DNA of 45,982 nt from Candidatus Kaiserbacteria bacterium (lineage in GTDB: Bacteria > Patescibacteriota > Minisyncoccia > Phycocordibacterales > UBA918), in assembly GCA_020428905.1 (NCBI GenBank), contig JAGQLY010000006.1, positions 1-45,982 on the forward strand, read 5' to 3'. The notes beneath the pieces were generated by a model. It had not been told where the DNA came from. It made no database searches and saw nothing but the letters and a program-made list of their open reading frames with translations. A program made the position numbers and the translations under genes. How positions within the stretch are numbered: position 1 is the first letter of the stretch; the number at the start of each line of letters is the position of its first letter. Positions 1 through 45,982 of this stretch are shown here, piece by piece.

Positions 1-324
1 AACCAGCTATTACGGAATTCGATAAGCTTTTCACTCCTTACCACAAGTCATCCGATGGTTTTGTACGGCCAACCGGTTCGGGCCTCCACGGCATTTTACT
101 GCCGCTTCACCCTGCTCATGGCAAGCTCTTCCCGCTTCGGGTCGTATCCTTGCGCTATATTCGCACTATTAATGCTCGCTTTCACTGGGCCTCCGCGGGG
201 TTACCGCTTAGACAAAGCGCAAAGATACACTCGCCGGCTCATTCTTCAATAGGCACGCCACAACCCCGCAGGGCCGTGACTCCTTGTAAGTGTATGGTTT
301 CAGGTCTATTTCACTCCCCTCTCC

Positions 325-370
<46 letters not shown>

Positions 371-596
371 TCGAGAAATATTTAGCCTTACCGGTTAGTG
401 CCGGCAGATTCACACGGGCTATTCATGTCCCGGGCTACTCAGGATTGGCAACCAAAGAGTTGTAGTAATTTCGCATACAGGACTATTACCTACTGGGGTC
501 ACGCTTCCCAACGTGTTTTGCTATTACTACAATTTGTAACTCTTCCCGAATTAAATCGGAGCTACCACCCTACAACCCCAATCATGTAAACACGAT

Positions 597-715
<119 letters not shown>

Positions 716-770
716 TTGCTTTCTTTTCCTCCGGGTACTGAGATGTTTCACTTCCCCGGGTACGCTCCCA

Positions 771-866
771 GCCCCACTTTCGGTATCTATCTCAATCAAG
801 CATTGCAAAATCGATTAATTCCATCTCACGGTACTTGATTCAATAAATCACAAAAGTGGAGCTGGG
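771..866 (-). other. 23S domain I expansion hairpin A
   Basis: Between the conserved GGGGAAACCCACC and CCCGGGGAAGTGAAACATC elements there are about 70 more nt than in E. coli or Bacillus. The ends pair (CCCAGCCCCACTTT at 767-780 with AAAGTGGAGCTGGG at 853-866), and inner segments can extend the stem. It reads as an enlarged helix rather than an intron, because the flanks are continuous with conserved rRNA. Confidence 0.7.
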
Positions 867-1047
867 TACCTATCGAAGATAGGTGGGTTTCCCCATTCGG
901 ACATCGTTGGTTATAACGGTTGTTTGGCACCTTCCCAACGCTTATCGCAGCCATACCACGTCCTTCATCGCTTTCTCGAACCTAGGCATCCACCATACAC
1001 CCTTTTACATTCCCGTAAGGAATGCTGTACACCGCTGTACAATTTTT

Positions 1048-1320
1048 ACTCATGAACTTCGTAGAGGGTCGGTTCGTCTTAAGACGAACCGACCAATGTT
1101 GGGACCCCCGATCCCGCCGTTTGGGCGACCACCTGCGCAGGTGGGTCCTGCCCGCGCACCACTCAAAGGTGCGCAACGCACAGCCAGGAGCACGCCAAAC
1201 CCAGACAATGCGTCGCGCTTCCTGTGGTGGCGGGCAGTGTGCCCGTTCTGTTTTTACGTCGCCCGTAGGCGGGATGGGGGAGTTTTAGAAGACCATCGGC
1301 CCTCTACGAAGTTCATGAGT
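1048..1320 (-). ncRNA. 273-nt branched RNA domain closed by a 21-bp perfect stem
   Basis: Positions 1048-1068 and 1300-1320 are exact reverse complements over 21 bases. Inside, 1105-1118 pairs with 1268-1280 with one bulge, 1123-1129 with 1258-1264, and 1148-1155 with 1229-1236. Local hairpins lie at 1067-1094 (28-bp perfect palindrome), 1129-1144 and 1154-1174. The interior is far more GC-rich than the flanks. No conserved motif of a known RNA family was found by eye. It could be an independent ncRNA or a processing domain of the pre-23S transcript. Confidence 0.45.
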
Positions 1321-1321
1321 A

Positions 1322-1501
1322 TCGTGTCTTACGACACGAGTGAGTGTGTTGTTGTATCTGTCGATACAACGTGTTTGTTTATCGTGGACGAAAAGACCCT
1401 GCACCGTTTGTGCAATTGTCTTTACACGATAAACACTTACCTGCATTCGAAATATTCTATACGAATATTTCGAAGCACCTATGGGCGTCGATTCCCATAG
1501 G
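1322..1501 (-). repeat. Tandem run of five perfect stem-loops
   Basis: Consecutive hairpins have arms at 1322-1328/1333-1339, 1351-1358/1363-1370, 1376-1386/1425-1435 (with a nested hairpin), 1446-1457/1463-1474 and 1478-1485/1494-1501. Arms are 7 to 12 bp and almost all perfect, and the sequences differ from hairpin to hairpin. The structure, not the sequence, is what repeats. Confidence 0.7.
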
Positions 1502-1656
1502 ATTTTTTGCCAAGCATCTCTTAATGTAATCACATTCTAAGGATAGTCTAAACCAATATGATTCAAACCAACCATAAACAAAGTGACAACCCTTGGAGGA
1601 TGCTCGGCTGAGATATGCAGTTGTAAATGAACCGCATGTTTCCCTGAACGTTTCAA

Positions 1657-1678
1657 CAAAAAAACCGCGCGAGGCGGT
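1657..1678 (-). terminator. Terminator-like hairpin inside the 23S leader
   Basis: On the minus strand ACCGC-CTCGC-GCGGT is followed by seven T. It lies only about 65-85 nt after the predicted start of the 23S transcript. It could act as an attenuator or end a small RNA of about 85 nt. The upstream CAACAAGAA/TTCTTGT segments could form a competing stem. Confidence 0.5.
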
Positions 1679-1747
1679 ACAAGAAGCCAAAAGACCCTCG
1701 TCCCGCTAGGTGGTTCTTGTTGAAAAATTCATAAACACGTGAGCGCT

Positions 1748-1776
1748 AGTATATACGAGGGCAGAAAAAGAGTCAA
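1748..1776 (-). promoter_or_regulatory. Strong sigma-70-type promoter for the 23S unit
   Basis: TTGACT (1771-1776), a 17-nt spacer and TATACT (1748-1753) lie on the minus strand, the closest consensus match seen in the window. Transcription would start near 1741 and run through the leader into 23S. Confidence 0.7.
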
Positions 1777-1837
1777 CCCTCCCGTTGGGGGTAATTTTAC
1801 ACACACCTATACACCCATAATCCACAGGGTTTATACA

Positions 1838-1866
1838 CAAAAAACCGGCGCGCGAAGCGCGCCGGT
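1838..1866 (-). terminator. Rho-independent terminator
   Basis: A GC-only stem of about 10 bp (ACCGGCGCGC/GCGCGCCGGT) is followed by six T on the minus strand, 12 nt after the regulator gene at 1878. It insulates that gene from the 23S promoter. Confidence 0.85.
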
Positions 1867-1877
1867 GCACCCACGAG

Positions 1878-2516
1878 CTACAACGTACTTCTATGCAACT
1901 CATCACGAACACCAATCTTGTCGATGAGAATTTTATGTGGGTAGTCAAAGACGTCTCGCGTCAGCTTGTCGTACATCCGTACCCGGTAAAGCAAATCGTC
2001 GGTGTTGAATGCCGCATATCGTATCTCAATACCAATCTCGGACTCCAAAGAACGAATGGCAGTCTCCACCTTGTGCTCGTTAAGCTTCTTCATAGAAATG
2101 AGCACATCGAGCCGCCGATCAAACTCGCGAGTAAAGATGCCAGCAGCGGTAAGAAGGTCTACCGCACCCGCTTTGCGGATATGCTTCATGAGTGTCTTGC
2201 CATCAATCGGCGCAGTCTCAAAGAAAAATGTCTGGAGTGACCCCAACTGCGGAAACTTAGCATTGAGAGTAAAGCCCTGCATCCGCACCTTTCGCTTCTT
2301 CCCTTCCGGCCGAGTGAGCAATGTCTTTTTCTTAATTACGCCCGCACGTTCAAGTGCATTGATTTCGGTACGTGCAGTACGACGCACGAGTCGCGCCCGC
2401 CGAGAGATTTCATCGAAGGTAAATTCTCGAGAAGGGTTAAACAAGAAAAATCGAAGGAGTTTTACCCGTGCCTGACTACCAAAAAGAATTGCGAGAGAAT
2501 CTGTTGCTGCTGTCAT
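1878..2516 (-). CDS. Winged-helix transcriptional regulator
   Basis: A 212-residue soluble protein. Residues about 10-75 look like a winged-helix DNA-binding domain: FGSQARVKLLRFFLFNP, then a recognition-helix stretch with RRTARTEINALERAGVI, and a basic wing (KKKTLLTRPEGKKRKVR). The remainder (about 90-200) is a mixed alpha/beta region that I cannot assign. It vaguely recalls the nucleotidyltransferase-like folds found behind winged helices in such bacteria, but no GS..D..D catalytic motif is evident. It stands alone, with a terminator directly downstream. The target is unknown. An ArsR/MarR-like regulator is the general class. Confidence 0.7.
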   Translation of the reverse strand: MTAATDSLAILFGSQARVKLLRFFLFNPSREFTFDEISRRARLVRRTARTEINALERAGVIKKKTLLTRPEGKKRKVRMQGFTLNAKFPQLGSLQTFFFETAPIDGKTLMKHIRKAGAVDLLTAAGIFTREFDRRLDVLISMKKLNEHKVETAIRSLESEIGIEIRYAAFNTDDLLYRVRMYDKLTRDVFDYPHKILIDKIGVRDELHRSTL

Positions 2517-2610
2517 ATCGTAGGTTTAACGGTACGTCGGATTATAGCACAGTGACCATATACACAGTCTGGACAGGAAAAGAGTAATGTTTTCTTGTCT
2601 TGAACATAGC

Positions 2611-2638
2611 AAAAACCCGTCAATTTGACGGGTTTTTT
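2611..2638 (-). terminator. Terminator after rplL
   Basis: AACCCGTCAA/TTGACGGGTT stem with a T-run on the minus strand, and an A-run upstream so it could also work in the other direction. It lies about 20 nt after the rplL stop. Confidence 0.85.
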
Positions 2639-2657
2639 GAAACAATCTTTGTAGTGA

Positions 2658-3170
2658 TTATTTTAGTGTCACTTTCGCGCCAGCTTCTTCAAGCTTCGCC
2701 TTGAGTGCTTCAGCATCCTCCTTCTTGAGACCCTCCTTCACCACTGCTGGAGCACCATCTACCATGTCTTTCGCTTCCTTAAGACCAAGACCGCACGCCT
2801 CCTTGACCGCCTTGATCACTGCGATCTTCTGTGCACCTGCGTCAGTGAGTTCAACAGTGAAAGAACTCTCTCCCTCACCACCCCCGTCGCCACCCGCTGG
2901 AGCTGCAACAGCCACAGCTGAAGCTGATACACCAAATCGCTTCTCGAGCACCTTCACAAGCGCGTTAAGCTCGAGCACCGTCATGTTCTCTACCTGCTCG
3001 ACAAGCTTCTTAAACTCTTCTGGAACCTCTACTGATTCATCAACATCAGACTCTGATGCGGCATCCGCAGCCGGAACCCCTTCTTTTGTTTCTTCTACCG
3101 CAACTTCTGGAGTCGCAGTCTCTTCAGTAGTCTCTTCTACTACTGCTGCTGTGTCTTTCTCGTCAGCCAT
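2658..3170 (-). CDS. rplL: Ribosomal protein bL12 (L7/L12) with acidic N-terminal extension
   Basis: The stalk protein of the large subunit, which recruits translation GTPases. The C-terminal domain (about residues 100-170) is canonical: FTVELTDAG, then [27 protein letters not shown] and a final alanine/lysine-rich helix. An Ala/Gly hinge precedes it ([13 protein letters not shown]), and the dimerising helix region is at about 50-80. The first 45 or so residues are an unusual Glu/Asp/Thr-rich tail, making the protein 170 residues against the usual 120-130. The gene follows rplJ, as in most bacteria, with a 151-nt gap. The pair is not flanked by rplA or rpoB here. Confidence 0.96.
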
Positions 3171-3321
3171 ATTTATTCTTTAACTTAAATTTAATTTCTA
3201 GGTTTCCAAAAACGATTTGTTTTGCCGTGGGTGCGGGGCGAGCAAGAAAAGTACGATGGGATGAACCAGGACGTTCAGCGAATCATATTTTTTGTAGCTC
3301 AACAACGCAGATGAGGCAAAA

Positions 3322-3810
3322 TTAAGCGTTTTTCTTCTCTGCTATTGCGTTTAGTCCAAGAACGAGCCCCTGAATAGGTGCATTGATGACGTTCACAAAC
3401 ATACCGCGGAGAACAGGAAGTGCAGGGATTGATGCGATTTCGGTCATCTCTTCCTTATTTTTGTACACTCCTTCAAATACGCCTCCGAGGATTACAATGC
3501 GATCTTGGTGCTGTTTCGCAAAATCTCGAACCTGTTGCGCGGGTGCAATGCTGTCTGCGCTATACGCAACAGCCACCTCACCATCAAGTACCGGCATCTC
3601 ACCCGAGTACGCATCACCAAGTGAGCGACGGATAAGTGTTTTCTTCGCAACGAAGTAGCCCACACCTTCATCACGCATCTTACGACGCATAGTGGTGCTA
3701 TCAGCCACCGAGAGGCCGTTAAATCCAACAAACACGAGTGAGTTTGCGTCTTTCTTGATCTCGTCGAGCTTCGAGAGGATTACTTGTTTTTTTTCTTTGG
3801 TAATTGCCAT
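3322..3810 (-). CDS. rplJ: Ribosomal protein uL10
   Basis: The base of the ribosomal stalk, binding 23S rRNA and L7/L12 dimers. The protein has 162 residues with the family pattern: an N-terminal LVFVGFNGLSVADST region, then RRKMRDEGVGYFVAKKTL, SIAPAQQVRDFAK, and a C-terminal helix for L12 binding. It is the first gene of the rplJ-rplL unit. An autoregulatory L10-type leader lies directly upstream (3843-3957), and a promoter lies at 3975-4002. Confidence 0.97.
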   Translation of the reverse strand: MAITKEKKQVILSKLDEIKKDANSLVFVGFNGLSVADSTTMRRKMRDEGVGYFVAKKTLIRRSLGDAYSGEMPVLDGEVAVAYSADSIAPAQQVRDFAKQHQDRIVILGGVFEGVYKNKEEMTEIASIPALPVLRGMFVNVINAPIQGLVLGLNAIAEKKNA

Positions 3811-3842
3811 GATTTCGTGTGAAATCTAAAAATAAAACAGGC

Positions 3843-3957
3843 CCAAGGAATACATAATTCCAAAGGCTCGACCACATCACAATACTAGATGGACCTCGGC
3901 TGGTGAACCAAACGGTTCATTATCGTGAATCCTTTACGATTCGCGACCAACTGTCAT
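3843..3957 (-). promoter_or_regulatory. L10 leader (ribosomal protein autoregulatory RNA)
   Basis: In the rplJ 5' UTR the minus strand reads GACAGTTGGT, two stem-loops (about 3923-3946 and 3904-3919), then ACCAGCCGAGG. This matches the conserved pairing and kink-turn of the L10(L12)4-binding leader known in many bacteria. Excess L10-L12 complex is expected to bind it and repress the operon. Recognition is by eye. Confidence 0.7.
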
Positions 3958-3974
3958 GAGCCTGCTTGCAGGAT

Positions 3975-4002
3975 ACTATACTAGATGGAGCAGAAAAGTA
4001 AA
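3975..4002 (-). promoter_or_regulatory. Putative promoter of rplJ-rplL
   Basis: TTTACT (3997-4002), 16-nt spacer, TATAGT (3975-3980) on the minus strand, just upstream of the L10 leader. Confidence 0.5.
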
Positions 4003-4068
4003 GCAGCTGTAATAAACCACAGGAAAGACCTGTGGAAGAACCATTCTGCCTGAATACGCTATCTCTCC

Positions 4069-4167
4069 TTATCGAGAACCATCACCAATGACAAGTATCA
4101 AAACAAGTGTAACAGCAATAACCGTCAAAAAACTGAAGAGAAATTTGTAGAACGTCCTATTAAACAT
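4069..4167 (-). CDS. Possible 32-residue single-span membrane peptide
   Basis: A short open frame between the surface protein gene and the rplJ leader. It has a basic start (MFNRTFYKF), then one uninterrupted hydrophobic stretch (LTVIAVTLVLILVI) and a polar tail. A weak AGGA lies 4 nt before the ATG. A hairpin follows at about 4018-4035. The amphipathic layout is that of a real membrane micropeptide, but the length gives little statistical support. It could be chance. Confidence 0.35.
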   Translation of the reverse strand: MFNRTFYKFLFSFLTVIAVTLVLILVIGDGSR

Positions 4168-4182
4168 AGGTCCTAGTATACA

Positions 4183-4215
4183 ACAAAAAACCCACGCTTT
4201 CGCGTGGGTTTTTTG
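4183..4215. terminator. Bidirectional terminator
   Basis: AACCCACGC/GCGTGGGTT stem with A-run and T-run on the two sides. It lies about 40 nt after the stop of the surface protein gene and serves it on the minus strand. Confidence 0.85.
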
Positions 4216-4254
4216 CGTAACAAATCAGAACTGATCTGTCATCCGAAGCTACGA

Positions 4255-6261
4255 TTAGCTCTGGACGAAGACGTCGTCTGACTCGTACTCTGCAGCATCA
4301 TCCGGAGTCGCTGTGTCGTCCGCGATGGTGTCTTCAGCGTCGTTAAATCCAACTGAAAGGAGTTGGGCTTGGAACGCGCCAGCTGCTGCTGGGTTGAAAC
4401 TCGTGACGTTCAAAGTCATTGTGTAAGTTTCACCAGCCTGAAGCTCGTAGTAACCGTTGTCAAGGTCGGCACCATCAATGTCGTAAGACGCAGTTGATGT
4501 ACCAGTTGTGACAGCTGTACCGTTTGAGTCCTCAATACGGTATGTTACACCCTTAGTGGTTGAAGCTGATGAAGCTCGGAGAGCGTCATTTGCCTTTACC
4601 CACACATCGTCATCACCGAATACGGTAATGTCGAATTCGAGGAACATAGTTCCGTAACTTGAGTCGATAGGGTCAGCAACGATTGCTGTTGAATCACTTG
4701 AACCAGTACCGTCAGTTGGAGCTGCACCAAGTACAACACCTGCTGATCGGAGGGTGAATGACTCAGATGATGGAGTACCAGAAATACTCATATCACCTTC
4801 GTCGTTTCCGTTTGCATCTTCAGCATCGTCGATAGATGTGAATGCCACAGAAACGGTTGTTCCTTCACCGTGGTCTTCTGTACCCTTGAAGACAAGAGCA
4901 AGAGTGAATGTTTCAGTATCGTCACCATCGATGTCAACACCGATGTTTTCGAACTGTACAGCACCACCGTTTGGTACGTTCTCTGAACCAACCTCAGTAC
5001 TTCCGTGGTAGAGGATAGCTTCATCGATAACGTCTGACTCGGTTGTAGAACCAAGTGTGGTGATGGTTAGAGTAAGGTCATTGACGGTTGCATCAACACC
5101 TTCCTTCTCTTCGATTTCGAATACGAAGATTTCGTATTCATCTGACTCGTCATCAGTCTCAACTTCGAGAGTTGTACCCTCTGGTGAGCTGTTTGCCTCT
5201 GAAACCCGGAGTTCAGCAACATCCTCAGCTTGGAAGCCAAAGATATCTTCAACTGTTGAACCTGGGGTCTCAGTGTCAGTGAAGCCCTGACCGTCCACAA
5301 AGCGGATTGAGTCAAGTGCTACATACCAGTCTGCTGCAAGGTCTGCAGAGTCAAGGTTGCCAAGAACCTCGAAACCAACCTGGAATTCTGGCTGATCGCC
5401 ATCCTCGTAAACGAGAGAAAGGTTCGAGAAGCGAAGTCGGTACTCAGTGTCAGCACCAGCACCGTTACTTACGTTTCCTGAGTAATCATCATCACCGAAG
5501 TCGTCTACATCGATCTCTGCAACCTCATCGCCATCAGCGAGAAGGAATGCGCGAACAAAGTAGTCGTCAGCGTTGTCTGAAGCGGTAGTATCATCATCAA
5601 CTTCAGCGAACACGTCGATTCGGTTGATTTCTACATCGCCCTCGATTTCAACTTCGAAACCAAGAACACCACCTTCTTCACCCTCGTTAAGGTTAGACTC
5701 ATCTGAAGAAACTTCGTCGATTGACTCGATAGATCCCTCATCGTTTCCAAGACCTGATGAAGTTGATGGACCCTTGTTGTCATCCATCATAGCTGAAGCA
5801 CAAAGTGCGTTTGCCTTCGCCATGGTTGATGGACCGAAGAATGGGGTTGCTGTTACAAGACCGAGCGGTGTAAGAATATCGCTTCGGTACTTGGTCTGAA
5901 ACTTAGCAACTGCAGCGCCGGTAAGGGCACCGAAGTACTCAGTCTCCATACCAGCTGAACCTACGCCAGTCGCCGCGATACGAGTATCAGCGTCGCTGTT
6001 AAGGAACTGCTGGAGTTTCATAACGTCCATACCTGACGCCCCCACGTTGAGTGAGCGAGTCCAAGTGTAAGGACACACGCTTGAAGCGCTGCCACCACCG
6101 AGCTGTGCGGTAAGTGAAGCAACTTGCGCCATCAAGTTGTCGATCATTTGCTGGAGCTCTTCAGCTGTCTGCGCCTGTGCAGGCACGGTAAGCGTGAAAA
6201 GCATCGCAACTGCTACAAAAGCTACTGAGAGCTTTGCAACAATGTTGTGTGCAATAGACAT
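4255..6261 (-). CDS. Secreted surface (S-layer-like) protein with peptidoglycan-binding-like domain
   Basis: A 668-residue protein exported by a signal peptide (hydrophobic core about 12-26, cleavage near AQA at 29-31). A short heptad helix (EELQQMIDNLMAQVASLTAQL) follows, then a peptidoglycan-binding-like module (about 63-155: a Cys near 63, LNVGASGMDVMKLQQFLN, TEYFGALTGAAVAKFQTKY and a closing Cys near 154). The rest is a long, very acidic, Ser/Thr/Gly/Val-rich beta-sandwich-like ectodomain without a membrane anchor. This is the layout of abundant wall-bound or S-layer-like proteins in CPR bacteria. A stable hairpin in its long 5' UTR (6329-6395) fits a long-lived, highly expressed mRNA. 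S-layer identity is an inference. Confidence 0.75.
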   Translation of the reverse strand: MSIAHNIVAKLSVAFVAVAMLFTLTVPAQAQTAEELQQMIDNLMAQVASLTAQLGGGSASSVCPYTWTRSLNVGASGMDVMKLQQFLNSDADTRIAATGVGSAGMETEYFGALTGAAVAKFQTKYRSDILTPLGLVTATPFFGPSTMAKANALCASAMMDDNKGPSTSSGLGNDEGSIESIDEVSSDESNLNEGEEGGVLGFEVEIEGDVEINRIDVFAEVDDDTTASDNADDYFVRAFLLADGDEVAEIDVDDFGDDDYSGNVSNGAGADTEYRLRFSNLSLVYEDGDQPEFQVGFEVLGNLDSADLAADWYVALDSIRFVDGQGFTDTETPGSTVEDIFGFQAEDVAELRVSEANSSPEGTTLEVETDDESDEYEIFVFEIEEKEGVDATVNDLTLTITTLGSTTESDVIDEAILYHGSTEVGSENVPNGGAVQFENIGVDIDGDDTETFTLALVFKGTEDHGEGTTVSVAFTSIDDAEDANGNDEGDMSISGTPSSESFTLRSAGVVLGAAPTDGTGSSDSTAIVADPIDSSYGTMFLEFDITVFGDDDVWVKANDALRASSASTTKGVTYRIEDSNGTAVTTGTSTASYDIDGADLDNGYYELQAGETYTMTLNVTSFNPAAAGAFQAQLLSVGFNDAEDTIADDTATPDDAAEYESDDVFVQS

Positions 6262-6995
6262 AACTGTATATTACTTTTAAGTAATTACTGTTAATTAATA
6301 CTGATAATAAGAATTAATTCTTATTTGCGACCAACTCCACTTTTACCATCGGTACTACATATATTATGAGCACCCACAGTAAAAGTGGGTTGGTCACGAA
6401 TCACTAATCCTGAAACGCGTGTTCTGGTCGACACCCACGCGAGCAGGGTTAGTTACATACCAAACTGAAATACCTCCATTAACTAACCACATCCTTTCTG
6501 CTCCCCCATACGTTAATATGTAAGGTATCGAAAGCAATGTACGGAACAAGGAAATACGGAAAATACGCCACAGCAAACGGTCTGTGACACACCGTGTTCG
6601 TGAACAGATATTTTATTGTCAATGAACACTGTGCCCTACCAACACCCCTCTTTTTATTTTTGTTTTTTAAAAAGAGTGCGTCAGAACGCACAAGAACAGT
6701 ATACAAAACATTTTGTAACTGTTTTACCCAAACGCTGTGGATATAGTATCCGAAAATGCAACATTTGAGTTCGTGTGAGCATACGTCTCTTAGATCCTAA
6801 AGTCAATAAAACGGACACTCCACGACTACCTATTAAGACGCACTGTATGGACATTTCTTACGGCCAAAACACTCCAATTTTAGTACGCAACAAAAAACAA
6901 TTTATGACAATAAACGCCGTTACTACGGTCTATTTCTGATACACAACCACACGCAACACACCACTTAAAAACGTCCATTAATGCGTCCCAAAGAC
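6262..6995. other. 734-nt non-coding stretch upstream of the surface protein gene
   Basis: AT-rich with no convincing frame on either strand and no tRNA. It holds the 5' UTR hairpin at 6329-6395 and a small palindrome at 6308-6323. Several isolated TATACT-like or TTGACA-like hexamers occur without a well-spaced partner, so I cannot place the promoter. It is the longest protein-free gap apart from the 23S leader. Confidence 0.6.
6329..6395 (-). promoter_or_regulatory. Stable hairpin in the 5' UTR of the surface protein gene
   Basis: 6329-6346 (GACCAACTCCACTTTTAC) pairs with 6379-6395 (GTAAAAGTGGGTTGGTC) with a single bulge, around a 32-nt loop. It starts about 68 nt before the start codon. 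5' stem-loops are a known way to stabilise highly expressed mRNAs. Confidence 0.6.
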
Positions 6996-7700
6996 CTACG
7001 AAAGGGAGTACCGACTCCACCTTCGCTCTCCTTGTCTTATAAGGATATTGTCCTTTATTAAATCGTTCAAATCTCTCTGTATGGTCTTTTCACTACAGTC
7101 TTTTATTTTATCTGCTATGTCCTTTATAGATGCGCTCCCATACTGGCGTACTATATCGAGAATAATGTCCTTTCTATTGTCCTTTTGTGCCACTGGCTCT
7201 CGCACGTCTGCTACATGTTGTCGTTGAGGTGTCGCGAGTGTCCGTTTCTTTCTTGTCGGCAGCGGGGCGTCGTCAGTATCGGTACGGTAGTTCATCACCG
7301 CATGGTACTTCTGCACATAGAGTGAGAGACTACGGTGTACTAGGTCTATTTCTTCTGTAAATACCGCAAGGAGATCAGCGTGCACTTTCTGTGCGGCATG
7401 CGCCAAGCGAAGCGCGCTCTCAAGTTCGATGAGTGCTTGATTTACGGTCCGTACAGCAACAAGCGCCTCCTGCTGTGGGGTGCGGAGACTCTCAAGTACG
7501 GTATGAAGTGTCTTTTGTGCGACCTGTTCTAGGTCGCTTATGGTTATGTCTCTGGTTTCAGAATTGTCCGATACACGGATTGTATAAAATATTGTACACA
7601 CTATTTTTTCTGTCTTTTTGAAAATATATTTATAATAGAACTCGTCTCTAGCGACGGTATCGGACTTTGTAGAAGCAATTATTGTCTCTTTGATATCCAT
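6996..7700 (-). CDS. HTH-domain protein, probable autoregulated repressor
   Basis: 234 residues from the ATG at 7700. The N-terminal half is helical and rich in Ala/Leu/Val with no recognised fold. A basic linker (PTRKKRTLATPQRQ) leads to a clear C-terminal winged helix: RKDIILDIVRQYGSASIKDI, then the recognition helix SEKTIQRDLNDLIKDN and a short wing. This is the DeoR-type arrangement but at the C-terminus. An in-frame GTG at 7766 would add 22 residues. I prefer 7700 because an extended -10 element lies at 7737-7742, inside that extension. A palindrome beside it could be its own operator. It is divergent from ftsK. Confidence 0.7.
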   Translation of the reverse strand: MDIKETIIASTKSDTVARDEFYYKYIFKKTEKIVCTIFYTIRVSDNSETRDITISDLEQVAQKTLHTVLESLRTPQQEALVAVRTVNQALIELESALRLAHAAQKVHADLLAVFTEEIDLVHRSLSLYVQKYHAVMNYRTDTDDAPLPTRKKRTLATPQRQHVADVREPVAQKDNRKDIILDIVRQYGSASIKDIADKIKDCSEKTIQRDLNDLIKDNILIRQGERRWSRYSLS

Positions 7701-7736
7701 AGTATGTCCAATAAATGTCTTATATATGGTGTCTGT

Positions 7737-7765
7737 ATTGTAGCATGTTTTGTCCTTTAAAGACA
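7737..7765 (-). promoter_or_regulatory. Extended -10 promoter with overlapping palindrome
   Basis: TGC-TACAAT (extended -10, hexamer 7737-7742) lies on the minus strand. A 15-nt near-palindrome, TGTCCTTTAAAGACA, at 7751-7765 covers the -35 zone. The position fits repression by the HTH protein it would drive. The operator role is inferred. Confidence 0.45.
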
Positions 7766-7909
7766 CTCCCTTCGCTTTTTTGTGGCTGTATCAGCACCCA
7801 CTCTTCCGGCGCGATGTAGTACCGCTCTCACATCTGCATTTGCTCTGACATGCGCCGTTATACACAGAGGTATGGCCGTATATTGTGGTACTATTTTTTA
7901 TATCAACAC

Positions 7910-10078
7910 ATGGCAAAGAAACGAAAACAGAAAGAATCTCGGAATATATTCGACGACCTCTCACCACACACAAAGCAAGCTATCGGCGCAACCATTTTTG
8001 CAGTTCTTGCAGTCTTTTTTATCCTTTCCTCATTTGGAAATGGGTATGCTGGGCCAGTAGGGACCATGACCGACCGTGCGCTCACCTACCTCTTTGGATA
8101 TGGGTTTATACTCGCACCGGTCGTGTGTTTTCTCTATATGTATGTGCTACTCAAGCCGCGAGAAGACAATCACGTCAGTCTTTCCAAGTCAATCGGGGTC
8201 GCGGTTCTCTTTGTTGCCGTTTTAGGTCTCTTTTCACTTGTGGGGGAGCACGGCGGGGTCGTAGGTTCAATGCTCAAGGTACCGCTTACTTGGCTCTTTA
8301 GTGAGATGGTGACTGGCATTGTACTCTCGGCACTCGTTGTCATTGGTGTCTTTCTTACCTTCAACACCAACCTCGCACACCTCTTTCGACGCACAAAACC
8401 CGAAGAAGGTGCGGATGAGGAAGATCTTGTTGCTATTGAACTTCCTGAAACAGAAGACGAATCTTCAGACACCTCTGAAGAAGCTGTTGAAGACGAGGAC
8501 ACAGCAGAGGCGCCTCCGAAGGAAAAACTCTCTGAACGCATGGGCTTTGGTAAGGCGAGTGGTGACTTCGCCGTATCGAGTTTCTCGGGCCCTTACGCTC
8601 CTCCACCACTGAGTCTCCTTAAAAAGGACCGTGGTAAGGCGGGTGGCGGTGATGTGAAAGCAAACGCAAACATCATCAAGCGCACACTCCAGAACTTCAA
8701 TATTCAGGTGGAGATGGATGAAGTCTCTATTGGACCGTCCGTGACTCGCTACGCACTCAAGCCAGCTGAGGGTGTCAGAATTTCAAAGATTGTCGGCCTC
8801 CAAAACAACCTAGAACTCGCACTTGCCGCAAGCCCCGTCCGTATCGAAGCACCAATTCCTGGAAAGTCACTGGTGGGTATTGAAGTACCAAACACTGCGA
8901 AGTCTACCGTAGGCCTCGCTTCCCTCCTTCTTTCTCCTGAATACACAGACTCACCAAAACCGCTCCTGGTTGCACTTGGTCGTGACATCGCCGGCAATGC
9001 GCACTTCGCAAACATTGCTAAAATGCCACACGGTTTGATCGCCGGGACTACCGGCTCCGGAAAATCGGTCACTATTCACGCGCTCGTGACCTCCCTACTC
9101 TTCAGAAACTCACCTGAACAACTACGCTTCATCATGGTTGACCCAAAGCGTGTGGAGCTCACCCTTTACAATGACATCCCACACCTCCTCACCCCAGTGA
9201 TAACAGATGCCAAAAAAGCAATCCTTGCACTCAAGTGGGCAGCCAAGGAAATGGAACGTCGATATGACATATTGCAAGCCGAGAAGGTACGCGATCTTGA
9301 TTCCTATCACCAGAAAGTCTACGGACCAACAAAGGCCGAATTCGAAAAGAACGGCACCGAGGAAGACGCGGACGATCTCCCGGAATCACTCCCTTACATC
9401 GTCGTTATTATCGACGAGCTTGCTGACATCATGTCAACGTACCCACGTGAACTTGAAGCGTCAATTGTGCGTCTGGCACAGATGAGTCGCGCCGTCGGTA
9501 TTCACCTCATCCTCTCAACACAACGCCCATCGGTGAATGTTATTACCGGACTCATCAAGGCAAACGTACCGTCGCGCATCGCCCTTCAGGTCGCGTCTCA
9601 GATCGACTCACGTACCATTCTCGACCAGGTGGGAGCCGAGAAACTCCTCGGACAAGGAGATATGCTCTTCCTTTCTGGCGAACTTTCGAAGCCGCTGCGC
9701 CTCCAATCGGCCTTTATTTCAGAAGAGGAACTGAAGAAAGTGGTTGCCTATCTGAAAGACCAGACCGATGCACATTCGCTTGACTCTATCGATCTTGATG
9801 GTAGTAACGGCGGCAGCCCTGACGCGTTCTTTGCGTCTGCGGTCGATGACGAAGACGGTGACGATCTCTACGAAGATGCACGACAAGCGGTGATTGAGGC
9901 CGGCAAAGCGTCCACGTCATACATTCAACGCAAGCTTCGTGTAGGATACTCCCGCGCCGCACGACTTATGGACATTCTTGAAGAACGAGGCGTCATTGGC
10001 CCTGCCGACGGCTCAAAGCCGCGAGAAATATTGGCTGGGAATAACGAAGAAGACGCGAACACCGAAGAGGACGTATAA
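7910..10078 (+). CDS. ftsK: DNA translocase FtsK
   Basis: A membrane-anchored ATPase that pumps chromosomal DNA through the division septum. 722 residues from the ATG at 7910. Its lysine-rich start (MAKKRKQKES) is more typical than the upstream frame beginning at 7850. About four membrane spans lie in the first 175 residues, followed by a short acidic linker. The motor has Walker A GTTGSGKS at about 379-386 and a Walker B-like VVIIDELAD. A C-terminal gamma winged helix (YIQRKLRVGYSRAARLMDIL) reads KOPS-type sites. The short linker compared with E. coli is normal for SpoIIIE-like forms. It is first in a unit with an Ig-like protein and recA, 9 nt apart and then 18 nt apart. Confidence 0.96.
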   Translation: MAKKRKQKESRNIFDDLSPHTKQAIGATIFAVLAVFFILSSFGNGYAGPVGTMTDRALTYLFGYGFILAPVVCFLYMYVLLKPREDNHVSLSKSIGVAVLFVAVLGLFSLVGEHGGVVGSMLKVPLTWLFSEMVTGIVLSALVVIGVFLTFNTNLAHLFRRTKPEEGADEEDLVAIELPETEDESSDTSEEAVEDEDTAEAPPKEKLSERMGFGKASGDFAVSSFSGPYAPPPLSLLKKDRGKAGGGDVKANANIIKRTLQNFNIQVEMDEVSIGPSVTRYALKPAEGVRISKIVGLQNNLELALAASPVRIEAPIPGKSLVGIEVPNTAKSTVGLASLLLSPEYTDSPKPLLVALGRDIAGNAHFANIAKMPHGLIAGTTGSGKSVTIHALVTSLLFRNSPEQLRFIMVDPKRVELTLYNDIPHLLTPVITDAKKAILALKWAAKEMERRYDILQAEKVRDLDSYHQKVYGPTKAEFEKNGTEEDADDLPESLPYIVVIIDELADIMSTYPRELEASIVRLAQMSRAVGIHLILSTQRPSVNVITGLIKANVPSRIALQVASQIDSRTILDQVGAEKLLGQGDMLFLSGELSKPLRLQSAFISEEELKKVVAYLKDQTDAHSLDSIDLDGSNGGSPDAFFASAVDDEDGDDLYEDARQAVIEAGKASTSYIQRKLRVGYSRAARLMDILEERGVIGPADGSKPREILAGNNEEDANTEEDV

Positions 10079-10087
10079 TATTTCAGT

Positions 10088-10465
10088 ATGGGACGGCGAT
10101 TAGTTAACAACCTACACACACACCAAATTGTACGTATTTTCCTTATTCTCGTCTTTGTGTGTAGTGCGATCTGGTACTTCCTGTTTCAGGCACGCATCTT
10201 TATGGACGGGCCGGAAATCACGCTCATCAATGAGCCAGACACCCTTCAGCACTCACAGACAGTAACCCTCGAAGGAGTCGCACAGAATATCGTCTCCCTC
10301 ACCCTTAACGGCAACACGCTCTCCACCGACGAAGAAGGACGCTTCTCTCGAGCACTGATATTGCCCGAGGGCTATACGGTGGTTACACTTACAGCCAAAG
10401 ACCGCTATGGTCGATACACGTCCCTTGAACGCGAGTTCGTGTATTCCCCCGCCAAAGCACTATAA
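10088..10465 (+). CDS. Single-pass membrane protein with Ig-like domain
   Basis: 125 residues. A basic N-terminus is followed by one membrane helix (about 15-34, IFLILVFVCSAIWYFLF). The outside domain (about 40-120) is a small beta-sandwich with the pattern of bacterial Ig-like/glucodextranase-B modules: VTLEGVAQNIVSLTLNGNTL, then a GRFSRALILPEGYTVVTLTA repeat and AKDRYGR. It sits between ftsK and recA with short gaps, so it is probably co-transcribed. Function unknown. It may bind envelope polymers or partner proteins at the division site. Confidence 0.75.
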   Translation: MGRRLVNNLHTHQIVRIFLILVFVCSAIWYFLFQARIFMDGPEITLINEPDTLQHSQTVTLEGVAQNIVSLTLNGNTLSTDEEGRFSRALILPEGYTVVTLTAKDRYGRYTSLEREFVYSPAKAL

Positions 10466-10483
10466 GTAATCAAATAATTCAGT

Positions 10484-11563
10484 ATGCCCGCAAAAAAGAA
10501 GGTTGTCGTGAAAAAAGCTCCTAAAGTAAAACCCCAATCAGAGACGGCCCCAAAAGACGATACGGTTGATATTAGTGAGACTCTTCGAAGTATCAAGACC
10601 AAGTTTGGCGACGAGGCCATCATGACCCTTGGCGATACACAGAAAGTAAGTGTGGATGCGGTACCCACCGGCTCTATCGGTCTTGACGATGCCCTCGGTA
10701 TTGGCGGCCTCCCTCGCGGACGCATCATAGAAATCTACGGACCAGAATCATCGGGAAAGACGACACTTTCACTACACGTCATTGCTGAAGCGCAGAAATT
10801 GAAGGGTATCTGTGCCTTTATTGATGCGGAACATGCGCTCGATCCCGAGTACGCAAGAAAGATCGGCGTGAAGCTCGATGAACTCCTCATTTCCCAACCA
10901 GATACTGGTGAACAAGCACTTGAGATTGTGGAATCATTGGTACGCTCAGGAAAGATTGACGTAATCGTGATCGATTCTGTTGCCGCACTCACTCCGAAAG
11001 ATGAGATCGAGGGAGAAATGGGAGCAACACACGTAGGTAAGCAGGCACGACTCATGTCACAAGCGCTCCGTAAACTCACTGCTATTACCGCAAAATCAAA
11101 GACTGTGGTTATCTTCATCAACCAGATCCGTATGCAAATCGGTGTGATGTTTGGCAATCCAGAGACGACTCCGGGTGGTAAAGCACTTAAGTTCTACACC
11201 TCTGTCCGACTCGACATCCGACGCATTGCGCAGATCAAAAAGGGTGATGAGGTGGTCGGTGGTCGCCACCGTGTAAAAGTCGTTAAAAACAAAGTCGCCG
11301 CACCATTTCGCACAACAGAATTCGACCTTATCTATAATGAGGGCATCAGTCGTGAAGGCGAGTTACTTGCGCTCGGTGAAAAGTACGGCTTTGTAACAAA
11401 ATCCGGAGCATCGTACAGCTACACTCCCCCGGGCGGAGATGACTCTGCAAAAGTCTCACTTGGTCGCGGCTACGATGCATCACGCACCACACTCCGAGAA
11501 GACAAAAAACTGGCAAACGAGATCCTGAAGCATGTCCGAAGTGCACTGAAAACGGACGCGTAA
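10484..11563 (+). CDS. recA: Recombinase RecA
   Basis: The strand-exchange ATPase of homologous recombination and the SOS response. 359 residues. Walker [10 protein letters not shown] follows the GRIIEIYGP strand. The [10 protein letters not shown] Walker B strand, the loop-1 region ([25 protein letters not shown], shown in part), the [22 protein letters not shown] loop-2 lead (shown in part) and the C-terminal domain are all present. A lysine-rich N-terminal extension of about 25 residues ([15 protein letters not shown]) is longer than in E. coli. It is the last gene of the ftsK unit, followed by a strong terminator. Confidence 0.98.
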
Positions 11564-11575
11564 CGCTCGCACTGA

Positions 11576-11613
11576 AACCCCGCGAAGGCCGTAGGCCTTC
11601 GCGGGGGGTTTTC
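11576..11613 (+). terminator. Terminator after recA
   Basis: A 14-bp GC-rich stem (CCCCGCGAAGGCC/GGCCTTCGCGGGG) with a GTA loop, then GGTTTTC. It lies between the convergent recA and the 108-residue membrane protein gene. Confidence 0.85.
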
Positions 11614-11623
11614 GTTACCTTAA

Positions 11624-11950
11624 TTATCCTACCTGCACTACCCCGACCCCACGACGATGCGCGGTCCGAAACGAAAAACGAACTGAGATGACGGCGTAAA
11701 TAAACACTCCCAGCAGTATCAGTGTCCACGCCTCCGTATTGGTAATGGCATTATAAAAATACGTACCGAGATGACCCACTTTTGCTTCAGCAAGATTGTG
11801 CAGTACATCCCCAATCGAAACAAAATACGAAAGCGCAATTAACATGCCGAGCGCCAAAAAGCCGTGAAGGAGGAGCGGATCACCCGCCGTGCGTAGTGCA
11901 TACGTATAGTACACACGGCGCATAATTTTGTTGTGTAGTCTGTGCTGCAT
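11624..11950 (-). CDS. Small two-span membrane protein downstream of a sigma factor
   Basis: 108 residues with two hydrophobic spans, about 28-50 (HGFLALGMLIALSYFVSIG) and 73-95 (AWTLILLGVFIYAVISV), and basic ends. No known family was recognised. Its start is 29 nt after the stop of the ECF sigma gene in the same direction, so the two are probably one operon. Membrane partners of ECF factors are often anti-sigma factors. However, this protein lacks an obvious zinc or ASD-type cytosolic domain, so that role is only a guess. An internal ATG at 11923 is an alternative start. Confidence 0.6.
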   Translation of the reverse strand: MQHRLHNKIMRRVYYTYALRTAGDPLLLHGFLALGMLIALSYFVSIGDVLHNLAEAKVGHLGTYFYNAITNTEAWTLILLGVFIYAVISVRFSFRTAHRRGVGVVQVG

Positions 11951-11979
11951 GATGACTATATTCTATAACACCGCCTCTA

Positions 11980-12570
11980 TTAAAAAAGTGACGCCTCTGC
12001 CTGCTCGTTCTTACTTTCTTTCCGAAAATACGCCTTTGCACGGTGAATGCGCGCCTTCACCGCCCCAACACTCTCTCCCGACTCCTTGGCAATATCTTTA
12101 TGGGACCACCGCTCCAGATAGTGGAGGCGCAACACCCGTGCAAAGTGGCTTGGGATCTTCTCGAGAATACGCGCAACACCGTCATGCTGTTCAAGATAGA
12201 GTGTCGCGGCAGTATCGGGAAGCATGTCTTCATACTCTGGGTCGAGCAGCACGACACGCTTCCCTTCTTTCACACACTTGTGGTAACGCGTGAGCGCCGT
12301 GTTAACCAGAATAGTGTACGCCCACGAAGAAAACTTGGCCCCCTCACGAACCTCAAAGCGGTGCGCATTCATGTATATCTTGGTAAAAGTGTCTTGCACC
12401 ACCTCTTCAGCGTCGAGTTCACTAAAGATAATTGATCGCGCCTTGCGCAAAAATGCATCTTGATACCGATCTAGTAGCGCACTAAACAGCCATGGTTCGC
12501 TCTGCGAACGTTGAAGGATTGCTTCATCAGAAAGCTTACGCACATCATCTATCAAGGTAAATCCGAGCAT
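11980..12570 (-). CDS. ECF-type RNA polymerase sigma factor
   Basis: 196 residues with sigma region 2 at about 25-95: YQDAFLRKARSI, then the core-binding helix DAEEVVQDTFTKIYMNAHRF and the -10-reading segment FSSWAYTILVNTALTRYH. Region 4 lies at about 130-185: IPSHFARVLRLHYLERWSHKDIAK, then the recognition helix ESVGAVKARIHRAKAYFRK. Regions 1.1 and 3 are missing, which defines the ECF class. The acidic insert between the regions is short. A small membrane protein follows in the same operon. Promoter targets are unknown. Confidence 0.93.
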   Translation of the reverse strand: MLGFTLIDDVRKLSDEAILQRSQSEPWLFSALLDRYQDAFLRKARSIIFSELDAEEVVQDTFTKIYMNAHRFEVREGAKFSSWAYTILVNTALTRYHKCVKEGKRVVLLDPEYEDMLPDTAATLYLEQHDGVARILEKIPSHFARVLRLHYLERWSHKDIAKESGESVGAVKARIHRAKAYFRKESKNEQAEASLF

Positions 12571-12647
12571 GCTTACATACTAACACCAAATACCCCTCTC
12601 GGAAGTTGCGCACCGCTCCTATACCCGTTCTAATACATACGAATACT

Positions 12648-12676
12648 TTGCCTTTTACTATACAGTTTGCTATAAC
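12648..12676 (+). promoter_or_regulatory. efp promoter
   Basis: TTGCCT (12648-12653), 17-nt spacer ending in TGC, TATAAC (12671-12676). This is a -35 with an extended -10, about 28 nt before the ATG. Confidence 0.65.
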
Positions 12677-12704
12677 AATGGCGTCATAATCCAACACAAT
12701 CTAC

Positions 12705-13280
12705 ATGTCAGTACTTTCATATAATGAAATCACCCTTAAGAAGGTCATTCTCTGGAACGATGAGCCCTGTCTCGTGGTTGCGTCACACGTGTTTCGCAAG
12801 CAGCAGCGCAAGCCGGTCAACATCACCAAGCTCAAAAGTTTGATTTCCGGACGCGTTATTGAGCAAACCTTCCACCAAAATGAGACGGTCGAGGAGGCCG
12901 ACATCGAATCTCGACCGATTGAACTTATTTATGAAAATAAGGGCGAATATTGGTTTTGCACCCCAGATAAGCCGAGCGAACGGTTCTCTCTCTCACACGA
13001 CATCGTGGGAGACGAAGTGCGTTTCCTCAAGCCCAAGAGCGTCATTGATGCTGTCGTGTTCAATGAAAACATTATCGGTGTGAAGATGCCTATCAAAGCC
13101 GAGCTGATGGTGAAGGAGGCGGCTCCCGCAGTGAAAGGCAATACGTCTTCCGGCGCAACCAAAGAAGTTACCCTTGAAACGGGCGCAACCATCCAGGTCC
13201 CGATGTTCATCAATGAGGGCGATGTGATCGCCGTAAATACCGAGACCGGACTGTACTCTGAGCGAGTGGAAAAGGCGTAG
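12705..13280 (+). CDS. efp: Translation elongation factor P with divergent loop
   Basis: Rescues ribosomes stalled at polyproline. 191 residues with three beta-barrel domains: a KOW-like N-terminal domain (1-65), a central domain (about 66-130, PIELIYENKGEYWFCTP, VRFLKPKSVIDAVVFNENIIGVKMP) and a C-terminal OB domain ending IQVPMFINEGDVIAVNTETG. The odd part is the tip loop. Where E. coli has KPGKGQAF around Lys34, this protein reads FRKQQRKP at 30-37, so an ungapped alignment puts Gln34 at the modified position. The PGKG motif is gone although several Lys/Arg flank it. Monocistronic, with its own promoter and terminator. Confidence 0.93.
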   Translation: MSVLSYNEITLKKVILWNDEPCLVVASHVFRKQQRKPVNITKLKSLISGRVIEQTFHQNETVEEADIESRPIELIYENKGEYWFCTPDKPSERFSLSHDIVGDEVRFLKPKSVIDAVVFNENIIGVKMPIKAELMVKEAAPAVKGNTSSGATKEVTLETGATIQVPMFINEGDVIAVNTETGLYSERVEKA

Positions 13281-13300
13281 GGTGTTAAGAACATCTCGGC

Positions 13301-13332
13301 AAAACCCCGCAGCCTTCGGCCGCGGGGTTTTG
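13301..13332. terminator. Bidirectional terminator between efp and rpsR
   Basis: AAAACCCCGC...GCGGGGTTTT hairpin with A-run and T-run on either side. It serves the convergent efp and rpsF-ssb-rpsR units. Confidence 0.85.
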
Positions 13333-13346
13333 CTTTGCCCCAGTAA

Positions 13347-13541
13347 CTATCGAGAGACGTATGACACCAGTGCCATGAAGCGAGCACGCTTAACTGCTCG
13401 TGCGAGGTCGCGCTGACCGTGCGCAGAGAGTCCAGTGCGACGACGATTAAAGATACGCGCATGCGGATTGAGATTGGCCATGATACGATCGGTATCTTTG
13501 TAGTCGAAGTGCTCGATGATGTTGTTTTCCTTTTTTTCCAT
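13347..13541 (-). CDS. rpsR: Ribosomal protein bS18
   Basis: A 64-residue small-subunit protein that pairs with S6 on the platform. The family core is clear: FDYKDTDRI, then RIFNRRRTGLSAHGQRDLAR and a basic helix AVKRARFMALVSY. It is the third gene of the classical rpsF-ssb-rpsR order. There is no zinc-type CxxC pair. Confidence 0.95.
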   Translation of the reverse strand: MEKKENNIIEHFDYKDTDRIMANLNPHARIFNRRRTGLSAHGQRDLARAVKRARFMALVSYVSR

Positions 13542-13585
13542 AATTTCTCTAGGGTTGCTAAATGTAGTTGAGTAGAGTTCTAAAA

Positions 13586-14026
13586 CTAGAAAGGGATATC
13601 CTCCGGATTAATATCCTCTTCTGGATATTCCGGCGCTCCGTCCTGTGGTGCGGCATCCTTTGGTGCGGTTGCCGGCGCATCACCGTTTGGTGCGCTACTA
13701 CCAACACGCACACCAAATTGTACGCGATCAGCAATAATTTCGGTTCGGTACTGCTTCTGACCATCTTTTTCCCAACTACGTGTTTGCAGGCGACCCTCAA
13801 CGAGCGCACCACTCCCCTTCTTGAGATACTGGTTAACCGTTTCGGCTTGACGTCCGAAGACCACAATGTTGTGGTAGTCGGTTTGCTCTTGTCGAGCCCC
13901 GTCACGATCCTTATAGACACGATTGGTTGCAAGTGAGAACGAACATACCTGCATACCGCTTGGAAGACTCTTGAGCTCCGGGTCGCGGGTCAAGTTTCCG
14001 TAAATCATTGCTTTGTTAAGGTACAT
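13586..14026 (-). CDS. ssb: Single-stranded DNA-binding protein
   Basis: Coats single-stranded DNA in replication and repair and recruits partners. 146 residues. The OB fold (1-105) begins MYLNKAMIYGNLTRDPEL and has the typical TDYHNIVVFGRQAETVNQYLKKG strand-helix (shown in part). It ends in an Ala/Pro/Asp linker and the acidic tail NPEDIPF, the partner-binding tip. It lies between rpsF and rpsR with gaps of 20 and 44 nt, a single operon. Confidence 0.96.
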   Translation of the reverse strand: MYLNKAMIYGNLTRDPELKSLPSGMQVCSFSLATNRVYKDRDGARQEQTDYHNIVVFGRQAETVNQYLKKGSGALVEGRLQTRSWEKDGQKQYRTEIIADRVQFGVRVGSSAPNGDAPATAPKDAAPQDGAPEYPEEDINPEDIPF

Positions 14027-14046
14027 GGTAGATGCGTAATTAGTGA

Positions 14047-14631
14047 CTAAGCTTCTTCCTTGTTCTCTTCTTCGTTGTCCGACGTAATTTTTTCGAGTGA
14101 TTCGTCGAGTTCAGTTTCAGAAACTTCGTGAGCTTCCTCCACCTCCTTTGGAGACTCTCCTATCGACTTCCCCTCGTCATCAGCAGATTGCTCCATATCG
14201 ACGGTAGCGACCATTTTCTGAGAATTACGATACTCATGGTATCGGAACGGGTTCTCCTCCTCAAGACGAGAGAGTTTGAGGACGAGAAACCGCAACAGCT
14301 GCGGCTGCGCTTCAACCTCCGCAGTAAGCGCACCAAGCGCCTCCGGCGCAAGCTGAAAACGGACCCAACCAAAGTACGCGCTGCCAAACTTTCGGTTCTT
14401 GCCCTCAATCGCTTTCACGATTTCGTACGCAAGATCGATACGTTCAGGCGCTTCTTCAGCCGTTAGTGTTCCGCCCGCGTTAGTAATGAGTGATTTGAGT
14501 GTATCAAATACACCAGACACTTCCCCTTCAGTAACCGTTGGAAGTACGTGGAAAGCGAATTCGTAGCTATTTTGCTCATCATTGTGAGTTGCTACCGCCG
14601 CTTCGGCTACCGGCATCGTTGTTTCTGCCAT
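14047..14631 (-). CDS. rpsF: Ribosomal protein bS6 with long acidic tail
   Basis: Small-subunit platform protein. I take the ATG at 14631 (MAETTMPVAEA), giving 194 residues. The frame is open 15 codons further, but that segment (Cys/Pro-rich) does not look native. The S6 ferredoxin-like fold spans about 22-120: YEFAFHVLPTVTEGEV, RIDLAYEIVKAIEGKNRKFGS, FGWVRFQLAPEAL, and LLRFLVLKLSRLEEENPFRY. The last 60 or so residues are a Glu/Asp/Ser-rich tail absent from most S6 proteins, parallel to the acidic extension in L7/L12. E. coli S6 carries only added glutamates there. Confidence 0.93.
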   Translation of the reverse strand: MAETTMPVAEAAVATHNDEQNSYEFAFHVLPTVTEGEVSGVFDTLKSLITNAGGTLTAEEAPERIDLAYEIVKAIEGKNRKFGSAYFGWVRFQLAPEALGALTAEVEAQPQLLRFLVLKLSRLEEENPFRYHEYRNSQKMVATVDMEQSADDEGKSIGESPKEVEEAHEVSETELDESLEKITSDNEEENKEEA

Positions 14632-14700
14632 GTGTTTGAAACAATTACCTGGTAATGGCAAGGAGCACGGTACCATATATAGCCAAACCTTTCAACATGA

Positions 14701-14729
14701 AAAACCCCGCAGCGCACGCGCTGCGGGGT
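14701..14729 (-). terminator. Terminator of the 184-residue protein gene
   Basis: CCCCGCAGCGC/GCGCTGCGGGG stem followed by five T on the minus strand, about 20 nt after the stop codon at 14748. It separates that gene from rpsF. Confidence 0.85.
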
Positions 14730-14747
14730 CCTCTACCTCATCAGTCC

Positions 14748-15302
14748 TTAGTGGATCGTCTCCTCGCAGGACACAATCCAGTGGACATGTGTCCCTCCTG
14801 CGAGAACACACCGATCCTTGTTCCCCACATCGATTATCCAGTTTTTCTCGATGTGGTGCCAAGAGACTAAGACCGCATCCTTTTCTTCCGAATCCGCCCT
14901 CACCAAGCAGAAGACGTTCGGACGTCTGTCTCTGATAAGAATGGATGGACTCTTGGTCCCTTCCGTTTCGGCCTTGAGATCGAGGAGGAGGTGCAGTCTG
15001 AGAAACCGCACAAACAATTCCGTGTTCGAGAGTCCATGCTCACGTGGGAGCAAGCTCGATATTTCTTGGCCGACTATCCGTTGGTTGAGATGTACCGAGA
15101 ATCCTTCCAGGCACATCTTTACAAATCTCTCATCCTGGAGCACATCCATGCCCAGAACCCTCTCAGCTTCCTGTGAGAGGAAGATGCGCTCTGGATATAG
15201 CCGATCGAGGCTACCCCCCACAGCCTCATACACCCCCCACACAAACCCACCTCCAATCACTCCTCCGGCCGGGCGTTCTGCCCGTGTTTCTGTTTCTTGC
15301 AT
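14748..15302 (-). CDS. Hypothetical protein, 184 residues, strong ribosome binding site
   Basis: I do not recognise this family. The ATG at 15302 follows AAGGAGGGG at 9 nt, one of the few strong Shine-Dalgarno sites in the window, so I prefer it to the frame opening at 15404. Residues 1-60 are Gly/Arg/Glu-mixed with a GGVIGGGFVWGVYEAVGG stretch. A helical Leu-rich middle (VRFLRLHLLLDLKAE) follows. The end is a beta-rich region with Trp, His and Cys (VLVSWHHIEKNWIIDVG, GGTHVHWIVSCEE). It is probably soluble, with no signal peptide. It has its own terminator and may be a strain-specific gene. Confidence 0.55.
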   Translation of the reverse strand: MQETETRAERPAGGVIGGGFVWGVYEAVGGSLDRLYPERIFLSQEAERVLGMDVLQDERFVKMCLEGFSVHLNQRIVGQEISSLLPREHGLSNTELFVRFLRLHLLLDLKAETEGTKSPSILIRDRRPNVFCLVRADSEEKDAVLVSWHHIEKNWIIDVGNKDRCVLAGGTHVHWIVSCEETIH

Positions 15303-15470
15303 TTTGAGCCCCTCCTTCAGGGCTGAAATTTGGTGGTAAAAAGAACAAACCGGCCCGGGACGCCCCGAGTCGGAGTACATATCGCCTAGTATTCCAAGCG
15401 ACAAGCCACGATTTTAATAGACGTACTCGAGTATGTCAATGTGTACAACTCATGATACAATCGAGACACG

Positions 15471-16382
15471 ATGCAAACGAAAACCACCTTTTTCCGACTC
15501 TACTACGCTACTGCCGGCGCGGGCATCGTACTGCTCCTTGTGGCACTCTATCTCGGCTTTTCTCTCTACCAGAAACACCAAGCTCTCGCAGAGACGAGCG
15601 CAACACTTGCAGAAGCGCAGTCTGAGCTTGCTGCACTTCACGAGCGCTTCGACACCACTTTAGCCGCACTCGAAGCAGCCGAGGAAGAAAACGACGACTT
15701 GCGTGACGACTTGCGTGACGAAAAAAATCGCAACGAAGACTTTGAGGATCAGATCCAGAAAATAACCGGCACTGTCGGCCAACTCGACAAGCTCTCAAAG
15801 ACCGACCCCGAGCTTCTCCAAAAATATTCAAAGGTGTTCTTCCTTAACGAACACTACATGCCCGAGAAACTTGTCGCGCTTGCCAAGAAGTACCTCTCTG
15901 ATCCCGCTGAACCAACGTTCATACACGCGGAAGTGGAATCGTTCCTTGAAGATATGATTGATGATGCGGCAGACGATGATGTCGAGCTCAAGATCGTATC
16001 GGCCTTCCGCTCATTTGATACACAAGCGAGTCTCAAGGGTGCATACACAGTCACGTACGGTAGTGGCGCAAATGCCTTCTCTGCAGACCAGGGCTACTCT
16101 GAACACCAGCTCGGCACCACCATCGACCTCACCACCACAAATCTAGGTGGCGGTCTCGACGGATTCCAAAACACTCCGGCATACGCATGGCTCACCAAGA
16201 ATGCGTACAGATACGGCTTCGTACTCTCCTACCCTGAAAACAATGCGTACTATATTTTCGAGCCGTGGCACTGGCGCTTTGTTGGAACCGATCTTGCAGA
16301 CGATCTCCATGATGATAAAAAATACTTCTACGATCTCGACCAGCGCGAAATAGACACCTACCTTGTTTCGATTTTTGACTAG
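15471..16382 (+). CDS. VanY-like D-alanyl-D-alanine carboxypeptidase (peptidase M15)
   Basis: Trims the terminal D-Ala from peptidoglycan stem peptides outside the cell. 303 residues. An N-terminal membrane anchor (about 9-32) is followed by a heptad-rich coiled coil (about 35-110, rich in Ala/Glu, with a DDLRDDLRDE repeat). The M15B catalytic domain (about 120-303) has SAFRSFDTQ, the zinc motif SEHQLGTTIDL and the closing EPWHWRFVG. The His and Asp of the SxHxxGxxxD motif and the final His are all present. An extended -10 (TGATACAAT) lies about 9 nt before the ATG. Confidence 0.9.
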   Translation: MQTKTTFFRLYYATAGAGIVLLLVALYLGFSLYQKHQALAETSATLAEAQSELAALHERFDTTLAALEAAEEENDDLRDDLRDEKNRNEDFEDQIQKITGTVGQLDKLSKTDPELLQKYSKVFFLNEHYMPEKLVALAKKYLSDPAEPTFIHAEVESFLEDMIDDAADDDVELKIVSAFRSFDTQASLKGAYTVTYGSGANAFSADQGYSEHQLGTTIDLTTTNLGGGLDGFQNTPAYAWLTKNAYRYGFVLSYPENNAYYIFEPWHWRFVGTDLADDLHDDKKYFYDLDQREIDTYLVSIFD

Positions 16383-16461
16383 CTCAGTCACAGAACACCT
16401 CGTGGACCTGCCTCGAGAATGAACACAAATAACCGGTCCCACACAACGCGACCCCTTGCTT

Positions 16462-17301
16462 TTATATTAAAATACCAAAAAGGTTAGAGGCGTTCTCTAC
16501 CAACTGCGCACGCATTACCTCCTCATCTTCGCCACGAAGTTCGGCGATTTTTTTATACACCTCACGAACATGGAGTGGCTCATTGCGCTCCCCTCGATGT
16601 GGCACCGGTGCCACGTACGGCGCATCCGTCTCTGCATGGATGAGTTCCTTCGGTGCGGCCTGCACCACTGCATCGTAGTCGTGAGTAAAGGTAAGCACGC
16701 CGGTGAACGAGGTCGAGTAGCCAATATCCCAAAACTGTTTCGCAACCTCAAGTGACCCTGCAAAAAAGTGTACATTCCCACGCACCTTCGCATACCGCTT
16801 CACCAGAACAAGCGCGTCTTCATATGCGTCCATTGTGCCCTGACTCGCTCGCACGTGAAGCATAAGCGGCCTCTCAATTTCATTCGCAAATTCAATTTGT
16901 CTAATGAATGTTTCTTCCTGTTTTTCTTTCGCGTCTTTATCGACACGATAGTAATCGAGTCCACACTCCCCTACTGCGACTACCTTAGGACTCTTTGCAA
17001 GCTCAGCATAATAATCATGATCAAATTCCTCGCCACGAGAAGTAAATCCTTTTTGCTCAGGACCAAGCTCCTGTTCATCATGATATGACTTTGTCGCATG
17101 GACTGGATGAATTCCAATCGTTGCATACACTCCATCGGTCGCATCGGCGATCTCTACCGCAGCCGCGCTCGTATCTCGCTGTGTCCCCACATTAATAAGC
17201 GCCACACCCTCTTCCTGCGCCCGCTTTGCTGCTTCCTTCCAATCCTCAGAAAAAGCACTAAGATTGAGATGAGTATGAATATCAATGTATGTAATTTTCA
17301 T
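16462..17301 (-). CDS. tatD: TatD-family metal-dependent hydrolase
   Basis: A TIM-barrel deoxyribonuclease-type hydrolase. 279 residues with the family metal ligands in order: YIDIHTHLNL at the N-terminus (HxH), VGECGLDYYR (catalytic Glu), PLMLHVRAS (His), VHFFAG (His) and HAETDAPY (Asp) near the end. Insertions around 80-100 are modest. Cytosolic, possibly in DNA repair or turnover. The physiological substrate is uncertain in this group. It is convergent with the VanY-like gene. Confidence 0.93.
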   Translation of the reverse strand: MKITYIDIHTHLNLSAFSEDWKEAAKRAQEEGVALINVGTQRDTSAAAVEIADATDGVYATIGIHPVHATKSYHDEQELGPEQKGFTSRGEEFDHDYYAELAKSPKVVAVGECGLDYYRVDKDAKEKQEETFIRQIEFANEIERPLMLHVRASQGTMDAYEDALVLVKRYAKVRGNVHFFAGSLEVAKQFWDIGYSTSFTGVLTFTHDYDAVVQAAPKELIHAETDAPYVAPVPHRGERNEPLHVREVYKKIAELRGEDEEVMRAQLVENASNLFGILI

Positions 17302-17410
17302 CTTGCAAAAACGTATTATCCTCCGTGAAGTTTTTCAATCCAGCGGTTTCATTCTCGTACTTTTTCAATTGTACTCTCCATACTCACACCCATCCCCACA
17401 ATAGTACCAC

Positions 17411-17442
17411 ACCAAACCTTCCAATCAATTGGAAGGTTTGGT
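17411..17442. promoter_or_regulatory. 32-bp palindrome overlapping the TrpR-like gene promoter
   Basis: Perfect 15-bp arms ACCAAACCTTCCAAT/ATTGGAAGGTTTGGT around CA. It covers the predicted -35 (TTGGAA, 17429-17434). The same core recurs after the stop codon (17861-17902). Operator function is inferred. Confidence 0.6.
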
Positions 17443-17456
17443 ACTATACGTATACT
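17429..17456 (+). promoter_or_regulatory. Promoter of the TrpR-like gene, probably leaderless
   Basis: TTGGAA (17429-17434), 16-nt spacer, TATACT (17451-17456). Only six bases separate the -10 from the ATG at 17463, so the transcript should start at or next to the start codon. Confidence 0.55.
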
Positions 17457-17462
17457 ATCATT

Positions 17463-17864
17463 ATGGTCCACCTCAACAGACACAAGCTTTCGGGAACGCA
17501 ACAAAAGGCGCTCTTCAGTCAACTCAACCAAACGCTCACTAAACTCTCAAAGGAGGAACCGTTCGGCTTTCTTTCAGAATTATTAGGAAAAGAAGAGCAG
17601 ATAATGATCGCAAAACGATTAGCGATCGTTGTATTACTCATTGAAGAAAAGTCACTCTATAGCATATCTCGAACTGTAAAAGTAAGTCCTTCGACAGCGG
17701 AAAACATAAAGCGTCGATTAGATTCAGGACACTATACCCAACTTGTCGCTGCGCTGTGCAGGAACAAAAAAGATTATTTTGCCATTCTTGATACCCTCGA
17801 CAATATTCTACATCTCGGTGGTATTCTTCCCCACTACAATGGTCTCGATCGTTACAGGATATGA
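17463..17864 (+). CDS. TrpR/YerC-like transcriptional regulator
   Basis: 133 residues from the ATG at 17463. The upstream part of the frame (from 17325) is His/Thr/Pro-rich and contains the promoter, so it is not coding. The fold is all-helical with the Trp-repressor-type HTH: EEQIMIAKRLAIVVLLIEEK, then SLYSISRTVKVSPSTAENIKR (shown in part). The N-terminal helices (SGTQQKALFSQLNQTLTKL) suit dimerisation. YerC-type members are common in CPR genomes and their ligand is unknown. A perfect palindrome covers its promoter and a sister copy begins at its stop codon, so autoregulation is likely. Confidence 0.8.
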   Translation: MVHLNRHKLSGTQQKALFSQLNQTLTKLSKEEPFGFLSELLGKEEQIMIAKRLAIVVLLIEEKSLYSISRTVKVSPSTAENIKRRLDSGHYTQLVAALCRNKKDYFAILDTLDNILHLGGILPHYNGLDRYRI

Positions 17865-17902
17865 AGTAAAACCTTCCAATTGATTGGAAGGTTTTACTTC
17901 AT
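17861..17902. repeat. 42-bp perfect palindrome after the TrpR-like gene
   Basis: Perfect 20-bp arms around TG, sharing the AAACCTTCCAAT core with the copy at 17411-17442. It begins at the stop codon and may be a terminator for both this gene and the convergent metG. However, the T-tracts are poor, so a second operator is also possible. Confidence 0.6.
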
Positions 17903-18060
17903 GGTCTTCAGAGCTTCGAAACCCTTGCCAGCCCCCGCTTCTCTATATACTTGTGTAACTGAGTCTGCGTGTCACACACGACTCTCTCCAATCTTCAATG
18001 ATGGTTTTATTTTCTGAGTTTAGTGGAATAAGAAGCACCTTATTTCTTACACCCTTCATA

Positions 18061-19509
18061 CTAGCCACCCGTTTCATCTAAACGCCCAAAGAGATTTTCC
18101 GGTTTTTTGTTCGCAAGAACCGCCTCTTTAATGATCTTCCCCGTTGTAGGCATGATTGGGTGAAGTACGCGGCCAACATTGTAGAGCCCTGTGGCGAGCT
18201 CGCGGATGATTTGTTGTCCTTTTTCTTTATCCTCCTTCACCACCTTGAATGGCTCTTCATTCGTGATGCGTTCGTCGAGCTCGCCGATCGCTTTCCAAAT
18301 AATATCGCACGCGGCCTGAAACTGGAGCTCACCGAGCATCTGGTAGAACTCAGCATCAAACGTTCTCGTTTCCGGTTTTGCAACCGGCTCATCGAGATGT
18401 GTCTCGGCCATCTTCATAATGCGTGCCGTAAGATTTCCGAGACCATTGACCAAGTTGGCGGTGTAGTACTCGTCCATTTTTTCCCAGGTAAGGTCGGAGT
18501 CGTCGGTAGGGTGCACATGCCGAAGCATGATGTACCGCGTGGCATCTGTACCGTACCGAGCGACAAGGTCATACGGATCAATCACGTTTCCAATTGACTT
18601 ACTCATCTTGTGTCCACCGCTAGTGATGAAGCCGTGATAAAACACCGTGTCCGTCGCCTCCACTCCAGCACTCTGAAGCATTGCCTGCCAAATGAGTGAT
18701 TGGAAGCGAATTTGATCCTTCCCAGCAAACTGCAACGTCTCGCCACCGGCCCAGAATTTTTTGAATATGCCGTCGGTGTCTTCCGGCCAGCCGAGAGTAG
18801 AGATGTAGTTGGTGAGTGCATCAAACCACACATACATCACATGTGCATCATCACCCGGTACCGGGATCCCCCAACTCATCCGCTTCTTCTCACGTGAGAT
18901 ACTGAGGTCTTCTAGTCCGCCTTGTACGAAATTGATCGCTTCGTGTCGTCTGAAGTCTGGCACAACCACACCTTCTTTTGAAAGGTGTTCAATAAGGTAG
19001 TCTTGGTAGTTTGAAAGTTTGAAAAAGTAGTTCTCTTCCTCAATTTCTTCCGGTTCTTTTTGGTGGTCGGGGCACTTACCATCCACGAGATCGGTCTCGG
19101 TCTTAAACGCCTCACAACCCACACAATAAAGACCTTTGTACTTCTTCTTATAAATATCACCCCGCGCCGCACAACGTCGCCACATTTCCTGTGCCGCCGC
19201 TTCATGCGCCGGATCGGTAGTACGAATGAACGCGTCGTAACTGAGGTCAAGTGCTTCTTTGAGCTTATTGAATTCAGCTGCATACTTGTCGACGTACTCT
19301 TGGTATGGAATACCCGCCTCATCTGCCTTTCGGGCTATTTTCTGTCCATGCTCATCGACACCAGTATTAAAAAACACCTCTCTACCCATGAGCCGCCAAT
19401 ACCGCGCCAAGCTGTCCGCCTGCACAAATTCGAGTGCGTGGCCCATGTGTGGCTTGTCGTTTACGTATGGCAAGGTCGTCGTGATGTATTTGGGTGTATG
19501 TTCACTCAT
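18061..19509 (-). CDS. metG: Methionyl-tRNA synthetase
   Basis: Charges tRNA-Met. 482 residues. Class I signature PHMGHALE (HIGH type) at about 20, zinc-knuckle pair GLYCVGCEAF with a later CPDH, YVWFDALTNYISTLGWP, and GHKMSKSIGNVIDPYD (KMSKS). The alpha-helical anticodon-binding domain is at about 360-480. It lacks the C-terminal tRNA-binding/dimerisation domain of E. coli MetG, as in other short forms. No gene is directly coupled to it. Confidence 0.97.
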   Translation of the reverse strand: MSEHTPKYITTTLPYVNDKPHMGHALEFVQADSLARYWRLMGREVFFNTGVDEHGQKIARKADEAGIPYQEYVDKYAAEFNKLKEALDLSYDAFIRTTDPAHEAAAQEMWRRCAARGDIYKKKYKGLYCVGCEAFKTETDLVDGKCPDHQKEPEEIEEENYFFKLSNYQDYLIEHLSKEGVVVPDFRRHEAINFVQGGLEDLSISREKKRMSWGIPVPGDDAHVMYVWFDALTNYISTLGWPEDTDGIFKKFWAGGETLQFAGKDQIRFQSLIWQAMLQSAGVEATDTVFYHGFITSGGHKMSKSIGNVIDPYDLVARYGTDATRYIMLRHVHPTDDSDLTWEKMDEYYTANLVNGLGNLTARIMKMAETHLDEPVAKPETRTFDAEFYQMLGELQFQAACDIIWKAIGELDERITNEEPFKVVKEDKEKGQQIIRELATGLYNVGRVLHPIMPTTGKIIKEAVLANKKPENLFGRLDETGG

Positions 19510-19572
19510 ATGAAGACTACTCTAGCACACGCGAAGACAAATGGCACAAAGTGATCTCGTAAGGGCGGGAAA

Positions 19573-19612
19573 GAGAAAACGCCGGTGGGGTTGGGACCCG
19601 CACCGGCGTTCG
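19573..19612 (-). terminator. Terminator of the 82-residue membrane protein gene
   Basis: AACGCCGGTG/CACCGGCGTT stem (19578-19587 and 19601-19610) followed on the minus strand by TTTTC, just after the stop at 19618. Confidence 0.75.
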
Positions 19613-19617
19613 TTTCG

Positions 19618-19866
19618 TCATCGAGGGTTTCTGACCGCTGGCGGCAGCCAGTCCATGTTGTTCTCGCTGTCGCCACCGCCCTCGGTGGCAACACGTTCCC
19701 CGAGAAAGATCTCGAGGCCCATGATCAGTATCCAGGATGCGAGCGCACCCAGGTACACGGCCCCGTGTCCCTCCTCTGGCACCTGGAACGTCACCCCGAG
19801 GGCAACGACCAGAAGAACGAAAAAAGTTCCGAGGGCGCGAACGCCCCCCTTATCTCTTGTGTCCAT
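19618..19866 (-). CDS. Small membrane protein, strong ribosome binding site, GC-rich
   Basis: 82 residues from the ATG at 19866, five bases after GGAGG. Two hydrophobic spans: about 12-28 (ALGTFFVLLVVALGVTF) and 38-55 (AVYLGALASWILIMGLEIF). A Glu/Gly/Asp-rich tail follows, ending in PPAVRNPR. No family was recognised. The gene has a consensus-like promoter (19918-19946) and its own terminator. It is clearly more GC-rich than its synthetase neighbours, which may point to recent acquisition or different codon selection. Confidence 0.6.
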   Translation of the reverse strand: MDTRDKGGVRALGTFFVLLVVALGVTFQVPEEGHGAVYLGALASWILIMGLEIFLGERVATEGGGDSENNMDWLPPAVRNPR

Positions 19867-19917
19867 TGACACCTCCGTTGATTGAGGGTGTTGGGGAGGA
19901 ACGTGACTAACTACAAC

Positions 19918-19946
19918 TTTATACTATGGCTACCAGTAAAAATCAA
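19918..19946 (-). promoter_or_regulatory. Promoter of the 82-residue membrane protein gene
   Basis: TTGATT (19941-19946), 17-nt spacer, TATAAA (19918-19923) on the minus strand, about 50 nt before the ATG. Confidence 0.6.
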
Positions 19947-19988
19947 GAACATCGCCCGACCTTGTGGACCGGATGTGTCCCCTTTTTT

Positions 19989-21284
19989 CTATTTCAGATA
20001 GTTAATCAGCTCGTTAATCTGTACTCGTTGTTGCTCACCGGTGTCGCGGTCGCGAACCGTCACGGTGTCTTTGAGTCCTGGCTGTTCTTCGCCGAGTGTT
20101 TCAAAATCAATCACAATGCAGTGCGGCGTACCGATCTCGTCCTGACGGCGATACCGCTTCCCCACATTGCCATTGTCGTCCCACGCAACATTACCAAATT
20201 CTTTCTTGAGCATTGTAAATACTTCCCGCGCTTTCTCCACCAGCGGTGGTCTGTTCTTAAGGAGCGGCGAAACTGCGACACGATATGGCGCGAGGTGTGC
20301 CGGAAGCTTCAGGTAGGTTCGTGTCTCTCCTCCCATTTCATCTTCTCGATATGCTTCACACAACACAGCCGTAAGCGCCCTCCCAACCCCAAAACTTGGT
20401 TCGAGTACGTGAGGAATGAAGCGAGATCCATCTGGCTCAATATACTCCATTGAAACACCCGAATGCTGTTGATGATTCTTGAGATCATGATCGGTCCGAT
20501 ACGCAAATCCCGCGAGCTCATCGAAACCCTTGCCCGGATAGTTGTACTCAAAGTCAATAGTACGTTTCGAGTAGTGTGCCAAATCGTTTTCCGGCACCTC
20601 ATATTCTCGTACGTTTCCATCTGAAAGACCGAGGTGTCGGTGCCACGTCTGAATATCTGATCGTAATTTTTCGAAGTGATCTTCCCACTCAACCTCTTTC
20701 ACAAAATACTCAATCTCCATCTGCTCGAACTCACGCACACGAAAGAGGAACTCCCGTGGTGCGATCTCGTTTCGAAAGGCCTTACCAATCTGTGCTATGC
20801 CAAAGGGTATTTTAGGACTCATCGAGTCCACAACGTTTTTGAAATTCACAAAGATACCCTGAGCTGTCTCCGGTCGCAAATATGACTTTGCGGTGCCTTC
20901 TGCTCCGACTTTCGTTTCAAACATCAAGTTAAAGTCCTTTGCGTCACCGAGAGTACCCCCACAATCGGGACAGGTTTCGGTGTTCTCAAGATGGTCTGCC
21001 CGAAACCGGTGGTTGCACTTCATACACTCCACCACCGGATCAGAAAAGCCCGCACCGGTGTGACCGCTCGCCTCCCACACTTTCTCATTCATCAAAATAG
21101 CCGCATCAAGCCCGTACATGTCTTCGCGGTCGAGTACAAACATCTTCCACCACTCTCGTTTGATGTTGTTGTTAAGTGCAACACCGAGCGGACCGAGATC
21201 CCACGTCCCCCTCAATCCCCCATAAATCTCACTTCCCGGAAAGACAAAGCCCCGCCGTTTTGCAAGCGAGACAATTTTTTCCAT
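19989..21284 (-). CDS. glyS: Glycyl-tRNA synthetase (homodimeric type)
   Basis: Charges tRNA-Gly; class II. I choose the ATG at 21284 (MEKIVSLAKRRGF, 431 residues). It follows AGGAG by eight bases, and the promoter at 21319-21346 would start transcription downstream of the earlier ATG at 21317. Features: VFPGSEIYGGLRGTWDLGPLG, zinc-type CMKCNHRF and CPDCGG pairs, motif 2 at FRNEIAPREFLFRVREFEQME (shown in part), a motif 3-like EPSFGVGRALTAVL, and a C-terminal anticodon-binding domain. This is the alpha2 archaeal/eukaryal-like form, not the E. coli tetramer. Confidence 0.96.
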   Translation of the reverse strand: MEKIVSLAKRRGFVFPGSEIYGGLRGTWDLGPLGVALNNNIKREWWKMFVLDREDMYGLDAAILMNEKVWEASGHTGAGFSDPVVECMKCNHRFRADHLENTETCPDCGGTLGDAKDFNLMFETKVGAEGTAKSYLRPETAQGIFVNFKNVVDSMSPKIPFGIAQIGKAFRNEIAPREFLFRVREFEQMEIEYFVKEVEWEDHFEKLRSDIQTWHRHLGLSDGNVREYEVPENDLAHYSKRTIDFEYNYPGKGFDELAGFAYRTDHDLKNHQQHSGVSMEYIEPDGSRFIPHVLEPSFGVGRALTAVLCEAYREDEMGGETRTYLKLPAHLAPYRVAVSPLLKNRPPLVEKAREVFTMLKKEFGNVAWDDNGNVGKRYRRQDEIGTPHCIVIDFETLGEEQPGLKDTVTVRDRDTGEQQRVQINELINYLK

Positions 21285-21318
21285 AGTGGTTGCTCCTGTC
21301 GATTCCATAGGTACCATC

Positions 21319-21346
21319 ACTATATACGAAGTCGCGTAGGTTTCAA
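21319..21346 (-). promoter_or_regulatory. glyS promoter
   Basis: TTGAAA (21341-21346), 16-nt spacer, TATAGT (21319-21324) on the minus strand. It helps to decide the glyS start at 21284. Confidence 0.6.
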
Positions 21347-21352
21347 GCTCCG

Positions 21353-23389
21353 TTACGGCTTACGCACTCGTCCTTCAATGAGGGCCGGATTCGGATCATC
21401 TTCGAGTGCAGTGGTCAATCGGATGCTCTGTTCGGTGATCGTGGTCTTGGTAAATTGGTCTGTCGCAGTAAAGTGCTGCTCTTCAAGAATTGGCGGTATG
21501 GTACCCACTTGGGAAAGACTCGGTAAGAACGACACCTGCACCCACGCCTCTTCATGCGCACCAGCAGCCATCGTGCCAATATTCCATGTCATCGTGCGTG
21601 TCACTGCATCATAGGTCACCGAGTCTCCCACCGTCACCATGTCGAGCCAAGTCATGTACTGCGGCAAGATCGCAGTAACTTGTGCATTTGAAAGTGTGTT
21701 GCTGCCATTGTCCACCCGAAGAAGATAGGTGTACTGAGTGACCTGTTCAGCAATCGGTGGCACAGGACCACTGTTGGTGAAGGGTCCTTCAGAATAGAGG
21801 CCTGCACTGTCAAGTGTAACAGCACTTTCTATCTTGATCGTGCGTGAGAGCGCACCGACAATTTCTTGTGGTACCTTGTCCTCAAAGACACGTTTTGCTT
21901 TCACTCCGACTTCGAGTGTGAGTTCAGGCCGACTTCCAATATGTGCTTCTGGACTCAACGAAAGCAGAACAGTCGCGGTTTCTCCCGGCTGTATTTCAGC
22001 GAGATCTACAACATCCACAGAATCCCAGCGGGCGATGTTGGTGTTCGAATTATAAAATCCGTTTTGCGCTTCGACGGCGACCTCGTTGAGTGCACTACCG
22101 TCAAGCCGCGCCTCTACCACTGCGTCATACAACACCGCATCAAGCGCGTTGGCAAAGATAATCGAAACACTCGCATGGTCCTTCCCGCTGATTACTACAG
22201 ATTCAGAAGTGTCGCCATTGATGCGAATGGTCGCCCCCAAGAACGGTGCTTCGATGGATACTTCGTGTTCAAGGACTGCGAAAATAGATGAAAGGGTCAC
22301 GCTGTTGCTGCCGTTCGGTACACCCACCGAAAAAGTGAAGACGCGATCGTCATTTTGTTCGCCGGTGACCTTGCCACGAATAGTGAACGTTATGCGTTCT
22401 TCTGGCTTGAGTGCATCAATACGCCAAGTATCCTGACCCGATATCGGCTCGATACTTGCACCCACGTAGCTAAAGCCATACGGGTACACCGCCTTAACGA
22501 GCACATCAGAGAGTAGTGTCTGTGCGTTTGAGCCAACAGTGACTTTCATTTCGAGTTCCTGGCCAGAAGAAATGCGCTCAATGGAGTCGATACTGATCAC
22601 AACTGGTGAGGAGCTTATCTTGAATCGGAACGGCTCGGCATCTTTCGAGAAAGTTGCACCCGAACCCGCAACACGGTATTCCACCGCCACTGTAATGGTT
22701 TCCTTGTCATTTTCTTCACCAAAGACCCGTGCAGAAAGCGGAATATTGATCACTTCTCCGGGAGCGATAGTGTTCAGTTGTGTGCGCTCAATATAGAGCT
22801 CCTTTCCAATATCGGTTGTGGACTGTGTGCCCCTAGGGTAGGTAATAATGAGCGTCGCGGCTTCAATAGGAATGGTATTTTGGTTTGCAACAGCAACTTG
22901 TATTGGCAACTCTTCTCCCCCACCCACCGCAAAAGGGCCCGAGACACTGACCGCAATGTTGTTGCCGGAAATAGTGTTGTTGCCAAACAGCAGAAAAAAC
23001 ACTGAGAGTCCGACAGAAAAAATGAGAAAAATCACTCCTGCGAAGGCAAACTTCATTCGGTGAGAATGCGTCTCTTCTTTTTCTATCAAAACCGCTGCCT
23101 CGGGCGCAGGACCAACAGGAGACGGTGCCACATCGTGGGCGGAGACAGACGACTCCTCATGCCACGCGCGTGGAACCGCTGCTGCCCGCACGTTACTCTC
23201 GGCTGATTCAAGTGTATGACGCTGGTACGATTCATGTTGTACACCACGTTCATAGAGCCGCGTACGCAGCTCGTCGATATTTTCAGAGTCGTCCACATGT
23301 TCACGCACTTCTTTCATGTGTGCATTCTTCCGTTCTTCCGCTTTCTTGGCAGCGGCTTCTGTATCAGCTTTCTTCTTGGATGTGCTCAT
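21353..23389 (-). CDS. Large single-pass membrane protein with repeated beta-sandwich ectodomain
   Basis: 678 residues. The first 110 are cytosolic, charged and partly helical (Lys/Glu/Ala-rich start). One membrane span lies at about 113-137 (KFAFAGVIFLIFSVGLSVFFLLFG, shown in part). About 540 residues outside form several Ig/DUF11-like repeats, each with a strand pattern such as VTVGSNAQTLLSDVLVKAVYP or LRVDNGSNTLSNAQVTAILP followed by a Trp-containing turn (DTWRIDALKPEE, MTWNIGTMAAGA). There are no cysteines in the repeats. It is probably a cell-surface stalk or adhesion-type protein. Function unknown. Confidence 0.7.
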   Translation of the reverse strand: MSTSKKKADTEAAAKKAEERKNAHMKEVREHVDDSENIDELRTRLYERGVQHESYQRHTLESAESNVRAAAVPRAWHEESSVSAHDVAPSPVGPAPEAAVLIEKEETHSHRMKFAFAGVIFLIFSVGLSVFFLLFGNNTISGNNIAVSVSGPFAVGGGEELPIQVAVANQNTIPIEAATLIITYPRGTQSTTDIGKELYIERTQLNTIAPGEVINIPLSARVFGEENDKETITVAVEYRVAGSGATFSKDAEPFRFKISSSPVVISIDSIERISSGQELEMKVTVGSNAQTLLSDVLVKAVYPYGFSYVGASIEPISGQDTWRIDALKPEERITFTIRGKVTGEQNDDRVFTFSVGVPNGSNSVTLSSIFAVLEHEVSIEAPFLGATIRINGDTSESVVISGKDHASVSIIFANALDAVLYDAVVEARLDGSALNEVAVEAQNGFYNSNTNIARWDSVDVVDLAEIQPGETATVLLSLSPEAHIGSRPELTLEVGVKAKRVFEDKVPQEIVGALSRTIKIESAVTLDSAGLYSEGPFTNSGPVPPIAEQVTQYTYLLRVDNGSNTLSNAQVTAILPQYMTWLDMVTVGDSVTYDAVTRTMTWNIGTMAAGAHEEAWVQVSFLPSLSQVGTIPPILEEQHFTATDQFTKTTITEQSIRLTTALEDDPNPALIEGRVRKP

Positions 23390-23422
23390 TGTGACCAGTA
23401 TAACATGCGGGCATGCACCAGC

Positions 23423-23998
23423 TTAGAGCTGACTATGTGCAAGACCGCTCGCAATCACTTTTTCACATTCAGTGCGTGTCGCGTCCGTAAGTTCACCAAC
23501 CGCATCGGCAAGTGCTGCGGGCGGCAAAAGCGGGACGATGGTAGCGGTCGGGTCAACATATCCAAGCTCGGCCAGTGCCCCAAGGGAGAAAATAAGCTCA
23601 AGATCTTTAGGGTCCAGCGTATCGCTTTCTCTGCACGCTGCAATAGTACGATCAAAGAGCGTCGGATGTGGTGTGTCGCCGTGCATTACACGACGCAACA
23701 GACGTACGCTCTTTTTTAGAAAGGCACGCACCTCTCGTGAAGGAGCGGTGTAGTAGAAATTCTGAATAGGTTCGACACCAGCAACGCGCCAACCGGTCTT
23801 GCCGTGTACCAACGTGCTCCGTGCATACGAAAGGTCCTGAAGTGCGAAGCGCTGCTTTGATCGTTCCTCACGAACACTGCGCGCATTCGCCCAGACCATC
23901 CCCGCCTCACGAGTAAAGAGAAGATATGCGCGGTCAGCGGTGTTTCGATCACAACTAGCACACACCAGCGCATCTGTGATGTAGGTTTGGTAGGCCAT
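23423..23998 (-). CDS. recO: DNA repair protein RecO
   Basis: Loads RecA onto SSB-coated DNA with RecR. 191 residues. The N-terminal OB fold (about 1-80) carries the family pattern DRAYLLFTREAGMVWANAR, then VREERSKQRFALQDLSYARS and VHGKTGWRVAG. A helical C-terminal domain follows. The zinc-finger cysteines of many RecO proteins are absent, and the protein is shorter than the usual 240 residues, as is common in CPR. It lies 18 nt after ileS in the same direction. Confidence 0.82.
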   Translation of the reverse strand: MAYQTYITDALVCASCDRNTADRAYLLFTREAGMVWANARSVREERSKQRFALQDLSYARSTLVHGKTGWRVAGVEPIQNFYYTAPSREVRAFLKKSVRLLRRVMHGDTPHPTLFDRTIAACRESDTLDPKDLELIFSLGALAELGYVDPTATIVPLLPPAALADAVGELTDATRTECEKVIASGLAHSQL

Positions 23999-24016
23999 AT
24001 TCCTCGAGTAAGTTCT

Positions 24017-27000
24017 CTATACTTTTTCTATATCAAAACGAAATTCTTCGCTGTCAATAGACACCACTTCCCCTCCCGACACCGTTCCTTCCGTAACAGA
24101 TTCCGCACCAACAGTCTGCTGTACGTCCCCAAGAAATACCTCCACTAACGCATACGCGGCTGCATCGAGCGTGAGCACAATACGATCGTGCGGATCAAGA
24201 CCTGTTTTCTTGCGACTCTCCTGAATCGCGCGCACCAACTCACGTACCTGGCCCTCCCGTTTCAATTCAGGAGTGATGGTGGTGTCGAGCAGTACCGCTT
24301 CAGAGAGACTGTCATCAACAACAACCTCTTTCACATTAATTTCATCTTTCACGAGCTGCGCAAACGCCTCATCTTTTAGCTTTTCGCTTTTCACTTTCAA
24401 CTGACTGAGTGGTTGGCGCACTTTAAGATTGTTGGTCGCGCGCGCCTCAAGTGCACTTGATATGACCTCTCGCACCACCGCCATCGTCATGATCACCGCA
24501 TCGTCCACCGCCGCTCCTTGCGGCCAGTCTGCAAGGTGCACACTCCGACGTTCGTCCGTCACCCCCCGATACACACTCTCCGCAATAAACGGCATCATTG
24601 GCGCACTAAGTCGCGCAAATACCTCAAGGACATACCGCGTCGTCGCAAGCGCATACTGCTTGTCAGTTGCATCAGTCCCCTTGAAGCGATCCCGCGAACG
24701 ACGCACGTACCACGTCGAAAAGTCTTCCACGAAACCACGGAGTGGTCGCGAGGCACGGGTCATGTCGTAGGTATCCATGTACGTGGTCACTTCTGTGATG
24801 AGTTGGTTGAGTCGTGCGAGAATCCACTGATCAAGAACGTTAGTACTCGCAAGAGGGTCGGCGGTGCCGTCGTACTCTGCTTTGTAAAGATCGTAAAACT
24901 TGTACGTATTCCAAAGAATATTAATGAGTCGATTGTGCACTTCTTTGAGTTCATCATCTTTGAATGATACATCTTCCGCCTGCATCACCACACTACTCAT
25001 AAGATAGTACCGCATCGCATCAGCACCATACCGATCGAGATTGATGAGTGGATCGGTGTAGTTCTTTTTGGACTTACTCATCTTTGCGCCGTCCTCAGCG
25101 AGCACATTTCCGGTTGTTACCACATTCTTAAAACTCGGCTTACCAAAGAGCAACACCGAAACCGTGTGCATGTAGTAAAACCAGGTGCGTGTCTGTGCAA
25201 TGTATTCAGCAATGAAGTCCGCTGGAAAGGCGTGTTGAAACTCCGCTTCATTTTCGTGCGGATAGTGGCGCGCTGCAAACGGCATTGCGCCCGACTCCAC
25301 CCAACAGTCAATTACCTCAGGAATGCGCTCGAGTGGCGCACCGTCGGTATCGACGAGTGTGATCTCATCAATATACGGCCGATGGAGGTCAAGCTCGTAG
25401 TTGTCGTTATGTGGCAATGGTACAAATGGAAGTTCGCGAACCTCTGCATTGCCGTACCGCTTACCGTCTTCATCATGATCGAACGCGGTGGAGGCAAGCG
25501 CGAGACCGTCATTAAGAGCACCAAACATCCGAAGCGGACAGTTGTGCGCAATAACGAGAATGGTTTTGCCGTGGTACATCTTTTCTGTGTCATACAAGAA
25601 ATCCCCAGCGCGACGCTTCACGTCATCCCACGACTCACCCCCTTCCGGACGCACGGTACTCCAGTCGTCGCTCGCGTCGAGAAAGGCGTGGTATTCGGAA
25701 ACCGGACCGCCGTTGTAGGAACCTGTCCCCAACTCACCAATACGTTCGTCATATACGATATCTGCGGTAGCAATGCCAAGACCCTCTGCAACCAGTTCTG
25801 CCGTCATCCGAGTGCGCTGAAATGGCGACGCAATAATGAGATCAATGTTTTTGTCGAGGAGACCAGGAAGAGCGTCTTTGACCTGCCTCAGGCCTGTTTC
25901 AGTCAGCGGATTATCTTCATCACGACTACTACTCGCTCTATTGGCAACATTTGATTCTGCTTCACCATGTCGCATCAAAAAGTAGGTGTTGCCGGAACGC
26001 TGTACATGTTCACGAATGTCCTTAATAGAGCCGAACACCCGCACGTCACCAGTAGTTTTGTTTTTCCAAATCGGTAGTGGCGTTGCCCAAAAACGATTAC
26101 GTGAAATAGTCCAATCGGGCGCACTCTCAAGAATGTGCTGGTAGCGGCCATGTTTGAGGTGCTCGGGATACCAATTAATATCCTCGTTGGTTCCTTGCAT
26201 CGCCGCTTTGATTTTCTGGGTATCGATAAACCACGAGGTGATCGCGTTGTAGAGAAGTGCAGTGCCACAGCGGTAACAGTGCGGATAGCTGTGTGTATAC
26301 ATTTCTTTTTTGAGCAGGAGCCCCCGATCTTCCAAATCCGCTTTTATAAGCTTTTCTGATTGTTTGAAATATTTTCCTGCAATAAACGCCGGCACATCGG
26401 ATGTGAAATGTCCCGCCGCATCGAGAAGCGGCACCATCGGCAGGTCGTGTATAAGACCAAGCTGATAGTCATCCTCACCATAAATCACGGCAGTGTGCAC
26501 GATACCAGTACCATCGCTTGTGGTGACAAAATCCGCCGGAAGTATGTGGTGTGCGAACACCTTCCCCTGTTCGGTGACTTTTGGAATGTCGTACAGTGGC
26601 TCGTACGAAAGACCGACCAAATCCTTTCCGAGAACGGTCTGTTTAGAATCGGTGCCAGTATCATTTCCCACACTTCCGTATACTTCTGACAGGCGGTCTT
26701 GAGCGACAATGTGTGCTGTGCCATCGATCGAAACGATGCTGTACGAAATGTCCTCCCCTACTGCAAGTGCAACGTTCCCAGGCAGTGTCCACGGAGTCGT
26801 TGTCCACGCCACCACGTACACGTCGCCCGTAAATCCGATTTTTTCTGCATTCGTCACCTTAAACTTCACATACACTGATTCTTCACTCACGTCTTTGTAT
26901 GAATTGTCCATCGCGATTTCTGCCTTCGAGAGTGGCGTCTCACAGTGTGGGCAGTACAGAAGCACCTTGCGCCCTTCGTAGAGATGGCCCTTTTTGTGCA

Positions 27001-27520
27001 TCTCGCTCACAAACCACCACACCGACTCCATGTACGTGTTGTCCATGGTCTTGTACGCATCATCATACTCAACCCACCGTCCGATGCGGTTCACATACTG
27101 TTTCCAGTCGTCTGCATACCGGAGTACCGATGCACGACATGCTTCATTAAATTTCTTGAGGCCGAGCTCTTGGATGTCTTTTTTGCTTTTGAGCCCGAGC
27201 TCCTTTTCGATCATGTTTTCAATCGGCAGTCCGTGACAATCCCACCCCCACCGTCGTTCGACATGATAGCCCTTCATAGTCCAGTACCGGCCGACGACGT
27301 CTTTGATCACCGATGAGAGTAGACTCCCTACATGTGGCAACCCTGTTGCAAAGGGCGGCCCATCATAAAACACAAAATCACCCTTCGGTGATTCCTTCGT
27401 AAGACTGGTAGTAAAAATGTCTCCTGTCTCCCAAAATGCCAGTACTTCTTCTTCACGTAATGCTGTTTCGCTCTTGGTGACTCCTGCAGGAGTTTTTTCT
27501 TTTCCGTGTGTTGTATTCAT
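24017..27520 (-). CDS. ileS: Isoleucyl-tRNA synthetase with inserted histidine-phosphatase domain
   Basis: Charges tRNA-Ile. 1167 residues. The class I core shows GLPHVGS (HIGH type, His63), the WGWDCHGLP region, the editing domain (about 200-390, VVAWTTTPWTLPGN), PDWTISRNRFWATPLP at 469-484 and KMSKS at 813-817. Between GSIKDIREHVQRSG and ELDLHRPYIDEITL lies an extra block of about 195 residues (511-705) with the phosphoglycerate-mutase/histidine-phosphatase pattern: FLMRHGEAESN (His518), SPFQRTRMTAE, GELGTG and VIAHNCPLR (His659). The helical anticodon domain and a C-terminal tail follow. The protein is the eukaryal-like type 2 IleRS with an in-frame domain fusion. Confidence 0.96.
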   Translation of the reverse strand: MNTTHGKEKTPAGVTKSETALREEEVLAFWETGDIFTTSLTKESPKGDFVFYDGPPFATGLPHVGSLLSSVIKDVVGRYWTMKGYHVERRWGWDCHGLPIENMIEKELGLKSKKDIQELGLKKFNEACRASVLRYADDWKQYVNRIGRWVEYDDAYKTMDNTYMESVWWFVSEMHKKGHLYEGRKVLLYCPHCETPLSKAEIAMDNSYKDVSEESVYVKFKVTNAEKIGFTGDVYVVAWTTTPWTLPGNVALAVGEDISYSIVSIDGTAHIVAQDRLSEVYGSVGNDTGTDSKQTVLGKDLVGLSYEPLYDIPKVTEQGKVFAHHILPADFVTTSDGTGIVHTAVIYGEDDYQLGLIHDLPMVPLLDAAGHFTSDVPAFIAGKYFKQSEKLIKADLEDRGLLLKKEMYTHSYPHCYRCGTALLYNAITSWFIDTQKIKAAMQGTNEDINWYPEHLKHGRYQHILESAPDWTISRNRFWATPLPIWKNKTTGDVRVFGSIKDIREHVQRSGNTYFLMRHGEAESNVANRASSSRDEDNPLTETGLRQVKDALPGLLDKNIDLIIASPFQRTRMTAELVAEGLGIATADIVYDERIGELGTGSYNGGPVSEYHAFLDASDDWSTVRPEGGESWDDVKRRAGDFLYDTEKMYHGKTILVIAHNCPLRMFGALNDGLALASTAFDHDEDGKRYGNAEVRELPFVPLPHNDNYELDLHRPYIDEITLVDTDGAPLERIPEVIDCWVESGAMPFAARHYPHENEAEFQHAFPADFIAEYIAQTRTWFYYMHTVSVLLFGKPSFKNVVTTGNVLAEDGAKMSKSKKNYTDPLINLDRYGADAMRYYLMSSVVMQAEDVSFKDDELKEVHNRLINILWNTYKFYDLYKAEYDGTADPLASTNVLDQWILARLNQLITEVTTYMDTYDMTRASRPLRGFVEDFSTWYVRRSRDRFKGTDATDKQYALATTRYVLEVFARLSAPMMPFIAESVYRGVTDERRSVHLADWPQGAAVDDAVIMTMAVVREVISSALEARATNNLKVRQPLSQLKVKSEKLKDEAFAQLVKDEINVKEVVVDDSLSEAVLLDTTITPELKREGQVRELVRAIQESRKKTGLDPHDRIVLTLDAAAYALVEVFLGDVQQTVGAESVTEGTVSGGEVVSIDSEEFRFDIEKV
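25405..25990 (-). other. Histidine-phosphatase domain inside ileS
   Basis: It encodes residues about 511-705 of IleRS. The catalytic RHG motif (Arg517, His518, Gly519), a second Arg (about 569), Glu596 and His659 are all present, so the phosphatase could be active. The flanking IleRS sequence resumes exactly at the DLHRPYIDEITL strand normally joined to the GSIKDI segment. Confidence 0.88.
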
Positions 27521-27800
27521 GGTGTGGTATGTATATCAGACATACCATTTCTCGGTAGTATACAAAGAAATGGCGCACCTAAGGTACGCCACCCATCCTA
27601 CCACGAAGTCCCCAAAACAAAAGAGTGCCGCCCCTGCACCTACACACCCCAACATACCCAGATAGTATGCTATACCAGTATATCATACTAAAGGTGTTTT
27701 CAGTTGCGCCAACCCTGTCCTACACGCACGCCGTTCCACACACAAGATAAAGGGCGCATCTGATGTTGCGCCCCCATTCGTCCTCTCCTACTCAACCCCT
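27521..27800. other. Intergenic stretch between ileS and a small gene, with hairpins
   Basis: No gene seen. It holds a GGTATGT/ACATACC hairpin (about 27526-27546) in the ileS leader and a TATACT element near 27557-27562 (minus strand). It also has a TAGTATG/CATACTA inverted repeat (about 27664-27692) and the terminator at 27752-27773. Confidence 0.5.
27752..27773 (-). terminator. Terminator of the 64-residue protein gene
   Basis: GGGCGCA/TGCGCCC stem followed on the minus strand by TTTATCTT, about 28 nt after the stop at 27801. Confidence 0.65.
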
Positions 27801-27995
27801 TCAGAAGTCCATATCATAGTCACCCGCTTCATTTGCGCCCGTGTTTGTATAACTTTCCGTTCGCAGTCCGTTCTCTTCAGTGTTTCTCAACGTCCGCTTC
27901 CCAACAACGGCAGGGTGGTGTTTCCCGCTCCGAAACTCAATGCCTCCGAGATGGTCGTGAGACGAGGTTTCCTCCCCGTCTTGATCGTTGTTCAT
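27801..27995 (-). CDS. Small hydrophilic protein, 64 residues, strong ribosome binding site
   Basis: The ATG at 27995 follows CCGGAGG by eight bases, better than the longer frame from 28064. It is very polar (Asn, Asp, Glu, Gly, His, Thr), without hydrophobic core segments, and ends in GDYDMDF. It is probably disordered. No family was recognised. It has its own promoter (28063-28091), a leader hairpin around 28033-28056 and a terminator, which argues that it is a real transcription unit. Confidence 0.5.
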   Translation of the reverse strand: MNNDQDGEETSSHDHLGGIEFRSGKHHPAVVGKRTLRNTEENGLRTESYTNTGANEAGDYDMDF

Positions 27996-28062
27996 GGTAT
28001 GTGCCTCCGGATTCTTCATCTTTGGATTTTTTAGGAGAGTACGTAATGTACCCTCTTCCCTC

Positions 28063-28091
28063 ATTAGACACCCACACTGCTATTCATGCAA
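28063..28091 (-). promoter_or_regulatory. Promoter of the 64-residue protein gene
   Basis: TTGCAT (28086-28091), 17-nt spacer, TCTAAT (28063-28068) on the minus strand. Confidence 0.5.
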
Positions 28092-28163
28092 AACTTTCCT
28101 GGGGAAAGGTAAGGGGCCAGCAACTTGCGCTGCTGGCCCTCGGATTTGCCGCTTCGTGTGAGA

Positions 28164-28319
28164 CTACACGAAGACGGAGGATGGTGGTCGATGGTGGCCA
28201 TGATCGCGGCCCGCGCGCATACCCCGCCGAAGTTTTGTAGCACTTCGTCTGGCAATATGCCATTCGTGCCTTTTCCTCTTGACTCCCTTCATTCTTCTTG
28301 CACGACTGTTACGTCGCAT
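28164..28319 (-). CDS. Possible 51-residue highly basic protein
   Basis: The ATG at 28319 follows AGAGGTG by four bases. The first 40 residues are packed with Arg/Lys (MRRNSRARRMKGVKRKRHEW, then ARRSATKLRRGMRAGR), and the end is His/Pro/Ser-rich. The composition is that of a small ribosome- or nucleic-acid-binding protein, but I cannot name a family. The stop codon sits in a hairpin (about 28152-28171), and a strong GC hairpin (GGCCAGCA/TGCTGGCC, about 28119-28140) follows. Other frames overlap the same DNA, so the reading is uncertain. Confidence 0.4.
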   Translation of the reverse strand: MRRNSRARRMKGVKRKRHEWHIARRSATKLRRGMRAGRDHGHHRPPSSVFV

Positions 28320-28432
28320 AGGACACCTCTTTTTTTTGACACCACCACCGCGGCAGCGTCTTCAACAGAGCACGGTACTACACCGCCGGATAGTTGTAAA
28401 GCTGTCGTTTAAGGTTCAGGACATGCTTTCAG

Positions 28433-30139
28433 CTACATCTTCTCAGGCGCTTTGATACCAAGCATCCAAAGGCCGTTTTTAAGAGTAATTCCCGCCGCTT
28501 CAGCAAGTGCCGTCTTGTATGGCGCATATTCGTCGCTCGCATCAGCGATTTTTTCTTGCGCGTAGAATGTATTAAAGGCCCCCGCGAGCTGGGTCAGGAA
28601 AGTGGCGACGAGGTGCGGTGCGCGTTCCTCACCCGCAGTGCGTACCACCTCTGGAAAGCGGTACAGCAGTCGCTCAACCCCGTACGACTGTTCAGGAGCA
28701 CCTTTGACCGACGGGGTAATGCCTGCATCAGCCGCCTTCTCCAGCACCGACTGAATGCGTGCATGCGTGTACATCAAATATGGCCCTGAATCTCCTTCAA
28801 ATGAAAGTGACTTCTCGAAATCAAAAACAATATTCTGACCGGCAGCAACCCTCAAGAAGCTATACTTTATCGCACCAACGGCAATATCTTCTGCAAGATC
28901 ATCGATATCACCATCCGGAATATCCCGATTTGTCTCTGTAATCTTCTGAAGCGCGATCTGCTTCACCTCTTCAAGCATTGTTTCAGCAAGCGGTACGTTC
29001 CCGAGGCGAGAGGACACCTTCCCGTCTGCAAAACGCAACCTGCCGTGCTGCCAGTATACCGACCGCTCACCCCACTCTCCATGCACAAGCTCAGCAGCTT
29101 TTTTGATAACTTCAAAATACTGCTTTTGCTCCATGTCAGTAATCACTACAGACAGGTCTGGATTGTATTTTTCAAACTTCCATTTTATAAGCCCAATGTC
29201 TTTTGCTTCGTAGAGTGGCAGACCAAGAGAGGTAACAAATACTCTGGTATGTAGGCCATAGTCTTCACCCTTAAACACGACAGCTCCCTCTGACTCACTG
29301 AAGACATCCGGCATATTTGCCTCAACGATTTCCTTACCAAGGATACCTGCTTCGCTTTCAAAGAAGGTATCCGAGAAGACAGAGCCGAGACGTGCCGTCA
29401 TGACTCGGAAATAGTTCAGGCTCGTCTCTCGTCCTTTTTCATACACATCCCACACCTCTCCTTCATGTTTGATATTGAGACTCTTGTTTATCTCAATGAT
29501 TTCTTCTTTTGCCTCGGCGGATTCTTCGTATGCCTTCGTGCCGGCAACATATGCATCACCGAGCGTCCGTATGTCTGACGGATCCGCCCCTGTTTGCACA
29601 AGGGACCATACGGCTTTTGCGACACCCAAGGAGATATCTGATGGATACGCCATGTCTATAGACACTGCGCCGGCGCTTTGCATCAAGCGTGAAAGCGATT
29701 CCCCTATAGTAATGTTGAGTAGGTGCCCAATATGAAATGGTTTGTACAAATTGGGAGCGCTTTTCTCAATCAAAATTGTCTGCCCTTTGAGACTGTCGTT
29801 ATGGCCCCACGTTCCTTTTAGTTTTTGAGCTTCCGCGATTTTTTCTCCGAAAAAATCGCGGGTTAGGAAAAAGTTTATGAACCCGGGGCCAGCAATTTCA
29901 ATACGTTCCACTTGCGGGATTTTTTTCTTTCCAAGAAATGTGACAATCTCCTCTGCACAGGAGCGCGGACTTTTGCCTAATGCCTGCGCACTCACTAGTG
30001 CTATGTTTGTCGCATAGTCACCGTGTGCGGTATCAGCAGGATGTTCAACAGAAAAAGAAATGTCGGTGACACCGAGCTCACGGAGTGCTGTGTGTAATGC
30101 TTCTCTAATTTCTGTTTCCACGATATCTACAGTACCCAA
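28433..30139 (-). CDS. argS: Arginyl-tRNA synthetase
   Basis: Charges tRNA-Arg; class I. 568 residues. It has the N-terminal Add-1 tRNA-elbow domain (about 1-100, ending AGPGFINFFL), then the KSAPNLYKPFHIGHLLN signature (HIGH present) and the catalytic Rossmann domain with EGAVVFKGEDYGLHTRVFVT. The DALR-type anticodon domain has DFEKSLSFEGDSGPYLMYTHARIQSVL (shown in part). There is no KMSKS, as usual for ArgRS. The start codon is TTG at 30139, nine bases after GGAG and five bases after the stop of the upstream membrane protein, so translation is probably coupled. Confidence 0.96.
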   Translation of the reverse strand: MGTVDIVETEIREALHTALRELGVTDISFSVEHPADTAHGDYATNIALVSAQALGKSPRSCAEEIVTFLGKKKIPQVERIEIAGPGFINFFLTRDFFGEKIAEAQKLKGTWGHNDSLKGQTILIEKSAPNLYKPFHIGHLLNITIGESLSRLMQSAGAVSIDMAYPSDISLGVAKAVWSLVQTGADPSDIRTLGDAYVAGTKAYEESAEAKEEIIEINKSLNIKHEGEVWDVYEKGRETSLNYFRVMTARLGSVFSDTFFESEAGILGKEIVEANMPDVFSESEGAVVFKGEDYGLHTRVFVTSLGLPLYEAKDIGLIKWKFEKYNPDLSVVITDMEQKQYFEVIKKAAELVHGEWGERSVYWQHGRLRFADGKVSSRLGNVPLAETMLEEVKQIALQKITETNRDIPDGDIDDLAEDIAVGAIKYSFLRVAAGQNIVFDFEKSLSFEGDSGPYLMYTHARIQSVLEKAADAGITPSVKGAPEQSYGVERLLYRFPEVVRTAGEERAPHLVATFLTQLAGAFNTFYAQEKIADASDEYAPYKTALAEAAGITLKNGLWMLGIKAPEKM

Positions 30140-30143
30140 TTAC

Positions 30144-31244
30144 CTACTCCGAATCAATCCTTGTCTCAAAGCCACGCGGTGTTTTGTGTTCTATTTCAAA
30201 GGTTTCGCGGCCAATAACCTGCCCGCGTGGAGTCTCCACCGTACACCGCCACAATCCTTCCGAGTACGCATTGATTGCGGTATACCCACGATATCCGCCA
30301 TCCCTACCACCCGCTATTGAGTATGAAAGCCGGTCGTGTTCGACCCATGTCTGACTCTCTTCATCATACTTTTCCCAGCGGTGGTACACATCGGTTGCGA
30401 GGCGTGCCGGAGCAAAGACTGATGCGTAACAATACACACTGTCTCCCTCCCCATAGTTGAAGTGTGTGTCTGAGTCACGGAAAAATTCCCACCAGTGTGT
30501 CTTTTCGTATGTCAGTTCGTACGATCCGTCCTCCAATCGCTCCACGTTATGAAACATGCCAATGTCTTTGAGTGAGAGCGGAATCGGCGGAATAAGGTTG
30601 GAAAAATAAAGAAAGTTCAGTGACGCAAAGATGATACCGATTGTAAACACAATTGAACGCATCTGGAACATAATGTAGTTCGGCACGATACGTATGAGGA
30701 GTCGGAAAAACCAGTACATGATGAAGAGTGCTAAGAGACCACTCCCCACGAAGACCCAAGCACCCATCTTTCCGGTAAGGACCGGAATCACCAGCACTAA
30801 GTACGAAAAGAGTCCCACAAACAAGACCGCGAGATTGAATACCAGCCGTCGCGCACGATCACGAATGGTCTCGTTTCCGAATATGACGACGAGTATTAAA
30901 AGAAGGAACGGCCAGCTCGTGTAAAGTGTGCCACTTCTGCTATAGAAAATAAGCATTCCTGAGAGCAAACCTCCGAAAGCATACTGCACCACGAGCGGTG
31001 CATACATGCGCAGCCGTTGGCTCGTCGCTTCACCAAAACGATTGGCGGTGCCGGCGTAAAGCGCAAGCAAGCTGGCCATCGCGAGCACAACATACGTAAA
31101 CAAAATGACGTTATCAAAAACCTGATCGACACGGTTAAGTGTAATGTTGTCGATAACAAACCCGAGAAGGAATGCGATGGTCAACCAGTGCTTGCGCACA
31201 TGTACCATCTTTTCTTTCGTCACTTTGTAAAAGCGGAGTACCAT
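30144..31244 (-). CDS. Multi-span membrane protein with C-terminal DUF2914 domain
   Basis: 366 residues. Seven or eight hydrophobic spans lie in the first 235 residues (for example WLTIAFLLGFVIDNITL, LAMASLLALYAG, FLLLILVVIFG, LAVLFVGLFSYLVLVIPVL). The outside C-terminal domain (about 250-355) matches the DUF2914 pattern: YCYASVFAPARLATDVYHRWE, then GGYRGYTAINAYSEGLWRC and VETPRGQVIGRETFEIE (parts shown). Function unknown. It sits immediately upstream of argS with a five-base gap. Confidence 0.82.
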   Translation of the reverse strand: MVLRFYKVTKEKMVHVRKHWLTIAFLLGFVIDNITLNRVDQVFDNVILFTYVVLAMASLLALYAGTANRFGEATSQRLRMYAPLVVQYAFGGLLSGMLIFYSRSGTLYTSWPFLLLILVVIFGNETIRDRARRLVFNLAVLFVGLFSYLVLVIPVLTGKMGAWVFVGSGLLALFIMYWFFRLLIRIVPNYIMFQMRSIVFTIGIIFASLNFLYFSNLIPPIPLSLKDIGMFHNVERLEDGSYELTYEKTHWWEFFRDSDTHFNYGEGDSVYCYASVFAPARLATDVYHRWEKYDEESQTWVEHDRLSYSIAGGRDGGYRGYTAINAYSEGLWRCTVETPRGQVIGRETFEIEHKTPRGFETRIDSE

Positions 31245-31278
31245 GTGTCTGTTATTGTACAGGACTTGTCACCGATGA

Positions 31279-31316
31279 AAAACTCACGCGACCCCAAAGG
31301 GGCCGCGTGAGTTTTC
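31279..31316 (-). terminator. Terminator after glyA
   Basis: AACTCACGCG-CCCC/GGGG-CGCGTGAGTT stem with a T-run on the minus strand, 14 nt after the glyA stop. Confidence 0.85.
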
Positions 31317-31329
31317 CCAGTTGCCACTC

Positions 31330-32598
31330 CTACACGAACGACTCTGGAACCGGAAACGCTGTCGCAAGTCCCACGACCTCCTCTTTGAGTTGCTTTTTCT
31401 TTGTCTCGTTGTTGATGTCCTTGAGCACTTCCACCATGATCTCAGCTACACGCGTCGCCTCCCCCTCGTACATACCGCGTGTGGTAATTGCCGGTGTACC
31501 GAAGCGTATCCCCGATGGATCAAGTGCTTTGCGCGTATCGTTTGCAATCATATTTTTGTTCACCGTGAGACCCACTGCATCAAGGGTAGTCTCTGCTTCT
31601 TGGCCGGTAATACCAAGCGACCCATAGACATCAGCAAGAATGAGGTGATTTGAGGTACCACCTGCAAGCATACGGATACCTGCCGCCCGAAAGACCTCTT
31701 CCATTGCTTTCGCGTTTTTCAATATCTGCAGTGCGTACTCCTTGAAACTCGGGTGCGACGCTTCACCAAACGCAACCGCCTTCCCTGCAATAAGGTGTTC
31801 GTGTGGGCCTCCCTGAAGCCCAGGGAATACTGCGCGATTTATTTTTTTTGCGATTTCCTCATCGGTATTAGTTAGAATCATCCCTCCACGAGGACCGCGA
31901 AGTGTTTTGTGTGTCGTGGTAGTAATAACATCGAACCCATCGTCGAATGGATTTCGTGCAACACCGGCAGCAATAAGTCCTGCGATATGCGCCATATCTG
32001 CCACCGTGTATGCACCTACCTCTTTCGCGATCTCGACAAACTTTGTGTACTCAAGCTCTCGACTGTACGCAGAAAAACCAGCGAGAATGATTTTTGGTTT
32101 GTGTTCGTGTGCGACTGCGCGGAGTTCATCATAATCAATCTCTCCAGTATCGACATCTTTCATTTTGTACCGAACAAAATTGAACACTTTGTTGATCGAC
32201 GTTGTTGGGTGCCCATGGGTCAGGTGTCCACCATGCTCAAGGTGCATCCCAAGGACCGTATCACCTGGCTCAAGGAGTGCGAAGTACATCGCCATGTTTG
32301 CAGGCGCGCCCGAAAGCGGCTGCACGTTTGCAAACTGACAATTGAACAGCTGCTTCGCTCGGTCAATCGCCACCTGCTCTACTGCATCGGTGAATTCTTG
32401 CCCCCCATAGTATCGTTTTCCGGGATACCCTTCAGCATACTTGTTATTAAGGATTGAGCCGTTCGCTTCGCGAACGGCTCGCGAAATGTAGTTCTCACTC
32501 GGAATCAGCTCAAGCCCTTCCGCCTCACGCTGTTCCTCTCCCATAAGGGCATCGTAGATTTCTTTGTCCTGTTTTTGAATGTAGTTGTAGTCCTGCAT
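31330..32598 (-). CDS. glyA: Serine hydroxymethyltransferase
   Basis: A PLP enzyme converting serine and tetrahydrofolate to glycine and 5,10-methylene-tetrahydrofolate, the carbon donor for thymidylate synthesis. 422 residues. Seen: ELIPSENYISRAVREANGS, KRYYGGQEFTDAVE, HGGHLTHGHPTT, the PLP-lysine motif VITTTTHKTLRGPRGG, and IRFGTPAITTRGM near the end. Full length for the family. It lies beside the thymidylate block, which would use its product. Confidence 0.97.
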   Translation of the reverse strand: MQDYNYIQKQDKEIYDALMGEEQREAEGLELIPSENYISRAVREANGSILNNKYAEGYPGKRYYGGQEFTDAVEQVAIDRAKQLFNCQFANVQPLSGAPANMAMYFALLEPGDTVLGMHLEHGGHLTHGHPTTSINKVFNFVRYKMKDVDTGEIDYDELRAVAHEHKPKIILAGFSAYSRELEYTKFVEIAKEVGAYTVADMAHIAGLIAAGVARNPFDDGFDVITTTTHKTLRGPRGGMILTNTDEEIAKKINRAVFPGLQGGPHEHLIAGKAVAFGEASHPSFKEYALQILKNAKAMEEVFRAAGIRMLAGGTSNHLILADVYGSLGITGQEAETTLDAVGLTVNKNMIANDTRKALDPSGIRFGTPAITTRGMYEGEATRVAEIMVEVLKDINNETKKKQLKEEVVGLATAFPVPESFV

Positions 32599-32657
32599 AA
32601 ATAAAAAGCTAGTCTGAATAAAAAACGAACTGTGCCTTATTTACAACATACGCTACA

Positions 32658-32999
32658 TTACCGATTATCGCCGTCTCCATGCAGCACACCTCGGTCTTTT
32701 CGAGACTGTAATTTTTCAATATTTCGTGAAGCAATGGTCTCAAGCTCGAGTCCAAGCTCACTTGCAAGCTGTGCGAGATACCACACTACATCACCCATCT
32801 CCTTCTCAAGATTGTCTCTGCGATCTTCCGGAATGTCACTCGCTTTTGAAACAGCGGCATCTCGCATAAGTTTCTTTACATGCTCAATAACCTCTCCAGT
32901 CTCGCCAGCAAGTCCCAGTGCCGGGTAGATAAAGTTCTCTCCAACATCCGGATAAATGGCTGTCTCACGGGCCCTTTTTTGATATTCAGAAAACTCCAT
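32658..32999 (-). CDS. MazG-like nucleoside triphosphate pyrophosphohydrolase
   Basis: 113 residues from the ATG at 32999 (MEFSEYQKRA). The all-alpha NTP-PPase pattern is clear: LGLAGETGEVIEHVKKLMRD supplies the first metal-binding acidic helix (GExxE) and KEMGDVVWYLAQLASELG the second (ExxxD). It hydrolyses an NTP or dNTP to the monophosphate and pyrophosphate; MazG relatives include dCTP and dUTP pyrophosphatases. Substrate is unknown. Its place beside tmk and a deaminase suggests a pyrimidine nucleotide. A TATACT lies six bases before the ATG, so the mRNA may be leaderless. Confidence 0.88.
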   Translation of the reverse strand: MEFSEYQKRARETAIYPDVGENFIYPALGLAGETGEVIEHVKKLMRDAAVSKASDIPEDRRDNLEKEMGDVVWYLAQLASELGLELETIASRNIEKLQSRKDRGVLHGDGDNR

Positions 33000-33005
33000 G
33001 GGACC

Positions 33006-33011
33006 AGTATA
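33006..33011 (-). promoter_or_regulatory. -10 element six bases before the MazG-like gene
   Basis: TATACT on the minus strand, separated from the ATG at 32999 by GGTCCC only. No good -35 was seen. Confidence 0.4.
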
Positions 33012-33040
33012 CCAAACCAATAAAAAGCGTATAGTTTGTC

Positions 33041-33682
33041 TTATCTTAAGAGGTTCACCGCTTGACGCAACATGCCTTCTTCACTATCAGAGGCATCTAT
33101 CGTGTGACAAGTGAAGTGTGAATCAATATGTGCCTGTGCTTTTTTCATACCCTCTCTTACTTTCTCATGAAACTCGATTGCTGCTTCATCAAAGATTGTC
33201 TTCTTTTCACCTCGACCATCAACACGAGCGAGTCCTGCGGCTGGGTCCAAATCGCAAAAAAAATAAATACATTGATACGGCCGCAATTGCTCGACTACAT
33301 ATTTGTGGAGGTCAGCGAAGATATTCTCCAACAACGTGTCCCCTAGAGCATATACCTGGTATGCGTACGAGGAAATTTCAAACCGATCACTGATTACCGT
33401 CTTGCCGCTACTTAATGCTGGCAAAATCACTCGCTCCAAGTGTTCAAAACGTGCCATATAGTGACCAAGTAGTTGGGCAGCAGGAGATAGGTGATGATCA
33501 ATATTGCTATCTTTCTCAATAAGGAGAGATCTTATTTTTTCACCCCATGGAGTACCCCCCGGCTCACGAGTACAAACAACCCGCAGACCCGTTCCTGAAA
33601 GCTCCTTCTCTAAATTTTTTACCAGCGTTGATTTACCGGCTCCCTCGCCCCCTTCGAGAATTATAAGTCTTCCTACTTCCAT
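33041..33682 (-). CDS. tmk: Thymidylate kinase
   Basis: Phosphorylates dTMP to dTDP. 213 residues. P-loop EGGEGAGKSTLVKNLEKEL at the start, DR(F) motif VISDRFEISSYAYQ, and LID-type region DGRGEKKTIFDEA with basic residues. The start overlaps the end of the deaminase gene by ten bases, so the two are translated together. It is the last kinase needed for any route to dTTP, and fits the deaminase, thymidylate synthase family and DHFR genes next to it. Confidence 0.95.
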   Translation of the reverse strand: MEVGRLIILEGGEGAGKSTLVKNLEKELSGTGLRVVCTREPGGTPWGEKIRSLLIEKDSNIDHHLSPAAQLLGHYMARFEHLERVILPALSSGKTVISDRFEISSYAYQVYALGDTLLENIFADLHKYVVEQLRPYQCIYFFCDLDPAAGLARVDGRGEKKTIFDEAAIEFHEKVREGMKKAQAHIDSHFTCHTIDASDSEEGMLRQAVNLLR

Positions 33683-34206
33683 GATTCATCTACATCGTCA
33701 AACTGATGGTTGACGATATTACGTTCACTTTCTTTATTAAAAAGCTCTTCACTTCCTTCCGCAAGATACACATGCTGTATCCCAGCGTCCACCATACTGT
33801 CCCAGCACGGCTCGCAACACCACCAATGCCCCCACAGATATAAATCTGCACCTTCTATATCCTGACCCTTAGAAAGAGCGTCGGCAATAGCCCGAGGCTC
33901 ACTGTGGTTTTTAGGATGACACCCTTCACATTTATCATAATCTGTGCCCGTTTTGCTACCCAGTTTTTTTCGTTCACATTCATTGTTTTCATGATAGTCA
34001 CTACCGTTGGCACCAAATCCAACGATTTCGCCCTCTACTACCACCACAGAACCTGTGGGCATGTGCCTGTCTAAAGAATGTTCAAAGGCAAACCTCTTAG
34101 CCGCCTGAATAAATTCATTATTCATAGGCACATATTCTATCTTTCGTCCCTCAGGAATATAGGGATATTCGATCGGTTTCTTTTTGAGCCCTTCGCCTCC
34201 TTCCAT
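33673..34206 (-). CDS. Cytidine/deoxycytidylate deaminase family protein (zinc)
   Basis: 177 residues from the ATG at 34206; the upstream part of the frame lies in the divergent promoter region. The zinc deaminase site is intact: HSEPRAIADAL at 101-111 (His101 ligand, Glu103 proton shuttle) and CCEPC at 130-134 (Cys131 and Cys134 ligands), followed by SMVDAGIQHVYL. Extra cysteines (ECERKK, KCEGCHP at about 77-97) may bind a second zinc, as in dCMP deaminases. Likely substrate is dCMP or a 5-substituted dCMP, giving dUMP or dTMP. It overlaps tmk and is divergent from the thymidylate synthase family gene. Confidence 0.85.
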   Translation of the reverse strand: MEGGEGLKKKPIEYPYIPEGRKIEYVPMNNEFIQAAKRFAFEHSLDRHMPTGSVVVVEGEIVGFGANGSDYHENNECERKKLGSKTGTDYDKCEGCHPKNHSEPRAIADALSKGQDIEGADLYLWGHWWCCEPCWDSMVDAGIQHVYLAEGSEELFNKESERNIVNHQFDDVDESWK

Positions 34207-34286
34207 ACAATCAATGCTTAACTGATTTTGCGAATTGTACCACACAAATACAAGTAACGGAGTCTGTTCACCTTCTCTGATTCCTG

Positions 34287-34292
34287 TAAAAT
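34287..34292 (+). promoter_or_regulatory. -10 element six bases before the thymidylate synthase family gene
   Basis: TAAAAT, then TACACC, then ATG at 34299. No Shine-Dalgarno is visible, which fits a leaderless mRNA. The -35 is weak. Confidence 0.4.
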
Positions 34293-34298
34293 TACACC

Positions 34299-35135
34299 AT
34301 GAGCCGTTTTGATGAAATTTACCAAAACACACTAGAAAATATCCTCGAAAATGGTATCCGGGAAGTGAATGAACGCACCGGGCATGAGACAGCAACCCTT
34401 CCAGGGGTGAGCTTTAGTATCGATATTGAAAAGGAAGGTTTTCCGCTCCTTTCTCTTAGAAAGATTCCGGTACAGATGTTTGTTGCGGAACAAGTATGGT
34501 TTATTGCTGGCCTTCGGAAGCCGGGCGATTTTTTGCGAGAATATACAAAGATTTGGGATGGTTTTACAAACCCCGGAGACACTGTCACGGTTGCCTATGG
34601 GTACCGCTGGAGACACCATTTCGGGCGCGACCAACTTGGAGACTTGGTACAACTGCTTGAGAATGAACCAAGCTCAAGACATGGTGTTGTGCTTGCATGG
34701 GACCCGGGCAGCGATGGCCTAGGGGGGACGAAACGAGCAAATGTTCCCTGCCCTTTTGCCTTTACCGTCAATATTGTTGGGGGGAAACTTCACCTTCACA
34801 ATATTGTCCGCTCTAACGACATGATGCTCGGCAACCCTGCTGATGTTGCAGGTTTTGCACTTTTGCAATGTATCCTTGCCCAGAGACTCGGCGTGCGACC
34901 AGGAATATATACTCACTCAATCTCTAATGCCCATATATACGACATCCATTACGAAGCTGCACGGGAAGTTATTAGTCGTAAGAGTACACAGAAAGCAATT
35001 ACACTTCAGTTACCCCCAAATACCTTTATACGCTCTGAAAAGAAAGATGGTGCACTTGTGGAGGAAATTATGGAAGATATCATGAAACAATATACACCCC
35101 TCGATCCAATTAAGGGCATTAAAATAGTATTGTAA
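34299..35135 (+). CDS. thyA: Thymidylate synthase family protein with Asp at the base-recognition position
   Basis: 278 residues, methylene-tetrahydrofolate-dependent pyrimidine C5 methylase fold. Seen: ERTGHE (Arg26), AEQVWFIAG (Glu64), VAYGYRWR (Tyr100), NEPSSRHGVV, the nucleophile in NVPCPFAF (Cys151), IVRSNDMMLGNPADVAGFAL and NAHIYDIH (His212, Tyr214). The E. coli motif LGLPFNIASYA aligns without gaps to LGNPADVAGFA, so the Asn that reads uracil (Asn177 in E. coli) is Asp182 here. T4 dCMP hydroxymethylase also has Asp there and also has the RSND string. An adjacent DHFR suggests reductive methylation rather than hydroxymethylation. It is either a dCMP methylase or an unusual dUMP enzyme. 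First gene of a three-gene unit. Confidence 0.9.
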   Translation: MSRFDEIYQNTLENILENGIREVNERTGHETATLPGVSFSIDIEKEGFPLLSLRKIPVQMFVAEQVWFIAGLRKPGDFLREYTKIWDGFTNPGDTVTVAYGYRWRHHFGRDQLGDLVQLLENEPSSRHGVVLAWDPGSDGLGGTKRANVPCPFAFTVNIVGGKLHLHNIVRSNDMMLGNPADVAGFALLQCILAQRLGVRPGIYTHSISNAHIYDIHYEAAREVISRKSTQKAITLQLPPNTFIRSEKKDGALVEEIMEDIMKQYTPLDPIKGIKIVL

Positions 35136-35139
35136 AAAT

Positions 35140-35781
35140 ATGTCAGTATTAACACAGCAGGAAATATTGGAACGAGTCAAAGCAGGTGATATTGCTATTG
35201 AACCCGGCATCGATGTGTTCCAATTACAAGCACACTCTGTCGATCTGCGTCTCGGGTTCACATTCATGATTCCTAAACACTACGTTATGACCAAAGAGGG
35301 TCGCGAGGCGTTGCGAATCGACCCTCTTCGAAATCATGGTCCTGAGTATTTTGATGTAATAGAGCTTGAGCAAGGACAATATTTTGAACTTTTGCCAGGA
35401 GAACATGTTTTGGTGTCTTCTCTGGAGAATATAAAAGTACCAAATGATCTGATGGCGATACTATACCCACGCTCTTCCGTAAACAGAAAAGGCTTGTCTG
35501 TGGACCTAACTGGTATTATCGACTCCGGTTACGAAGGTGTATTGACTCTGCCGGTGCGGAATAACACAGCATCTCAAATTATCCGCCTATATCCAGGAGA
35601 GCGATTTTGCCAGGTTGTATTTGAAAAACTTTCACACGAGGTAGAAGCCCGAAAAAGTCGGTGGCACAAGAAAGATGTCGTGGAAAAGGGCGAACAAGAA
35701 AAGAGTGACGAAATGGAGTTGGTTCTTCAGGGGAAGATACGGGAGCTCAAAAAAGATTTTGCAGTAAAGAAAGATGTTTAA
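35140..35781 (+). CDS. dcd: dCTP deaminase/dUTPase family protein lacking the deaminase glutamate
   Basis: 213 residues of the trimeric dUTPase/Dcd fold. Seen: HSVDLRLGFTF, LLPGEHVLVSSLENIKVP, YPRSSVNRKGLS (phosphate-binding Ser/Arg), GIIDSGYEGVLTLPV and YPGERFCQVVFEKL. The Asp that activates water in dUTPases (Asp128 in IIDSG) is kept. The Glu required for deamination (E. coli Glu138, in the VLEF/ITLE strand) is Pro138 here. The usual C-terminal Y.GQ.GP segment is replaced by a Lys/Glu-rich tail. It is therefore more likely a dUTP or dCTP pyrophosphatase than a deaminase, although I name the symbol by family. It is four bases after the thymidylate synthase family gene and overlaps folA by eight. 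Confidence 0.85.
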   Translation: MSVLTQQEILERVKAGDIAIEPGIDVFQLQAHSVDLRLGFTFMIPKHYVMTKEGREALRIDPLRNHGPEYFDVIELEQGQYFELLPGEHVLVSSLENIKVPNDLMAILYPRSSVNRKGLSVDLTGIIDSGYEGVLTLPVRNNTASQIIRLYPGERFCQVVFEKLSHEVEARKSRWHKKDVVEKGEQEKSDEMELVLQGKIRELKKDFAVKKDV

Positions 35782-36280
35782 AGGGGATGTTAAAAAACCG
35801 CGACTATCAACCATTGCGGCGATTGGAGAAAATCGTGAGCTTGGCAAGAAAAACGAGCTTATTTGGCGGATTCGAGACGACCTAAAGCGTGTCAAAGACC
35901 TAACAACCGGCCACCCAATCATCATGGGACAGAAAACCTATGAATCGATTGGTCGCCCCCTCCCCAACCGAACAAACATCGTCCTCACCCAAGACCCAGA
36001 CTATCGGCCAGAAGGGTGCGTGATGGCCCTCTCACTAGAAGAGGCTCTTTCAAAAGCTCAGGAAGTTGAAGACGAGGAGATTTTCATCTTCGGAGGAGCA
36101 TATGTCTACACCCAAACGATCGACATGGTAGACAGACTCTATCTCACCCGTATTCATGACACTGACCCTAATGCTGATGCTTTCTTTCCAGAGTACGCTG
36201 CGTTTACGAAAGTAATCGCGCAAGAGTTGCGAGACCAGGATGGACTGGAATACGAGTGGCTAACGCTAGAGCGGGAATAG
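35774..36280 (+). CDS. folA: Dihydrofolate reductase
   Basis: Reduces dihydrofolate to tetrahydrofolate with NADPH. 168 residues. Seen: LSTIAAIGENRELGKKNELIW, then DDLKRVKDLTTGHPIIMGQKTYESIGRPLPNR (shown in part; catalytic Asp of the DDL segment), NIVLTQ, the IFIFGGAYVYTQ cofactor loop and DRLYLTRI. The start overlaps the upstream gene by eight bases. Its presence in the same unit implies that the thymidylate synthase family enzyme oxidises folate, as a methylase does. Confidence 0.95.
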   Translation: MFKGDVKKPRLSTIAAIGENRELGKKNELIWRIRDDLKRVKDLTTGHPIIMGQKTYESIGRPLPNRTNIVLTQDPDYRPEGCVMALSLEEALSKAQEVEDEEIFIFGGAYVYTQTIDMVDRLYLTRIHDTDPNADAFFPEYAAFTKVIAQELRDQDGLEYEWLTLERE

Positions 36281-36313
36281 AAAAAGCCCGTCCGCTAAGC
36301 GGACGGGCTTTTT
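36281..36313. terminator. Bidirectional terminator between folA and rplK
   Basis: AAAAAGCCCGTCCGC/GCGGACGGGCTTTTT hairpin with A-run and T-run on both sides, between convergent units. Confidence 0.92.
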
Positions 36314-36332
36314 CTATTCTTAGCTCAGAGAG

Positions 36333-36758
36333 TCAGTTCTTCACATGTACACCCATCGAACGACAGGTTCCTTCGATGATTTTCATTGCAGCGTCAATGT
36401 CATTTGCGGAAAGGTCCTGCATTTTTTCTTCGGCAATCTCGCGAATTTGTGCGCGAGTAATGTCGCCAACCTTCGATAAGACATTTTTGCCTGACCCCTT
36501 GTCCTTACCGATCTTCTTCAAGATGAGTCGTGATGCCGGTGACGTCTTGGTAATGAAATCAAAGCTTCGATCTTCGTACACGGTAATCTCTACCGGAACC
36601 ACTTCGCCCATTCGCTCTCGTGTTTTTTCGTTGAACTGGTTGACGAATTCACCAATGTTAATACCCGCCTGACCAAGCACCGGACCAAGTGGTGGCGCTG
36701 GGGTAGCTTTGCCACCAACCGCCTGCACCTTGAGTTTTTTTAATATTTGTTTTGCCAT
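36333..36758 (-). CDS. rplK: Ribosomal protein uL11
   Basis: GTPase-centre protein of the large subunit. 141 residues with [21 protein letters not shown] (shown in part), [17 protein letters not shown], then the C-terminal rRNA-binding domain ([54 protein letters not shown]). It has its own promoter, and a terminator follows at once. rplA (L1), nearly always the next gene in bacteria, is absent here. The 65-nt leader can fold around AGCCGTTCC/GGAACGGCT. Confidence 0.97.
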
Positions 36759-36829
36759 CCTAAATGTTGCTTATAGATTGTGATGTGTAAGCCGTTCCAT
36801 AGCCAGCTCGACACAGTAGAAGCCCGCTG

Positions 36830-36858
36830 ATAGTACAGAAAACGGATTAGTTTTGCAA
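36830..36858 (-). promoter_or_regulatory. rplK promoter
   Basis: TTGCAA (36853-36858), 17-nt spacer, TACTAT (36830-36835) on the minus strand, about 72 nt before the ATG. Confidence 0.65.
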
Positions 36859-36874
36859 GTATATAAAATAAATC

Positions 36875-37405
36875 TTACTCTTTCGCCTCAAAGCTGAACG
36901 TGACGCTTTTTAATCCCTCTTCACCATACATCTCCTTGATTCTGCTCATGACTGATTTAATTGCGCCAAAGAGCTCATGTGCCATGTGACTTTCGGCACC
37001 CGTTTTTTCCACACTAATCACCCCAATAGATGTCCCGTCCACAAAACACTCCAATATCCCACAACGGCGCTTGGTCGGGATCGACCACAACATGTGTTTC
37101 TCGTTTTCCGATAGTGCAGACGCCTCCAGGTATGTCTTAAAACCATTGAGTGACGCTTCTTCATCTCGTAATCGTTCAATTATCCGAGCAAACTCACTCA
37201 CCGGAATACCCCCCCTTTCAAGCTTCTGCATCTTTTCAGCAAGTGCAATCACTGTTCTGTCTGTGGCGGGTTTATCAGCCGTACCAAGTAACAGTTCGTA
37301 TGCTTCCCATGCCTGACTCGCAGTTACCTCTAAACCTCGCAAGAACTCGACAAACCTCTCGGACTGTTTCCCAAGATTCGCTGACTCAAAAGAAGACAAA
37401 CTCAT
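36875..37405 (-). CDS. Hypothetical soluble protein between nusG and rplK
   Basis: 176 residues, not recognised. The first 110 are helical and charged (RFVEFLRGLEVTASQAWEAYE, LAEKMQKLERGGI, FARIIERLRDEEASL). The end is a small alpha/beta segment (KRRCGILECFVDGTSIGVISVEKTG). No signal peptide or membrane span. It has its own extended -10 promoter and lies between the secE-nusG and rplK units in the same direction. Confidence 0.6.
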   Translation of the reverse strand: MSLSSFESANLGKQSERFVEFLRGLEVTASQAWEAYELLLGTADKPATDRTVIALAEKMQKLERGGIPVSEFARIIERLRDEEASLNGFKTYLEASALSENEKHMLWSIPTKRRCGILECFVDGTSIGVISVEKTGAESHMAHELFGAIKSVMSRIKEMYGEEGLKSVTFSFEAKE

Positions 37406-37413
37406 ACGGCTGT

Positions 37414-37419
37414 ATTATA
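37414..37419 (-). promoter_or_regulatory. Extended -10 promoter of the 176-residue protein gene
   Basis: TGG-TATAAT on the minus strand, a perfect -10 hexamer with a TGn extension, eight bases before the ATG at 37405. Confidence 0.55.
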
Positions 37420-37439
37420 CCAAAGAAAGCACGTAGCGA

Positions 37440-37464
37440 AAAAGACCCCACAGGGGTCTTTTTG
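37440..37464 (-). terminator. Terminator after nusG
   Basis: AAAAAGACCCC/GGGGTCTTTTT hairpin about 25 nt after the nusG stop, symmetrical in both directions. Confidence 0.9.
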
Positions 37465-37487
37465 TCCGCCTATAAAACGCGAAGTGT

Positions 37488-38033
37488 CTACACCTTCTTA
37501 ACTTGCAAGAAATCAAGCTCAACCGGTGTCTCTCGTCCAAACATAGAGACAAGTACCTTGACCTTACCGCGCTCTTCGTCGATTTCGCCCACCTTGCCCT
37601 CAAGTTCCTTGAACGGACCGTCGGTAATGATGACCATATCTTCCGGGGAGAGGTCCATGTGGTGCTTCGGCGCATCGTCCTGCATACGGTTCATGAGTGC
37701 GTCGAGCTCATCTTGGCGAAGCGGTACCGGCTGCGTACCACTACCAACAAATCCAGTCACTCGTGGCGTATTGCGCACCACGTACCACGAATCATCAGTT
37801 ACAATCATTTCCACGAGAACGTACCCCGGGTACACTCGCTCTTCCTCGGTGACGCGCTTTCCTCCTTTTACACGAATCTTCTTTTCAGTTGGAACCACGA
37901 CATCAAAAATGCGATCCTGCATACCAAGAGATTCAATACGCTGCTTCAAATTACGCGCAACCGCGTTTTCATATCCTGAGTAGGTGTGAATTGCATACCA
38001 TTGACGTTCGCCGCCTGTTTGTTGTTTTGCCAT
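37488..38033 (-). CDS. nusG: Transcription antitermination factor NusG
   Basis: Binds RNA polymerase and couples it to the ribosome. 181 residues. The NGN domain starts WYAIHTYSGYENAVARNLKQR and carries EERVYPGYVLVEMI, DDSWYVVRNTPRVTGFVG. The KOW domain has EDMVIITDGPFKELEGKVGEID (shown in part) and ends FGRETPVELDFLQVKK. Standard length. It follows secE, the normal order. Confidence 0.97.
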   Translation of the reverse strand: MAKQQTGGERQWYAIHTYSGYENAVARNLKQRIESLGMQDRIFDVVVPTEKKIRVKGGKRVTEEERVYPGYVLVEMIVTDDSWYVVRNTPRVTGFVGSGTQPVPLRQDELDALMNRMQDDAPKHHMDLSPEDMVIITDGPFKELEGKVGEIDEERGKVKVLVSMFGRETPVELDFLQVKKV

Positions 38034-38094
38034 AGTGTAGGTAGTAGTGGGTGGTTAGTGGTAGATAAGATTGTATTGCCACAAGTACAACTGA

Positions 38095-38277
38095 CTACTG
38101 GATAAACCAATCGAGACCCTGACTGAAGAGGTAGTCGAATGCACCAGTAAAGAGTGCAACCAGTATCGAAATACCAATCACGAGCGCCGTGTACGTTGCC
38201 GCCTGTTTGTACGAAGGCCACGACACGTGCTTGAGTTCGGTTTTTGTATCTTTGAGATAGTTGATAAATTTTGCCAT
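38095..38277 (-). CDS. secE: Preprotein translocase subunit SecE
   Basis: Essential small subunit of the SecYEG channel. 60 residues from the ATG at 38277 (MAKFINYLKDTKTELKHVSW); an ATG at 38298 would add seven. It has the conserved amphipathic helix ending in HVSWPSYKQAATYTALV and one C-terminal membrane span (VIGISILVALFTGAFDYLF). It is first in the secE-nusG unit, 61 nt before nusG. Confidence 0.93.
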   Translation of the reverse strand: MAKFINYLKDTKTELKHVSWPSYKQAATYTALVIGISILVALFTGAFDYLFSQGLDWFIQ

Positions 38278-38304
38278 GATCTCGAGAAAATTAGCCAAAT
38301 TAAA

Positions 38305-38320
38305 ACGCCCCGAGGGGCGA
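38305..38320 (-). promoter_or_regulatory. GC hairpin with T-run at the start of the secE transcript
   Basis: CGCCCC-TC-GGGGCG, then TTTTAATTT on the minus strand, right at the predicted transcription start. It could be an attenuator or a stabilising 5' stem. Confidence 0.4.
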
Positions 38321-38327
38321 TGAGAAC

Positions 38328-38356
38328 ATAGTATAGGAAGCTAGACCAACTGTCAA
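38328..38356 (-). promoter_or_regulatory. secE-nusG promoter
   Basis: Perfect -35 TTGACA (38351-38356), 17-nt spacer, TACTAT (38328-38333) on the minus strand. Confidence 0.7.
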
Positions 38357-38379
38357 TTGGCCGACGTCCGCGTAACTAC

Positions 38380-38413
38380 ATTCATGAATTAATTCAGTAA
38401 TTAATTCATGAAT
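38380..38413. repeat. 34-bp perfect AT-rich palindrome
   Basis: 15-bp arms ATTCATGAATTAATT/AATTAATTCATGAAT around CAGT. It lies 24 nt upstream of the secE promoter and next to the terminator of the SIMPL gene. Possible operator. Confidence 0.5.
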
Positions 38414-38425
38414 TTTCTACGGGAC

Positions 38426-38457
38426 ACAAAACGCCCGCGGCAAAGGCCGCGGGCGTT
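38426..38457 (-). terminator. Terminator after the SIMPL protein gene
   Basis: ACGCCCGCGG/CCGCGGGCGT stem followed by TTTTGTG on the minus strand, 18 nt after the stop. Confidence 0.8.
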
Positions 38458-38474
38458 CCTCATACTTCGCTACG

Positions 38475-39317
38475 TTATCGGATTTCGTAACTCACGGTCA
38501 CTCGGGAGGTGTACGTGGTTTCCCCCACAGGAATCTGCGGGGCAATTTCTTCAACATCCGCCTTCATGCTCATCGTGTCGTACATCATTTCGCCACCGTA
38601 ATACATCGGACTATCTTCCCAGAAGCTAATGACCCGCACAAGTCGGACACCGAGCGCGTCGGCAAGCTTTTCTGCTTTCTCTTTAGCATCAACAATCGCG
38701 GCGTCACGCGCTTCAGCACGCAGCACATCTTCATCGTCAATAGTGAACTGCACACCAGAGATATTGGTCGCGCCGCGTTCACCAACACCGGAAATGAGGT
38801 CACCGACAGTGTCGATATCACGGACCTTTACTTCGATTGATTGTGAGACCTCGTATCCTCGCAGCACCTGCTCTGCTCCCGGACAAAACGACCCATTCGG
38901 ACACACCGGCCGCAGATAGTCGTATCGAGGGCTGAGATTATAATATTGCGTTTTGATATCCGCATCTTCTATTCCTTCTTCTTTGAGGTAGTCAAGGATC
39001 GCGTTTATTGCCTCGGCCGATATTTGCTTCGCTGTCGCAGCATCCTCGGCTTCAGCACTGACGCCAAATGAAAACTGTGCGATGTCAGGACGGGCGATCA
39101 CCTCCCCTTCACCCGTGATTGAGATGGTTCCCTCGTTCATACTTACATGATCCGCCTCTTTGAGTGTCAGATACGTGTACGCGGCAAGCGCAACAGCAAT
39201 CATCACAAGGACAACCTTTTTAAGACCGCGGTGTGATCCGTGATGTCCGTAACATCCATGACATCCTTGCGTATCACACGATACACACGCCCCCTTCTGA
39301 TTCTCTGTTGTTTCCAT
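38475..39317 (-). CDS. SIMPL-domain (DUF541) membrane-anchored protein
   Basis: 280 residues from the ATG at 39317 (METTENQKGA); the earlier in-frame start at 39368 lies almost against the preceding gene. The N-terminus is Cys/His-rich (CVSCDTQGCHGCYGHHGSH), a possible metal-binding segment on the cytosolic side. One membrane span follows (about 34-51, VVLVMIAVALAAYTYLT), then the SIMPL domain (about 62-280): ISITGEGEVIARPDIAQFSF, IKTQYYNLSPRYDY, GYEVSQSIEVKVRDID and DAKEKAEKLADALGV. Function of the family is poorly known. It is 17 nt after the metzincin gene, likely one operon. Confidence 0.88.
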   Translation of the reverse strand: METTENQKGACVSCDTQGCHGCYGHHGSHRGLKKVVLVMIAVALAAYTYLTLKEADHVSMNEGTISITGEGEVIARPDIAQFSFGVSAEAEDAATAKQISAEAINAILDYLKEEGIEDADIKTQYYNLSPRYDYLRPVCPNGSFCPGAEQVLRGYEVSQSIEVKVRDIDTVGDLISGVGERGATNISGVQFTIDDEDVLRAEARDAAIVDAKEKAEKLADALGVRLVRVISFWEDSPMYYGGEMMYDTMSMKADVEEIAPQIPVGETTYTSRVTVSYEIR

Positions 39318-39334
39318 AGTGTTGTACTTAAAAC

Positions 39335-40267
39335 TTAACCTTGTGCTAATCCCGTAAACGCAGACCACCAGGTAACCCGGTCAGTCCCGCACACTCGCTC
39401 AAACTCTGCAGTGTCGTAAAGCGTGACACCAGTGTTGAGCGACTGTTCTTCCATTAAATGATACATGATAGCGTCTTCCCCTTCAACATGACCAAGCGAA
39501 AGTGCGTGTCCGAATTCGTGCGCCAAGACCAGCACCAGCTCTGCATACGAATCATATTGGTAGATATGAATAGCGTCTCCCTGATAGTCCCCCTGTGTAA
39601 ACTCGCTGCTTTCACTGAACTGATTATTGTATTCTTCAACAATCTCGTTGTAGTCGCCAATGATCGAGTTTCCGCGTGCACCGATTTGATTCATACGATC
39701 TACGAGCGTATTAAGTTGATCGGCTATATCCGAAAGTCGAGCCTGCTCTTCTTTGAGTACCTTTTGTTCCTTATTGAGACGCCCATAGATGTCGGCTGGC
39801 GCGCCGCCCGCCTCATTCCACTCTTCAACCTCTTCGTTGTGAGCATTCAGACGTTCTTCATACTCCTGTGTTTGCTCTTCATACGAACGCTTTAGCGTAT
39901 CGTACTTGGCGAGAAGATCCGCATACTGTTTTTGCACATCATCACTGCGATCCTGCTTTGCCTCAAGGATCTCTCGAAGCACCAACTCAGCGTTAGTATT
40001 CTGTTGTCGGTCGTCAAATACGAAATCAATTGGTAGTCCCTCTGTCTCAGAATAGGTAAACAAGTCGAGCCCGGTAGCGTCCTCCCACAGTGCCTCCGCC
40101 TGTAGTGCAGCATTTCGGGCCGTATCAGGAGCAAGACTAAAGCTCGCTGGGATGGCTCCCACATGGTAGACAATCGGTACCGCACACACCGCTTGAGCGG
40201 TATAGTACCAGTAGCCAGCACCGAAGAGTGTGGCAACGATGAGTATGATAGCGAGTCTTTTTCTCAT
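39335..40267 (-). CDS. Matrixin-like zinc metalloprotease with coiled coil
   Basis: 310 residues. An N-terminal membrane anchor (about 4-22) is followed by a matrixin-like opening (VPIVYHVGAIPASFSLAPD). A long charged coiled coil (about 100-200, rich in Glu/Gln/Leu) follows, and then the metzincin zinc site HEFGHALSLGH at about 250-260 with the Met-turn IMYHLM. The full HExxHxxGxxH is present, so an active extracellular protease is likely. The coiled coil splits the protease domain, which is unusual. It is co-directional with the SIMPL gene. Confidence 0.85.
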   Translation of the reverse strand: MRKRLAIILIVATLFGAGYWYYTAQAVCAVPIVYHVGAIPASFSLAPDTARNAALQAEALWEDATGLDLFTYSETEGLPIDFVFDDRQQNTNAELVLREILEAKQDRSDDVQKQYADLLAKYDTLKRSYEEQTQEYEERLNAHNEEVEEWNEAGGAPADIYGRLNKEQKVLKEEQARLSDIADQLNTLVDRMNQIGARGNSIIGDYNEIVEEYNNQFSESSEFTQGDYQGDAIHIYQYDSYAELVLVLAHEFGHALSLGHVEGEDAIMYHLMEEQSLNTGVTLYDTAEFERVCGTDRVTWWSAFTGLAQG

Positions 40268-40434
40268 AGAGTATATAAAATCCTACACGCACTCGAGAGA
40301 AAATGCCACCCCACAATAAAAGAGCGAGCAAATATTTCTGGCAAACAAAAACAGCAGCTCTCTGGACAAGCACCTACACACACCTACGTCTTTCTGTTGA
40401 AGTGCACACTAGTTGCTATGCTCCTTTATTCACT

Positions 40435-41469
40435 TCACCATTGGAGTGCGCCGCCGGTTTGGTACTCCGTCACACGTGTTTCGAAAAAGTTCTTTTCCTT
40501 TGGAAGATCAATCGCCTCACTCATCCACGGAAATGGATTTTCAACATTGAATTGCGGCGCAAGACCGACACGCGCAAGACGTCGATCAGCAATGTGTTCG
40601 ATATACTGCTTGAATCCTTGGGCATTCATACCAAAAATACCACTTGGAAAAACATTTGCCGCGTACGTGTATTCGAGTTTTGCTGCCTCCACGATCCAAT
40701 TTATGATTTTCTCCTGAAATTCTTTCGTCCAAAGCTCCGGCTGCTCTTCTTTAACAGCATTAATGAGCTGGCAACCGAAGTTGAGATGCATCGATTCGTC
40801 CCGCATGATGTATTGAATCTGTTCGGCAGAACCAGTAAGTTTGTGTTGTCGCTGAAAACCAAACACAACCGCAAACGAGCTGTAGAAAAAGATGCCTTCG
40901 AGAATAAGCGAAAACACACACATGTTTTCCAAGAATTTTTGATCCGCTTCGAAGGTTCCGGTCTTGAAGTCTTTATCGAAGATTCCTTCATTGAAACTCA
41001 AGATAAAATCTGCCTTTGCATAAATCGAGCTGTTTTCTCGATACATGTTGAAGATCTTCGACTCGTCCATAGCAAGCGACTCTACAATATATTGGTACGC
41101 GTGCGTGTGAATTGCTTCCTCATACGCCTGTCGCAAGAGGTACATGCGAATTTCTGGACTTGTAATGTGTCGATAGGTCGCAATTACAATATTGTTCGCA
41201 GCAATGGAGTCGGCGGTGGTGAAAAATCCAAGCACTGTCTCAAACGCATGTCGCTCATCGGTCGTGAGTGCGGTGGTACTCTTCCACTGTTCGATGTCGA
41301 GTTGCATACCAATCTCCGTTGGAAGCCAGTGGTTTGCGTTAGCAGCATTGTAGTAATCCCACGCCCACGCATGTTTCATCGGATACAGCTGAATAACATC
41401 CGCATCTTCCCCGTTAATAACGCGCCGTTTGTTTATATCAACAGGTGCGGCTCCTTTTTTGATTGGCAT
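40435..41469 (-). CDS. nrdB: Class I ribonucleotide reductase, beta subunit
   Basis: Supplies the radical for deoxynucleotide synthesis. 344 residues. The di-metal ligands are all in register with E. coli NrdB: Asp87 (TADSI), Glu118 and His121 (YEEAIHTHAY), Glu191 (LEGIFFYSSFA), Glu225 and His228 (MRDESMH). The radical tyrosine is kept (Tyr125), so this is not the tyrosine-less class Ic type. The C-terminus ends in TGGALQW, which should dock to NrdA. It follows nrdA by 75 nt. Confidence 0.96.
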   Translation of the reverse strand: MPIKKGAAPVDINKRRVINGEDADVIQLYPMKHAWAWDYYNAANANHWLPTEIGMQLDIEQWKSTTALTTDERHAFETVLGFFTTADSIAANNIVIATYRHITSPEIRMYLLRQAYEEAIHTHAYQYIVESLAMDESKIFNMYRENSSIYAKADFILSFNEGIFDKDFKTGTFEADQKFLENMCVFSLILEGIFFYSSFAVVFGFQRQHKLTGSAEQIQYIMRDESMHLNFGCQLINAVKEEQPELWTKEFQEKIINWIVEAAKLEYTYAANVFPSGIFGMNAQGFKQYIEHIADRRLARVGLAPQFNVENPFPWMSEAIDLPKEKNFFETRVTEYQTGGALQW

Positions 41470-41544
41470 AGTGTTTACGACACGTTAGTTGATAGTAACT
41501 TCCTTAGGACTGACAAGTATAACATCCTCACTCTAAGACAGGGA

Positions 41545-44421
41545 TTATTGACATGACTCGCAAAGGGCATCCCCTGCGATGTGCAATCGTGGCGCTGTCC
41601 CGGCAGTACGGACTGGCGCGGCTACTACTTGTTTTTCTGCGTCTATTTTTTCTTTAGTGATCGGTGACGGTGTAGGCAGCGGTGACAAAACTGGTGCTGA
41701 CGTTGCTACCGGAGCAGCCGACACGGGTGCCACTGCAGGAGCGCTGTCCCCCTTCTTACGAAGGTGGGTCCCTTCTGTCCCAACTGTCGATTTTTCTACC
41801 TGCGTTGCACCAAGCGATCGAAGGTAATACGTTGTTTTAAGTCCCATCTCCCATGCATATACGTACAATTCTGACAATTCTGAACCAGATGTGCCTCCAA
41901 AGAAGATGTTGAGTGACTGGGACTGGTCAATCCACTTACCTCGCACAGCTGCTGCACGAATAATCCAACGCATATCAATTTCGAATGTTTCCTTGAACTT
42001 CGCTTTTATTTCTACAGGAATATTTGGAATATTTGTGAGTTTCCCATCGTTGTACTTAATCGCTTCAAGCATTTCCCTATTCCACAATCCGATCGTTTTA
42101 AGTTCCTGCACAAGATACGAGTTCACTACAATAAAGTCGCCGGAGATGTTTGATTTAACGTAGATATTTTTGTAAATCGGCTCAATACCAGGAATGGCAC
42201 CAGAGATATTGGCTGTGGTCGCGGTTGGCGCAATAGCCATGCAATTTGAATTACGCATACCGTACTGCTTCACATGTGCGCGTACCGGCTCCCAGTCAAG
42301 TGACGCGTCCTGCGAAATACCTGTCACAATGCCCCGTTCCGCTTCAAGCAGTGCGACGGTGTCAACCGGGAAAATCCCTCGATCCCATTTTGAACCTTGG
42401 TACGATTGGTACGCTCCACGCTCCTTTGCCAACTCGCTCGACGCCATAATTGCGGCGTGTGATACAAGCTCCATGGAAGTATCTGAGAATGCGATACATT
42501 CTTCCGAGGCAAATGGAATATTGAGCATGTAGAGCGCATCTTGAAATCCTGCAACACCAAGTCCAACGGGGCGATGTTTCATATTTGAATTGCGCGCCTC
42601 AATTGTCGGATAGAAGTTGAGATCAACGACATTATCGAGCATACGCATCGCAATACGGGTAGTCTCGCGAACTTTCTCCGTATCGAACACCCCATTTGTC
42701 ACGTGTGTATGGAAGTGGACGGACCCAAGGTTACATACGGCTGTTTCCTCGGCAGAGGTATTGAGAGTGATTTCGGTACAAAGGTTCGAGCTGTGTACCA
42801 CACCCACATGATCCTGTGGCGAACGAATATTTGAGGGGTCTTTGAAGGTGATCCACGGGTGACCGGTTTCAAAGAGCATACCGAGCATTCTCTTCCATAG
42901 CGCACGCGCCTTGAGGGTTTTGAAGAGTTTTATTTCCCCCTGACGAGCTTTACTCTCGTACTGTTGGTAAAACTCTTCAAACTTCTTTCCATACGTTTCA
43001 GTCAGCTCAGGAGTTTCGTCTGGAGAGAAGAGGGTCCAGTCCCCGTCCTCTTTTACCCGCTTCATAAAGAAGTCAGAAATCCACGCAGCCGTATTGATGT
43101 CGTGAGTGCGTCGTCTTTCATCACCGGTATTCTTCCGGAGCTCTATAAAATCTTCGAAATCGTAGTGCCAATTTTCCATGTACACTGCTGTTGCGCCACG
43201 ACGACGACCGGATCGGTTAATAGCGACGGTTACATCATTTGCAATTTTGAGAAACGGAACGACTCCCTGACTTGTCATACCACCACCTTTTATGTAAGAG
43301 CCGGTGGCACGGAGCTTACTCCACGCAGTACCGATTCCTCCCGCCCACTTTGAGAGCTGTGCATTGTCTCCGTACACCTTAAAAATGTGGTTGAGGTCAT
43401 CCTCGACCACATTGAGATAACAAGACGAAAGTTGCGGATGTAGGGTGCCCGAGTGAAAAATAGTCGGTGTAGAAGGGACAAAACGAAGTTCGGACATGAC
43501 GTTATAGAACTCAACTACACGCGCTTCTTTGTCTTGTTCTTGTAGCGAAATTCCCATCGCTACACGCATCCACATCATTTGAGGTGTCTCGATGACCTTC
43601 CCCCTTACCCGCATAAAGTATCGATCATGCAAGGTCTCAACGCCCAAGTATCGAAAGAGGTCGTCCCGTTCTGGCTTAAGTGCGCTAGCAAGTTTCTCAA
43701 GGTCGAAATCAAGAAGTGCATTATCGTACACTTTTGCTTCAACACCGCGCTTGATGTTGTGTACGAATGCGCTACGGTACGCACGGTCCCGTTCTTCATC
43801 TGTCGCACCAACCTGAACACCCACCGCTTCGTCATGTATCCGAGCACAAAGTTGTCGTGCTGCAACAACTGCATATGCGGGATCTTGTTCTATGCGCGCG
43901 CGCAAAATAAGCGTCACTAATTTTGCCATCTCTTTGGTGGTGATACCATCGTACACTTCACGTTCTACCTGGAGCACTATGTCATCAATGGCCACATCCT
44001 GTTCGTAACCAACCACGAACACAGAGATGTAAGCACGCATCTTTTCCCGAGAAAACTGTTCGATGGAGCCGTCAGAGCGTTTTACCGTAAGCCGATGTTC
44101 TTCGATTTCTTTGACCACCTCTTGTTTGCGAACCTCAGTCTGTCGATAGCGGTACAAGATATACGCCTTTGCAACGGTATAGTACCCGCGCTCCATAAGC
44201 GTGTTTTCTACCAGGTCCTGAACCTGCTCGACGGTCGGGCACGGCGACGTTCCCTCACAGAGAGTCTGTAGACGTACAACAACACGGTCAGTCATCTGAC
44301 GTAGTGTATCTTCGTCTACTACAACACTTTCTGCTGCGAATGCTTTTTTCATCGCAACGCCAATTCTATTTACGTCAAAAGGAACGGTCTGTCCGTTTCG
44401 CTTTATAATTTCGGTGATCAT
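41545..44421 (-). CDS. nrdA: Class I ribonucleotide reductase, alpha subunit with two ATP-cones
   Basis: Reduces ribonucleotides to deoxyribonucleotides. 958 residues from the ATG at 44421 (MITEIIKRNGQ); the frame is open to 44499 but that part looks non-native. Two ATP-cone allosteric domains sit in tandem at about 1-95 and 105-205 (second: HRLTVKRSDGSIEQFSREKM). The barrel has LSSCYLNVV and ETAVCNLGSVHF for the active-site cysteines, NSNCMAIAPTATTANISGAIPG, and SQSLNIFFGG. A Pro/Ala-rich linker carries the C-terminal shuttle pair ALCESCQ. No intein. Upstream is a leader of more than 150 nt. Confidence 0.96.
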   Translation of the reverse strand: MITEIIKRNGQTVPFDVNRIGVAMKKAFAAESVVVDEDTLRQMTDRVVVRLQTLCEGTSPCPTVEQVQDLVENTLMERGYYTVAKAYILYRYRQTEVRKQEVVKEIEEHRLTVKRSDGSIEQFSREKMRAYISVFVVGYEQDVAIDDIVLQVEREVYDGITTKEMAKLVTLILRARIEQDPAYAVVAARQLCARIHDEAVGVQVGATDEERDRAYRSAFVHNIKRGVEAKVYDNALLDFDLEKLASALKPERDDLFRYLGVETLHDRYFMRVRGKVIETPQMMWMRVAMGISLQEQDKEARVVEFYNVMSELRFVPSTPTIFHSGTLHPQLSSCYLNVVEDDLNHIFKVYGDNAQLSKWAGGIGTAWSKLRATGSYIKGGGMTSQGVVPFLKIANDVTVAINRSGRRRGATAVYMENWHYDFEDFIELRKNTGDERRRTHDINTAAWISDFFMKRVKEDGDWTLFSPDETPELTETYGKKFEEFYQQYESKARQGEIKLFKTLKARALWKRMLGMLFETGHPWITFKDPSNIRSPQDHVGVVHSSNLCTEITLNTSAEETAVCNLGSVHFHTHVTNGVFDTEKVRETTRIAMRMLDNVVDLNFYPTIEARNSNMKHRPVGLGVAGFQDALYMLNIPFASEECIAFSDTSMELVSHAAIMASSELAKERGAYQSYQGSKWDRGIFPVDTVALLEAERGIVTGISQDASLDWEPVRAHVKQYGMRNSNCMAIAPTATTANISGAIPGIEPIYKNIYVKSNISGDFIVVNSYLVQELKTIGLWNREMLEAIKYNDGKLTNIPNIPVEIKAKFKETFEIDMRWIIRAAAVRGKWIDQSQSLNIFFGGTSGSELSELYVYAWEMGLKTTYYLRSLGATQVEKSTVGTEGTHLRKKGDSAPAVAPVSAAPVATSAPVLSPLPTPSPITKEKIDAEKQVVAAPVRTAGTAPRLHIAGDALCESCQ

Positions 44422-44686
44422 ACTACCAATCTCATCTAGCTTATAAGTACTCCGAGGTTGCACTGCGACGCGAATTGAGAGAGCTGAAAAGCACGCCACG
44501 AATGTCTAACGTGACTAGAAAATAGTGGTGCCTCCAGATGACACACGAAGAGCATGGAGCGTGTGTTACTCGTATAGTAGCACGCATGTTGAGATGTAAA
44601 ATACCGCCTATTTTCGTCGGAGTGGCTTACTGCAAGGCTTTTTGAAATGCTTGAACCTTGGCAGACTGTGGATAGCAACATTCATA
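44422..44686 (-). other. nrdA upstream region with inverted repeat
   Basis: About 265 nt without a gene. A candidate promoter is TTACAT-N17-TATACG on the minus strand near 44570-44600. An inverted repeat ACACACG/CGTGTGT spans about 44538-44563. A leader of roughly 150 nt could carry regulation of ribonucleotide reductase, but I see no clear NrdR box or known riboswitch. Confidence 0.4.
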
Positions 44687-44713
44687 AAAGACCGCAAGTC
44701 TTGCGGTCTTTTC
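44687..44713 (-). terminator. Terminator after mscL
   Basis: AAAAGACCGCAAG/CTTGCGGTCTTTT hairpin, about 25 nt after the mscL stop, usable in both directions. Confidence 0.9.
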
Positions 44714-44736
44714 AAATTCGTATTCCAGTCCTACTT

Positions 44737-45123
44737 TTAACCTTTGGGGAGTCGGTCGCGTATGTCTCGAAGCAACACCACCTCCTCACTCGGCTCAGAT
44801 TTCTTATTTTCTTCAGGGTCCGCTTCCTTCTGATGCAGTGTGTTCATGATGCGCACCACCACAAAAATCACGAGTGCAATGATGACAAAATCAATGATTG
44901 ACTGAATGAACACGCCGTACGTTATAGACGCGTCTCCTACCTCAGCTGCGAGACCGCTCAAGTCCACACCACCCATAAAAAGTCCGATAGCTGGAGTAAT
45001 TATGTTGTCAACAAGCGATGACACGATCTTTCCAAATGCGCCGCCAATAACAACTGCGACAGCAAGGTCGATCACGTTGCCGCGCATCGCAAACGCCTTA
45101 AACTCTGTAATAAATGATTGCAT
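44737..45123 (-). CDS. mscL: Large-conductance mechanosensitive channel
   Basis: A pressure valve against osmotic downshock. 128 residues. The family layout is clear: an amphipathic N-terminal helix (FITEFKAFAMRGNVIDLAVA), then TM1 with VVIGGAFGKIVSSLVDNIITP (shown in part), a periplasmic loop, TM2 (IIDFVIIALVIFVVVRIMN) and a charged C-terminal helix ending LLRDIRDRL. Monocistronic. Confidence 0.97.
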   Translation of the reverse strand: MQSFITEFKAFAMRGNVIDLAVAVVIGGAFGKIVSSLVDNIITPAIGLFMGGVDLSGLAAEVGDASITYGVFIQSIIDFVIIALVIFVVVRIMNTLHQKEADPEENKKSEPSEEVVLLRDIRDRLPKG

Positions 45124-45220
45124 AAGTATAAGAAAGCCCTAAGTAAATAATTGTAACCACTCTGCCAACCCAAAAGCAATTTGGTATACTCATACTATAC
45201 TATCAGCTAATCGTAGACTT

Positions 45221-45838
45221 ATGTTAAGCACCAAGACTATCGGGATTATTATCGGAATTATCGTCATTGGCGGAGGTATCTGGTACACAATCAGCGACCA
45301 TACTGACGATGCATATACGAATGTGGGTGGCGATGAACACGAGGGAATAAACACGCAGCAGGAGTACACAGCAACATCTCCACAATCGGGTTCGGGTTCG
45401 TTGGCAAGTTTGTTTGGACGCGGCGAACGAGTACGGTGTGAGTTCAGTAGTTCTGTGGATGGACAACTTTCACAGGGGGTCTTCTATACTGACGGCGACC
45501 ATTTCCGCGTCGACGCAACACACCAAGCGGATGGCGAAATGCTAACCTCAAATATCATCAACAACGGTGAGTATACGTATACGTGGGGATCATCAGTCGA
45601 AGGACAGTTTGCTATTAAAATGCGGACTGGCATGGCGGGCGTTGCCGAAGCACACCCCCCAAGCAGCACGAACGACACGTCTGTAGTTGATATAGACGCA
45701 AACGTCATGTATACGTGTGCCAAATGGGCGGCAGATCCTTCTCTCTTTGTGCCACCAAGCAGTGTGACATTCATGGACATCGAAGCAATGATGCAGGGAC
45801 AAATGCCGGAAGGATTTACCTACCCGACGATGCAATAA
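45221..45838 (+). CDS. Membrane-anchored extracellular protein, unknown
   Basis: 205 residues. An N-terminal anchor (about 6-23, TIGIIIGIIVIGGGIWYTI) is followed by a Gly/Ser/Thr-rich linker and a beta-rich domain (about 65-190). That domain has RVRCEFSSSVDGQLSQGVFY, GDHFRVDA, NIINNGEYTYTWGS and YTCAKW, with two cysteines that may pair. The pattern recalls small lipoprotein-like domains that measure or carry ligands, but no family was recognised. It has its own terminator. Confidence 0.65.
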   Translation: MLSTKTIGIIIGIIVIGGGIWYTISDHTDDAYTNVGGDEHEGINTQQEYTATSPQSGSGSLASLFGRGERVRCEFSSSVDGQLSQGVFYTDGDHFRVDATHQADGEMLTSNIINNGEYTYTWGSSVEGQFAIKMRTGMAGVAEAHPPSSTNDTSVVDIDANVMYTCAKWAADPSLFVPPSSVTFMDIEAMMQGQMPEGFTYPTMQ

Positions 45839-45863
45839 TCACCCAGTTCCATAACCGAACACA

Positions 45864-45900
45864 CAAAACCGAGTTGGCCAAAGGTCAATTCGGTTTTGTT
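45864..45900 (+). terminator. Terminator of the 205-residue protein gene
   Basis: AAAACCGAGTTGGCC/GGTCAATTCGGTTTT stem (with G-U pairs), ending in TTTTGTT, 26 nt after the stop. Confidence 0.8.
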
Positions 45901-45907
45901 CTACCGC

Positions 45908-45936
45908 TTGACTACAAAAACCGCTTCCGCTACGAT
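45908..45936 (+). promoter_or_regulatory. Promoter pointing out of the window
   Basis: TTGACT (45908-45913), 17-nt spacer, TACGAT (45931-45936). The gene it serves lies beyond the right edge. Confidence 0.45.
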
Positions 45937-45982
45937 ATGTATATGCGATATACACGCAACATAGTATGGTGGACCGCTTCCA

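Follow-up and report, generated by a model that had tools for sequence, protein, structure and literature searches.

The question raised by this locus is whether a thymidylate synthase (TS)-family protein, here called TS-D, methylates dUMP, as canonical ThyA does, or dCMP. TS-D is encoded in a window of 45,982 nucleotides (the whole stretch of DNA analysed) from a 669-kb Candidatus Kaiserbacteria genome, in which it is the single TS. A first-pass annotation of the sequence had proposed that Asp182 of TS-D aligns without gaps to the uracil-reading Asn177 of E. coli ThyA. Alignments with PDB sequences and with MAFFT agreed on this placement, with no gap nearby; profile alignments together with invariance across relatives ruled out chance or misalignment as the source of this residue. 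Features of the locus are collected in Table 1, and active-site positions are given below in E. coli numbering unless a TS-D residue is named.

Table 1. Features of the TS-D locus, with coordinates in the window.
Feature	Coordinates	Strand	Evidence
Serine hydroxymethyltransferase (SHMT); supplies methylene-THF	31330..32598	-	PF00464 505 bits; SHMT linked in 12 of 36 loci
MazG-like nucleotide pyrophosphohydrolase; possible dCTP or 5-methyl-dCTP diphosphatase (predicted)	32658..33020	-	PF03819 46.3 bits
Thymidylate kinase	33041..33682	-	PF02223; TIGR00041 123.9 bits
DCMPD, divergent dCMP-deaminase-like protein, 177 aa (likely ATG at 34206); predicted 5-methyl-dCMP to dTMP	33673..34206	-	PF00383 36.4 bits; zinc ligands
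Divergent intergenic region between deaminase and TS-D, 92 bp	34207..34298	.	Sequence; head-to-head arrangement recurs in many loci
TS-D, TS-family protein, 278 aa; predicted dCMP C5-methylase	34299..35135	+	PF00303, alignments, clade, AF2 model
Cys151 and Pro152 codons (E. coli Cys146-His147; Pro replaces His147)	34749..34754	+	Alignment; position 147 flagged in PMC8670742
Asp182 codon GAT (E. coli Asn177 position)	34842..34844	+	PDB sequence alignments, MAFFT
DCD-P, dCTP-deaminase-like, catalytic Glu missing; predicted dNTP diphosphatase (dCTP or dUTP)	35140..35781	+	PF22769 123.4 bits, TIGR02274 116.1 bits
Pro138 codon of DCD-P (catalytic Glu138 position of E. coli Dcd)	35551..35553	+	Alignment
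Dihydrofolate reductase (DHFR); recycles DHF from reductive methylation	35774..36280	+	PF00186 164 bits; within 6 kb of TS-D in 31 of 36 loci

Membership of TS-D in the TS family is clear, as it scored 170.8 bits against the PF00303 profile (cut-off 24.3), has an invariant Cys151 and gave an AF2 model (pLDDT 87) whose PDB matches were TSs (TM ~0.8); the structure models of the locus proteins speak to fold level only, substrate choice being beyond their reach. TS-D shares with canonical, dUMP-methylating ThyA (PF00303) the fold and the catalytic Cys, Glu, Tyr, Arg and His, and the residues that had been listed as kept (Glu64, Tyr100, Cys151, Arg171, His212 and Tyr214) were all present and invariant in the clade. 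Unlike canonical ThyA, to which its identity is about 33% or less, TS-D is altered not only at Asn177 but also at His147 (Pro), Gln165 (Val) and Asp205 (Asn), with a further active-site change at Trp83 (Phe). It therefore lacks the Asn177 and His147 pair of dUMP-specific ThyA and instead carries the combination of Asp177 and an altered position 147 that marks Xp12-type dCMP methylases, these being the top two sites separating dCMP-type from dUMP-type TSs (PMC8670742). Asp at the 177 site is tied to cytosine reading, as with Asp179 of the T4 enzyme (PMC6400193), and the substitution Asn177Asp makes TS prefer dCMP over dUMP (literature cited in PMC8670742). A dCMP-type enzyme is thus the best reading of TS-D, and one that its sequence supports.

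Asp182 proved to be a feature of a clade, which the first-pass annotation had left to an alignment with relatives. A database scan recovered 31 loci whose TSs share 54–77% identity with the window protein; the next matches fell to about 33%. The TS-D clade comprises ~36 genomes (36 records were counted, of which G269 and G454, with their identical coordinates, probably represent a single genome), mainly Patescibacteria, tiny and for the most part uncultured bacteria (Pacebacteria, Vogelbacteria, Nomurabacteria, Doudnabacteria, Harrisonbacteria, Falkowbacteria, Moranbacteria, Woesebacteria and others) plus two Chloroflexota bins, with TSs 54–77% identical to that of the window. Every member carries Asp177, has Pro or Leu at 147, lacks Gln165 and conserves the C-terminal tail. 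The clade was found in 7 of the 384 genomes surveyed in the window genome's class, where 131 TS genomes could be typed as 9 Asp and 122 Asn. Within the window genome's family, a different TS type was carried by 33 of 35 TS-bearing genomes, the full-length ones all being Asn, and the Asp type occurred only in the window genome and G046. Two of the nine Asp TSs, from G378 (L237) and G074 (L236), belong to separate lineages and keep His147, each with a deaminase gene on the same stretch; because Asp occurs with His147 there, Asp need not mark one phenotype. TS-D members were also seen on two viral contigs, L127 (60% identity to the window protein) and L128 (53%), with a dUTPase nearby, and L128 additionally encodes a conventional dCMP deaminase.

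The closest annotated phage proteins to TS-D, at about 35% identity, come from Bradleyvirinae and similar siphoviruses. In the tree, the TS-D clade and six phages (three of them Bradleyvirinae) formed a common clade joined at 99/93 support. Asp177 and Pro147 also occur in these phage relatives, several of which have the gene order MazG, TS, dCMP deaminase and DHFR. Xp12, represented in our comparison by AXL1 of the same genus, belongs to the Bradleyvirinae (PMC11946847); a TS-family dCMP methylase is known from it (PMC5175136), its DNA contains 5-methylcytosine in place of every cytosine (PMC7653180), and, independently of the host, its deaminase turns 5-methyl-dCTP into dTTP (PMC12088426). 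The order in which methylation precedes deamination, published for Xp12 as a new thymidylate biosynthesis, is the one we propose for bacteria with TS-D. These bacteria differ from Xp12, in which the deaminase acts on the triphosphate and 5-methylcytosine replaces all cytosine in phage DNA. They also differ from Xp12-type phages in that their deaminase belongs to another, divergent family at about 20% identity, in that DCD-P replaces or supplements MazG, and in that TS-D is the only TS of the cell.

The last of these points bears on whether 5-methyl-dCMP (or hydroxymethyl-dCMP) might instead be phosphorylated and built into DNA, besides or in place of serving as a dTMP precursor. Such a role is served by the TS homologues of Xp12 and T4 (PMC7653180, PMC8670742), and MetaGPA found cytosine-modified phage contigs with co-occurring TS, deaminase and MazG-like genes (PMC8670742); the presence of TS-D members on the two viral contigs points the same way. 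TS-D was, however, the sole TS in nearly all TS-D genomes, and ThyX was found in none of the 36, including that of the window. Thymidine kinase was absent from the window genome and from most of the others, so that a search of the window genome for a second conventional thymidylate source, be it another TS, ThyX or thymidine kinase, ended without a candidate. It follows that dTMP must pass through TS-D there, unless thymidine nucleotides are imported, and since dTMP has no other possible de novo source in this genome, DNA modification cannot be the sole role of TS-D. The locus is moreover chromosomal housekeeping DNA beside rplK and nusG, with a thymidylate kinase; no DNA-modification partner, such as a glycosyl- or carbamoyl-transferase, was seen near it, and TS-D keeps a C-terminal tail that the T4-type hydroxymethylase lacks. 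We consider DNA modification very unlikely as an account of TS-D.

The tail also bears on the type of reaction. The first-pass annotation had likened TS-D to T4 gp42, the dCMP hydroxymethylase, by the RSND string and by Asp at the 177 position. Both are indeed found in gp42. RSND also turned up, however, in several Asn-type TSs from the window genome's class; it is therefore not diagnostic, and was rejected as a marker of dCMP use. In addition, gp42 is very distant from TS-D, on the longest branch in the tree, lacks the TS C-terminal tail (PMC6400193) and does not use THF as its reductant, whereas the TS-D tail (IKGLKIVL) is conserved. Within 6 kb of TS-D, the 36 loci contained DHFR (31), a DCD-like gene (30), the divergent deaminase (30) and thymidylate kinase (22). 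Only reductive methylation, and not hydroxymethylation, produces DHF. Methylation is therefore favoured over T4-like hydroxymethylation, on the grounds of the conserved tail and the DHFR linkage. Of the original dCMP-type reading, then, the methylase side gained support from the clade, position 147 and the kinship with Xp12, while the hydroxymethylase side came out weaker.

In the window, SHMT, MazG, thymidylate kinase and the deaminase lie on the minus strand and are followed, on the plus strand, by TS-D, the DCD-like protein and DHFR. It is these neighbours, overlooked in the first-pass annotation, that extend the residue change to a hypothesis about a pathway. The cassette adjoins rplK and nusG both in the window (36333–38033) and in 22 of the 36 loci, across different candidate phyla. 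The DCD-like protein, DCD-P, matches the dCTP deaminase family TIGR02274 above cut-off, as a dCTP deaminase or bifunctional DCD-DUT would, but differs from both in that the catalytic Glu138 of E. coli Dcd is replaced by Pro. This position was Pro in 30/30 clade loci and Glu in 15/15 DCDs from Asn-TS genomes, and dCTP deamination by DCD-P is therefore not expected. In the class survey, the DCD-P subfamily was confined to exactly four genomes, all with TS-D. DCD-P could be a dUTPase by analogy with an archaeal (Pyrococcus) protein that was annotated as DCD and is a dUTPase (PMC5122711). A true dUTPase was also present in ten TS-D clusters.

The mixture of dUTPases with dCMP-type genes in these clusters would fit a TS-D of broad specificity, acting in vivo on dCMP as well as dUMP, with both reaction orders running in parallel. 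Engineered Asn177 mutants of TS can act on both substrates. The Asp found throughout the clade and the accompanying changes at 147 and 165 suggest a specialised pocket, and we regard such dual use as highly improbable.

The deaminase, DCMPD, resembles dCMP deaminases (T4 cd, human DCTD) in its PF00383 domain and in its zinc ligands HxE and CxxC, which are invariant (H101, E103, C131 and C134). It differs from them in reading GANG in place of the allosteric G(Y/W)N(A/G) motif, in an unusual GHWWCCxPCW active-site segment and in an extra conserved Cys; its best fold match was T4 dCMP deaminase, at a TM of only 0.43. E. coli is not known to have a dCMP deaminase. DCMPD was present in 32 of the 36 TS-D genomes, and in 8/9 Asp-TS genomes compared to 1/122 Asn-TS genomes of the class (Fisher p 4.6e-11, not corrected for kinship). 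In G378, with its independent Asp TS, a DCMPD homologue lies 2.7 kb away. A conventional dCMP deaminase was sought elsewhere in the window genome (G000), where the second PF00383 protein resembles guanine deaminases.

DCMPD-family proteins also occur without TS-D, as stand-alone genes, in L111, L112, L113, L114 and L115. Of the genomes concerned, G253, G081 and G201 encode ThyX; G342 lacks both TS and ThyX and encodes a thymidine kinase; and the TS of G430 is a short Asn-type protein of 222 aa. Because dUMP must be the product where ThyX is present, the family is not restricted to 5-methyl-dCMP and presumably can make dUMP, which weakens DCMPD as a strict marker of 5-methyl-dCMP. Three TS-D genomes lack DCMPD, and two of them lack any PF00383 protein. 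Exactly these three (apart from one MAG whose TS is at a contig edge) carry a Cys-less TS-like ORF of 354–376 aa next to or near DCD-P (L050:10005-11069, L064:9550-10623 and L063:9748-10878), which may possibly replace the deaminase.

The coexistence of DCMPD relatives with ThyX, the possible dUTPase activity of DCD-P and the three deaminase-less TS-D genomes make the ordinary order of reactions the main rival. DCMPD would then convert dCMP to dUMP, DCD-P would convert dUTP to dUMP, and TS-D would methylate dUMP to dTMP despite Asp177. The gene set is complete either way, and DCD-P aligns with dUTPases, much as in the archaeal case. This order has to contend with the documented effect of Asp at the 177 site, in TS and in T4 alike, with a position 147 that is changed as well and invariantly non-His in the clade, and with a sister group of TS-D that contains phages of the same subfamily as Xp12, the source of a known dCMP methylase. 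We judge it unlikely.

Overall, TS-D probably methylates dCMP to 5-methyl-dCMP, from which the deaminase then gives dTMP; substrates and reaction order are here deduced from directly observed residues, clade membership, gene linkage and the lack of another thymidylate source in the window genome. The route would begin with conversion of dCTP to dCMP by the Glu-less DCD-P and/or the MazG protein. TS-D, through Cys151 and with Asp182 reading and protonating cytosine N3, would convert dCMP to 5-methyl-dCMP and DHF, methylene-THF donating the methylene plus hydride. DCMPD, encoded head-to-head with TS-D, would convert 5-methyl-dCMP to dTMP, a step consistent with the acceptance of 5-methyl-dCMP by ordinary dCMP deaminases (PMC12088426), and the pathway would be completed by thymidylate kinase and DHFR, whose genes are linked to that of TS-D. 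More tentatively, and at somewhat less than an even chance, cellular bacteria may make all their thymidylate without dUMP, by way of a deaminase-dead DCD-P (dCTP to dCMP), TS-D and a dedicated deaminase, the genes having spread across Patescibacteria as a cassette.

The methylate-then-deaminate order is so far reported only for a phage, and a search of open-access papers returned no description of cellular bacteria that have it as their sole route. dUMP has been called the obligate precursor of de novo dTTP (PMC5519681), a rule that a dCMP-type enzyme as the sole TS of cells would break, if true. The Xp12 phage route would then work as housekeeping metabolism, and the names ThyA and dCTP deaminase, given to many genes of Patescibacteria, would be misnomers.
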